The notes under the pieces: generated by a model
Told to the model about the DNA's origin: nothing
What the model saw: the letters and a program-made list of their open reading frames with translations, nothing else
Database searches by the model: none
Program-made: the position numbers and the translations under genes
From: Planctomycetota bacterium
GTDB lineage: Bacteria > Planctomycetota > UBA1135 > GCA-002686595
Assembly (NCBI GenBank): GCA_002720975.1
Contig: PBIX01000073.1
Location: 1 to 44,435, forward strand
Reading direction: 5' to 3'
DNA: 44,435 nucleotides
Shown: in pieces, positions 1 to 44,435 of the stretch
Numbering within the stretch: the stretch's first letter is position 1
How the letters are laid out: each line of letters begins with the position of its first letter

Positions 1-33
1 AAGCGCGAGGGGGACAAGGAATCTGAAGGACAT
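1..33 (-). CDS. Possible start of a gene running off the left edge (exported protein?)
   Basis: An ATG on the minus strand at 33 opens a frame that reads MSFRFLVPLAL before leaving the window. A positive residue followed by a hydrophobic run is what a signal peptide start looks like. Only eleven codons are visible and there is no Shine-Dalgarno sequence before them, so this is a guess. If real, it would follow the HlyD gene on the same strand after about 190 bases. Confidence 0.22.
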   Translation of the reverse strand, partial: MSFRFLVPLAL

Positions 34-224
34 GGGGCTTGGATTGGGTCGGGGGGGGGCGGAGGCCCCGCCTGAGGGAGCGAAATGTTCACAGACGGGC
101 CAAATCAAGTCTCCCCCGCTAGAGGCATACCGGCAAGCCTGCCACTGTGGTCTTTTCTAGGAATTCCCTATTTAGCCCACGGTATTGGTCGCCGTCCTAG
201 ACCGGACGCAATAAGCCCCCTCCC
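34..224. other. Left-edge intergenic region
   Basis: No convincing gene is seen between the HlyD stop codon and the window edge. The stretch holds a run of ten G (about 51-59) and GC-rich sequence. A short plus-strand frame open from base 1 ends at a TGA at 73-75 and could be the tail of an upstream gene, but its glycine-rich translation is not persuasive. Confidence 0.4.
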
Positions 225-242
225 CTATTTCTCGCTGGGGAG
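220..242 (-). terminator. Small hairpin around the HlyD stop codon
   Basis: CTCCCC (220-225) and GGGGAG (237-242) form a six-pair stem with an 11-nt loop enclosing the end of the HlyD gene on the minus strand. It could help end the operon transcript, but no U-run follows it, so the call is weak. Confidence 0.25.
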
Positions 243-1439
243 AATCCGAGCTCGGAGAACTTCGCCCGGCATGAACACCGCCGGGTCCCCCATCGGGACG
301 CGCAGAGCCAGCCCATAGGCGGGAGCGGCGGGGTGGGACCAAAGGCGTTCGGGAAGGAGTTCGGCCTTGGGTGAGAGGCTTGCAACCCTCGTCTCCAACG
401 ACCGTCGCTCGCCTGCCCGCAATTCAACGCCTCGACCAATCAGGGACTCTGCGCCGGCCAGTTCGGGATCAACAAAGACAACGGCCTCGCGAGCAACGTT
501 CGCCGTGACAAGCATGACTGCACGCCCGGCCATGAGGGACTGGCCCTCGCCCACATACAACACGGAGACCTGACCGTCGATCGGCGACTGCAGGTTGAGC
601 GCCTCCCGCTCCAGCTCCAGTCCCGCTATGGCCAGCTCCTGAACTCTTATCGCGGCCTCCAAGGCCCGCGTAGCGGCGGGAATCCGAGGTAGGTCCACGC
701 CCTCGGTCAACACAGGGAAGCCCTTGCGTATCTCAGCTGTACGGTCACGGGCCTGCAGCAATTCTTCCCGCTGACCGGCCAGCCGATCTGCGACGCCCCG
801 GTTCTGCTCTTCGGCCTGTCGCAGCTCTAGTTCAAGATCTGCGGCTTCTGCTTCCCAACCTGTACCGTCGGCGGCCAACTTCACCGCTCGCGTATGGCGC
901 GCGCGCAACAGGTCTGTACCCACCTGATCTGAGGCAAGCAGAACCTCAAGCTCAAGCACTCCCAGCCGCAGGTCGGACTCATCAAAGGAGGAGCGCAATA
1001 GGTCGCCCTCCATACGCATGCGCGAGGAATCGCCGTCGCTCGTGGCTTCCTGGTTAGCCAGACTCTGTGCCTGCAGATACTCCGCCTCCGCCAGTTCACG
1101 AGTGTCTGCGATCTGAGCCCGCAAGCTCAGAACCTCGGCATTCGCCGTTGCCAGGCGGGCCTCCAGTGGGCGCGGATCCAATTGAGCAACGAGCTCACCC
1201 TTGCGCACCTCTTGGAACGCCTGGACGAGGACCGCTCCGAGGATGCCTGAACTCGGCGTGGACACCTCATACTCAACAGGGGGCACCCATGCCCGGTGCT
1301 CAAGAGCAACGGGGCGGTCACGCAGCAGAGCCACGCATAGGGCGGCGCTGGCCACCCAGACCAAGCCAACCAGGGGACCGCGAACAAACGAGGTCCATCG
1401 CTGATCGAAGGGGATGGGTACTTTGGTAACGGCTGCCAT
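225..1439 (-). CDS. HlyD-family membrane-fusion / efflux adaptor protein
   Basis: This 404-aa protein looks like a periplasmic adaptor of the HlyD/AcrA type, which joins an inner-membrane transporter to an outer-membrane exit. Residues 1-20 are cytoplasmic, followed by one membrane segment (about 20-40). A first half of a biotinyl-lipoyl-like domain (about 57-95, with VRKGELVAQLDP) comes next, then a long helical coiled-coil region (about 95-285). The second lipoyl half (about 290-320, LQSPIDGQVSVLYVGEGQSL) and a beta-rich C-terminus follow. The start codon overlaps the preceding DUF4956 stop as TAATG, so the genes are translationally coupled. No transporter or outer-membrane channel gene is visible beside it. 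Family membership is secure; the cargo is unknown. Its link to a polyphosphate polymerase and DUF4956 is unusual. Confidence 0.88.
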   Translation of the reverse strand: MAAVTKVPIPFDQRWTSFVRGPLVGLVWVASAALCVALLRDRPVALEHRAWVPPVEYEVSTPSSGILGAVLVQAFQEVRKGELVAQLDPRPLEARLATANAEVLSLRAQIADTRELAEAEYLQAQSLANQEATSDGDSSRMRMEGDLLRSSFDESDLRLGVLELEVLLASDQVGTDLLRARHTRAVKLAADGTGWEAEAADLELELRQAEEQNRGVADRLAGQREELLQARDRTAEIRKGFPVLTEGVDLPRIPAATRALEAAIRVQELAIAGLELEREALNLQSPIDGQVSVLYVGEGQSLMAGRAVMLVTANVAREAVVFVDPELAGAESLIGRGVELRAGERRSLETRVASLSPKAELLPERLWSHPAAPAYGLALRVPMGDPAVFMPGEVLRARILPSEK

Positions 1440-2143
1440 TAGATTTCGACGCTCTCATCGCGCAAGACAAGTGTCACATCCCCGATTCCGTCCACACCGC
1501 GCATGTCCTGAACCAATTCGTTTCCTCGCTTGCGGTCCCTTAGGCGAACCTGCTGCACGTATTCCACCTGGTCCCCGCTGTCATGCACAGTGACGACCTT
1601 GAGTTCTTGGCAGTAGCGGGTGAAGACGCGATTCAGGAGTTCCCCCACCCCGGTACCGTCTTGTGGTCCACTCAATCGATAGGACAGATGGCCATCAAAA
1701 TGACTGCGCACTCCAAAGCGAGTGAAGTGCAGCCAAAGTGAAAGCAGGAGCAAGAACGCTCCACCCACAAGCGCTACGGCAATGCGCTGCGAGCCTATCG
1801 CCATCCCCAAGACCAGGGTCAAGAACACGAAGGCCGTATCGCGGGTGTCCTTCAGGACGTTACGGAAACGGATGATCGCCAGTGCGCCCATGAGCCCAAA
1901 GGCCGCGACAACATTGTTGCCAATGACAAACATGACCAAGGTCGCGATCACCATCAGGTAGACCAACGACTGGCAGAACGATCGGGAATACGACAGCCCC
2001 GCATGTGTCTTGGTGTAGACCCAAGCCGTCAACTGCCCCAGGGTCAAGGCCAGCAGCAGGGACAGTACGAGCCCTTGCAGGGTGGGCGGAGGCGCCATAC
2101 CCGTCGCGTCCAGCTGGCGGAATAGAGACTCGAAATCGTTCAT
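1439..2143 (-). CDS. DUF4956 family membrane protein
   Basis: A 234-aa protein with about four membrane helices in its first 140 residues and a soluble C-terminal domain. The region FGLMGALAIIRFRNVLKDTR is the conserved core I associate with DUF4956, a family of unknown biochemistry usually encoded beside VTC-type polyphosphate polymerases. The frame extends upstream to 2269, but I chose the ATG at 2143. It overlaps the polymerase stop as ATGA, and the extra 42 residues are polar and unlike the family. The protein probably works in the same membrane assembly as the neighbouring polymerase, but what it moves or anchors is not known. Confidence 0.88.
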   Translation of the reverse strand: MNDFESLFRQLDATGMAPPPTLQGLVLSLLLALTLGQLTAWVYTKTHAGLSYSRSFCQSLVYLMVIATLVMFVIGNNVVAAFGLMGALAIIRFRNVLKDTRDTAFVFLTLVLGMAIGSQRIAVALVGGAFLLLLSLWLHFTRFGVRSHFDGHLSYRLSGPQDGTGVGELLNRVFTRYCQELKVVTVHDSGDQVEYVQQVRLRDRKRGNELVQDMRGVDGIGDVTLVLRDESVEI

Positions 2144-2886
2144 TGGGCCTGACGGTGTGCCGATCCACCAAGCTCGGCGAAGGAACGGCTGAGGGAGAGG
2201 ACGTACTTGGGAATCGAGAGGCTCGTCAAGTCGAGTTGACCGACCATCGCCACGATCCAGTGCGGACAATTGTCCGTGAACTTGACCTCCAAGATCACAC
2301 CTTCAGTCGGCGTCGTTGACCATCCGGTTCCACCCAGGGACAGGTCACCATCATGTGTGGGTTTGAACATCACGTCGCTGTCGAAGGTAATCCTGACGGG
2401 ATCGCGCCCTGTGGACTCGTAGGCCTCGCGCTTGTAACGCACCCGGATGACCGAGGCCGCATCGAGGCGGCGCATCTCGTTGATGAACTCAGCGGCGCCC
2501 TCATCGGCATTCTCCAGTTTCATGCTCCCCCCCCCCAGGAGGGCCTGAACTTCCGTGCGAGAGGCGCGCGCCCGCACCTTCCGAACGACCTGGTTGGCCC
2601 GCCTCTTGATCTCCAAGTACACCGGGGTGCCCGGCTCATCGCTGTAGGCCCGGATCCGCAACTTGAACCGGTCCTTGTGCCCCTCCACCGTGGTTCTGTA
2701 GAGGTCGTGTGCCCGGGTGTCGAGATACAGGCTCGAAATCGGGTAACTGTTGTCTCGACCCAGACGTGCGAACTGGTCCGGCTGGACGAAGGGCCCAATA
2801 GCCTCACGTACGACCCTCACCTGGCTCGGGTGGAGCCAGTACTTCAACTCGAATCGGGACGAGAGGGTGCGGTCGGTGAAATCCAT
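2140..2886 (-). CDS. VTC-domain polyphosphate polymerase
   Basis: This 248-aa protein matches the VTC catalytic fold, a tunnel-shaped enzyme that builds polyphosphate from nucleotide triphosphate. Visible signatures in order are RFELKYWL near the start, YLDT followed by DRFKLRIRAY, YLEIKRR, VRYKREAYES, RITFDSDV, GVILEVKFTD and the late KY of SIPKYVLSLS. The Arg/Lys and Glu residues in these strands are the usual substrate and metal ligands. The start at 2886 gives a protein beginning just before the fold; an ATG at 2967 is also in frame but adds unrelated sequence. A TATAAT box lies 29 bases upstream. It is first in a coupled operon with DUF4956 and HlyD genes. Synthesis of polyphosphate is inferred from the family; nothing here shows the substrate. 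Confidence 0.85.
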   Translation of the reverse strand: MDFTDRTLSSRFELKYWLHPSQVRVVREAIGPFVQPDQFARLGRDNSYPISSLYLDTRAHDLYRTTVEGHKDRFKLRIRAYSDEPGTPVYLEIKRRANQVVRKVRARASRTEVQALLGGGSMKLENADEGAAEFINEMRRLDAASVIRVRYKREAYESTGRDPVRITFDSDVMFKPTHDGDLSLGGTGWSTTPTEGVILEVKFTDNCPHWIVAMVGQLDLTSLSIPKYVLSLSRSFAELGGSAHRQAQ

Positions 2887-3280
2887 GATGGGGCAAAGCC
2901 GGAGGGGGTACTCAATTATAGACGCCTCAGCCCCCTTTGGCGGGGCCTCCACGGCAGTGTGGAGCAAATTGGGACCTGAGCGGTGGCCAACACGGATCGG
3001 CCTCGGGCCCTACCGTCCGATTTGCCCGCAATTCTGGGCCTTTGCCGCACCCTAGCTTATCGCTCGGCCCCCATGGGGAGACTGCCCTGCCGGGATGGAA
3101 TTGCGAATGGGGGTCCTGAGGTTGGGGCACCAGGTGAATGGAGGCCGGGGCCGAGCAACCGCCCCTTGGCTCTGCCCCCGTGCAGGCCGAGATGGTACAC
3201 CCACCCACTACTGCCCCGCCGTGCCCTCCCCCCACCACGAACTCTTCGCCGTCGACGAAAGCGGTCCCAGCCCCTTGGCT
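2887..3280. other. Divergent intergenic region between polymerase and aminotransferase
   Basis: About 390 bases separate the two divergently read genes. The only clear signal is a TATAAT on the minus strand (2915-2920) facing the polymerase. The rest is C-rich on the plus strand with no recognisable RNA or gene. In-frame ATGs at 3095 and a GTG at 3221 could extend the aminotransferase leftward, but the sequence they would add does not look like protein. Confidence 0.5.
2915..2920 (-). promoter_or_regulatory. -10 box (TATAAT) for the polyphosphate polymerase operon
   Basis: A perfect TATAAT reads on the minus strand here, 28 bases before the chosen ATG. No good -35 hexamer is seen 16-18 bases upstream, so it would need an activator or a weak -35. 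Predicted transcription would start near 2908, giving a leader of about 22 nt. Confidence 0.4.
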
Positions 3281-4096
3281 ATGCCCCAGGGCCTCGCATC
3301 CCCTGCTCTCGTATTTGATGACCTCCCCGCTGGGGTCTACGAGGCCCTACGGACCTTCGACCACGACCGATTTGTGGGGCTCGAAGCCCACCTTGACCGT
3401 GCGCAGCGGTCCATTCGGCATTTCGGGATGTCCCCCACGTTGGGTTCCCCAGCCGTGCGCAGCGCGCTCCACACCATCGCGACGGGGTTCGCAGGCCAAG
3501 ACGCCAAGATCCGCATCGACTTTCTCACCGACGCTGCCATCACGCTGGGCACCGACTGCCGAGTGATCGCCCTTGCCAGCGAGCTCAAGCTCCCTGCTCC
3601 CGAGATTTATGCGCAGGGTGTGAGCTGCGAGTTGGTCGGCCAGTTGCGTCGCGGTCGCCCTGAGATCAAGGAGTCGAGTTGGGTTGTGGACCGCAGACCC
3701 GCAGAAGGGGGAACCCCATCCAACTATGAGTCTGTGCTCGTAAGCCCCGAAGGGCTGCTGCTGGAGGGGGTCATGAGCAACTTCTTCGTGGTGCGCGATG
3801 GCGAGGTCCTCACTGCTCCCGAGAACGGCGTGCTGCCCGGAGTCACACGCGGGATCGTCCTCGATCTGGTGCGGGGACTGGGCCTGCCCTGCAGCGAACA
3901 GCCCATTCATCAGTCAGAGATCGGGTCTCTACAAGAAGCTTTCTTCAGCACCTCGGTCCGCAGCATTGTGCCGGTAGTGAAGCTCGACGGGACGATCCTC
4001 GGGTCAGGGGCTCCAGGCCCGGTCACCCGGCAGGTGATGGAGGTCTACGGCGACTATTGTCGATCCGAAGCCCGACCTGCGGAGTCCGACGCCTGA
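3281..4096 (+). CDS. Class IV aminotransferase (branched-chain aminotransferase / aminodeoxychorismate lyase-like)
   Basis: A 271-aa PLP-dependent enzyme of fold type IV. The N-terminal strand GVYEALRTFDHDRF with EAHLDRAQRS is typical. Lys130 in EIKESSW is the likely Schiff-base lysine, and Glu162 in LEGVMSNFFVV sits 32 residues later where the family places the glutamate that contacts the PLP ring nitrogen. GVLPGVTRGIVLDL forms the phosphate-binding turn. The frame is open from 3095, and a GTG at 3221 is a fair alternative start. I prefer 3281 because it removes low-quality sequence while keeping the fold. Substrate cannot be told from the sequence: branched-chain amino acids or aminodeoxychorismate are both possible. 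Its 3' end overlaps the convergent DUF423 gene by 43 bases. Confidence 0.83.
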   Translation: MPQGLASPALVFDDLPAGVYEALRTFDHDRFVGLEAHLDRAQRSIRHFGMSPTLGSPAVRSALHTIATGFAGQDAKIRIDFLTDAAITLGTDCRVIALASELKLPAPEIYAQGVSCELVGQLRRGRPEIKESSWVVDRRPAEGGTPSNYESVLVSPEGLLLEGVMSNFFVVRDGEVLTAPENGVLPGVTRGIVLDLVRGLGLPCSEQPIHQSEIGSLQEAFFSTSVRSIVPVVKLDGTILGSGAPGPVTRQVMEVYGDYCRSEARPAESDA

Positions 4097-4485
4097 GATC
4101 TGGCCCCCAGGGCCCAACAGGCCCACCCGCCGAGAAACGCCAGTCCGCCCAGGGGGGTGACGGCACCCAGAATGCGGGGCCCTCCAAGACTCATGGCATA
4201 CAAGCTGCCGGAGAAGAGGACGACTCCAAGTGTGAAGAGGCTCCCCACCCGGGTTGCGGTTGGATCGGGCCCCGAGCAAAGGAGAGCCCTCTGACCCAGG
4301 ATCAACAGAGCCAGAGCGTGGACCATCTGATAATGCACTCCAGTCTCCCACCAGGCGAGCTGCTCTTCGCCCACCAGCGTCTTGAGCTTATGTGCACCGA
4401 ACGCTCCCAGCGCGACCGCAAGGAAGGCCAGAATTGCTCCCGCGCGATTCCAAGAGACAGGCCTGACAGTTTCTGGGTCATCCAT
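4054..4485 (-). CDS. DUF423 family small membrane protein
   Basis: A 143-aa protein with four hydrophobic segments and the DUF423 (YgdD-like) hallmarks: LGAFGAHKL near the first helix, the WETGVHYQMVHALALL block, and SGSLYAMSLGG before the last helices. Function in this family is unknown. An earlier ATG at 4536 would add 17 residues; 4485 gives a length closer to the family. The tail runs 43 bases into the convergent aminotransferase gene. Confidence 0.85.
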   Translation of the reverse strand: MDDPETVRPVSWNRAGAILAFLAVALGAFGAHKLKTLVGEEQLAWWETGVHYQMVHALALLILGQRALLCSGPDPTATRVGSLFTLGVVLFSGSLYAMSLGGPRILGAVTPLGGLAFLGGWACWALGARSQASDSAGRASDRQ

Positions 4486-4583
4486 GGCCACAAGGTAGGA
4501 AGGAAGCCCCCCGGACTCCCAGAATGAGACGGTCATAATGGGAGATCGGTGGAAGATATGAGGGGGGGAAGGGGTGGAATAAA

Positions 4584-4598
4584 GGGCCTATAAGGCCC
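4584..4598. repeat. Short palindrome GGGCCT-ATA-AGGCCC
   Basis: Perfect six-base arms around a three-base centre between the divergent DUF423 and esterase genes. It could be a regulator site or a small hairpin. No U-run follows on either strand, so I do not call it a terminator. Confidence 0.4.
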
Positions 4599-4677
4599 GA
4601 TCAACCCCCAGCCAAGCAGCCCCCTATGGGATCAGGCATTGTTTTCCTGACCACCCCCGCCTCCAAGCATCGCCCCC

Positions 4678-4706
4678 AGAGCCCCCTATAATCAGGTAGT
4701 GGCTCT
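4678..4706 (+). promoter_or_regulatory. Inverted repeat AGAGCC/GGCTCT enclosing a TATAAT box
   Basis: AGAGCC (4678-4683) and GGCTCT (4701-4706) are perfect complements separated by 17 bases, and a perfect TATAAT (4687-4692) lies inside. A repressor bound to the repeat would cover the promoter. The box is about 104 bases before the esterase ATG. No matching -35 is evident, so the promoter claim is tentative. Confidence 0.35.
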
Positions 4707-4795
4707 GCCCGCCCTCTCGAGGGTAACGGCCGCCCTGCCCGCCCCAGGTCGCCCAGCCGAAAGCGGGACACAACACCGCTCACCCAACACGACTA

Positions 4796-6301
4796 ATGAA
4801 ACGCCCTCCGTTGCTCATCCTCGCATTCGGTCTCGCCTGTTCAGGCTTGGCCCCTGCGGCACAGCGATCCACCCACAAAGCCCATGAACCCCTGAGAGCA
4901 GGGGGGCGCTTCCTGCAGGTCCCCCAAAAGCAGGCTGTCCAGACCGGTCTTGGCTCCCAGGACGGGATCCTGCGTGGAAGGGATGGGGAGATCCTCGGCA
5001 GCGAGGAGGACCCCGAAGCCGCCCTGGGGGGCAGCTTTGGCAACCCCTTCGGCCTTCAACTGCAGGCCAACGTGGTAGGCCGGAACCTGGTCGACTTCAC
5101 CATCGACTCTGCCCAGATCGCTGGCAGTTCTTGGAGCGAGTCCTTCCTGGTCGGCTTTCCCAACAATCCCGTGCAACCGACTCCCGTGCTGGTGCTGTTC
5201 CACGGCTATGGCGAAACGCCCCAAGACGTCTTGGCCAACTCGGACTTCTTCGAGATGGGAATGAAGCGTGGGTGGATCGTCGTTGCCCCACTGGGGGCCC
5301 ACACGTACAACTACGGCATCGAGTACTCCCAACTGAATGTTGAGGCAGCGCTCGAGATGTTGGCCGGCACGATCGCGCCCAGCTTGGGCCTGACCGTTGA
5401 TGCGGACCGGTTCTATGCCGTGGGATTCTCCATGGGTGGCGGGGCGGCGGCCAGCTTTGTTGCACGTCATGCCGACACTTGCGGTGGACTCCACTTTGCG
5501 GGATCCGCGATACACACCGGCTCAACGTCTTTGAGCTACACGTACTGGTCCACGCCCAGCATTCAGACCACATTCAACAGCCCCCTGATGTTTGGTGGAC
5601 CACCTAACGATCCGGCTCTGGCCTTTGACTACACACGCTGCTCCGCTACCGACATCAGCTGGTCCACGGGCAACGTGGACACGACAACAGACATGGTGCG
5701 TAACCTCACGCACATGCCCGTCCTGAGCCACTACGCAGACCAGGACCCGGTCGCCACCCTGATCACCCAGACCAGGACTACCCACCGGCAACTCCGCAAG
5801 CGCCTTGGCAAGGGAAGGCTGGTCCATATTCCGAGTACCAAGCACGACTGGCAGACCCTCAATGAGCGTCGCGTCTTCCGCATGTTCAGGCATGCCTACC
5901 AGGCACCCACTTCTCTCACGCGCACCCTCGCCGACCGCGCTGGCGACTGGCACGGGCTCAACATCACACAAGCCACGGCTCGCGTGTTCTCGCCATTCCG
6001 CTGGATTGTCCTGCCTTCAACCAACCGTCTCGTGGTGGACGAGGTCGCCAACATCCAGACCCTCAAGTTGACCCAGCCTACCTGTGTGGGGTTGAACCCC
6101 GACGCCAACCTGGAGGTCATCTTCGACAGTGCTGACGGGGTACCTCTTGAAATAGTCATCGGTGAGATAGACGACCTGCCCAACGACGTATGGCTGGCCG
6201 GCGCACCTACAAGCAGTTGGTCCTACGATGCTGTCAGCAAGGAGCTCACCCTCTTCGAGAACGCTCAGGGCAACTACCTCAAGTGGACCGTGTTCAACTA
6301 G
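4796..6301 (+). CDS. Secreted PHB-depolymerase/LpqC-like esterase
   Basis: A 501-aa alpha/beta hydrolase. A signal peptide spans about residues 1-22, followed by a linker to about 85. The hydrolase core includes the oxyanion turn LFHGYGE (134-140), the nucleophile elbow GFSMG with Ser212, a probable acid at Asp315 or Asp317 in HYADQDP, and His350 in STKHDW. This order and spacing fit the PHB depolymerase / feruloyl esterase-like group that hydrolyses extracellular polyesters or cell-wall esters. Residues from about 395 onward form a beta-rich C-terminal domain I do not recognise, possibly for binding substrate or the cell surface. The exact substrate is not evident. Confidence 0.82.
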   Translation: MKRPPLLILAFGLACSGLAPAAQRSTHKAHEPLRAGGRFLQVPQKQAVQTGLGSQDGILRGRDGEILGSEEDPEAALGGSFGNPFGLQLQANVVGRNLVDFTIDSAQIAGSSWSESFLVGFPNNPVQPTPVLVLFHGYGETPQDVLANSDFFEMGMKRGWIVVAPLGAHTYNYGIEYSQLNVEAALEMLAGTIAPSLGLTVDADRFYAVGFSMGGGAAASFVARHADTCGGLHFAGSAIHTGSTSLSYTYWSTPSIQTTFNSPLMFGGPPNDPALAFDYTRCSATDISWSTGNVDTTTDMVRNLTHMPVLSHYADQDPVATLITQTRTTHRQLRKRLGKGRLVHIPSTKHDWQTLNERRVFRMFRHAYQAPTSLTRTLADRAGDWHGLNITQATARVFSPFRWIVLPSTNRLVVDEVANIQTLKLTQPTCVGLNPDANLEVIFDSADGVPLEIVIGEIDDLPNDVWLAGAPTSSWSYDAVSKELTLFENAQGNYLKWTVFN

Positions 6302-6302
6302 A

Positions 6303-6351
6303 GCGGGGCCGCCACCTTGAAGGGCAGCGACCCCGCGTCCTCTGCTAGAGG
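6303..6351. terminator. Hairpin-forming sequence between convergent genes
   Basis: GCGGGG (6303-6308) pairs with CCCCGC (6331-6336), and CCTCT-GCT-AGAGG (6339-6351) forms a tight second hairpin. They sit in the 56 bases between the ends of the esterase and the VWA gene, where a two-way terminator would be expected. There are no T-runs, so the assignment is weak. Confidence 0.3.
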
Positions 6352-6357
6352 GTGGCT

Positions 6358-9144
6358 CTAACCGTTCTTCTCCTGCAGATCGGTGTAGATCCGCTCACGC
6401 AAGCTCTGCTCCAGATCGCTGTTGCGATCCTCGAGATCCTTGAGTTCGCGATCACTGCGGCCTTGCTGCAACCGCTCGAGGTCATCGAGTTGGGCACGCA
6501 TGTATAGGTACCGCTGATACTCGTCGAGGGCGAGATCAACACCGCTGCGGTCGAGCAGCTGAAGGGGCAAGCCGAGGGCCATGGTGCGCTTGACCAGGTT
6601 GGCCAGTTCATGGCTATCCTCGTCGCCTTCCTCTTTGGCCAGACGCGCCGTCTGATCATCGAGGACACGGAAGGAGTCCTCCCGTGCGTGAGACGAACGC
6701 CGCAGGAACTCCGCTAGCTGCGCGGTGAGAACCGAGCGGCGGTAGCCCGCGCTCGCCTCGGCGAAGCTCTGGTGCATGCCCTCCAATTTCACCACGGCGC
6801 TGGCCTCAGTGACCTCCACCTCCAGGGGATGCTGATGGGCGGCCTTGGGGGCCTTCCACCGCAGGCGAATCGTGGCCAAGGGTCCTTCCTCGGCCTTGGG
6901 ATCCTGGGCGACGTGGGTGCGTCCTCTGGACCGATGTATGACGGAGCTCTCCCCGGCGACCATGTCCAGTTCGTACAGAGCCACGACCTGATGGCCCGCT
7001 CCGATCTCGCCCGCGTCCACAGCGTCATTGCGGAAGTCCGCATCGGCAACGGTGCGGTTCTCGTAGCCCAGAAGGCGATAGGAATGTACCCGGGCAGGGT
7101 CGAACTCCACCTGGATCTTCACGTCGCCGGCGATAGGGATCAGGGCGCCAGTAAAGCGCTCGACAATCGCGCGCCGCGCTGCGGCCTCGTCATCCACGTA
7201 GTCGCAGATCCCATCGCCCTTGTTGGCGAGCTGCTCGAGAAACACGTCGTTGTGATTGTTCATGCCCACGCCGATGGTGTTCAGGTAGATGCCTGCGTCT
7301 CGATGACGGGTCACGTCCCGGTTGATTCGGTCCTGATCCGTTGTGCCGATGTTGGCCACGCCGTCGGAAAGCAGGATCACTCGGCTGTGAGCCGCGGAAT
7401 CCAGGGCGGTAAGGGCCAACTCGTAGGCCATCTTCAGGCCTGCCTCGGCATTCGTTCCGCCATTGGGAGACAGGGGGTGAAGGGCGCTCTCGATCAGGCC
7501 GCGCTCGCTGGCATCGGTCATCGGAAGCACCATGCGTGCCTCCCTGGAGTAAGCCACAAGACCGACCTTGTCACCCTCGTTCAGTTGGCCCACCAGCAGG
7601 CGGATCGCGTGCTTGACGAGCTCAAGGCGCTGGCCTTCTTCCATGGAGCCGGACACGTCGATGGCAAAGGTCAGGGACAGGGGCTTGCGCTCGCTGGCAC
7701 TTACCTCCTGTCCGCGGATGCCCACGCGCAGCATCAGGCGCCCCTCTTTGCCACCAAACAGACTGGGTGCCAGCTCCGTGTGAATGGCAAGGGCTCCCTC
7801 GGTTGGAGTGGGAAGGTCGGGCTTGGCGTAGTTGACGAACTCTTCAGTGCGGATCTGGGCTTTTGTGGGAAGCCGTCTTTCTTCCAGGTAGCGACGGGCC
7901 AGGGCGTAGCTGGCCGTATCCACGTCCGCGGCAAAGGTCGACAAACGGTCCTGCTGCGTAACAACAAAAGAGTTATCGCCCCAGAAGCGGAAGAACATAT
8001 CTCGCGGGGACTCCCCGGGCCGACGTCTGCATTCGCGATAGATGCGCTGGGAGTGGCGATCCGCCAGTTCCTGCAGCTCATCGACCGAGAGCCTCCGGCG
8101 CTTCGCGGAGACCTCTACCTCTACGTCACCGAGGTAGCCCAGGGCTTCCAGCTGCGACCCCACCTTGAGTGCAAGCTCCCTGGCGACACGAGGGTTTCCC
8201 GCCGTGGACACACGCCCATCGGCCAACTCCCGGCTGGCCGTCTCGCCGGCCTCTGCCCTTCGCTCTGTTTTCCCTTTCTTCCCTCCACCCAGGTAGGCGG
8301 GGGCACCTGCCTCTGCGAGCGGAACACCGTCCGTCAGATCGGCTTCAAGCTCCTGGAGGTTGCGCTCATGATCCTCGATGTCGATACCCGCTCGCCCATA
8401 AAAATGGTCGGATCCGGTGGTGGTCTCCACCGGGTTTATCGACGGTCTCCGTTCCGTGCCCGGGGGCCGTCCTGGGGATTGAGCCTGCCCAAGTGGTTTC
8501 ACAGAGACCGCAGCACCTGGGGCCGCGGGGCCGGAAGGTGATTGTCCATGGCCGCCTCCACCTCCGCCCGCAGGCACCTGCACACCCAAGGTCTCCAGTG
8601 AACCGGAAGCCGCCAGACCATACTCAGCCTGCCACCCCTCCTCGATTCCTGCCTCGGCACCCTCTGGAACCTCCACAGCAGCCAGACCTACGAACGCTTC
8701 ATCGAGAAGCTTGGCTCTAAAGCGAGCAGTCTCCACCGTGGCGGGCATGGGAGCATCCGAGCGAGCCACGTCCACTGTGGCCTCCGACATGGACTGGTCG
8801 CGTAGGGCAAGCACGCCCAACACGCCGCCCAGAGCCATCACGATACCGGCAGCCGCACGCAAGACGTGCGAGGCATACCAGGGGCGCGCAGATTCAACGG
8901 AAACGATCTGACCCGACGTGGCGGCAGCGAGCAGCGAAGACATGGCCTCGCCCGACAGGCTCATGCTGTCCCCCAGCCCCTGCTTCACGAGGCCAATCGT
9001 CTGTTCAAGCTCTACTCGTTGAACGCGTAATTCGGTGCTGGCCGCCAAGGCCGTCTCGATCTCCAAGGTCTGCTCCTTGGAAGTCTCGCCGAGAATGTAG
9101 GCGCACAACAGCTCATGCATTGAATCGTGGTCGTTTGCGTTCAT
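6358..9144 (-). CDS. Anti-sigma-like / YfbK-type VWA-domain membrane protein
   Basis: A 928-aa protein in three parts. Residues 1-60 resemble the start of an anti-sigma factor (LLCAYILGETSKEQ then a helical stretch) but have no zinc HxxxCxxC motif. A membrane helix follows at about 94-115, then a low-complexity Gly/Pro linker (about 190-235). From about 385 it matches YfbK: FWGDNSFVVTQQDRLSTFAA, then DVDTASYALARRYL, then a VWA domain with the metal site DVSGS at 496-500 and later PNGGTNAEAG, then a DUF3520-like tail with SYRLLGYENR. VWA domains bind partner proteins through a metal. The start at 9144 has a strong AAGGAG seven bases upstream and overlaps the sigma gene stop as ATGA. Coupling to a sigma factor suggests the N-terminus holds that sigma at the membrane; this is inference. 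Confidence 0.85.
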   Translation of the reverse strand: MNANDHDSMHELLCAYILGETSKEQTLEIETALAASTELRVQRVELEQTIGLVKQGLGDSMSLSGEAMSSLLAAATSGQIVSVESARPWYASHVLRAAAGIVMALGGVLGVLALRDQSMSEATVDVARSDAPMPATVETARFRAKLLDEAFVGLAAVEVPEGAEAGIEEGWQAEYGLAASGSLETLGVQVPAGGGGGGHGQSPSGPAAPGAAVSVKPLGQAQSPGRPPGTERRPSINPVETTTGSDHFYGRAGIDIEDHERNLQELEADLTDGVPLAEAGAPAYLGGGKKGKTERRAEAGETASRELADGRVSTAGNPRVARELALKVGSQLEALGYLGDVEVEVSAKRRRLSVDELQELADRHSQRIYRECRRRPGESPRDMFFRFWGDNSFVVTQQDRLSTFAADVDTASYALARRYLEERRLPTKAQIRTEEFVNYAKPDLPTPTEGALAIHTELAPSLFGGKEGRLMLRVGIRGQEVSASERKPLSLTFAIDVSGSMEEGQRLELVKHAIRLLVGQLNEGDKVGLVAYSREARMVLPMTDASERGLIESALHPLSPNGGTNAEAGLKMAYELALTALDSAAHSRVILLSDGVANIGTTDQDRINRDVTRHRDAGIYLNTIGVGMNNHNDVFLEQLANKGDGICDYVDDEAAARRAIVERFTGALIPIAGDVKIQVEFDPARVHSYRLLGYENRTVADADFRNDAVDAGEIGAGHQVVALYELDMVAGESSVIHRSRGRTHVAQDPKAEEGPLATIRLRWKAPKAAHQHPLEVEVTEASAVVKLEGMHQSFAEASAGYRRSVLTAQLAEFLRRSSHAREDSFRVLDDQTARLAKEEGDEDSHELANLVKRTMALGLPLQLLDRSGVDLALDEYQRYLYMRAQLDDLERLQQGRSDRELKDLEDRNSDLEQSLRERIYTDLQEKNG

Positions 9145-9755
9145 GATAGTTCTCCTTGAGCCAGACCCAATCCCAGGTCGGACTCTCCACCGAGTAGAGG
9201 TCCAAGTTCGACGCAGAGCGCCTTGAGGCCCACACTGACCAGCCATCCAACCGTGCCCACCTTCTTGCCGGTGATCTCACTGATCTCCCGGTAGCTCTTC
9301 TCGGCCAATAGCCTCAGAACCAGCACCTCGCGCTGGTCCTCGGGTAGCCGTCCCAGGGAACGCTCGACGGCCTGGCGGGTGTCCCCCGCTTCGACCTCGA
9401 GAATCCCGCCGGTGTGGCGGTCGGGTTGAGCGACGCTGCGCTCACGGCGCTTGCGTCGGGTTTCGGATCGGATGACGTCCATGCAGAGATTCCTCGTGAC
9501 CTTGTATAGCCAGGATGAGAGGTGGGCGCGCTCGACGTCGGCGTCCCCGAGGACAGTCTCGGGAATGACCGGCGGCGATTGAGCCAGCCTCATGAAGGCC
9601 TCTTGCACCACGTCTTCAAAAGCACTCCCCCGGCCCAGAAGCCCACGCGCGAGGCGCAACAGCTCCCCTTGATGGCCCTCGACGAGGGTCACAAAGGCAG
9701 TGGGGTCCCCGGAGCGGTGACGCTCCAGAAGGACGGAGGAAGAATCGAAAGGCAT
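9141..9755 (-). CDS. ECF-type RNA polymerase sigma factor
   Basis: A 204-aa group 4 sigma factor. Region 2 shows FEDVVQEAFMRLAQ and SSWLYKVTRNLCMDVIRSE. A basic linker follows, then region 4 with LGRLPEDQREVLVLRLLAEK and the helix-turn-helix SYREISEITGKKVGTVGWLV. It directs RNA polymerase to a dedicated promoter set and is probably held inactive by the product of the next gene, whose start overlaps this stop (ATGA). Start choice is uncertain: ATGs at 9755 and 9770 are both possible and neither has a Shine-Dalgarno sequence. The frame extends to 9872 without protein-like sequence. Confidence 0.88.
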   Translation of the reverse strand: MPFDSSSVLLERHRSGDPTAFVTLVEGHQGELLRLARGLLGRGSAFEDVVQEAFMRLAQSPPVIPETVLGDADVERAHLSSWLYKVTRNLCMDVIRSETRRKRRERSVAQPDRHTGGILEVEAGDTRQAVERSLGRLPEDQREVLVLRLLAEKSYREISEITGKKVGTVGWLVSVGLKALCVELGPLLGGESDLGLGLAQGELS

Positions 9756-10087
9756 AGGCACTCGAGGCATCTGGGGGGTGAACGTCGCCCCCCTCGGACC
9801 TATTGGAGATTGTCGCCAATTCCACCGAGAAATGGCCACGAAGAGGTTTTCGGGCCCAGATGTGCACCGCACGCTCTGGGCCCAACTGATGGCTTCCGCG
9901 AACCCGGGAGGGAGTCTCTTGTCCTCGGAAACTGGGCTGCAGCTACGGTGGTATGGGGCTTTATGCCGTTCTTCGTCTTCTGTTGCGAATGCTCAACTGC
10001 GACGAAACAGCATCTTCCTCTTTTCCTCGCCCTCCTCAGGTGGTCGACGGCGTCGCTGGCGTGTTCGCGGTCGAGGACCGGATGGGA
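9756..10087. other. Intergenic region between sulfatase 1 and the sigma factor
   Basis: About 330 bases with no convincing gene. It must carry the promoter of the sigma/VWA operon. A GGAAT (minus strand, 9823-9819) is present, but the bases 16 nt downstream are not the CGTC expected for an autoregulated ECF promoter. No hairpin terminator for the sulfatase is evident. Confidence 0.4.
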
Positions 10088-11389
10088 TCACGTCTTTGTG
10101 ATCTCCTTGATAGCGGCGACCAGTCGTAGGTGGGCGGAGCGAGCTTCGTCGCTTAGCTCGTCCTCGCCCATCAGGTCGCGCTGTTCGTGGGGGTCATCCA
10201 CCAGGTCGAAGAAACGGTCACGCCCCGTGAGCACGTTTTGCTGCAGCTTGAATCGTTTCCCGCGCACTGCGACCCACCATCTCTTCTTGTCGACAACGTG
10301 GTTGGGCTCGAAGCGCTCGGCGTAGAGTAGGTCGCGCGGACCCTCGCTGCTGGGGTCGTTTAGTAGTCCCATCAGACTGCGCCCATCCATGGGCCGATCG
10401 GCGGGGAGGACCTCGTGCGCATCCATGCCGAACAGTTCCGCCACGGTTGGTAGCAGATCGACCGTCGAGACCAGTGCATCGCAGACGGCGCCCTCTGCCT
10501 GGACCCCCGCTCCAGCGACGATCAGAGGAATGTTGAGCGACCCCTCGAACAGGGTCCCCTTGCCGTGCGAGGGTACGAATGGAGGCTCGACCGCGGGCCG
10601 AGGCGTACCGTTGTCCCCCAGAACGATCACGGTCGTGAGTGCACGTACTGCCGGGTCCAGGGTGGCCAGGAGACGACCAACTTCATGGTCGGCCGCCTCG
10701 ATCGCAGCCTTGTGTCGGGCGGCGTCACTGTCGAGCTCCTGGTTGTGCAGAGACGCCGGCGGCTCGTGAAAGGGGGCGTGGGCGGCGTGCAGGGGGAGAT
10801 AGAGGAACCAGGGCTCCTCGCCGACTGTGCTAATCCAGGCCAGGGCGTCGTTCACCGTGTCGATCGTCGCGTAGACCTGTATCCTGACCTCGTCACCGTC
10901 GACGATTTTGGTGAACCCGTTGTAGGTCAGTGGGTTGCCCATGGTGAGGGAGGCGTGCTCAAAGCCCTGGTCGCGGGGATGATCGTCTCCCTGCTCGAAG
11001 CTCGCGAGGTGCCACTTGCCGCAGGCCGCAGTGCGGATGCGGCCCTTCGACCCGGCACGCAAGACTTCGGGCAGGGTCCACTCCTCGAGTTCAAGGCCGC
11101 GTGCCGCCTGTCCGTGTTCAATGTTCTTACCGAGGCCGGTGCGGTAACCGTAGCGACCGGTCAGAAGTGCGGCGCGGCTCGGGCTGCAGTAAGGCTGGGC
11201 CCATGCACGGGTGAAACGCACGCCCATGGCAGCTAGGCGATCGAAGGTAGGTGTCGCGGGTGGGTCGGCTGCCAAGCCGTAGCAGGCCACGCGTTCGACG
11301 CCAACGTCGTCGAGCAGGACCAACACGATGTTGCGGTCCTGCGCGGTGGCCATGGAGGCCGCAATGACAAGTGCTAACAGTCGCTGCAC
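10088..11389 (-). CDS. Sulfatase (type I, formylglycine-dependent), exported
   Basis: A 433-aa secreted sulfatase. The signal peptide ends near AMATAQ-like residues 14-17. All key elements are present: metal ligands Asp27/Asp28 in LLDDVG, the modification motif CSPSRAALLTGR with Cys68 (converted to formylglycine), GKWHL at 124-128, the histidines of LHAAHAPF at 201-204, Asp259/Asn260 in LGDNGTP, and Lys277 in HGKGTLFEGS. It should hydrolyse sulfate esters in the periplasm or outside, for example on polysaccharides; the substrate is unknown. The start is a GTG at 11389, which fits the signal peptide. A TATACT lies seven bases upstream, so the mRNA may be leaderless. It is divergent from a second, degenerate sulfatase. 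Confidence 0.9.
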   Translation of the reverse strand: MQRLLALVIAASMATAQDRNIVLVLLDDVGVERVACYGLAADPPATPTFDRLAAMGVRFTRAWAQPYCSPSRAALLTGRYGYRTGLGKNIEHGQAARGLELEEWTLPEVLRAGSKGRIRTAACGKWHLASFEQGDDHPRDQGFEHASLTMGNPLTYNGFTKIVDGDEVRIQVYATIDTVNDALAWISTVGEEPWFLYLPLHAAHAPFHEPPASLHNQELDSDAARHKAAIEAADHEVGRLLATLDPAVRALTTVIVLGDNGTPRPAVEPPFVPSHGKGTLFEGSLNIPLIVAGAGVQAEGAVCDALVSTVDLLPTVAELFGMDAHEVLPADRPMDGRSLMGLLNDPSSEGPRDLLYAERFEPNHVVDKKRWWVAVRGKRFKLQQNVLTGRDRFFDLVDDPHEQRDLMGEDELSDEARSAHLRLVAAIKEITKT

Positions 11390-11396
11390 CCGCGTC

Positions 11397-11402
11397 AGTA
11401 TA
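11397..11402 (-). promoter_or_regulatory. -10-like TATACT for sulfatase 1
   Basis: TATACT on the minus strand ends seven bases before the GTG start, so transcription would begin at or next to the start codon. There is no clear -35. Confidence 0.35.
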
Positions 11403-11443
11403 CATCATCCCATTGGCCCGGGGACACCTGGCCGCAGTCGGTG

Positions 11444-11452
11444 TGGTATTCT
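11444..11452 (+). promoter_or_regulatory. Extended -10-like TGG-TATTCT for sulfatase 2
   Basis: A TGn-TATTCT element ends ten bases before the ATG at 11463. It would give a leader of only a few bases. Weak on its own, but it matches the arrangement seen at other genes in the window. Confidence 0.3.
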
Positions 11453-11462
11453 TTACGCCGTT

Positions 11463-12632
11463 ATGTGGTTCGTAGCACTGGCCCTCTCATTCGCTTCCGC
11501 GGGCGTTTCAAAGCAGGAAGAATCACCCTGGGTGAAGGCTCCCATCCTGATCGTGGTGCTCGACGATGTCGGCTGGGACCTGTTGGAGCGGGCCGAGGTA
11601 CCAACGATCGATGCGCTCGCCAAGCGCAGCGCGAGATTCAGACAGGCCTGGAGCTACCAGACCTGCACACCTGCACGCGCCGCTCTTCTGACCGGACGCT
11701 ACGGGTTTCACACGGGCATCGGTACGCGGCTGCGAAAGGGAAAACTGAATGAGCCCGGCCTGCCCCTTGAGGAGCAAACCCTGGCCGAGGCCCTGCCCGA
11801 GCGGGTCGACGCCTTCGGCCTGTGGGACGTGTCCGCAGGTCGTGAGGACCCGATACTGCAGGGCTTCACACACTCGGATGGCAGCCTGGGTGCCTTGGGC
11901 AAGGACAGCTTGAAGAACAGCTACTACAACTGGCGCCGCTACCGGGACGGAGAGCGGTCCCGCGAAGATGGATACGCTACGAAGATCATCACGGACGCCG
12001 CCTTGGCCTCTCCCGCTCCCGTGCGTTATGTGGCCTACCATGCGATCGGTGAACCGTGGGAGGCCCCGCCGGACAGTACGGCGAAGACCGCCAAGGGCTG
12101 CACCCTGGCGATGCTCAAGTACCTCGACGGACAGCTCGCGCGCCTGCTCGAGAAGCACGAGGGTTACGTCTTCCTGCTTTCGGACAATGCTACCCCCGAG
12201 CTCATCGGTGAAAGAAGGACCGGTAGGTTGGTCGAAGAGAACTTGGTCGTGCCCTTCATGGTCGCAGGCCCTGGAGTGGTGCCCGGCGACCGCCAGGACA
12301 TGGTGAACGTGGTGGACCTGCTGCCCACTCTGCTCGAGATGCGAGGCCTCGAACCGGGCAACTGCGACGGGGTCAGCTTCTTGCCGGCCCTACGCGGAGA
12401 GCCAGGGAGGAGGACCATCAACTACAGCGAGGCGTTCTCTCCGAACGGCCACCCCGGCAACCGAGGGTGGGCCCTGCGTGACGCGACGCACAAGATTATG
12501 ATCAAACGCGGGGTCGAGGGGATCTGGCTGTACAAGATGCCCGGCGAGATAGTAGCCCCTAGGCCGCTCTCTGATAAAGATCAGGCGGTAGTCCAGCGCT
12601 TGCTCAAGCTTGATCCATTCGAGGAACTTTGA
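11463..12632 (+). CDS. Sulfatase-fold protein with degenerate active site
   Basis: A 389-aa exported protein of the alkaline-phosphatase/sulfatase fold. A signal peptide (1-15) is followed by metal ligands Asp34/Asp35 in VLDDVGWD and a correct CTPARAALLTGR motif with Cys68. Other catalytic positions are changed. The GKWH block is replaced by GLWDVS (119-124), the HxPH-type block by YHAIGEPW (192-199), DNG by DNATP, and the substrate lysine by Arg255 in RTGRLVEEN. The active Cys is kept while the Lys/His pairs that bind sulfate and act as acids and bases are lost. The protein may therefore bind rather than cleave, or use another chemistry. The frame extends upstream to 11328; the ATG at 11463 gives a clean signal peptide. 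Confidence 0.8.
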   Translation: MWFVALALSFASAGVSKQEESPWVKAPILIVVLDDVGWDLLERAEVPTIDALAKRSARFRQAWSYQTCTPARAALLTGRYGFHTGIGTRLRKGKLNEPGLPLEEQTLAEALPERVDAFGLWDVSAGREDPILQGFTHSDGSLGALGKDSLKNSYYNWRRYRDGERSREDGYATKIITDAALASPAPVRYVAYHAIGEPWEAPPDSTAKTAKGCTLAMLKYLDGQLARLLEKHEGYVFLLSDNATPELIGERRTGRLVEENLVVPFMVAGPGVVPGDRQDMVNVVDLLPTLLEMRGLEPGNCDGVSFLPALRGEPGRRTINYSEAFSPNGHPGNRGWALRDATHKIMIKRGVEGIWLYKMPGEIVAPRPLSDKDQAVVQRLLKLDPFEEL

Positions 12633-12675
12633 CGGCTACCAGGCCCAAGGCGTGGGCCAAAGCCCCTCCCTCCCG

Positions 12676-14406
12676 ATGCGCACGACCCCTCTTACCAGGA
12701 GCGAGCCAGGTGGTGCTGGCATAGAGGAACGGGCCCCGAGATTGCGACTCCTCACGGGCGCGGTGTTGAGCCTGCACGCGGCTTTCGTCTACCGCTTCTG
12801 GTGGCTCAACGACGATGCGTTCATCTCCTTCCGCTACGCGCGTAACCTGGCGCGCGGCGAGGGTATTCGCTTCAACGTCTGGGACCAGACACCGGTTGAG
12901 GGCTACAGCAATTTCCTGTGGGTCTTGACGGGCGGGGCGTTGCACACCACGGGCCTCAACATGGTCCTTGGGTTGCAGGTTCTGTCCTCGCTCTGCGGTG
13001 CTGCCCTCCTGGCGCTGCTGCTGCATCGGCTCGTCCGTGTACTCGAGGTCCCAGCGGCCATCGCGGGCGTCACGGTCGCCGGTCTGGCGTGCTACCCGCC
13101 CTTCGCAGCCTGGTCGACCGGAGGATTGGCGACGATGCCGCTGGCACTACTCGTATTCCTGACGTTCGATCGACTCGTGCTGGCGGCGCGCGGACCCGAC
13201 GCCCTGCTGGGAGGCGTATTCGGCTCGCTGCTGATCCTGCTCCGGGTCGAAGGGATCGCGTGGTTCACCGTGCTGCTCGTGCTGGCCCTGATCTCCCAGG
13301 TGGTCCGACGTCGCTACGCGTTGCGTCCCCTGCTCGGAGCCGCGCTGATAGGCGCGGCCGTATTCGCGGGACACCTGTTCTGGCGCCACGGCTACTACGG
13401 CCACTGGCTTCCCAACACCTACTACGCCAAGCAGGTCAGTGGTTGGAGCTTCGTCGAGCGCGGCGCGAACTACCTGCTCGCCAACGTGCTGACCTTTCTG
13501 GTGCCCCTCGTGATCATCCCCGGACTCGTGGCGGCGTGGCGACGGAGGCGTGGTGCTGTTGGAGTTGGTGTGGCCGCCCTGGCGTGGGCCTTCCCGATCT
13601 ATGCGATCGTCGTCTCGGGAGACTACATGCCCATGGGACGCTTCCTGATCCCCGGCCTGGCATTTGGCACGATTCTGTGGGCTTGGTTGCTCACGGACCT
13701 TGGGCGCGGAAGCCCCAAGCGCATGCGTCTGGCGTTGCTAGCCGGGGTGGGCGTCGGCGTCATTGGCGCGCTACCCGGCTGGGACGTGCACGTCGTTCCC
13801 CTCGAGATCCGCTCCGAGTTCGGCTATCGGCGGCACGGTGGACGCGAGATGAAATCCGAGTACCAGCGTTGGGCTGAGCTTTCCAGCAAGGTGATGGCCT
13901 GGGGTCGGCTCGGGCGGATGTTGCGGGCCTACGCCGGGTCGGAGCTCGAACGGCCCGTGTCGATGGTGGTTCGCGCCCTCGGTACGATCGGGTATGACAC
14001 CGACTTCTTGATGTACGATTGCGCCGGGTTGACCGTGCCGGAGATCGCTCGCAGGCAGGTCACGGAGTGGAAGAGCCAGCCCGGACACGACAAGTCAGTC
14101 GAACCGGAGTACTTCGTGGACTTCGATCCATCGATACTGCGAGCGTGGAGCTTGCCGGCCGGTGAGCCCGAGGCTATCATCAAACAGATCAATACGATCC
14201 TGAAAGGAATAGCAGGAGGGGGTGCTCGACGTGCTTCGCGAATGCGCTACCGGCCGGATCTGGTCAGGATGGTGGAGACTAACGGAGGCAGGACCAAGTA
14301 CCTGCTCGCGCTCGTGCGCACTCGCCGAGCGTCGGTGATGGCCTGGCGGGACAAAATGCAGATGGTCCCTACTGATCTGGATAAGGTTCGTGAGATCACC
14401 TACTGA
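12676..14406 (+). CDS. Polytopic GT-C-type glycosyltransferase (AftB/ZomB-like)
   Basis: A 576-aa integral membrane protein with roughly ten helices in its first 370 residues and a soluble C-terminal region. After the first helix comes the acidic loop LNDDAFISFRYARNLARGEG with PVEGYSNFLWV, the signature of the GT-C enzymes related to mycobacterial AftB and corynebacterial/bacterial ZomB. These use a polyprenyl-phosphate sugar donor on the outer face of the membrane. The Asp pair in the loop is the usual catalytic/metal site. An ATG at 12610 inside the sulfatase gene is also in frame, but 12676 removes a polar stretch. It lies between a sulfatase-like gene and an arylsulfotransferase-like gene, so it may build or decorate a sulfated surface glycan (inference). 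Confidence 0.72.
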   Translation: MRTTPLTRSEPGGAGIEERAPRLRLLTGAVLSLHAAFVYRFWWLNDDAFISFRYARNLARGEGIRFNVWDQTPVEGYSNFLWVLTGGALHTTGLNMVLGLQVLSSLCGAALLALLLHRLVRVLEVPAAIAGVTVAGLACYPPFAAWSTGGLATMPLALLVFLTFDRLVLAARGPDALLGGVFGSLLILLRVEGIAWFTVLLVLALISQVVRRRYALRPLLGAALIGAAVFAGHLFWRHGYYGHWLPNTYYAKQVSGWSFVERGANYLLANVLTFLVPLVIIPGLVAAWRRRRGAVGVGVAALAWAFPIYAIVVSGDYMPMGRFLIPGLAFGTILWAWLLTDLGRGSPKRMRLALLAGVGVGVIGALPGWDVHVVPLEIRSEFGYRRHGGREMKSEYQRWAELSSKVMAWGRLGRMLRAYAGSELERPVSMVVRALGTIGYDTDFLMYDCAGLTVPEIARRQVTEWKSQPGHDKSVEPEYFVDFDPSILRAWSLPAGEPEAIIKQINTILKGIAGGGARRASRMRYRPDLVRMVETNGGRTKYLLALVRTRRASVMAWRDKMQMVPTDLDKVREITY

Positions 14407-14421
14407 GTTCGTCCCGTTGGA

Positions 14422-14437
14422 TAGGAGCCCAAAATTG
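14422..14437 (+). promoter_or_regulatory. Ribosome binding site and TTG start of the ASST-like gene
   Basis: TAGGAG (14422-14427) lies seven bases before a TTG at 14435. This TTG gives a complete lipoprotein signal, whereas the in-frame ATG at 14390 lies inside the upstream gene and would put a charged tail before the signal. The site therefore decides the start. Confidence 0.7.
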
Positions 14438-15733
14438 ACACCGCGACAGAGCATCCTCATCGCAATCACCCTCATCATCGCCGCTTGCGGGCAGGCTGAT
14501 TCGAACCGGGCTAGCGGGAGCGAGTCCGGCACCAGCTCGATTCCGACACCGCAGGGCGAAGACTTGAACGAGGCTCTCGATGACCTGATGGGGCTCCCGT
14601 ACGCGGGTTTCGTTGACGAGGAGGACGATGTGAAGGAGGGCCTCATCTCCTCCAGTGGCACTCGCTGGTATCGCGGCTACACACTCTACAGTCTCTACAG
14701 CGGTGGCATGGCCATGTTGGTGAATCCCCACGGGGACATCGTGCACCACTGGAGCACCCCCATGAGCGAGCGCTGGGCCCACACTGAATTGATGCCGAAC
14801 GGAGAACTCTTGACGGCGGGGATCGTCGCCCGAGAGGGAGCCCGTGACGAGGAAGTGGAAGGCGGCAACGACTTGGAGCGACGCTTTGCGCTACGCATGA
14901 AGTGGAACGGCGAGATTGTCTGGCGTGTGCACAACGCCGCGCACCACGAGATGACCCGGAACCCAGACGGTGGGCTCGTCACGCTTACGGCGCGCGGGCG
15001 TCGCACCAAGGTTGCGGGCGAGAAAGGGCGTTTGATCCGCGACAACGTCGTGACCTACCTGGACGAGGCCGGGCAGACGGTCCGGAACATCTCGCTGTAC
15101 AACATGATCGCCGCTGATTCCTTGATCTTCCCGCTTAAGACCTCGGCGCACAAAGAGGGTGACAAAGCACTGCGGGACTTGATCCACGCCAATGCCATCG
15201 AGTGGTTGAACCGCCCCGACCTCTACAGCCGCAGCCCGCTCTACGGACGGAACAACGTAGTTCTTTCGATGCGGCACCAGGACCGCATCGCGATCTTTGA
15301 TCTCGAGCAAGAGAAGTTGCTATGGGCCTGGGGTCTGGGTGAGATCTCCGGTCCGCACGACGTTCAGTTGCTAGAAAGTGGCAACCTGCTGCTCCTGGAC
15401 AACGGCGTAGAGAAGCGTCGATCGCGCGTGATCGAGGTCGATCCGGTCGAGAATCAGATCGTGTGGGAGTGGCAGGCCCCGACCGCGCGGGAATTCTTCA
15501 CGCGCACAAAGGGGGCGGTGCAGCGCCTGCCTAACGGTAACACCCTGGTCACCAACGCGGACCACGGCGAGATCTTCGAGATTGCACCCGACGGCGATGT
15601 CGTCTGGCGCTTCGTATCCCCGATGCGTAACGCGGAAGGCAAGCGCAGCACGCTTCATCGGGCCCGCCGTTTCGAGAGTGAGTTCATCGAGGACCTGATC
15701 TCGAAATACGGTGCGAACCCCTACGAGGGTTAG
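14435..15733 (+). CDS. Arylsulfotransferase (ASST)-like lipoprotein
   Basis: A 432-aa protein with a lipoprotein signal (hydrophobic run then I-A-A-C with Cys18). The remainder is a beta-propeller of ASST type, with repeated blade signatures such as GDIVHHWSTP, NGEIVWRVH, ENQIVWEWQAP and GDVVWRF. GPHDVQLLESGNLLLLDNG resembles the ASST block that carries a catalytic histidine, and LPNGNTLVTNADHGEIFEI follows. Arylsulfotransferases move sulfate from one phenol or sugar ester to another without PAPS. Whether this one transfers sulfate or is a binding propeller cannot be told. It directly follows the glycosyltransferase gene, and a strong hairpin lies after its stop. Confidence 0.8.
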   Translation: MTPRQSILIAITLIIAACGQADSNRASGSESGTSSIPTPQGEDLNEALDDLMGLPYAGFVDEEDDVKEGLISSSGTRWYRGYTLYSLYSGGMAMLVNPHGDIVHHWSTPMSERWAHTELMPNGELLTAGIVAREGARDEEVEGGNDLERRFALRMKWNGEIVWRVHNAAHHEMTRNPDGGLVTLTARGRRTKVAGEKGRLIRDNVVTYLDEAGQTVRNISLYNMIAADSLIFPLKTSAHKEGDKALRDLIHANAIEWLNRPDLYSRSPLYGRNNVVLSMRHQDRIAIFDLEQEKLLWAWGLGEISGPHDVQLLESGNLLLLDNGVEKRRSRVIEVDPVENQIVWEWQAPTAREFFTRTKGAVQRLPNGNTLVTNADHGEIFEIAPDGDVVWRFVSPMRNAEGKRSTLHRARRFESEFIEDLISKYGANPYEG

Positions 15734-15781
15734 CAGCCTCGCGACGAAGCCGAATATCCGTGGGCAAGGTGGGTGCGCTCG

Positions 15782-15821
15782 AACCGGGCCCAGGGGTGCC
15801 TTGTACACCCGGGGCCCGGTT
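15782..15821. terminator. Strong bidirectional hairpin between convergent genes
   Basis: AACCGGGCCC (15782-15791) and GGGCCCGGTT (15812-15821) pair perfectly over ten bases. An inner GGGTG/CACCC stem (15794-15798 with 15806-15810) continues it around a seven-base loop. It sits midway between the ends of the ASST-like and SPFH genes. Position and strength fit a two-way terminator, although the flanking T-run is poor. Confidence 0.65.
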
Positions 15822-15846
15822 GGGTTGACTTCCGCAGACCCGGTTG

Positions 15847-16920
15847 TCAGTCGCCCGAATCTTCGCCAACCAACATCTTCACGAGTCCGTCCACGTCGAG
15901 TATGGAGGGGATGGCAGGGTCGTTGGAGTTCAAGGTGACGCTCTCGAAGCGCAGATTCTCGGCCGCCAAACGCGCCAGGTAGATTCGCCCACCCAGGGTG
16001 TTCAGGGCCTGATTACGCAACTCATCGCGCAGGGCCTGGGCCTTGGTCATGGCCAATTCACCGTCCGCTACAGCCGTCTCGTAGTCTGCCTCAGCAGCGG
16101 CCCGGGTTTCTTGGTTGTATTTCTCGGCCTCGCCCTCGATGGACGCGATCTCCACTTCGTTCGACGAACTCGCTGACTGGAGCTTCTTGTCCCAGTCACC
16201 GCGTTTCTCTTTTTCCTGGGCGATGGTCGCAGCCGAGTATCCCTCCGTCAGCGCCTGCTTGTCCTCCACCTTGCGTTGGGCAGTGGCGAGCAGTTTTTGC
16301 TGTTGAGTCAACTGCTTCATGCGCAGTTTGTTCTCGTAGACCTCTGGGAAGTTCACGGCGCGGATCAAGAGCCCTTGAGGCACGAGGTGGACGGGGGCCA
16401 ACTCGGTAGTCAATGCTGGCAAAGCGCGCTCAACCAGTTCGAGACGCGTGTCCGTGTCATACACCTGTTCAGAGGAGAGTTGCGCCAGTTCCGCGCGCAG
16501 TACCTTGTTGACCGCCGTGTCGGCCATGGTCCGGTACTTGTCCTGGTTGCCATCCATGACAATCATGTGTCCCTCGCCAGCCTTGATCTTGTAAGTCACC
16601 GTGACGTCAAAGAAGGCGAAGTTGTTGTCCTTGGTGCGGATGTCAAGCACCGGGCGCTCCGTGCCCGAGCCCTTCCCGCTGGATTTTTGCGCGTAGGTCA
16701 AGAAGTGTGTGGTTCCATCGAGCTGGTGCCACTTGTGAACGCCCGTGATGCCTATGTGGAATCCCGTGTGGAAGTCCTCCCCCACGATTCCGCCACCCAG
16801 CATGTTCTGCTTGACGCCGATGGTTGCGGGTGGTACGCGCTCAAGCAGAGCGCTGGCCACGATGAAGAGCAGCATGACGGCCGCAAAGCAACCGACGAGG
16901 GTCTTGGCTAGTTTCTGCAT
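15847..16920 (-). CDS. SPFH/band 7 domain membrane protein (second of pair)
   Basis: A 357-aa protein with an N-terminal membrane helix (about 8-27) and an SPFH domain from about 30 to 190, including the start VPPATIGVKQNMLGG. A long Lys/Glu/Ala-rich coiled coil (about 195-300) follows, rich in EKEKRGD- and EAEKY-like heptads. This is the stomatin/HflC/flotillin layout: such proteins form large ring or cage assemblies in the membrane and often steer proteases or shape membrane domains. Its start overlaps the upstream SPFH gene stop by one base (TGATG), so the two are co-translated and probably form a hetero-oligomer like HflK-HflC, although sequence similarity to HflKC proper is not obvious. 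No protease gene is adjacent. Confidence 0.85.
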   Translation of the reverse strand: MQKLAKTLVGCFAAVMLLFIVASALLERVPPATIGVKQNMLGGGIVGEDFHTGFHIGITGVHKWHQLDGTTHFLTYAQKSSGKGSGTERPVLDIRTKDNNFAFFDVTVTYKIKAGEGHMIVMDGNQDKYRTMADTAVNKVLRAELAQLSSEQVYDTDTRLELVERALPALTTELAPVHLVPQGLLIRAVNFPEVYENKLRMKQLTQQQKLLATAQRKVEDKQALTEGYSAATIAQEKEKRGDWDKKLQSASSSNEVEIASIEGEAEKYNQETRAAAEADYETAVADGELAMTKAQALRDELRNQALNTLGGRIYLARLAAENLRFESVTLNSNDPAIPSILDVDGLVKMLVGEDSGD

Positions 16921-18020
16921 CAGTTGCCCCTCCCTTCGTCAGCGGATCCGGCCATCGCATCCATCCCCTTGGCGTCAACGTGTTCGAGTCGTGTGGGTTG
17001 TGGATCACGGCTATATGGAACGAGCGTGAAGTCGATGCTGGTCAGCTTCTTGACCAGCGCTTCCCTTACCACCACGTCGCCCTTCAACTCCAGGGCCTTG
17101 GCCTGACTTGCGAGGCCCTCAGCCTCTTTCGAGTAGCGGGCCACGAGACCGCGTGCCTCTTCGGTCTTACCGGCTTTGCTGGCGGCGCCCTCCAGTCTGC
17201 GGCGCGCCGCATAGGCATCGGCACCACGCTCCACCCGGATTCTCTGCCGCTCCGACTCGAGGAGCTCTTTTTTCAGTTCGCCCGTCAGTTCGGCCATCTC
17301 CACGCTCTTTTGGCGCTCCACCGCGGCGAGCTTCTGATCACGCTCCTCCACAAGCTGGTCCAGAACAACCTCCAGACGCTCGACTTCCTGGTCGGCGGAC
17401 TTGCGGTCCTCGATGGCCTGCTCGTAGGCCTTGTCGAACTTGGGGGTAGGCGTGCCGATCAGCACGACCTCGATACCGTGTGGCTCAAGGGCCACGTTCA
17501 GGCGCCGCTTGCACTCGGCCTGGGCCTGCAGGAAAACCGTGGGGTTGGCCGCTTCGACGGGAGTGAAGCGTCCAAACTCATCGCGCAAGATTGATCGGGC
17601 ATGAGCCTTCACCCACTCCTCCTTGTAACGCTCGCCAGGGCCGGAGTCCTGCAGCAGAGTCGTCACCATCTCCGGCCTGACCTGGTATTGAATTGGCATC
17701 TCTTCGAAGTAGAAGCTCGAGCCATCGCTGGCACGCACCGTCAACTGTGGTACATGGTTGGAGTCCTTGTAAGTGCCCCCCTTCATGAGAAACTCCTGCA
17801 TGCTGCGATCGAAGATGAAGACCTCTTCGATGAAGGGCAGGTAGAAGCAGTAGCCGGGGGTAAGGACCGGGCGCTCGGCGCCTGAGATGTAGTTCACCAC
17901 TACAGCCACCTCCTTGGTGCCCACATTTGCCACCCCCAGCCGTCCAGTGATGGCCATGAGTGCCAGGAGGCCTGCGGCCATGCTGATGAGAACGGCGCTG
18001 AGCACCTTGGGGGAGAGCAT
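16920..18020 (-). CDS. SPFH/band 7 domain membrane protein (first of pair)
   Basis: A 366-aa SPFH protein. A membrane helix lies at about 5-27, followed by an SPFH domain (GTKEVAVVVNYISGAERPVL at its start, then LTPGYCFYLPFIEEV). A long coiled coil (about 215-310) carries DQEVERLEVVLDQLVEERDQ-type heptads. I chose the ATG at 18020 because GGAGG lies exactly seven bases upstream and it places the helix at the N-terminus. An ATG at 18095 with a weaker GGAA is the alternative and would add 25 polar residues. It is the first gene of the SPFH pair and divergent from the ureohydrolase gene. Confidence 0.83.
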   Translation of the reverse strand: MLSPKVLSAVLISMAAGLLALMAITGRLGVANVGTKEVAVVVNYISGAERPVLTPGYCFYLPFIEEVFIFDRSMQEFLMKGGTYKDSNHVPQLTVRASDGSSFYFEEMPIQYQVRPEMVTTLLQDSGPGERYKEEWVKAHARSILRDEFGRFTPVEAANPTVFLQAQAECKRRLNVALEPHGIEVVLIGTPTPKFDKAYEQAIEDRKSADQEVERLEVVLDQLVEERDQKLAAVERQKSVEMAELTGELKKELLESERQRIRVERGADAYAARRRLEGAASKAGKTEEARGLVARYSKEAEGLASQAKALELKGDVVVREALVKKLTSIDFTLVPYSRDPQPTRLEHVDAKGMDAMAGSADEGRGN

Positions 18021-18266
18021 CTTGATGCCTCCGTCACGGGGCTCTTGGGGGTCGGGATGGGTGGAGCGTCCGTCCACGTCGATAGTTCTTGCCATGGTGA
18101 ATTCCGGGGGAAACAGTGCGGTGGTCGACTCCGTACCCACGGAGCGCCTGCCCATTCAACGCTTCTTTGGCTACATTGCTAGGTCTAGCCCAGATCCGTG
18201 CTGAAGTGCCGTCCGGGAATGCCACGGCACCTTGCGCTACGCCCCCCAAGGTGGAACCCTGAGCCT

Positions 18267-19337
18267 GTGACCAACGCCTTTGATCCCGACGCGCCCGCCC
18301 CCCCGGGCAGCGGACTGTTTGGCCTGGGTTCCCCCCTGGAGAAGGCGGCCGTACGGGTCCTCCCGGTCCCCTTCGAGGCCACCACAAGCTACCGCAGAGG
18401 TACGGCGGGGGGGCCCCTCGCCATCGAGGCAGCCAGTCACCAAGTGGATCTGCATGACCGCCAGACGGGCAGGCCCTATGAGAGTGGCATCCACTTGGCC
18501 CAGGTCGCACCAGAGGTGGTCGCCTGGAATGAGGAGGCCTCCGCTCTGGCGCAACGCCTGCACGCTCAGGAGGACTCATCCGCCGAGCGCGAGACCATGC
18601 TCGCGCGGGTCAACGCCATTGGCGCCGAGCTGAACACCTTTGTGTTCGATCGGACCCGCGAGAGCCTGAACCAAGGACAGCTGCCTGTCACCCTCGGTGG
18701 TGACCACTCCGTTCCCTACGGCGCGATCATGGCGTGCGCCGAGGAACACCCAGGCATGGGTCTGCTGCACTTCGATGCCCACGCGGATCTGCGCGACAGC
18801 TACGAGGGTTTCACCTGGTCTCATGCGTCGGTTCTGCACAACGTGATTGGCGGAGCTGCCGATCTGGGTCAGATCGTCCAGGTGGGCGTGCGCGATCTGG
18901 GGGAATCCGAGGCACGGGCGATAGAGAAAAGCGGCGGCGCTATCCACACCGTGTTCGACGATCAATGGGCTCGCACCCGGTTGGATGGATTGAGCCTACG
19001 AGAGCTTGTACGCCGCAGCCTCGATCGCTTGCCACCCGAGGTCTACGTGACCTTTGACGTGGATGGGCTCGACCCGAGCCTGTGCCCACAAACCGGCACC
19101 CCTGTACCCGGTGGCTTGACCTGGCACGAGGCCATGCTCTGGCTGGAAGAGCTCACCAATTCAGGTCGCCGAATCGTGGGCCTCGATCTGTGTGAAGTGA
19201 GCCCCGGGCCCCATGGCGATTTGACAGGCCAGAGCTGGGATGCCGCCGTCGGGGCTCGCCTGCTCTACCGGCTGATCGGCACGGCACTTCTCACGCGCGG
19301 TAAGGGGTCCAGGGAGTCACTCACTGGCCCAGACTGA
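18267..19337 (+). CDS. Agmatinase/arginase family ureohydrolase
   Basis: A 356-aa binuclear-manganese ureohydrolase. Metal-binding blocks appear in order: LGGDHSVPYG, HFDAHADLRD, a SHAS in place of the more common SHGT, and FDVDGLDPSLCPQTGTPVPGG. GLDLCEVSPG follows. The N-terminus FDPDAPAPPGSGLFGL resembles the formiminoglutamase/agmatinase subgroup. It should release urea (or formamide) from a guanidino or formimino substrate; agmatine, arginine or formiminoglutamate cannot be separated by eye. The start is uncertain: GTG 18267 is preferred because it begins just before the conserved FDP block, with ATG 18219 and GTG 18198 as alternatives. Its end overlaps the convergent exchanger by 17 bases. 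Confidence 0.85.
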   Translation: MTNAFDPDAPAPPGSGLFGLGSPLEKAAVRVLPVPFEATTSYRRGTAGGPLAIEAASHQVDLHDRQTGRPYESGIHLAQVAPEVVAWNEEASALAQRLHAQEDSSAERETMLARVNAIGAELNTFVFDRTRESLNQGQLPVTLGGDHSVPYGAIMACAEEHPGMGLLHFDAHADLRDSYEGFTWSHASVLHNVIGGAADLGQIVQVGVRDLGESEARAIEKSGGAIHTVFDDQWARTRLDGLSLRELVRRSLDRLPPEVYVTFDVDGLDPSLCPQTGTPVPGGLTWHEAMLWLEELTNSGRRIVGLDLCEVSPGPHGDLTGQSWDAAVGARLLYRLIGTALLTRGKGSRESLTGPD

Positions 19338-20289
19338 TGTAGATCAGATAGGCCGCGTAACACGAGAGCAGAAGGAGTCCGGGCAGCTTGCCCACAATGG
19401 TGTTTGCCTTGCCGAGACCTAGCGAGGGCAGGACCAAGAGCAGAACCGTAAACCCCACGCAGAGGGGAAAGTCCCGACTCAGGGCAAGATTTATCTGCTC
19501 GCCCCCTCCAAAGGGGCTCAAGGTCCCTGCCACGCCCGTGACGGCCAGGGTGTTGAACACGTTGCTCCCGAACACGTTGCCCAAGCTCATGTCGGCATCC
19601 CCTCGCCGGACACTGGTCAGACAAGCGAACAGCTCAGGTAGAGAGGAGCCAAGAGCGAGGATCGTCAAACCCAGAAAAGTGTCGCCCATGTCCAACCTCT
19701 CGGCAACGCGCGTGCCAGCCCACATGACAGCCTCAGCGCCCGCATAGATCACGCCGCTGCCAACCAACACCAACCGCCATGGGGCCCCCCTGCCCTTCGT
19801 CGGAGCCTGCGTGTCGGTCGAGGAGTCAGCCGCTTTCCGGTCTCGCCCCCTGAACAGATGCACGTAGTGGGTGACAAAAGCGCCGAGCAGCAACAAGGCC
19901 TCCAGTCGCCCTAGTTCTCCGTCGGCCAGCAGAACCCAGAGCAGAACCAAGGATCCCAAGAGCCAAAAGCCCTCGCCCAATAGGCGTCTGCGGCTGAAGA
20001 CAGCGGGCAGGATGAGGGCTGCGGTACCCATGACCATCCCGATGTTGGCCATGTTGGATCCGAGGACGTTGCCCAGACTTGCCGCCGGCCGCCCCTTCAC
20101 TGCGGCCATGGCCGACACGGCTACTTCGGGAAGAGACGTCCCCCAGGCCACGATGGTGAGACCGACAACGAAGGGTGCAACGCCCCAGCGCCGGCCAAGG
20201 ACAGATCCCCCCTCCACCAGCCACCCCGAGCCCTTGGCCAGAAGGACGAAACCCAGCACCACCCCCAGCAAGTCAAGAACCCAGCTCAT
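19321..20289 (-). CDS. Calcium/sodium exchanger (CaCA family, YrbG-like)
   Basis: A 322-aa protein with about ten membrane helices arranged as two inverted halves. The alpha-repeats are plain: VGLTIVAWGTSLPEVAVS with GNVLGSNMANIG in the first half, and GLTILALGSSLPELFACL with GNVFGSNVFNTLAVTG in the second. The acidic residues in the two LPE motifs and the Asn residues of GSN coordinate the exchanged ions in this family. It should extrude Ca2+ (or a similar cation) using Na+ or H+. A hydrophilic loop near residues 145-165 joins the halves. TAGGAT lies nine bases before the start with no Shine-Dalgarno sequence, suggesting a leaderless mRNA. Confidence 0.92.
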   Translation of the reverse strand: MSWVLDLLGVVLGFVLLAKGSGWLVEGGSVLGRRWGVAPFVVGLTIVAWGTSLPEVAVSAMAAVKGRPAASLGNVLGSNMANIGMVMGTAALILPAVFSRRRLLGEGFWLLGSLVLLWVLLADGELGRLEALLLLGAFVTHYVHLFRGRDRKAADSSTDTQAPTKGRGAPWRLVLVGSGVIYAGAEAVMWAGTRVAERLDMGDTFLGLTILALGSSLPELFACLTSVRRGDADMSLGNVFGSNVFNTLAVTGVAGTLSPFGGGEQINLALSRDFPLCVGFTVLLLVLPSLGLGKANTIVGKLPGLLLLSCYAAYLIYISLGQ

Positions 20290-20298
20290 CGGGGCGAG

Positions 20299-20304
20299 AT
20301 CCTA
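20299..20304 (-). promoter_or_regulatory. -10-like TAGGAT before the exchanger gene
   Basis: TAGGAT on the minus strand ends nine bases before the ATG at 20289, predicting a start of transcription about two bases upstream of the codon. No clear -35. Confidence 0.28.
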
Positions 20305-20333
20305 CCCTCTCCAGACTCCTCGTTGCCCGCGGT

Positions 20334-20362
20334 TTGGTCTCTCGCCCTTGACGGTCCATAAT
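20334..20362 (+). promoter_or_regulatory. Promoter of the amidotransferase-aroB operon
   Basis: TTGGTC (20334-20339), a 17-base spacer and CATAAT (20357-20362) form a sigma-70-like promoter. The predicted first transcribed base falls on the A of the ATG at 20369, so the operon mRNA would be leaderless, which agrees with the absence of a Shine-Dalgarno sequence. Confidence 0.42.
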
Positions 20363-20368
20363 GGCGAC

Positions 20369-21112
20369 ATGTCCCGTACCCCCCTGATCGCTGTGAACGG
20401 CCTGCTCGAAGCCGAGGGATCCCCGAGCCTGCGCCTGCACAATCGATACGTTGCGCCCCTACTGGAGGCGGGCGCCGTAGCCCTGGCGATCCCCCCCCTG
20501 GGCTCACCAGAACAATGGAACGCCCTTCTGGGGCGGGTCGATGGCCTGCTCCTCACCGGGGGCGACGATTTTGATGCCCAGCGTCTGGGGCTGGGAGAGA
20601 CCCACGCCACGGCCGTGATCACACCTCCCGAGAAACAGGACCAGGATCTGCACCTGGCTCGCAGGGCCCTTGCGACAGGCCTGCCGGTCCTCGGAATCTG
20701 CTACGGCATGCAGCTCTTGGGGATCGCTGGAGGCGCGGACCTCCTGCAGCACCTTCCTGAGGACCGACCAGAAGGTCAGGAGCACAGCGGAGGCGTCCAG
20801 CACGGTGTCCGGATCAAAACCGACTCGAAACTCGCATCCGCGATGGGGGTAGGCTCACAAGAGGTTCAGGTCGTCTCGCGTCACCATCAGGCCCTCGAGC
20901 GGGTGCCCGACCCCTGGGTTGCGGTAGGCTGGGACTCAGAGGGACTGATCGAAGCCATCGAGCACTCTGAGCACCCCTTCGCCGTGGGCGTGCAGTGGCA
21001 CCCTGAACTGGCAGGCCCCGGACACTCCCCACACACCGACCTCTTCCGCTCCTTCATAGCGGCAGCCGAAGACCACACCCCAACCAAGTCACTCCAGGTC
21101 CAGCCCTCATGA
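20369..21112 (+). CDS. Class-I glutamine-amidotransferase-like hydrolase (PuuD family)
   Basis: A 247-aa protein of the gamma-glutamyl-GABA hydrolase family. Signatures are DGLLLTGGDDFDA, the nucleophile elbow LGICYGMQLL with Cys111, and VQWHPEL with His211 and Glu213 completing the triad. Such enzymes cleave gamma-glutamyl amides, as in putrescine breakdown. No other putrescine pathway gene is next to it, though a ureohydrolase lies 1 kb away. The open frame extends back to 19871 across the antisense exchanger gene; the ATG at 20369 is the sensible start. Its stop overlaps the next gene as ATGA, making it the first of a four-gene operon that includes aroB. Confidence 0.85.
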   Translation: MSRTPLIAVNGLLEAEGSPSLRLHNRYVAPLLEAGAVALAIPPLGSPEQWNALLGRVDGLLLTGGDDFDAQRLGLGETHATAVITPPEKQDQDLHLARRALATGLPVLGICYGMQLLGIAGGADLLQHLPEDRPEGQEHSGGVQHGVRIKTDSKLASAMGVGSQEVQVVSRHHQALERVPDPWVAVGWDSEGLIEAIEHSEHPFAVGVQWHPELAGPGHSPHTDLFRSFIAAAEDHTPTKSLQVQPS

Positions 21113-22509
21113 AACCCGGCATTCCCTCCTCCATGGGCAAGAAGATGACCCTGGAGGAAGCACAAGAGCTCGCACGCCGCGACAAGCGGCGCCTGTTGCT
21201 CATGGGTGGAGGCGCGATCGCCTTGGCGGCGTTCTACGTATTTGCCCGAATGAACGAAGAAGGCCAGGGTACCGGCGGATCGCTACCCGGAAGCCAGAAC
21301 GCTGAGGTTCCTCTCGAGCCCGCCGTCGAGACCATCCCCTTCGATCAAGCGGACCTGCTGGCCAGCATCCTGGACGGCACGCCCGAGGAGCGCCTCAACG
21401 TCAGCAATGAAGCTCTGACTGCGCTGCTCTACTACACCAAGCTCCTCACACGAAGGAACTACGAGGCGTTGGGTATCGAGGACCTCGATGAGGATCGCTG
21501 CAAAACCATCTCTGCTGACCCGGGCAGCGCGCGCGTCGCGCCACTGCGAGCCCGAGGGCAGGTCGAGGCGTATTCGAGCCGCCAGCGGGCAGGAGCCAAG
21601 TTCACCGAGTTCTATGGAACCCTTGCTCTCGATGGAGGCGGGCATGCCCACTTTGCCTTCATGACGCCTCCGGATGATGCGCCCCGAATCGGGGAATACC
21701 TGATGGTCGAAGGCGTGCTGGTTCAGATGCTGCGAGCAGAGACCCTCGACGGATTTGTGGATGCGCCATTGCTCGCCTCGCGCACGGCGACCCGGTCCAC
21801 CCCGCCCACGGCTCTACTCGACTCACAGGCCCTGCGTCTCGCTCTGTTCAAAGGTGTCAAGGACGATGAGATCGAGGACGTCTCCGGCCTCCCCCGAGAA
21901 CCCTTGGATCAACTTCTGCTCTACGCTCGAGAAAACAGCGCAACCGAAGATTGGGAGGCGGCCACCGAACTCAACAACCAGGCTCTCAATGGAATCCTGC
22001 AGGGAGGCGAGGCGTTTCGCGGTATCCCATTCCGCATCCCCGTCAGCGGCAACCTGGGTTCCTGGACCGAGCGTGCCGATGAGAACGGCCTGCGCCTGGA
22101 CACCATGACCCACGGGTGGATCGGGAATTTTGGCTGGACCGGAGCCACCGGCGTGATCCAGTGGGTTGCCCCCTTCAATCAGCCCGAGCTTGACCAGCGG
22201 TACGGTGGAGCGCGACTCGTGACGGCCAAGGGCTACTTCTTCAAGAACATCTACTACCTCAAGCAAGATCAGAGCCCGCATCGCGCGCCCCTGTTCGTGT
22301 TGAGCGAGGTGACCCCGTTCATTCCGGTGCACGACCCGACGCCCTCCTACATCATGTACGGCGTCTTGGGCGTCACCCTGTTGATGGTTGCCCTGGTGGT
22401 GTTTCTCTTGCGTCGAGACAAGATTGCAGCCGAGCAATTGAGGCAGGACTTCGTGCGTCGCCGCAAGGCACGGGCCGAGAACAAGCGGGCCAGCGCGGAG
22501 ACGTCTTGA
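21109..22509 (+). CDS. Unknown bitopic membrane protein
   Basis: A 466-aa protein I do not recognise. A basic N-terminus is followed by one membrane helix (about 27-46), a large extracytoplasmic region (about 50-405), a second helix (about 408-430) and a basic cytoplasmic tail rich in Arg/Lys (RRRKARAENKRAS). The outer region may hold two related beta-rich modules: the first includes FTEFYGTLALDGGGHAHFAF and IGEYLMVEGVLVQML, the second GWIGNFGWTGATGVIQWV and ARLVTAKGYFFKNIYYLKQD. The latter block recalls hypothetical proteins of planctomycetes. The ATG overlaps the amidotransferase stop (ATGA), and the gene ends inside the aroB start (TTGA). Being sandwiched between two enzymes suggests only shared expression. 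Confidence 0.75.
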   Translation: MKPGIPSSMGKKMTLEEAQELARRDKRRLLLMGGGAIALAAFYVFARMNEEGQGTGGSLPGSQNAEVPLEPAVETIPFDQADLLASILDGTPEERLNVSNEALTALLYYTKLLTRRNYEALGIEDLDEDRCKTISADPGSARVAPLRARGQVEAYSSRQRAGAKFTEFYGTLALDGGGHAHFAFMTPPDDAPRIGEYLMVEGVLVQMLRAETLDGFVDAPLLASRTATRSTPPTALLDSQALRLALFKGVKDDEIEDVSGLPREPLDQLLLYARENSATEDWEAATELNNQALNGILQGGEAFRGIPFRIPVSGNLGSWTERADENGLRLDTMTHGWIGNFGWTGATGVIQWVAPFNQPELDQRYGGARLVTAKGYFFKNIYYLKQDQSPHRAPLFVLSEVTPFIPVHDPTPSYIMYGVLGVTLLMVALVVFLLRRDKIAAEQLRQDFVRRRKARAENKRASAETS

Positions 22510-23579
22510 GCCTCCGCCGAATCGAGGTCCAAACCAGCCCGCCTTATGGGGTCCACGTGGGCCTCTCCGCCCTGGGGGAGGTACACGGGGGCGGGCTGCT
22601 CGAGAGAGGAGTATTCGTCCTCGCCGACAAGAGGGCCTGGGAGCTCCACGGGGCGGCCCTGGTGGGCTTGCAGGACGCGCCGCGGCTGGAGATCACCGGA
22701 GGAGAGGAAGCCAAGTCGTTGTTGCAACTGGAGGGCGTCCTGGACGCGCTGACCCGGTCCGGGCTGTCCCGCGCCTCCACCGTTATCACCTTTGGAGGGG
22801 GCTCCATCTCCGACCTTGGTGGGCTTGCGGCATCGCTCTTCAAGCGTGGTGTCGATGTAGTGCACTGCCCCACCACACTTCTGGCCCAGGTGGACGCGTC
22901 GGTGGGCGGCAAGACAGCCATCAACCTGAAGCTCGGGAAGAACCTGGCCGGGACGGTCCATCAACCCCGGGACGTGTTTGCCGACCCCACGGTACTCGCG
23001 ACCCTGCCAGCCGAGGAGTGGGCCTCCGGCCTGGGCGAAGCCCTCAAGACCGCCCTTCTGGGAGGTGAGGAATCTCTTGGCAACCTCGAGGCGTTGAGCC
23101 CCGAGCTCGTGCACCTGCAGCCCGAAGCAACCGCCACCCTGGTGGGCGACTGTGTGCAAACCAAGGCCCGCATCGTGGCCGAAGACCCTCAGGAACAGGG
23201 GCCGAGGCGCGCCCTGAATCTCGGACACACCTTTGCCCACGCCATTGAGCACTGCGCCGGTTATGGGACCATCCCCCATGGAGTGGCGGTGGCTGTCGGG
23301 GTCTCCCTGGCCCTGGAAGCCAGTGCGGCAATGGGCCTCCTCGAGGACGGGGGGCTTCAGGAGCGTGTGCGCACGCTGCAGGGAGCGCTCGGCCTGCCCT
23401 CCTCTCTGGCGGACCTGCGCGCCCAGCATGAATTGGGACCTGATGGCCTGCGGATCGGGCTCGCCCAGGACAAGAAGGGCGCGGTGGACAAGCCCGAGTT
23501 TGTTCTGGTGCGTGGTCTGGGCGACCTGGTCCTGGGAGTTGAAATGGAAGACTCCCTCTTGCAATCGCTCATCGACTGA
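22506..23579 (+). CDS. aroB: 3-dehydroquinate synthase
   Basis: A 357-aa enzyme of the shikimate pathway, converting DAHP to 3-dehydroquinate with NAD and a divalent metal. Motifs are FGGGSISDLGGLAAS (NAD loop), PTTLLAQVDASVGGKTAIN (catalytic Lys and Asn), NLAGTVHQP, GLGEALKTALL (metal Glu) and LNLGHTFAHAIEH (metal His). The start is a TTG that overlaps the upstream TGA (TTGA), so translation is coupled. The length is normal. It is the only shikimate gene in the window and sits in an operon with an amidotransferase-like gene and two unknown membrane proteins. Confidence 0.93.
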   Translation: MSLRRIEVQTSPPYGVHVGLSALGEVHGGGLLERGVFVLADKRAWELHGAALVGLQDAPRLEITGGEEAKSLLQLEGVLDALTRSGLSRASTVITFGGGSISDLGGLAASLFKRGVDVVHCPTTLLAQVDASVGGKTAINLKLGKNLAGTVHQPRDVFADPTVLATLPAEEWASGLGEALKTALLGGEESLGNLEALSPELVHLQPEATATLVGDCVQTKARIVAEDPQEQGPRRALNLGHTFAHAIEHCAGYGTIPHGVAVAVGVSLALEASAAMGLLEDGGLQERVRTLQGALGLPSSLADLRAQHELGPDGLRIGLAQDKKGAVDKPEFVLVRGLGDLVLGVEMEDSLLQSLID

Positions 23580-23593
23580 GCAGAAATCCACCC

Positions 23594-25015
23594 ATGCAAG
23601 GCGCTGACCCCCTGGAATCGGAACCGCCCGATCCGATCGAGAACCAGTCCTACCCACGGGAGGAGCTCGTGGGATTGGTGAATCGTGCTCAACGAGCCGC
23701 AAGACTTCGCGGACACCTTCAGGTCTGGGCGCTCGGTCTGGGCTTGGCGCTCCTGGCCCTGGGACTCTCATCCGAACGCCTGTGGGGGTCGATGGAGCTA
23801 CCCAGAATGGTGGCGGGTAGTGGGGGCGGCCTGTCCTACGGCTTGGTCTTCCCCCTCGCCACGGGCCTACGCAGCTTTGGCCTGGATCCCGAACAAGCCT
23901 GTTTTCTGGTCTCCGCTTTGGCCTATGGGCTCTGCCTCCCAGCACTGGTCTCTCTGCTGGGGATGATTGGTTTTCAGCGAGGTGTCTCCCTCTGGGCGGC
24001 TCTTGCAACGCTGTTGAGCGGCTTGGCCTGGCTGGGCTCAACACAACCCGGCGATCTTGCCCCGGGGGTCCTGGGGGCGACGCTATTGATGCTCAATCTA
24101 TTCCGGGTTGGAGAGCGGATTCCGGGCGAGTACCTGTGGAGAGTGAGCCTGGCGTTCATTCTTGCCTTCTTCATGCGCCCGGAGAACCTGCTGCTCTTTC
24201 CCGCAGCGGCTTGGGCCCTCATCCAGCACCGCTCCCCGCACCGACTTGGAGGGGCCACCGGAGCCGTCGTGTTCTCCATGCTGATTGCTGTGTGCTTGTG
24301 GATCCTCCTGGACCCCGGAGGCGAGGAGAGCTCGGTGCAGCACCTCCTGGACAGCCTTCTCGCTGGCCGTGGGGGTGGGCTGGATCAAGCGCCCCACTGG
24401 CTGCTGGTAGGAGTGGGAGGACTGGGCGTGGGCTGGCTGGGTATCCACGGACTCCTCTTCGGTCGGCGATTGCCCCAGGAGTCTCCGCCCCCAAGTTGGG
24501 TCGTTCCCTGGTGTCTGGTCGCCCTGGCGCCTGTGGTTGCCGGCAGGACAGACTTTGGGCCTGCGGGAGGCTTCCTGCTGCCTGCTGCAGCTGTGGGGCT
24601 GGCAGACTGGCTGTCCCGACGCGAACAAAGCCCCGTTGGTTTGGGCATGGGGTCGGTACTGCTCCTTCCCCAGGCTCTGATACTGCTGGGGCTTGCTTCG
24701 ACTTTCGAGCAGGAAGACCCACTGGGCGAGTGGCGCCCAGCGATGAGAGACGAGCTGCAGCCCTCCGACAGGATCCTCTCGGCGGATCCCCAGAAACGCT
24801 ATCTGGCGGCGGTACGTTGGAATCTGGAGCTGGTGCCCTGGCCTGTGGCCCAAGATGCCAAGGCCAAGAAGAGCCGGGTGGTCTTCTTGGACCGTGGATC
24901 GAGCCAAGAGGGGCCGTGGCGCGGCAAACCCCTGCACCCGAGTGAACCTGTCACGATCCTCTGGCCCGGAGGCGAGGAGACGCTCGCCGCAGGTCAGGCC
25001 TACGAGCCGAGGTGA
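23594..25015 (+). CDS. Polytopic membrane protein of unknown function
   Basis: A 473-aa protein with a hydrophilic N-terminus (1-40), roughly ten hydrophobic segments (about 42-375) and a soluble C-terminal domain of about 90 residues. The layout, and the FMRPENLLLFPAAAWAL block after several helices, recall ArnT/PMT-type (GT-C) transferases, but the usual acidic first loop is not evident. I therefore leave the function open. It follows aroB by 14 bases and ends the operon; a strong hairpin lies just after its stop. Confidence 0.7.
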   Translation: MQGADPLESEPPDPIENQSYPREELVGLVNRAQRAARLRGHLQVWALGLGLALLALGLSSERLWGSMELPRMVAGSGGGLSYGLVFPLATGLRSFGLDPEQACFLVSALAYGLCLPALVSLLGMIGFQRGVSLWAALATLLSGLAWLGSTQPGDLAPGVLGATLLMLNLFRVGERIPGEYLWRVSLAFILAFFMRPENLLLFPAAAWALIQHRSPHRLGGATGAVVFSMLIAVCLWILLDPGGEESSVQHLLDSLLAGRGGGLDQAPHWLLVGVGGLGVGWLGIHGLLFGRRLPQESPPPSWVVPWCLVALAPVVAGRTDFGPAGGFLLPAAAVGLADWLSRREQSPVGLGMGSVLLLPQALILLGLASTFEQEDPLGEWRPAMRDELQPSDRILSADPQKRYLAAVRWNLELVPWPVAQDAKAKKSRVVFLDRGSSQEGPWRGKPLHPSEPVTILWPGGEETLAAGQAYEPR

Positions 25016-25021
25016 ATCGCT

Positions 25022-25050
25022 CGCCGTGCGTCGCATTCCGGCGCACGGTG
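25022..25050 (+). terminator. Twelve-pair hairpin between the aroB operon and carB
   Basis: A stem of twelve pairs (two G-U) runs from 25022-25033 against 25039-25050 around the loop CATTC. It begins six bases after the stop of the membrane protein gene. No T-run follows, so it may be a factor-dependent terminator, an mRNA end-stabiliser or a leader structure of carB. Confidence 0.5.
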
Positions 25051-25140
25051 TGATTCAATGGGGCAGTTTAGGATCCGCCGTCCGGGTCCCATTTTCAATA
25101 CCGCCCCCGCAACCCACCTGCCCCTCGCCCGGCCCACCCC

Positions 25141-28100
25141 ATGCCGAGACGCGACGACCTCGAGTCAATCCTGATCATCGGCAGCGGCCCCATCGTCATC
25201 GGGCAGGCTTGCGAATTTGATTATTCGGGGACCCAGGCCTGCAAGGCTCTGCGCGAGGAAGGCTACCGCGTCATCCTCGTCAACTCGAATCCGGCGACGA
25301 TCATGACCGATCCGGAGACGGCCGATGAGACCTACATCGAGCCGATCACCGCTGAGACCATAGCCAAGATCATCGAGTTCGAAAAACCGGACGCTGTCCT
25401 GCCGACACTTGGGGGCCAAACCGGCCTCAACACGGCTTTGGAGCTGTTCGACCAGGGAGTTTTCGAACGCCACGGGGTGGAGATGATCGGCGCCAACGCC
25501 GAGGTCATCCGCAAAGCCGAAGATCGCGATCTGTTTCGAACGGCCATGGCCAATGCGGGCCTGGAGTGCGCGCGCTCGGGTGTAGCCCGCTCCATGGATG
25601 ATGCGCGACGTGTCATGGCACAGATCGGCCTGCCTTGCGTGATCCGGCCTGCCTTCACCCTTGGCGGGGCAGGTGGCGGGATTGCCTTCAACGTGGAGGA
25701 ATTCGAAGAGATCGTTACGCGCGGCCTATCGCTCTCCATGAACAACGAGGTCCTGGTTGAGGAGAGCCTCCTGGGCTGGAAGGAGTTCGAGATGGAGGTG
25801 ATGCGCGACAAGGCGGACAACGTCGTCATCATCTGCGCGATCGAGAACCTCGATCCCATGGGCGTACACACGGGAGACTCGATCACGGTGGCCCCCAGCC
25901 AGACCCTGACGGACCGCGAGTACCAGAACCTGCGCAACGCCTCACTGGCGATCATGCGTGAAATCGGCGTTGAGTGCGGGGGCTCCAATTGCCAGTTCGC
26001 CATCGACCCGGACAACGGGCGCGTCGTGGTGATCGAGATGAACCCGCGCGTCTCGCGCTCCTCGGCCCTGGCCTCCAAGGCGACGGGATTCCCCATCGCC
26101 AAGTTCGCCGCCAAGTTGGCCGTGGGATACACCCTCGACGAAATCCGCAACGACATCACCCGTGAAACGCCCGCCTCGTTCGAGCCCACGATCGATTACT
26201 GCGTCGTCAAGATCCCGCGCTTTGCGTTCGAGAAGTTCCCGGGAGCCGACCCGACTCTGACCACACAGATGAAGAGCGTGGGCGAGACAATGGCTATTGG
26301 GCGCACGTTCAAGGAGGCCTTACAGAAGGCCGTCCGTGGACTTGAGACGGGGAATCCCGGGTTCGGATTGAATGACAGGGATCAGATCGAAGCCCTGGCG
26401 GACGATCGCGAACTCTTGGCCTCACGGTTGCGGACACCCAATGCGGAACGCTTGCTGTGGCTGCGGGCCGCCTACCGCACAGGCTGGAGCACCGAGGAAA
26501 TCCACTTGGCCACGAAGATTGACCGCTGGTTCCTAGAGAACATGCGGCAGCTTGTGGAGTTCGAGCAGGAACTGGCGGGCAAGTTGCTGGACGAACCCAC
26601 CTTGCGCGAAGCCAAGCGTCTTGGATATGCGGACACTCAGATTGCACAGGCTGTGGGGGCCACACCCGATGCGATCAAGTCCGAACGCACGAACATGGGT
26701 ATCGTCCCCACATACAAGCTGGTCGACACCTGCGCCGCAGAGTTCCCGGCCGTCACTCCCTACTACTACTCAACATGGGAAGACGAGACTGAGTTCAAAC
26801 CCTCCGAGCGCGAGAAGATCATGATCCTCGGGGGCGGGCCCAACCGTATTGGCCAAGGAATCGAGTTCGACTACTGCTGTGTCCATGCTGCGTTTGCCGC
26901 TCAAGAGATCGGCTGTGATGCCGTGATGGTCAACTCAAACCCTGAGACCGTCTCGACCGACTACGACACCTCTGACGATCTTTTCTTCGAGCCTCTCACG
27001 CACGAGGACGTGATGAACATCGTGGAGGCGGTGAAGCCCAAGGGAATCATTGTTCAATTCGGCGGGCAAACACCGCTGAACCTTGCAGGAGGCCTCGACC
27101 GTGCTGGTGCCCCCTTGATCGGCACGTCCGTCAGCTCCATTGACCGCGCCGAAGATCGTGAGCAGTTTGGACACTTCCTCGACAAGCTGGGCCTACTTCA
27201 GCCACCCAACGGAATCGCTACCAATGTGGCCGAGGCCTTCGAAGCTGCACGGAACATCGGCTACCCGGTGCTCGTGCGGCCCAGCTATGTTCTGGGTGGG
27301 AGGGCCATGGAAATCGTCTATGACGACGAGAGCCTTGATCGCTACATCCAGAATGCGGTTCAGGCCTCGCCCGACCGCCCCATCCTGGTGGACAAGTTCC
27401 TCGAGGACGCCATTGAGGTCGACGTCGACGCGATCTGCGATGGCGAACGTGTCGTCATCGGCGGCATCATGGAGCACATTGAGGAGGCCGGCATACATTC
27501 TGGCGATTCCTACTGTGTCCTCCCGGCCCACACTCTTGCCACAGAGATCGTCGATGAGATCTCTGAGTCCACCAAGGCCATGGCCATGGAGTTGGGCGTC
27601 CTTGGCCTGATGAACGTCCAGTTCGCCGTGAAGGGCAACAAGATCTACATCATCGAGGTCAACCCGAGGGCATCTCGGACGGTGCCCTTCGTCTCGAAGG
27701 CCATTGGTGTGCCGCTGGCCAAGCTGGCCGCCAAGGTGATGGCGGGAATGACCTTGGAGGAGCTTGGCTTCACAGAGGAAATCACCCCCCCCTTCTTCGC
27801 CGTCAAGGCCCCGGTCTTCCCGTTCAACAAGTTTCCCGGCACAGACATGATCTTGAGCCCAGAGATGCGGTCCACCGGCGAGGTCATGGGAATCGACTAC
27901 GACCTCGGTTGTGCATTCGTCAAGGCTTACCAAGCAGCGGGTGTACACCTGCCCCTCCGCGGCCGGGTGTTGATCTCGGTCAAGCACACCGACAAGCGCG
28001 CCATCGTCGGGGAAGCGCGCATGCTGTCCAGCATGGGGTTTGAGTTGATTGCCACCGACGGCACACACAAGGCATTGACCAGTGCGGGGCTTGAGGCAAC

Positions 28101-28386
28101 GCGCGTCAACAAGGTTCATGAGGGGCGCCCACATATCGTGGACCTGGTCAAGAACCGTGAACTGGACCTCCTACTTAACACGCCAGCAGGCAAGCAGCAG
28201 CGATATGACGACTCCGCGATCCGCGCATCGGCTATTTCTGTAGGCATTCCATGCGTGACCACCCTGGCTGGAATCCGGATGGTGGTCTCTGCCCTAAGCG
28301 CACTGCAACGGGAAGAGCTCTCGGTGCGCAGCCTCCAGAAGTACCACGCCGACCTCAAGCCGATCGAGAAGGCGGTCGAGGCCTAG
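25141..28386 (+). CDS. carB: Carbamoyl-phosphate synthase, large subunit
   Basis: A 1081-aa protein with the full CarB plan. Two homologous ATP-grasp halves make carboxy-phosphate and phosphorylate carbamate: the first begins [20 protein letters not shown] and the second [19 protein letters not shown] near residue 560. The metal-binding ends [19 protein letters not shown] and [19 protein letters not shown] close each half, and [14 protein letters not shown] and [12 protein letters not shown] are also plain. The C-terminal 140 residues form the MGS-like regulatory domain. It makes carbamoyl phosphate for pyrimidine and arginine synthesis together with the CarA glutaminase, whose gene is not in the window. 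No Shine-Dalgarno sequence precedes the ATG. Confidence 0.97.
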
Positions 28387-28416
28387 GGCCCGGTGCCCGC
28401 ATGGGCTCTGACCCGC

Positions 28417-28989
28417 CTATTCGGATGCAGGCTTGCTCCGGGAAGTGACCTTGCAGGTAAAGGTCCACTTGTCTGAAGGGAGTTGCTCGGCTGGAACGTT
28501 TGTCTTGCCCGCAGCATTCAGGGCATCCATGCTCAACTGAGTCACTCGCAGACGCCGCGTTCTGTCCTCCAGGGAAAACAGGAAATTGCCGACATTGATG
28601 CGGTCAAAAGCCCGCCGAGGGTCATCAGGCTTGATGGTGAACGTTTCGTCAATGATTCCCCCGCCGGACACGCTCCGCTGGGGCTTGGGGAAGTTGAATC
28701 TGCCCATCTCCACGTTGTCATCGCCCGCTATGCGCATAATGTACGCCGTAGTTTGATCCTGCCCCTGCAGGGTCTCACCGCTCTTCTGCGCATGAAGTTG
28801 GGTGTATAGCAGGCTGTTGGACTGGATCCTCGCCACAATCCGTGAGAGTTCACCCCCCTCGGCCACGGCCTCGGTCAACTCGTTGATTGCTTTGTGATTC
28901 CCGTACAGGAAGGGGCCCAGTGTGAAAGACCCGAGCAGACACACAATGATCATGCTCTGCGCAAAAGAAATCTGATTCAGGAATTTCAC
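28417..28989 (-). CDS. PilO/GspM-like inner-membrane protein
   Basis: A 190-aa bitopic protein with a short cytoplasmic N-terminus, a membrane helix (about 10-30) and a periplasmic domain. Position after a PilM-PilN-like gene, size and layout match PilO or GspM, which bridge the inner-membrane platform of type IV pili or type II secretion. Sequence identity cannot be judged by eye, so the family is inferred largely from context. The periplasmic part carries IIDETFTIKPDDPRRAFDRINVGNF-type alternating sequence. The start is a GTG whose codon overlaps the upstream stop (GTGA); the frame extends to 29127 inside the upstream gene but that part is antisense-like. It ends 30 bases from carB, in convergent orientation. 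Confidence 0.65.
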   Translation of the reverse strand: MKFLNQISFAQSMIIVCLLGSFTLGPFLYGNHKAINELTEAVAEGGELSRIVARIQSNSLLYTQLHAQKSGETLQGQDQTTAYIMRIAGDDNVEMGRFNFPKPQRSVSGGGIIDETFTIKPDDPRRAFDRINVGNFLFSLEDRTRRLRVTQLSMDALNAAGKTNVPAEQLPSDKWTFTCKVTSRSKPASE

Positions 28990-30725
28990 TGTGCCGCCTC
29001 CAGTGCCTCGCGGCGTTGCTGGTCGTAGTACACGGAGACGTCCACCTCGATGGGTAGGCGTTCGATCAATAGACCCTTGTCGTTCTCCAGCGACACGACA
29101 TTGGAGCGGGTGGAGTTCTTGTGCCACGGCTGCAACTTCAATTCGTTGAGCATGGCTTCATAGTTGGATGCCGCCGCTTGAATGTCTTCCGCCAAGAGCA
29201 CCAGGGTCACGGTCACGCGCACGGATTCGGAACCGCTTGATTTGCCCATACCTTGTGTGACGGCATCTATATGGCGAATAGATGGGTGCCAGTCCTTTTG
29301 GTGTTTCTCAAGAAGATCGAGAACAAGATGGGCGCCGACCAGCGCGGACTGGGGTTGCTCGATCGAGGTATCTGCACCGAGCTCTTTCTTGAGCTTCGCC
29401 ACCTCGTCTCGCAGAAGCCCATCAATCCGCTTGGTCGCCCCGTAGTAGTCGTCGCTGAAGGGCTTGCCATCCGAGCCTCCTTCACCGGCCTGCAGTTTCT
29501 TGACAAACGTGCGGATGTCGTCCGGCGGAGGTGAGAGCTTGCCCCGATCGCCTCTCTTCGGGTTGCCCATCATGTAGGCGTTGGACCAGGTCGCCCATCG
29601 GCCAGCCCCATGGGCGTTCAGGATCTTGAGTTCCTTTTGCTGCAGAATGAACATGACCGCCAAGAGGGTTGCGAGCAGCAGGCTGCAGACTGCCAGTGGG
29701 AATTCCACTCGCTCCCAGGTGCCCGCATAGGTGAGATCTTCGCGGCGTAACCTGGGGCTCAGTTTGGCACCCCCGAGCTCACGCAGGGCGGCTCCATAAG
29801 CCACAACCCAGCGGCCACGCTCTTCGGTGGGTAGGTCTTGCTTGAGTGCTGAGCCCTCGGGTCCAAAGGCACTCAACTCCTCGACCGGAATGTCCATGAC
29901 ACTCTCACCTACGAGGCCTGGCAGGTTCTGTCCGCAGACGTAGACCGCCCCGATGTCATTTCGCGTACGTGCCGCCGAAATACTTCGCCCAAGCTCGCGT
30001 CGGATTCGGCGCAAGGCCTCGTGGCTGATGGTGTCTTGCTGGCTGTCGAGCTCGGCATCGTCTTGCCCCACCTCCCCTTCGGGAGAATCTTCTTCGGAAC
30101 CTCTAGGCACGTCAGCCCCAAAGGCACCCAGGTGCACAACGCGCATCTCGTTGACCTGCCCGCCATCCATGATGACGACGGCGGTGGAGTGCTCGCCAAC
30201 ATGGACCAGGACTTGAGCTGTATCTATCGGGCAGAGGTCGGAGTGCAAGGCCGCGTTGACCATGGCCGTGGTCTCAAGCTCCACCTCATAGGGTTCCGCC
30301 CCCGCCCGCTCACAGGTGGCCAAGGCCGCGCTCAGTTGCTCCTTGGGAACTGCAGTGACCAGGAGATCCGAAGACATATCGTTGCTGGCCAAGACCAGGT
30401 AGTCAGCGACCACCTCGTCGATGTCCCATTGGGGCAGGTCTTTCTCCACTTCAAACTTCAGGACCTGCTCGATCTTGCCGGCGTCTGTCAGGGGCAAGGT
30501 GATGCGCCGGAATGCAGCGCTACCCGTATCAACAACGAGCCCCACGTTTTCCTTGGACACCTTGTGCTTCGCCAACGCCTCCTTCAGAGCCTTCCCTGGA
30601 TTGTCGGCGTTGGGATCGAGCTCGCCGGCCTCGGCGGCCACGAGGGTCTGGTTCTTGGAGCCCCCGTCGAGAACGATTATCTCGAATCGGCGGGTTCCGA
30701 GGTGAATACCACAGGATCGGGCCAT
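28986..30725 (-). CDS. PilM-PilN-like fusion (GspL-type) protein
   Basis: A 579-aa protein. Residues 1-320 have the actin-like PilM/GspL cytoplasmic fold: GIHLGTRRFEIIVLD at the start, LPLTDAGKIEQVLKFEVEKD in the middle, VLVHVGEHSTAVVIMDGG as second phosphate loop and WVVAYGAAL near the end. The two loop acids are His here (His8 and His175), so ATP binding may be lost, as in GspL. A membrane helix (about 341-361) leads to a periplasmic domain (about 365-579) whose last part SVRVTVTLVLLAEDIQAAA resembles the ferredoxin-like fold of PilN. An acidic insert (205-233) is unusual. It is coupled to the next gene (GTGA) and follows the Spy-like gene by two bases. It likely anchors an envelope complex; no secretin, ATPase or pilin gene is in view. 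Confidence 0.75.
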   Translation of the reverse strand: MARSCGIHLGTRRFEIIVLDGGSKNQTLVAAEAGELDPNADNPGKALKEALAKHKVSKENVGLVVDTGSAAFRRITLPLTDAGKIEQVLKFEVEKDLPQWDIDEVVADYLVLASNDMSSDLLVTAVPKEQLSAALATCERAGAEPYEVELETTAMVNAALHSDLCPIDTAQVLVHVGEHSTAVVIMDGGQVNEMRVVHLGAFGADVPRGSEEDSPEGEVGQDDAELDSQQDTISHEALRRIRRELGRSISAARTRNDIGAVYVCGQNLPGLVGESVMDIPVEELSAFGPEGSALKQDLPTEERGRWVVAYGAALRELGGAKLSPRLRREDLTYAGTWERVEFPLAVCSLLLATLLAVMFILQQKELKILNAHGAGRWATWSNAYMMGNPKRGDRGKLSPPPDDIRTFVKKLQAGEGGSDGKPFSDDYYGATKRIDGLLRDEVAKLKKELGADTSIEQPQSALVGAHLVLDLLEKHQKDWHPSIRHIDAVTQGMGKSSGSESVRVTVTLVLLAEDIQAAASNYEAMLNELKLQPWHKNSTRSNVVSLENDKGLLIERLPIEVDVSVYYDQQRREALEAAQ

Positions 30726-30727
30726 GA

Positions 30728-31120
30728 TCAGCGCTGCGCTTGTTCGGAGGTAAAGGGGATGCCCTGGGTCAGGTCGTCAAACCGAGCACGCTGCTCGGGG
30801 CGCAAAACTTTATCGCGGATGTAGCCGTTGTACTCGATTCCAATCGGTCGCAAATCTGATTGCAGCAATTCGTGATACGTCGCCCGGTGGACGACGCTGA
30901 CCTGGCGAATGTCCGCATCGTACTCGCGCAGGATGACCTCCAAGTGGGCTCGCCGCTCCGGGCTCAATTGAAACTCGTCGTTCAGGAGAGTGGCATAGCC
31001 GCTGAAGGGCCCCTCTGGAGCCTCTGCGGTGGTCGAGCGCGAGAAGATGACCCCAGCGCCCGCCCCACCCAGGAAGGTCACACAGCAGAGCAGGACGATC
31101 CAGGGCCGGGGGTCCTTCAC
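30728..31120 (-). CDS. Spy/CpxP-like periplasmic protein
   Basis: A 130-aa protein with an N-terminal membrane anchor or signal (about 8-27) and a helical periplasmic domain. It has two LTxxQ-like repeats, LSPERRAHLE (about 52-61) and LRPEQRARFD (about 106-115), in the positions seen in Spy, CpxP and CnrX-type sensors. Such proteins detect misfolded envelope proteins or metals and pass a signal to a sigma or two-component system. Its start overlaps the anti-sigma stop (ATGA) and its stop is two bases from the PilM-like start (TGATCATG). In this operon it is probably the sensor or chaperone arm; this is inference. Confidence 0.72.
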   Translation of the reverse strand: MKDPRPWIVLLCCVTFLGGAGAGVIFSRSTTAEAPEGPFSGYATLLNDEFQLSPERRAHLEVILREYDADIRQVSVVHRATYHELLQSDLRPIGIEYNGYIRDKVLRPEQRARFDDLTQGIPFTSEQAQR

Positions 31121-31626
31121 CGCCCTGAGCTCCCTTCCTGTGCCCCCTGGGGGTTGAAAATACTCGCCGCACGCAGCTCTTCGCGGTTGATCTGGTCCAA
31201 GGCAAAGAGGCTCGCGTCCAGAGCCTGGCTTTCGTGAGCCTTGAGCTCCTCGGCGGCTGGCTGGTCCAGACGCCGCATGGCAATGGAAGCCACGACGAGG
31301 GCGATGGCCGCTACGGCAAGGGCGTGAAGGACAAACTGCAGGATGGGCTCTGAGTGTTCGTGGCCTGAGCCCTCCACCGGGGCGAGGGGTCTCTTGCTCC
31401 CGGTGTCACCCGCCACCGCACGCCGCGCCACATGAGCCGCAAAACCCGCCGGTACGGGAATCTCGTCGGTAGGAACAAACCAAGCGTGCAGGGACTGTTC
31501 CGCTTGGGCCAAGCTCCGACAAGCGGGACAGCTGAGAAGATGCGGCCGCAACTCCGCGCTCTGCACGGAGGTCAGTTCTCCGTCGACATAGAGGGGCACC
31601 AGCGGTCGGGCATGTTTACAGTTCAT
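31117..31626 (-). CDS. Zinc-binding anti-sigma factor (ZAS type)
   Basis: A 169-aa transmembrane anti-sigma factor. The N-terminal zinc site is complete: His29-x3-Cys33-x2-Cys36 (HLLSCPAC) with Cys3 upstream, the ZAS arrangement. A membrane helix (about 98-116) follows, then a short periplasmic tail. It would hold the sigma factor encoded directly upstream, with which its start overlaps (ATGA), and release it on an envelope or redox signal. The small tail suggests sensing needs a partner, for which the Spy-like product of the next gene is the natural candidate. Confidence 0.88.
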   Translation of the reverse strand: MNCKHARPLVPLYVDGELTSVQSAELRPHLLSCPACRSLAQAEQSLHAWFVPTDEIPVPAGFAAHVARRAVAGDTGSKRPLAPVEGSGHEHSEPILQFVLHALAVAAIALVVASIAMRRLDQPAAEELKAHESQALDASLFALDQINREELRAASIFNPQGAQEGSSGR

Positions 31627-32231
31627 TCGTTGATCCCCTGGGCAAACTCGGGGTATTGGGTGACCAGCCTCTCTTTGAAGCGGGCCCGCGCCCGAAAGAG
31701 GCGCGATTCTACGGTTCCGATGGAGATGTCGAGAACGTCGGCGATCTCCTGATAAGCCATCTCTTCGAGCTCGCGCATGACGAGCACCGTGCGGAAGATC
31801 TCTGGCATCCCCTCAAGGATGGCGTGGGTGATTTCGGCGACCTCCTGCCGTTCAAGGCGCGCGTCCGGGCGCACGATGCGACGATCGGTCTCGGGCGAGC
31901 CGGCCAACTCGGGATCCTCAACAGCCTGCACGGGGCAGCGACCCCGACGCTTCAAGAAGTCCAAGACGGTGTTGGTTGCGATGCGGTACAGCCAGGTATA
32001 GAAGGCCGATTGATGTTGGAAAGTGTCGAGTCGGCTGTAGGCCTTGAGGAAGGTGTCCTGGACGATGTCCTCCACTTCCACCGGACTGGACGTGTAGTGA
32101 CGCGCCAGGGCGAAGAGACGACCTTGGTACCGCTCCACCAGTAGCTGGAAGGAAAGCGGGTTGCCCGCAATGGCCTCGCGAACGAGGTCAGCGTCTTGGA
32201 GCGGAGCTTCTTGCACGAGCTTGAGGGCCAT
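31623..32231 (-). CDS. ECF sigma factor, RpoE-like
   Basis: A 202-aa group 4 sigma factor. Region 2 shows VEDIVQDTFLKAYSRL and FYTWLYRIATNTVLDFLKRR; region 4 shows MPEIFRTVLVMRELEEM with helix-turn-helix AYQEIADVLDISIGTVESRL. It heads a five-gene operon with its anti-sigma factor, a Spy-like protein and two pilus/secretion-platform-like proteins. A GGAAT-N16-CGTC element lies immediately upstream and matches the promoters that RpoE-type sigma factors use on themselves. The predicted leader is about six bases, so the mRNA may be effectively leaderless. Confidence 0.92.
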   Translation of the reverse strand: MALKLVQEAPLQDADLVREAIAGNPLSFQLLVERYQGRLFALARHYTSSPVEVEDIVQDTFLKAYSRLDTFQHQSAFYTWLYRIATNTVLDFLKRRGRCPVQAVEDPELAGSPETDRRIVRPDARLERQEVAEITHAILEGMPEIFRTVLVMRELEEMAYQEIADVLDISIGTVESRLFRARARFKERLVTQYPEFAQGINE

Positions 32232-32243
32232 GGCCCAGGGTTG

Positions 32244-32268
32244 GACGCCGGAGGGGCCGTTCTATTCC
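32244..32268 (-). promoter_or_regulatory. ECF-type autoregulatory promoter GGAAT-N16-CGTC
   Basis: On the minus strand, GGAAT (32268-32264) and CGTC (32247-32244) are separated by exactly 16 bases, the consensus spacing for RpoE-like sigma factors. It overlaps the end of ribBA and faces the sigma gene, whose ATG is 13 bases beyond the CGTC. Confidence 0.6.
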
Positions 32269-33530
32269 CGGCTCTCCCTAAGGGGCTGGTCGTAGTCGCA
32301 GCCCTCCAGGGTGTGTCCCAACTTATCTCTCTTCGTCCGTAAGTACCTGAGATTTATGGGGTTAGGTGCTATTTCTAGCGGTGTCTGTTCCACCACCTCG
32401 AGCCCGTGCCCTCCCAGTCCATGGATTTTCTTGGGGTTGTTGGTGAGCAGACGCATACGGCGCACACCCAAGAAATGGAGGATTTGAGCGCCAATTCCGT
32501 ACTCCCGGAGGTCTGCGGGCAGGCCCAGGGCGTTGTTGGCCTCGACCGTATCGAGGCCTTCGTCCTGCAACTCATAGGCCTTGAGCTTGGCCGCCAGCCC
32601 GATCCCGCGACCCTCCTGGCGCAGGTACACCAGCACCCCACACCCCTTCTTGGCCAGGAAATCCATGGCCTGGGCCAGCTGAGCACCACAGTCACAGCGC
32701 ATCGAGCCGAAGACGTCCCCGGTCAAGCACTCGGAGTGCACACGCACCCAGATGGGTTCCTCGATTGCTGTGCGCTCACCGGATGCTTCGAGATCGCCGT
32801 CAAGGCCGACGCTCAATGCCATGTGCTCCTTGCCATCCACAAGGCTCCGGAACAGGTGCATCTGGAAGTTGCCGTGGCTGGTCGCCAAGGGAAGGTCCAG
32901 CTGTAGAGATTCGATCAGGCGTTCGTGGCGCCGCCGGTGCTCGATCACATCCGCGATGGTGCAGATCTTGAGGCCATGGGTCTCGGCAAATACCTCCAGA
33001 TCGGGCATTCGCGCCATTGTTCCGTCGTCGTTCATGATCTCGCAGATCACGGCAGCCGGACGAGCTCCGGCGAGCTTTGCCAGATCTACCGAGCCCTCCG
33101 TCTGTCCCCCGCGTACGAGAACTCCGCCATCCTTGGCTCTCAACGGGAAGACGTGACCCGGCCTCGCCAGATCCTCGGGCTTGCAGTCCGCCCGGGCCGC
33201 AACCTCGATGGTTTTGGCGCGATCGGCAGCGCTGATTCCCGTGGTCACGCCCTTGGCGGCCTCGATGGAAATCGTAAATGCCGTCTCGTGTTGATTGGTG
33301 TTGCGCTGTGCCTGACTATCCAGCCCGAGCCGATCACAGGTTGCCCCATCCATCGGCATGCAGATCAGACCGCGCGCCTCCTTGGCCATGAAGTTGATGG
33401 CCTCGGGGGTCACATGCTCGGCGAGCATGATCACGTCGCCCTCGTTCTCGCGATCGGGATCGTCCACCAAGATGATCATGCGCCCGGCCTGCAGGTCTTC
33501 AAGCGCTTCTGAAATGGTGCACAGGGTCAT
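32262..33530 (-). CDS. ribBA: Bifunctional 3,4-dihydroxy-2-butanone 4-phosphate synthase / GTP cyclohydrolase II
   Basis: A 422-aa enzyme covering the two entry steps of riboflavin synthesis. The first half (about 1-200) is RibB: DDPDRENEGD, AEHVTPEAINFM and THLRPGH-like RPGHVFPLRA. The second half (about 210-405) is RibA: HSECLTGDVFGSMRCDCG with the zinc cysteines, YLRQEGRGIGL and the late LLTNNPKKI. RibB makes the four-carbon unit from ribulose 5-phosphate; RibA opens GTP. The frame extends to 33764, but the ATG at 33530 starts exactly where the family does. I see no FMN riboswitch upstream. Its end carries the promoter of the downstream sigma operon. Confidence 0.95.
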   Translation of the reverse strand: MTLCTISEALEDLQAGRMIILVDDPDRENEGDVIMLAEHVTPEAINFMAKEARGLICMPMDGATCDRLGLDSQAQRNTNQHETAFTISIEAAKGVTTGISAADRAKTIEVAARADCKPEDLARPGHVFPLRAKDGGVLVRGGQTEGSVDLAKLAGARPAAVICEIMNDDGTMARMPDLEVFAETHGLKICTIADVIEHRRRHERLIESLQLDLPLATSHGNFQMHLFRSLVDGKEHMALSVGLDGDLEASGERTAIEEPIWVRVHSECLTGDVFGSMRCDCGAQLAQAMDFLAKKGCGVLVYLRQEGRGIGLAAKLKAYELQDEGLDTVEANNALGLPADLREYGIGAQILHFLGVRRMRLLTNNPKKIHGLGGHGLEVVEQTPLEIAPNPINLRYLRTKRDKLGHTLEGCDYDQPLRESRE

Positions 33531-33667
33531 GGTCTGGACGGGCTCTGGAGGGGCCGAAGAGAGTTGTTCGCTGCCGGGGCAATCAGTCAGGATACGGGAT
33601 GGGGAGTGGGTGCGGCTATGGGCCCAGGAGAGCTCTCTGGGTTGCCCCCGGGAGGTCCCCAACACCC

Positions 33668-33709
33668 TCTCCACAGGTACCTGCTCCCGTTTGGGGACAG
33701 CTGTGGAGA
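33668..33709. repeat. Nine-base inverted repeat with inner stem
   Basis: TCTCCACAG (33668-33676) and CTGTGGAGA (33701-33709) are perfect complements. TCCC (33685-33688) and GGGA (33694-33697) can pair inside the loop. It lies about 140-180 bases upstream of the ribBA start and could be an operator or a structured leader. Confidence 0.45.
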
Positions 33710-33835
33710 ACCCAATAGGCTTGTGACGCAAGTCCTTGCTGGGCAATGACCTACGTCGAGACATGCACCGTATTGAGAATGTGTAGAAGTGCTCATCTGT
33801 GCTCCATTCCTCCCCACGCGGGTGCCGATGAGAGC

Positions 33836-33852
33836 GGGGCGCTCAGCGCCCC
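33836..33852 (+). promoter_or_regulatory. Hairpin covering the ribosome-binding region of the protease gene
   Basis: GGGGCGC-TCA-GCGCCCC is a perfect seven-pair stem ending six bases before the ATG at 33859. In RNA it would occupy the place of a Shine-Dalgarno sequence, so translation could depend on its opening. Confidence 0.45.
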
Positions 33853-33858
33853 CCGATC

Positions 33859-34866
33859 ATGCACCGGCCCACCATTCTACTCGCCGCCTCAACGACGCTC
33901 CTGGCCTTCGGCTGGGTGAAAGTGGCCGATTGGAAACGAGTGGACCCGAGCGAGGCCCTGTTCAATCGCCTCGGGCATATGGCGGGGCAGATGGAGGTCC
34001 TGTCCCGAAACGTGGACCGCCTCTCGGACGAGATTCGGGTCCTCCATACCCAGCGACCCGGCTTGGAGGCCGATGAGCTCTTGGGTCGGATTGACGAACT
34101 GGACGCCGAGGTTCTTGGTCGCTACAGCGGGCTGGCCCAGACCGTCGATGCGAACGCCAGCCTTGTCCAAGCGGCCGGGCGCGATCTCTCCGAGCTGCAC
34201 GATCAGCTGCTTCCAGGCTCCAACCATCTGTGGCAGGGACTGCTGGCCCCCACGGTTCAGTTGGCGAGCCCCATGACCGTGGGCAGCGGAGTTCTCATGC
34301 CCACTCGCGAAGATGGGCCGGTCCGCGTTCTCACGGCTTGGCACGTCGTACGCGACATCCTCGCTGATGGTGGTGATGGCCATTCAGAGGTTCCCTTGCA
34401 CATCTATCGTCACGATGGAGTGACTCTCAATGCAAAGGCCAAGCTCCTCGCCTACGAGAACGATCTTGATTCATGCCTTCTTGAGCTGGTCGGAGAGCAC
34501 GCTGATCTCGAGGGAACATCCCTGCCTACACGCGCCCATCTGGCGAACGTGCAGGTCTTTGATCCGGTCTACGCCGTGGGCTGCCCCCTCGGTAGTGATC
34601 CCGTCCCCAGCCACGGCGCCATCTCCGCCCTTGACCACTGGGTCGATGGCCAGAGCTACTGGATGATCAACGCGCCGACCTTCATCGGCAACTCCGGCGG
34701 GGGCGTCTTCGACGCCCGCAACCTGTGCCTCCTTGGCATCGTCTCCAAGCTGTACACCCACGGCGCACGCCGCACAGTGGTTCCTCACATGGGCCTCGTG
34801 ACGCCCTTGGGGGACATCTACGACTGGCTGGAGCGCAGCGGCTACGGCGAGTTGATCCCCCAGTAG
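33859..34866 (+). CDS. Membrane-anchored trypsin-like serine protease
   Basis: A 335-aa protein. One uncleaved membrane helix (about 5-20) is followed by a helical, probably coiled-coil region (about 30-130) rich in Leu/Glu/Asp, then an S1-type protease domain (about 130-320). Triad residues are His162 in LTAWHVV, Asp202 or Asp204 in ENDLDSCLLEL and Ser279 in IGNSGGGVF. There is no PDZ domain, unlike DegP/HtrA. The coiled-coil spacer suggests the protease oligomerises or is held at a fixed distance from the membrane. Substrate unknown. The ATG has a stable hairpin just before it and no Shine-Dalgarno sequence. Confidence 0.85.
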   Translation: MHRPTILLAASTTLLAFGWVKVADWKRVDPSEALFNRLGHMAGQMEVLSRNVDRLSDEIRVLHTQRPGLEADELLGRIDELDAEVLGRYSGLAQTVDANASLVQAAGRDLSELHDQLLPGSNHLWQGLLAPTVQLASPMTVGSGVLMPTREDGPVRVLTAWHVVRDILADGGDGHSEVPLHIYRHDGVTLNAKAKLLAYENDLDSCLLELVGEHADLEGTSLPTRAHLANVQVFDPVYAVGCPLGSDPVPSHGAISALDHWVDGQSYWMINAPTFIGNSGGGVFDARNLCLLGIVSKLYTHGARRTVVPHMGLVTPLGDIYDWLERSGYGELIPQ

Positions 34867-34913
34867 GGTGGACCCGCAGCACCTTCTTGCGCCTTGCGGC
34901 CCCCGATGACGCT

Positions 34914-36506
34914 CTAGTGGCGGAAATGCCGGGCGTCGCTGAACACCATCGGAATGCCCGCAGTGTTGCAGGCGGAGATGATCTGGTCGTCGCGCACCGA
35001 GCCCCCGGGCTCAACCATCGCCACGACGCCCGCATCGATGGCCACCTCGACTCCGTCCGGGAAGGGGAAGAAGGCATCAGATGCCAGGACCGAGCCCGCG
35101 CTGCGGTCACCGGCCTTGCTGACCGCTAGACGCACCGAGTCCACGCGACTCATCTGACCGGCCCCGACCCCATAGACGGTCCTCGGTCCGGAGAGCACGA
35201 TGGCGTTGGACTTGACGTGCTTGGCTATGCGGTTGGCGAATGCCAGCGCGGCTGCCTGTTCGCTGGAGGGAGAAACCTCCGTCACGGACCGGAACTCGGC
35301 TTGCCCCTCTGCCGTCAGGTCTCGCTCCTGAAGCAGGAAGCCGCCCACCACTTTCTTGACCTCTACGTCTCGTGAGTTGCGAGAGGAGGGCCCGTATTCT
35401 CCACAGGCGAGCAGGCGCACGCTCTTACCCCACTTCGGCTTATGCGTCAGGAGGTCCAGAGCATCCTCGTCGAACGAAGGCGCAATAATCGCCTCCACGA
35501 AGCGATTGCCATCTACGAGGAACTGCGCGCTGGCCATATTCAGTGGTCGCGTGAACGCCAGCACCGAACCAAAGGCTGAAATCGGATCGCCGGACCAGGC
35601 CTCCTCAAGCGCCTCCTCGATGTCCTCATGTACTGCGGCACCACACGGGTTGGTGTGCTTGATGACGCAAACGAAAGGCTCTTCAAATTCCTTGGCCAGG
35701 GCGAATGCCGCGTCCAGGTCCACGATGTTATTGAACGATAGAGCCTTGCCGCCCAGCACCTCTGCGTCCGCCACGCTCGGTTCACCGGCTGCGCCCGTCT
35801 TGTAGAAGGCCGCGTTCTGGTGGGGGTTCTCCCCGTAGCGCAGGTCCAAGGCCTTGACCCCGCCCATGCTGAAGCCACTGGGAAACTCCGAATCCCCCGC
35901 GTGATCTGCCCCATCTTTCTCGAACAGCCAACGGCTGATGGCGCTGTCATAGCGTGCCGTCAGGGCATAGGCCTTGAATGCCAACTCCGCGCGCAACTCA
36001 TCGGAGAGAGACCCATCTCGCTTCTGAAGGTCATCCAGCACGCGCCCGTAGTCTGATGGATCAGTGACGATGCCCACGTGGGCGTGGTTCTTGGCTGCGG
36101 AGCGCACCATGCTCGGTCCACCGATGTCGATCTGTTCGATGGCTTCGGCTCGCGACACGCCCTCTTGGGCCACGGTTGCCTCAAACGGGTAGAGGTTGAC
36201 GACCACCAGGTCGATCCCCTGGATGCCATGCTCATCCATCGCCGACACGTGGTCGGGATTGTCGCGCAGTGCCAGAATGCCGCCGTGCACCTTTGGGTGG
36301 AGGGTCTTCACTCGACCGTTCATCATTTCCGGGAAGCCCGTGTATTCGGCCACCTCGGTGACGGGAATGCCCGCCTCGGCGAGTACGCGGTGGGTGCCCC
36401 CCGTTGAGAGTAACTCCACTCCCATTTGGCTCAGATTACGGGCAAAGCCCTCGAGTCCGGTCTTGTCGGAAACGCTCAACAGCGCGCGGCGGATCTTTTG
36501 TTGCAT
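34914..36506 (-). CDS. purH: Bifunctional AICAR formyltransferase / IMP cyclohydrolase
   Basis: A 530-aa enzyme for the last two steps of IMP synthesis. The N-terminal IMP cyclohydrolase (about 1-195) shows RALLSVSDKTGLEGFA, ELLSTGGTHRVLAEAGIPV and GRVKTLHPKVHGGIL. The AICAR transformylase part (about 200-530) shows LRYGENPHQNAAFYK, CVIKHTNPCG, SNAIVLSGPRTVYGVGAGQMSRVDS and DAFFPFPDGVEVA. The ATG at 36506 begins just before the fold and has GGAG at seven-base spacing; the frame continues to 36569 without family sequence. A TAGAAT lies about 60 bases upstream as a possible -10. Confidence 0.96.
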   Translation of the reverse strand: MQQKIRRALLSVSDKTGLEGFARNLSQMGVELLSTGGTHRVLAEAGIPVTEVAEYTGFPEMMNGRVKTLHPKVHGGILALRDNPDHVSAMDEHGIQGIDLVVVNLYPFEATVAQEGVSRAEAIEQIDIGGPSMVRSAAKNHAHVGIVTDPSDYGRVLDDLQKRDGSLSDELRAELAFKAYALTARYDSAISRWLFEKDGADHAGDSEFPSGFSMGGVKALDLRYGENPHQNAAFYKTGAAGEPSVADAEVLGGKALSFNNIVDLDAAFALAKEFEEPFVCVIKHTNPCGAAVHEDIEEALEEAWSGDPISAFGSVLAFTRPLNMASAQFLVDGNRFVEAIIAPSFDEDALDLLTHKPKWGKSVRLLACGEYGPSSRNSRDVEVKKVVGGFLLQERDLTAEGQAEFRSVTEVSPSSEQAAALAFANRIAKHVKSNAIVLSGPRTVYGVGAGQMSRVDSVRLAVSKAGDRSAGSVLASDAFFPFPDGVEVAIDAGVVAMVEPGGSVRDDQIISACNTAGIPMVFSDARHFRH

Positions 36507-36567
36507 GCTCTCACTCCGGCCCACCCGGGCCTGAAGGATCCTTGGTGAATTGGAAAACAGGCAGGCC

Positions 36568-36573
36568 ATTCTA
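36568..36573 (-). promoter_or_regulatory. -10-like TAGAAT upstream of purH
   Basis: TAGAAT on the minus strand, in the context GCTAGAAT, the same eight bases seen before prfB. It predicts a leader of about 55 nt for purH. No good -35 is seen. Confidence 0.35.
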
Positions 36574-36636
36574 GCTTCCCGCCTCGCCCAAGACGACGGC
36601 GGAGCGGGCCCAATTGTGCCGAACAGCGAGCAACCG

Positions 36637-37281
36637 TCAGTCGCTCCCTCTTCGGGACGATCCCCTCGCCTTGCGATGGCCCGAGGGAGTCAGCGAATAG
36701 CGGCGACCCTGAACCTCTTGTGCCAGGTCGGCCTGGACCAGCTCGACCAGAGCGCGCTTGGCCGCTTGGCGACTCATGCTGGCGGAGCGAGCCACCTCCG
36801 CCTGATCCAGGGGGCTGCTGGCTTGCAAGAGACTCAGTACCCGCGCGGTTCTCTTGTCCAGTCGGGCACGAGTCGGCCCATCTTTCCGGCGCATGCGGTG
36901 CAGGGCCGCCTCCTCCGCAGGACGCGTGGAGGAACCATCTCGGACGAAGACGCGCTGGGCCCCTTCAACCGTCACCTCAACTGGCCCTGGTCGTACCGGC
37001 TCTATCCGGGCCTCCACCAGAATCAATCCCCCATCTCTGTGCCGGCGCAGGTTCATAACGGGTTGCGGGTGACAGAGTTCGCCTGCCGATCGCACGTCTG
37101 CAATGACCTGCCTGGCATCGGGGACCCCCACGCGCAGGCCATCATCGGTGATGCCCACCCAGAGGTGGCCGCCCACGCCGTTGGCAAAGGCCGCAAGGGT
37201 TCGGGCCACGCGATCCAACCGTGGCAGGATCTCCTTCCACTCGCACTCGGGCCCTTCTGGCGAGATGTGGACACTGCTCAT
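36637..37281 (-). CDS. AlbA_2-domain protein with winged-helix C-terminus
   Basis: A 214-aa protein. The first half matches the AlbA_2 (Schlafen-type) domain: ECEWKEIL, ARTLAAFANGVGGHLWVGIT with DDG, and VFVRDGSSTRPAEE. The second half has an Arg/Lys-rich linker and a helix-turn-helix of winged type (RTARVLSLLQASSPLDQAEV then ARSASMSRQAAKRALVELV), followed by a basic tail. AlbA_2 proteins act as transcription regulators or nucleic-acid-binding proteins; the target is unknown. It follows the DUF255 gene by 11 bases and is probably co-transcribed with it. Confidence 0.8.
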   Translation of the reverse strand: MSSVHISPEGPECEWKEILPRLDRVARTLAAFANGVGGHLWVGITDDGLRVGVPDARQVIADVRSAGELCHPQPVMNLRRHRDGGLILVEARIEPVRPGPVEVTVEGAQRVFVRDGSSTRPAEEAALHRMRRKDGPTRARLDKRTARVLSLLQASSPLDQAEVARSASMSRQAAKRALVELVQADLAQEVQGRRYSLTPSGHRKARGSSRRGSD

Positions 37282-37292
37282 GGAGCCTGCGG

Positions 37293-39575
37293 TTAAGGAG
37301 TCTTCTCCTCGCTTCGCGCGACTCCCATGAGCGTCTCCACGACCGATTGCACGTCGCCCGTTGGCGCCTGGCATGCGAAGTCCTGGCAGAGGTAGAGCGT
37401 GGGCCCCTCACCCACGACGCCCTGCGACTCCACGTACGGCACCACCTTTGTCAGGGCTTGGTGACCCGTGGCCGGTCGCAGAATGACCACTTTGCTCGGC
37501 ACAAAGGGACGGTGAATCCGGCGCAAAGCCTCCTGGGTCTTGGGGTCTGAAGGATCCCCAGCAACGACGACCTCCTTGGTAGGACCCAGGGCAAAGTCTA
37601 GCCCTATCAGGAACTGGGTGTGCATCGCGGGAGCGCGGGTGATGGTCCCTGAGAGACCCTCGAAACTCTTGGCCGCCGCCGTCTCGTAGCGCACCTGCCC
37701 CGTCAAGCGCCCCAAGCGCAAGAGGGCCAAGGTCGCCACCGAGTTTCCGGACGGGATCGCCCCGTCCGAACTCTCCTTGGGCCGCACGATGAGCTGCTCA
37801 CCACTCGCGGAAGAGAGAAAGAAGCCCCCGACTTCGGTGTCCTGAAACTCCGCCAGCATGTGGTCCGCCAGTTCCTGCGCAGCCTGCAGGAAGCGCAGCT
37901 CTTGGCTGGTTTCAAACAACTCCAAGAGGCCCCAGCAGGCGAAGGCGTAGTCCTCCAACAGACCCGAACCCGCTGCCTGGCCGAGCCGCGCCACCTTGTA
38001 CAGAGACCCGTCATCGGCGCGCAAGACGTTCAGCAGGTGGTCTCCTGCGCGCTCGGCAATCTGCGCGTACGCCGCGTCATCCAATACACGCGCGGCCATG
38101 GCGTAGGCGCCGATCATCAAGCCGTTCCAGTCCGTCAGGATCTTGTCGTCCTTAAAGGGATGGATGCGCGGCTCCCGCGCCGTAAACAGCCTCTGTCTGA
38201 TGTCCTCGATCCGCTCACCATTCGCGGCCTGATCTTCACCAGAGGCAACGGCACGTTCGTTCAGATCCTGATCCAGAAAGAGGATGTTCTGGCCCGTGGC
38301 CTTGCCCGTAGCTTCTTCGTGGTAGTTGCCCTCCGTAGTCACTCCCCACCAACGGGCAGCAAACTTGGCGTCTTCCTCGCCCAATACATCAGCGAGTTGC
38401 TCCTCGGTCCACAGATAGAACAGGCCCTCCTCGCCCTCCGAGTCGGCGTCTTCGGCGGAGTAGAACCCGCCTCCAGGCGCCGTCAAATCACGCGAGACGT
38501 AGGTCAGGATCTCACGCGCGGTCTGGGCGTACCCTTCATGGCCCGTGACCTGCCAGGCCTCCAGATAGGCCATCGTCAACAGAGCCTGGTCGTAGAGCAT
38601 CTTCTCGAAATGCGGCACAAACCACTCTCGATCGGTGGAGTAGCGGTGGAAGCCGAAGCCCACATGGTCCCACATGCCCCCCTTGCGCATCTCCCGCAGG
38701 GTGGTCTCCACCATCTCGAGAGCGTGGGCCTGCCCATTACGGCGGTGGTAGCGCAGAAGGAACCGCAGGTTGTGGGGCACGGGGAACTTGGGTGCGGTGT
38801 TGAAGCCGCCCTTACCCGGATCAAACTGCCGGGCGAGGCCCGCATAGGCCGCATCCAACATGGTGGAATCGAGCTTCTCGCCCGGCACGCCCTTGACGAA
38901 TAGGGCGAGTTGCGCCGTAACCTGATCTGCTTGACGGATGAGGTCGTCGTGCTGTGTGTCCCAGGCTTGCGTAATGCGTGGCAGCAGATCAGTCATGCCC
39001 CACCGGCCGTAACGGCCGCTCTTGGGAAAGTACGTTCCCGCGAAGAAAGGCTTCTTGTCCGGCGTCATGATGACGGTCATGGGCCAGCCCCCGCTGCCCT
39101 GATTCATGGCCTGGGTGACCGTCATGTACACATGGTCCAGATCCGGACGCTCTTCACGGTCGAGCTTGATGCAGATGAATCCATCGTTGAGCAGACGGGC
39201 CACGTCTTCATCTTCGAAGCTCTCGTGCTCCATCACGTGACACCAATGGCATGTGGAGTAGCCAATGGACAAGAAGATGGGCTTGTTCTGGGCCTTCGCA
39301 GCACGAAACGCCTCTTCGCTCCAGGGGTACCAATCCACTGGGTTGCGAGCGTGCTGTAGCAGGTAAGGGCTTTTCTCGAAGACCAATCGGTTGAATTCCT
39401 CGCCACCGTCTGGGGGAAGCGCCCCAATCGTCTCTTGGCTGGGCAGGGGTTGTCGCACGGGTCGCTCCGGATCTTGGCTCGAATGAACATTCGCTGATCC
39501 TGGCACCGCCACGCCACCCACGGCGGTCAAGACGAGAGTCGGAACCAGCGCCAGCATGTGAGACAGGGAAAGCAT
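37293..39575 (-). CDS. Exported DUF255 / thioredoxin-like protein (YyaL, SPATA20 homologue)
   Basis: A 760-aa protein. An N-terminal signal or anchor (about 7-27) precedes the thioredoxin-like DUF255 domain (about 60-225), marked by [20 protein letters not shown], the CxxC at Cys109-His-Trp-Cys112 (STCHWCHVM) and [24 protein letters not shown]. The rest is the (alpha/alpha)6 barrel (about 230-720), with [19 protein letters not shown] and [18 protein letters not shown]. The family is widespread but its reaction is unknown. Homologues are usually cytoplasmic, so a signal peptide would be notable. The ATG at 39575 is chosen because it starts the hydrophobic leader. Co-transcribed with the AlbA_2 gene. 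Confidence 0.9.
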
Positions 39576-39649
39576 TTCTGGATAGGGTAGGGTTCGGTAG
39601 GGACGGGTCTTCCTCACCGGGAGGTGGGTTAGACTCCAAGGGCCTGACC

Positions 39650-40684
39650 ATGATGATACTAAGCTGCGCTCCCCTGATGGCCCTGATCTGTGCCCCCGGC
39701 CCAAGCCAGGAAGTCGTACAGGAACCCTCGTGGGTACGCCCCGGCGTTTTCGAGTTCCATGTCGCACCGGGACCGGAGCTCTATTATGAGGTCCGATCCC
39801 TCGCCGCACTGCAGGATGCGCAGATCCCCAAGGAATTTGCTGAGGCCGTTGCGGAGATTAGGGAAATCCAGACGTTTCTGGCGACGCCTCTCTCCTGGCC
39901 GGTTGTCGATGGCGCATTCACTGCGATCGACGTCCCGGGTCAATTTGCCATTGGTTTGAGCAAGCGTGTTCTACCTCCAAGCAGCCACATGGCCGAGGGC
40001 GTCAAGCGTATCCGGGTCGCCAACGCCGCCGCCCGGCTCGCGGCTCACTTGGATGCCCTGGCACCCAAGTGGCTGGAGGAGCAATGGCCTAGCCGTAAGG
40101 GTGCCCTTGAGGCGCGTGCGCAGGAATTGACAGCGCTATTTCCTGCAGACCTCCAGTGGCGGATAGCCGGGGGGCTGCACGATCGGCTTGGAATCAAGGC
40201 CGCGGACTGGGTTGTACCGGTGAAGTTGGTGCGCCAGATGGCGGGGGTTGCCAGTCGCTCTCTGCTTGAAGCGAATGGCAGCATGGTCAGCGTTGTCGCC
40301 ACCGAGGGCTTCTCTCTCTCCATCCTTGGAGAGCATGCCCTATACGAGGTCATGCACAGCTTGAACGCTCAGCCGTTCTTTCCCGCCAGCATGCCCGAAA
40401 CCATGCTGAAGAAGCTCCACAAGGCCAAGATCGAGGCCGGCCTTAGCGATGCCGTCCGCAGCAAACTCATGCGGCTTTGCGCGGCGACCCTGATGCGCCA
40501 ATTTGTGGATCCCACACATTCCGACGCCGGGCTGACCACAGGGGATTACGCGCGCAGGCCCAAGCTTCACGCCCTCGAAGAGGCTCTTTGGGTCCAATTC
40601 TGTGCGGGTGACATCCTGCGTCCGGAGGTGGTGGACACCCTGTGCCTTGCCCTCGGATCCGGCTGGGACGAGAAGCGGCCCTAG
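39650..40684 (+). CDS. Exported protein of unknown function
   Basis: A 344-aa protein with a signal peptide (about 1-20) and a mostly helical mature part. I do not recognise it. Notable stretches are [19 protein letters not shown] near the start, [21 protein letters not shown] near 230 and [16 protein letters not shown] near 280. The HALYEVMH block loosely recalls an HExxH-type or His-rich site, but no known protease motif is complete. It is divergent from the DUF255 gene and its stop overlaps the prfB stop on the other strand within a CTAG. Confidence 0.72.
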
Positions 40685-41782
40685 CGCCGACTCTTCAGGT
40701 AGGCCTCGATGAAGGGGTCGATCTCCCCATCCAACACCGCCTGCACGTTGCCGTTGTCCACGTTGGTGCGATGGTCTTTCACCATCTGGTAGGGATTGAG
40801 CACGTAGGAGCGGATCTGGCTACCCCAGGCGATTTCCCCCTTCTCCCCATAGAGCTTGGCCATTTCCGCGTCGCGCTTGCTCTCCTCCAGGGCGATCAGC
40901 TTGGCCTGGAGGAGCTTTAGGGCTGTAGCTCTGTTCTTGTGCTGGCTGCGTTCATTCTGACAGCGCACTACAACGCCTGTGGGAATGTGGGTCATGCGCA
41001 CGGCGGACTCAGTCTTGTTCACGTGCTGGCCGCCAGCTCCGCCGGCTCGCATGGTATCGACCTTCAGGTCCACGTCTTTGATTTCGATTTGGATACTGTC
41101 GTCCAGTTCGGGTGTTACGTCCACCGAGGCAAAGGCCGTTTGCCTCCTGGCCTGAGCATCAAACGGACTGATGCGTACGAGACGGTGCACGCCGGATTCG
41201 GCTTTCAGATAGCCGAAGGCAAAAGGGCCACTGATGCGCAGCGTCGCGTGCCGGATTCCGCCCTGGGTCTCCTCCTGCACCTCAATGCCCTCCACGTCGA
41301 ATTCGCGCGCCTCCCCCCAACGCGTGTACATCCGCATCAGCATGGCTGCCCAGTCGCAGGCATCAATTCCGCCCGCTCCCGCACTTACTTGCAGGAATGC
41401 CCCAGCGCGATCGTTGGGCCCTCCAAGCATGACCTGGAATTCGAGTTTCTCGACCAGCGTCAGCGCCGCATGGAGGGCCGCCTTGATGTCGTCGAGCACC
41501 TCGTCCTCGCCCGCTTCCGCACCCATCTCCGCGAGAACATCCACCTCTTCCAGGTGGCCTTCAAGCTCTCGGATGGGGTCCACGACTGCGCGGGCCACCT
41601 TCATCTCTGCTACAAGAGCCTGACCTTTGGCTGGATCGTTCCAGAAATCCGGATCGTTTTGAGCCTCTTCAATCTCCTCGAAGCGGGCTAGGTGCTTGGG
41701 GTAGTCAAAGACTCTCCTGCAGTTGGTTGAACCGACTGCGGAGCTCCTTGGCGATATCCAGCTGATCTTCTAGGGCACCCAT
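40681..41782 (-). CDS. prfB: Peptide chain release factor 2 (programmed +1 frameshift)
   Basis: Release factor 2 ends translation at UGA and UAA. The gene is split into two frames. Zero frame runs from ATG 41782 through 25 codons to a UGA (41707-41705); the +1 frame then continues from GAC at 41706 to the stop at 40681, giving 366 aa. The shift site is CAG GAG AGT CTT TGA C, with AGGAG three bases before CTT, matching the known bacterial RF2 autoregulatory site. In the second part, the GGQ loop (RAGGAGGQHVNKTESA) and the SPF stop-codon reader (RISPFDAQARRQ) are present. TAGAAT lies eight bases before the ATG, with no Shine-Dalgarno sequence, suggesting a leaderless mRNA. Confidence 0.96.
41704..41718 (-). 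promoter_or_regulatory. prfB: RF2 programmed frameshift site
   Basis: On the minus strand AGGAG (41718-41714), three bases, CTT (41710-41708), TGA (41707-41705), C. A shortage of RF2 lets the ribosome pause at UGA and slip +1 on CTT-T, restoring the full protein. The stop is codon 26, the same place as in Escherichia coli. Confidence 0.95.
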
Positions 41783-41790
41783 GGCTGGTG

Positions 41791-41796
41791 ATTCTA
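41791..41796 (-). promoter_or_regulatory. -10-like TAGAAT for prfB
   Basis: TAGAAT on the minus strand ends eight bases before the prfB ATG (context GCTAGAAT). The predicted first transcribed base is one or two bases from the start codon. No clear -35. Confidence 0.4.
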
Positions 41797-41832
41797 GCGG
41801 GCGGAGCTTGGCAGGGAAGTCCCCACATCACC

Positions 41833-41861
41833 TTGCTTGCAAATCGGTGGCGGGATACAAG
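41833..41861 (+). promoter_or_regulatory. Weak promoter for sfsA
   Basis: TTGCTT (41833-41838), 17 bases, TACAAG (41856-41861). The GTG start is seven bases beyond, so the transcript would be leaderless. The hexamers are poor matches (4 of 6), so this is tentative. Confidence 0.28.
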
Positions 41862-41868
41862 TCCGAGC

Positions 41869-42567
41869 GTGCAGATCGAATTACCCACGATTGAGGGTCT
41901 CTTGGTGCGGCGCTACAAGCGCTTCCTGACAGACGTCAAAGGGCCCGATGGCGAGATTCTTGTGGCCCATTGTCCCAATACCGGCTCCCTCAAGGGTTGT
42001 CTGGAGGAGGGTGCGCGGGTTGTCCTGCGCGACAGCCAGGACGCGAAGCGCAAGCTGCGCTACACGTTTCAGAGCATCGAGGTGAACGGCTCATGGGTAA
42101 ACGTCGACACGGGCCTACCCAATGCCCTGGTAACCGAGGCCATCCAGAACGGGCTGATTGAGGGCCTGACCGACTATGACTCGGTGCGCCGTGAGGTGAA
42201 GTACGGCAAGGCTTCACGCATCGATGTCCTGCTGGAGCGGGACAACGGGGAGCGCTGCTACGTCGAGGTGAAGAGCACGACCATGGCGGAGGGCTCACAG
42301 GCACGGTTTCCCGATGCGGTCACCACCAGGGGACTCAAGCACCTGCATGAATTGCGCGACATGGTGCACGAGGGACATCGGGCCGTGATCTTCTTTTGTG
42401 TCTCACGCAGTGACGTCACCACATTTGCACCTGCAGACGACATCGATCCGGCCTACGGCAAGGCTCTGCGAGAAGTGGTTGCAGAGGGAGTGGAGGCCAT
42501 GGCCTGGTCCACGCATGTAGAACCGCGCAGCTTCACTCTCCTCAAGCCCCTGGCGATCGAACTCTGA
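41869..42567 (+). CDS. sfsA: SfsA family DNA/sugar-response protein
   Basis: A 232-aa protein of the SfsA family, named for sugar fermentation stimulation and containing a nuclease-like fold with an OB-like N-terminus. Family blocks are EGLLVRRYKRFLTDV, VAHCPNTGSLKGCLE, DTGLPNALV, SRIDVLLE, CYVEVKSTTM and FPDAVTTRGLKHLHEL. The acidic E-x-K of VEVKS with the earlier Asp is the nuclease-like site. Its cellular role is uncertain. The GTG at 41869 is chosen because the family starts just there; the frame extends to an ATG at 41788 with unrelated residues. It is divergent from prfB. Confidence 0.92.
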   Translation: MQIELPTIEGLLVRRYKRFLTDVKGPDGEILVAHCPNTGSLKGCLEEGARVVLRDSQDAKRKLRYTFQSIEVNGSWVNVDTGLPNALVTEAIQNGLIEGLTDYDSVRREVKYGKASRIDVLLERDNGERCYVEVKSTTMAEGSQARFPDAVTTRGLKHLHELRDMVHEGHRAVIFFCVSRSDVTTFAPADDIDPAYGKALREVVAEGVEAMAWSTHVEPRSFTLLKPLAIEL

Positions 42568-42576
42568 GGGTTCCGG

Positions 42577-43668
42577 CTACAGCGAGACGTAGGTCTCGCC
42601 CTCTCCCTCGCCCACCGGATACTGCGGCCCGCCGGGACCACCGACGGCTCGCCACGGATCCGGTTGTTGTGCCGGTCGGTGCACGATTTCCTGACTGACC
42701 TTCACACTCGCGTGGTAACGCGCGCCACGTAGGATCTCGCGCACCATCAGGCCCACTAGGCCAACCACAAGCATGGCAATAACAACCCCCTGTGAGGGGC
42801 TGCCTTCGAGCACACCCTCGAGGCTCCGGGTCACCCAACCCAACAGCAGGGTCACCAAGACCAGCTCCACAAGGAAGATCGACATCAGGGGGCGCAGCGT
42901 CTTGATCGGATGGAACAGGATGGCAAAGCCCGTCAGGAAGCCCGCCTTGAGCACGGATGATCCATCAAGGAGCGCCATCCGCGTTCGTGCGAAAGTGCCC
43001 CATGCCAGGATCAGGGCGAAGCCGGCCGCGTGACAACCATCGCGGAGCCACTCCAGGCGACGCATTCCCCACTCCGAATCCAGGTTCTCGAGGTTCTTCC
43101 AGTCCGATTCCGGCACACCAGAGAGCATGCCCAAGACGTACTTGTCCCACAGGTCCCCGTAGATCAGTTTCTTCCAGAGCGCCAGGAGCACCGCTGACAG
43201 CAGCAGCAAGCGCAGGAAGCGCCAGAAGTAGCGCGCGCCCCCCAGGAAGAACCTGCGCAGGGCATGGCCGTGGGTGCGCTCCAAGATGACCTGCAACCAC
43301 CCCCCCGCAGCGAACACACCCAGCAAGAGGGCAGTGAATGCCAAGACTGCACCCAGATTGGCCGTAGCCTTGTTCAGGTTGGACAGCCCTTCAGCGTGGT
43401 CGTTGGTAAAACTAGCGGTAAGTGAGTACGCGATGTCGTCCCAGGCAAAACCGTCTCCGGCTTCACTTGCGACATCGGGCTGGTAGCGATGGGCCACGGC
43501 ATCCCTGAACCAGGTGTTCCACACCACGCCCACAGGCAATGCGGTGAGCGCGATCAGGCTCCAGGTAATGAGCCACAGGGGAGGACGCTCCGCGACCTTG
43601 CGAATGGAGCGCAAGAACAGAAGGGGCCCTGTGGGAACCGGCTCGTCAGTCAAGTAGGTGCGCGCCAT
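42577..43668 (-). CDS. Polytopic membrane protein of unknown function
   Basis: A 363-aa protein with an N-terminal cytoplasmic stretch, about six membrane helices (first about 30-50, then about 105-125, 150-170, 215-235, 255-285 and 295-315) and a Pro/Gly-rich C-terminal tail. The block GWLQVILERTHGHALRRFFLGGARYFWRFLRL contains a run of aromatic and basic residues at the membrane face. I do not recognise the family. It follows the M1-type peptidase gene by two bases (TGATCATG), so the two are surely one transcript. Confidence 0.75.
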   Translation of the reverse strand: MARTYLTDEPVPTGPLLFLRSIRKVAERPPLWLITWSLIALTALPVGVVWNTWFRDAVAHRYQPDVASEAGDGFAWDDIAYSLTASFTNDHAEGLSNLNKATANLGAVLAFTALLLGVFAAGGWLQVILERTHGHALRRFFLGGARYFWRFLRLLLLSAVLLALWKKLIYGDLWDKYVLGMLSGVPESDWKNLENLDSEWGMRRLEWLRDGCHAAGFALILAWGTFARTRMALLDGSSVLKAGFLTGFAILFHPIKTLRPLMSIFLVELVLVTLLLGWVTRSLEGVLEGSPSQGVVIAMLVVGLVGLMVREILRGARYHASVKVSQEIVHRPAQQPDPWRAVGGPGGPQYPVGEGEGETYVSL

Positions 43669-43670
43669 GA

Positions 43671-44435
43671 TCAACCCCCCAGGGATGAATACCAGTGCAG
43701 GAGGTGGGCGTACTGGGTGAATACGCGCTCGGACCATCGCAGCGGCGCCACCAAGTCCTTGCCGGCATACCACTGATTGTCAGCCATGTTCCCGTCGAGA
43801 TAGTAGCGACGCGCAGGATCGATCAGGACGCGGTCGATTTTCTTGGGGCCCGGCTCAAGGGGCAGACGCCACCAGGTGGTCGCCTCCTGGGCCTCCCTGG
43901 TCCACTCGAATGGTCTGGTGGTCCCGTCGGTGAACCGAACCTCAATCTCCACCGGCAAGCGAAGGGTCCCCTTACGGGAAACAACGACGTCGTAGACCCA
44001 GTCCAGCGGGGGCTCCGCGGGCTCCTCCTCAGGAGTGGCCGATTTTGGTGAATTAGATCCGGCCTCGGGCTCCGGCTCAGGTGCTGGGTCGGGCTTGGGA
44101 CTCTCCGGCACCTCGACCTTCGCAAAGCCCTGGGCGCCGAGCACCAGCCCTTTCAAGGCAGGCGTGCGACTCTGCTGAACGTCGACGCTCCAATCGACTG
44201 TTGCCGTGCTCTCGAACAGATCGGCGAAGTACCAGTCCACGTCTTCGCCCGAGCCCTCATTGAAGGCCGCGTAGAAGTCCTCTGGGTAGGGATGCCGATA
44301 GCGCCACTGCGCGGAGTAGTGCCTCATGCCCGCCAGGAAGGCCTTGTCTCCCACAATCGCCTGGAGGGAGCGCAGAACCACTGCAGGCCGGGGGTAGCTG
44401 TTTGTGCGGTAGCTATTGCGGTCGCGGTATTCCCA
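43671..44435 (-). CDS. C-terminal part of an M1-family peptidase-like protein (cut by window edge)
   Basis: The frame is open to the right edge of the window, so only the last 254 residues are seen. RTNSYPRPAVVLRSLQAIVG followed by FLAGMRHYSAQWRYRHPYPEDFYAAF is the helix set after the active site of gluzincin M1 aminopeptidases. The catalytic HExxH block would lie outside the window. A Pro/Glu-rich linker (PAPEPEPEAG and following) interrupts the C-terminal part, which continues with a beta-like domain ending in YYLDGNMADNQWYAG. The role, probably peptide trimming in the envelope, is inferred from the family. The next gene encodes a polytopic membrane protein and may be a partner. Confidence 0.78.
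   Translation of the reverse strand, partial: WEYRDRNSYRTNSYPRPAVVLRSLQAIVGDKAFLAGMRHYSAQWRYRHPYPEDFYAAFNEGSGEDVDWYFADLFESTATVDWSVDVQQSRTPALKGLVLGAQGFAKVEVPESPKPDPAPEPEPEAGSNSPKSATPEEEPAEPPLDWVYDVVVSRKGTLRLPVEIEVRFTDGTTRPFEWTREAQEATTWWRLPLEPGPKKIDRVLIDPARRYYLDGNMADNQWYAGKDLVAPLRWSERVFTQYAHLLHWYSSLGG

Follow-up and report, generated by a model that had tools for sequence, protein, structure and literature searches.

Why is a gene for a putative polyphosphate polymerase coupled to one for a periplasmic adaptor of the HlyD type? The question is raised by one end of the stretch of DNA analysed here (the window, 44,435 nucleotides, whose first base is also the first of contig C76, in a genome of 3.58 Mb), where the following features are found:

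2887-3094: intergenic stretch between the VTC gene and a divergent aminotransferase gene, the expected promoter region
2886-2140, minus strand: VTC-domain protein (triphosphate tunnel metalloenzyme), 248 amino acids (PF09359, E 5.7e-38)
2143-2140, minus strand: ATGA start/stop overlap of the VTC and DUF4956 genes, read from the sequence
2143-1439, minus strand: DUF4956 membrane protein, 234 amino acids (PF16316, E 1.1e-13)
1441-1437, minus strand: TAATG stop/start overlap of the DUF4956 and HlyD genes, read from the sequence
1439-225, minus strand: HlyD/EmrA-like periplasmic adaptor, 404 amino acids (HlyD_3, PF13437, E 9.7e-6)

All three Pfam matches (VTC, DUF4956 and HlyD_3) exceed the family cut-offs, and both overlaps by which an earlier note on this DNA had described three adjacent genes as coupled are present. 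The ORFs adjoining this triad encode an aminotransferase and a DUF423 protein (Pfam). The class IV aminotransferase gene (3095-4096), the nearest one upstream of VTC, is transcribed divergently; the series of three genes thus begins with VTC and ends with HlyD. The left edge of the window is the 3' side of the operon, and no upstream part of the operon has been lost. The corresponding contig of the sister genome G002 extends past this point; there the next same-strand ORF lies approximately 180 bp beyond HlyD and encodes 472 amino acids with no match to a Pfam family. With HlyD 3'-most and this ORF following it, a leftward continuation of the operon with a transporter gene is unsupported.

The same three genes recur in related genomes. 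Of 61 relatives (the window's own genome included), 27 are matched by the VTC query and 24 by the HlyD query (E ≤ 0.001). HlyD matches at E ≤ 1.3e-7 number 16: 14 full VTC-DUF4956-HlyD sets, G037 (DUF4956 and HlyD, the set being cut by a contig edge) and G022 (HlyD at a contig end, with the VTC gene truncated where another contig ends). A lone HlyD gene in close relatives, named in the earlier note as the finding that would undo the association, does not emerge from these matches. Of twelve weaker HlyD matches, mostly short and with E values of 1.2e-6 or above, the one opened is the triad of G059. In 14 of 15 loci near that of the window, the start/stop spacing between DUF4956 and HlyD ranges from a 14 nt overlap to a 2 nt gap; the start codon of the fifteenth, L070, is unsure.

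A survey of the phylum was conducted over 392 genomes with a profile of 16 HlyD proteins (A1) and a VTC profile (A2). Among the HlyD matches listed, 31 are strong (≥136 bits) and 30 of these directly follow VTC-DUF4956; this survey scored about four HlyD candidates per genome and may miss rare sets. In 29 of the 31, VTC, DUF4956 and HlyD follow one another in that order on a single contig. In G161 the set spans two contigs: one closes with VTC, DUF4956 and the first 40 HlyD codons, and the HlyD match, on the other, runs off that contig's end. The sole strong match outside a triad is in G382. None of the listed HlyD matches under 126 bits is a triad apart from that of G292 (74 bits). VTC matches are present in 102 and DUF4956 matches in 101 of the 392 genomes, and the neighbourhoods of all 44 VTC matches at ≥196 bits were opened: 30 have HlyD and 14 do not. 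Pairs of VTC and DUF4956 without HlyD live in the same phylum and sometimes in the same genome as a triad (G011, G055, G196 and G276), which indicates that the pair works without the adaptor.

Sixty-five loci, of which 38 have HlyD and 27 lack it, went into a tree of the joined VTC and DUF4956 proteins (three of the 68 VTC loci were omitted, their partner being missing or short). A single branch (bootstrap/SH-aLRT 94/95), present in 94% of 200 bootstrap trees, separates all 38 HlyD-containing loci from the 27 others. None of 500 shuffles gave as few changes as observed (shuffled mean: 21 changes). Many of the HlyD-containing loci were located via HlyD, a bias in their favour; the 44 VTC matches located by VTC alone agree with the pattern of the tree. 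HlyD thus joined VTC-DUF4956 by one gain, and no loss is seen among the 38 loci. The HlyD-less rows of the tree include long branches.

A chance neighbourhood is ruled out by the tree and by the recurrence at 30 of the 31 strong HlyD matches. VTC-DUF4956-HlyD is a real module, tightly conserved and found widely within one phylum. The search for the triad in other genomes proposed in the earlier note therefore bears it out, with the same order recurring across Planctomycetota, and its view of a coupled set that might serve export to the envelope is strengthened by the single gain and the near-exclusive occurrence of strong HlyD matches in triads.

What might such a module do? The VTC (PF09359) tunnel domain of the first protein covers positions 2-231 of 235, and a profile of 25 relatives matches yeast Vtc4 (3g3q, 1.3e-23) ahead of Vtc2 (6.2e-13) and Vtc3. 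Ten residues are invariant in all 25 rows: K15, R77, R79, E92, K94, R153, R165, E200, K202 and K227. Eight of them align with residues of Vtc4 between K200 and K458 in chain 5iiq, whose index is the usual Vtc4 numbering plus 3: K15 with K200, R77 with R264, R79 with R266, K94 with K281, R153 with R361, R165 with R373, E200 with E426 and K227 with K458. K200, K281, R361, R373 and K458 are further tunnel residues of Vtc4. The substitutions R264A/R266A/E426N have been used to inactivate Vtc4, according to the available portion of PMC9911596. No hydrophobic (transmembrane) segment is found in the VTC protein. Judged by its sequence, it is likely a polyphosphate polymerase that makes polyphosphate from ATP.

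PPK1 is named as the main bacterial polyphosphate enzyme in the part of a review available to us (PMC10657179). It is present (PF02503) in 38 of the 61 relatives; a PF02503 match is lacking in the window's genus (three genomes: G000, G001 and G002) and in the triad genomes G009, G011, G051 and G053, these genomes without a match being 85-92% complete. Because PPK1 was not detected in G000, G001 and G002, VTC may be the only polyphosphate polymerase of the genus, as far as a PF02503 search can tell.

The DUF4956 protein has approximately 4-5 hydrophobic helices, with segments within residues 17-143. R92 and R94 are basic in 25 of 25 rows and K98 in 24. No solved relative and no relation to Vtc1 were found by sequence search, and a weak match to MgtC (0.009) is far below the family cut-offs. 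An AlphaFold2 model, built like that of HlyD from three sequences (the window's and those of L060 and L061, metagenome-assembled genomes of related Planctomycetota), is of low confidence (pLDDT 55.2) and has five long helices in the hydrophobic region. The C-terminal domain (pLDDT 70-80) is its only usable part, and in a Foldseek search it resembles the ACT domain 2ko1 (6.4e-4). We propose that DUF4956 is the inner-membrane path for polyphosphate.

The third protein matches NCBIfam RND_mfp (1.3e-11) and the EmrA family (4.5e-10), and its profile (16 rows) matches EmrA 4tko at 9.9e-25 over 294 columns, in an alignment that passes the hairpin and the second lipoyl half and reaches the barrel. 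By sequence it has the build of an adaptor, with a single N-terminal membrane anchor (residues 17-42), an alpha-hairpin, a split lipoyl domain and a beta-barrel; its model (pLDDT 48.6) is too poor to confirm the fold. These features are what would be expected if the first protein were a polymerase, the second a membrane path and the third a periplasmic adaptor, but they fall short of proof.

As a control, 13 HlyD loci outside triads (91-155 bits: L152 and L154-L165) were examined. The gene following these distant HlyD paralogues encodes a transporter in all nine cases tested (ABC in eight, MFS in one); the nine exclude L152, L162, L164 and L156 (at a contig edge, where an upstream helicase was tested). 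In L152, the G382 locus, HlyD is followed by a TackOD1-GGDEF gene and then by a GT2 polymer-synthase-like glycosyltransferase gene. A HlyD gene in this phylum thus usually adjoins the mover or maker of its cargo, and since the distant paralogues adjoin ABC or MFS genes, VTC-DUF4956 occupies the transporter's slot. The triad operons themselves contain no ABC or MFS pump gene under the home-made profiles used (MFS via a single sequence): ABC matches are present in two of the 38 triad stretches, outside the operon, and MFS matches in none. A transporter of these two kinds in the same operon, which the earlier note proposed to look for, was thus not found.

The lack of a classical pump in the operon leaves room for HlyD to serve a transporter encoded elsewhere and to be merely co-regulated with VTC-DUF4956, for example under phosphate or envelope stress; periplasmic adaptors can be shared between transporters. 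We consider this very improbable, as the adaptor shows no loss or separation among the 38 loci and HlyD paralogues have their own pump as the next gene.

No outer-membrane factor is encoded in the window's operon; OEP genes are present elsewhere in the genome. Downstream of two of the three strong OEP genes, within two genes, lie unannotated ORFs of more than 1,000 amino acids, a size that fits RND pumps. PMC10434189 tabulates a DUF2490 gene next to one for DUF4956 in B. thetaiotaomicron. DUF2490 was rejected as a dedicated outer-membrane partner: six of the 61 relatives match, none of them on triad contigs.

The GT2 gene that accompanies the closest HlyD outside a triad, together with the siting of related Gram-positive sets by the Pel exopolysaccharide operon (PMC7112168, available portion), lends some weight to a different product: VTC might add phosphate chains to a lipid carrier, polysaccharide or protein, with DUF4956-HlyD exporting the modified product. 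Vtc4, however, is closer to the VTC profile than Vtc2 or Vtc3, and its catalytic residues are kept there; the window's triad is flanked by aminotransferase and DUF423 genes, and no polysaccharide synthase is present among the annotated flanking genes near triads (a subset of the flanks). This explanation is in our view unlikely.

Other recurrent neighbours are CotH and lamin-tail (LTD) genes, which were sought in stretches of differing length (about 7-20 kb) with profiles built from Pfam-verified domains, some of them supplied by six of the scanned triads. One or both are near 22 of the 38 triads and near none of the 13 control HlyD loci (Fisher p 1.8e-4); CotH or LTD is also near 22 of the 27 HlyD-less VTC loci. 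CotH itself is near at least 15 of the 38 triads, a lower bound because Pfam finds CotH in two proteins listed as LTD only (L143 and L065). CotH is directly upstream of the triad in G041, G044, G053, G055 and G058, and beside it in divergent (G056) or convergent (G059) orientation. The idea that HlyD stands in place of CotH is therefore wrong as a rule: the two co-occur in several relatives, and a substitute role is ruled out. The remaining 16 triad stretches, including the window's, show no CotH or LTD gene; none is near the triad in the window's genus, and the three CotH matches of the window's own genome are on other contigs.

Several of the CotH/LTD proteins near triads begin with a signal-peptide-like stretch (by a crude rule). 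They could be the users of polyphosphate that goes no farther than the periplasm: VTC-DUF4956 would move the polymer in, and HlyD would act as a scaffold, for example in feeding secreted CotH-like kinases a phosphate donor. The frequency of these neighbours and the operon's lack of an outer-membrane gene agree with such delivery, as does the known set of CotH, polyphosphate polymerase and DUF4956 in Gram-positive bacteria (PMC7112168, as far as available). It is made somewhat unlikely by the 16 stretches without either gene and by the build of HlyD. HlyD adaptors with an anchor, hairpin and lipoyl domain are known as bridges to outer-membrane channels.

Outside Planctomycetota, a search by protein covered plasmid and phage records. 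Matches to P0002 and to P0001 are present in six plasmid records each, and the full triad is absent from the four plasmid loci opened. Four phage-collection records (human faecal samples, unannotated) match P0002. A Planococcus plasmid has VTC-DUF4956-CotH without HlyD, and no HlyD match is present at L168 and L169, the VTC-DUF4956 loci opened from Gram-positive and actinobacterial sources. A Hymenobacter plasmid, a single case, has a HlyD-like gene (NCBIfam HlyD, 6.3e-6), DUF4956 and TolC (OEP, 5.3e-41) in a row, with no VTC. Its adaptor is far from the window's (hhalign against A1: weak, probability 2.4).

Our best reading, offered tentatively, is that the triad is a synthesis-coupled polyphosphate export module. 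VTC, with its Vtc4-like active site, would make polyphosphate from ATP at the cytoplasmic face; DUF4956 would take the chain across the inner membrane; and HlyD, anchored in the inner membrane beside DUF4956, would carry it on through the periplasm. The end point would be an outer-membrane exit encoded elsewhere or the CotH and lamin-tail surface proteins that are often gene neighbours. Export is supported by the order of the genes, their single joining, the transporter's slot, the kept catalytic residues, the lack of PPK1, the DUF4956-HlyD spacing, the G382 HlyD with GT2, the Hymenobacter HlyD-DUF4956-TolC row and the HlyD-less L168 and L169. Against it stand an operon with no outer-membrane channel gene and OEP genes elsewhere, the HlyD-less VTC-DUF4956 pairs of the same phylum, a DUF4956 protein with no solved relative by sequence and a poor model, the 16 of 38 stretches with neither CotH nor LTD, and the fact that Hymenobacter (lacking VTC) and G382 are one case each. 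The outer-membrane step is the weakest link. A full trans-envelope secretion machine, in which VTC-DUF4956 replaces the tripartite pump and chain growth drives the polymer to the surface for CotH/lamin-tail proteins, is conceivable and we regard it as doubtful.

If export is correct, the triad would be a small testable system for polymer export and a second polyphosphate route beside PPK1. It would give a role to DUF4956, a widespread family of unknown function, and would partly account for the co-occurrence of CotH kinases and VTC proteins. The secretory mechanism is described as uncharacterised in a polyphosphate-secreting amoeba (review PMC10657179, available part). For the yeast VTC complex, the passage of the long, highly charged chain across a membrane has been elucidated (PMC9911596, likewise). 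A literature search, mostly of papers outside subscription, found none that links HlyD to VTC or DUF4956 in one gene set.

Among known systems, the Gram-positive pel operons have an accessory set of CotH, polyphosphate polymerase and DUF4956, in some cases with DUF4832 (PMC7112168, in the portion available). As in that set, a VTC-type polymerase adjoins DUF4956 here and CotH is close in many relatives. Unlike it, the window has HlyD as a fixed third gene and CotH is not adjacent; the pel set is Gram-positive and lies beside pel, and the available text of PMC7112168 mentions no HlyD. The yeast VTC complex couples polyphosphate synthesis with translocation through a channel lined by basic residues (PMC9911596, in part). 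The triad shares with this complex (3g3q, 5iiq) a Vtc4-like tunnel domain and the pairing of a polymerase with a membrane part, but these are separate genes, a periplasmic adaptor is added, and neither an SPX domain nor a sequence relation between DUF4956 and Vtc1 was found. DUF4956 resembles MgtC/SapB in its weak MgtC matches and its modelled ACT-like C-terminal domain, which MgtC also carries, although the matches are far below the family cut-offs. The adaptors of EmrA-type tripartite pumps include the best solved relative of the HlyD profile, with the same domain order; in contrast to EmrAB-TolC and MacAB-TolC, the searches of the operon revealed neither an MFS or ABC gene nor one for an outer-membrane protein. 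In synthase-dependent exopolysaccharide secretion, such as that of alginate by Alg8/Alg44, a polymer synthase is coupled to an adaptor-like periplasmic protein. The triad likewise joins a synthase and an adaptor, and the G382 HlyD with GT2 has that look; unlike the alginate type, the triad has no GT2, and its polymer would be inorganic polyphosphate.

DUF4956 was also found on plasmids outside the Planctomycetota, reached via a protein search of plasmid records.

4715-7955, L166 (Hymenobacter volaticus plasmid): HlyD-like gene, DUF4956 and TolC, consecutive
4245-6615, L167 (Sinorhizobium meliloti psymA): caspase-domain (Peptidase_C14) gene, then DUF4956 gene

VTC is absent from the L166 row, and a search for VTC at the psymA locus likewise gave no match. 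In the latter, the Peptidase_C14 gene immediately precedes that for DUF4956, and a phosphodiester glycosidase (NAGPA) gene lies close to the pair.

Among the VTC-DUF4956 loci of the phylum that lack HlyD, one (L086) carries an additional CYTH-like gene directly behind the pair:

10226-11200, L086: CYTH-like gene (E 0.0013)

In those from family f71 and genome G175 (L189, L192-L194 and L196), CotH sits between DUF4956 and VTC rather than beside the pair.

PPK1 (PF02503) was matched in none of the three whole genomes searched from the window's genus (G000, G001 and G002; one per species). The window also encodes a large protein with a long N-terminal extension, which is, as far as seen, unconnected with the triad finding:

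6358-9246, minus strand: VWA / YfbK-type protein

The HlyD nearest to the triad type yet outside a triad is followed by TackOD1-GGDEF and GT2 genes.

4624-8307, L152 (G382, contig C256): HlyD, then TackOD1-GGDEF protein and GT2 glycosyltransferase

This gene group is possibly a synthase-type exopolysaccharide operon.
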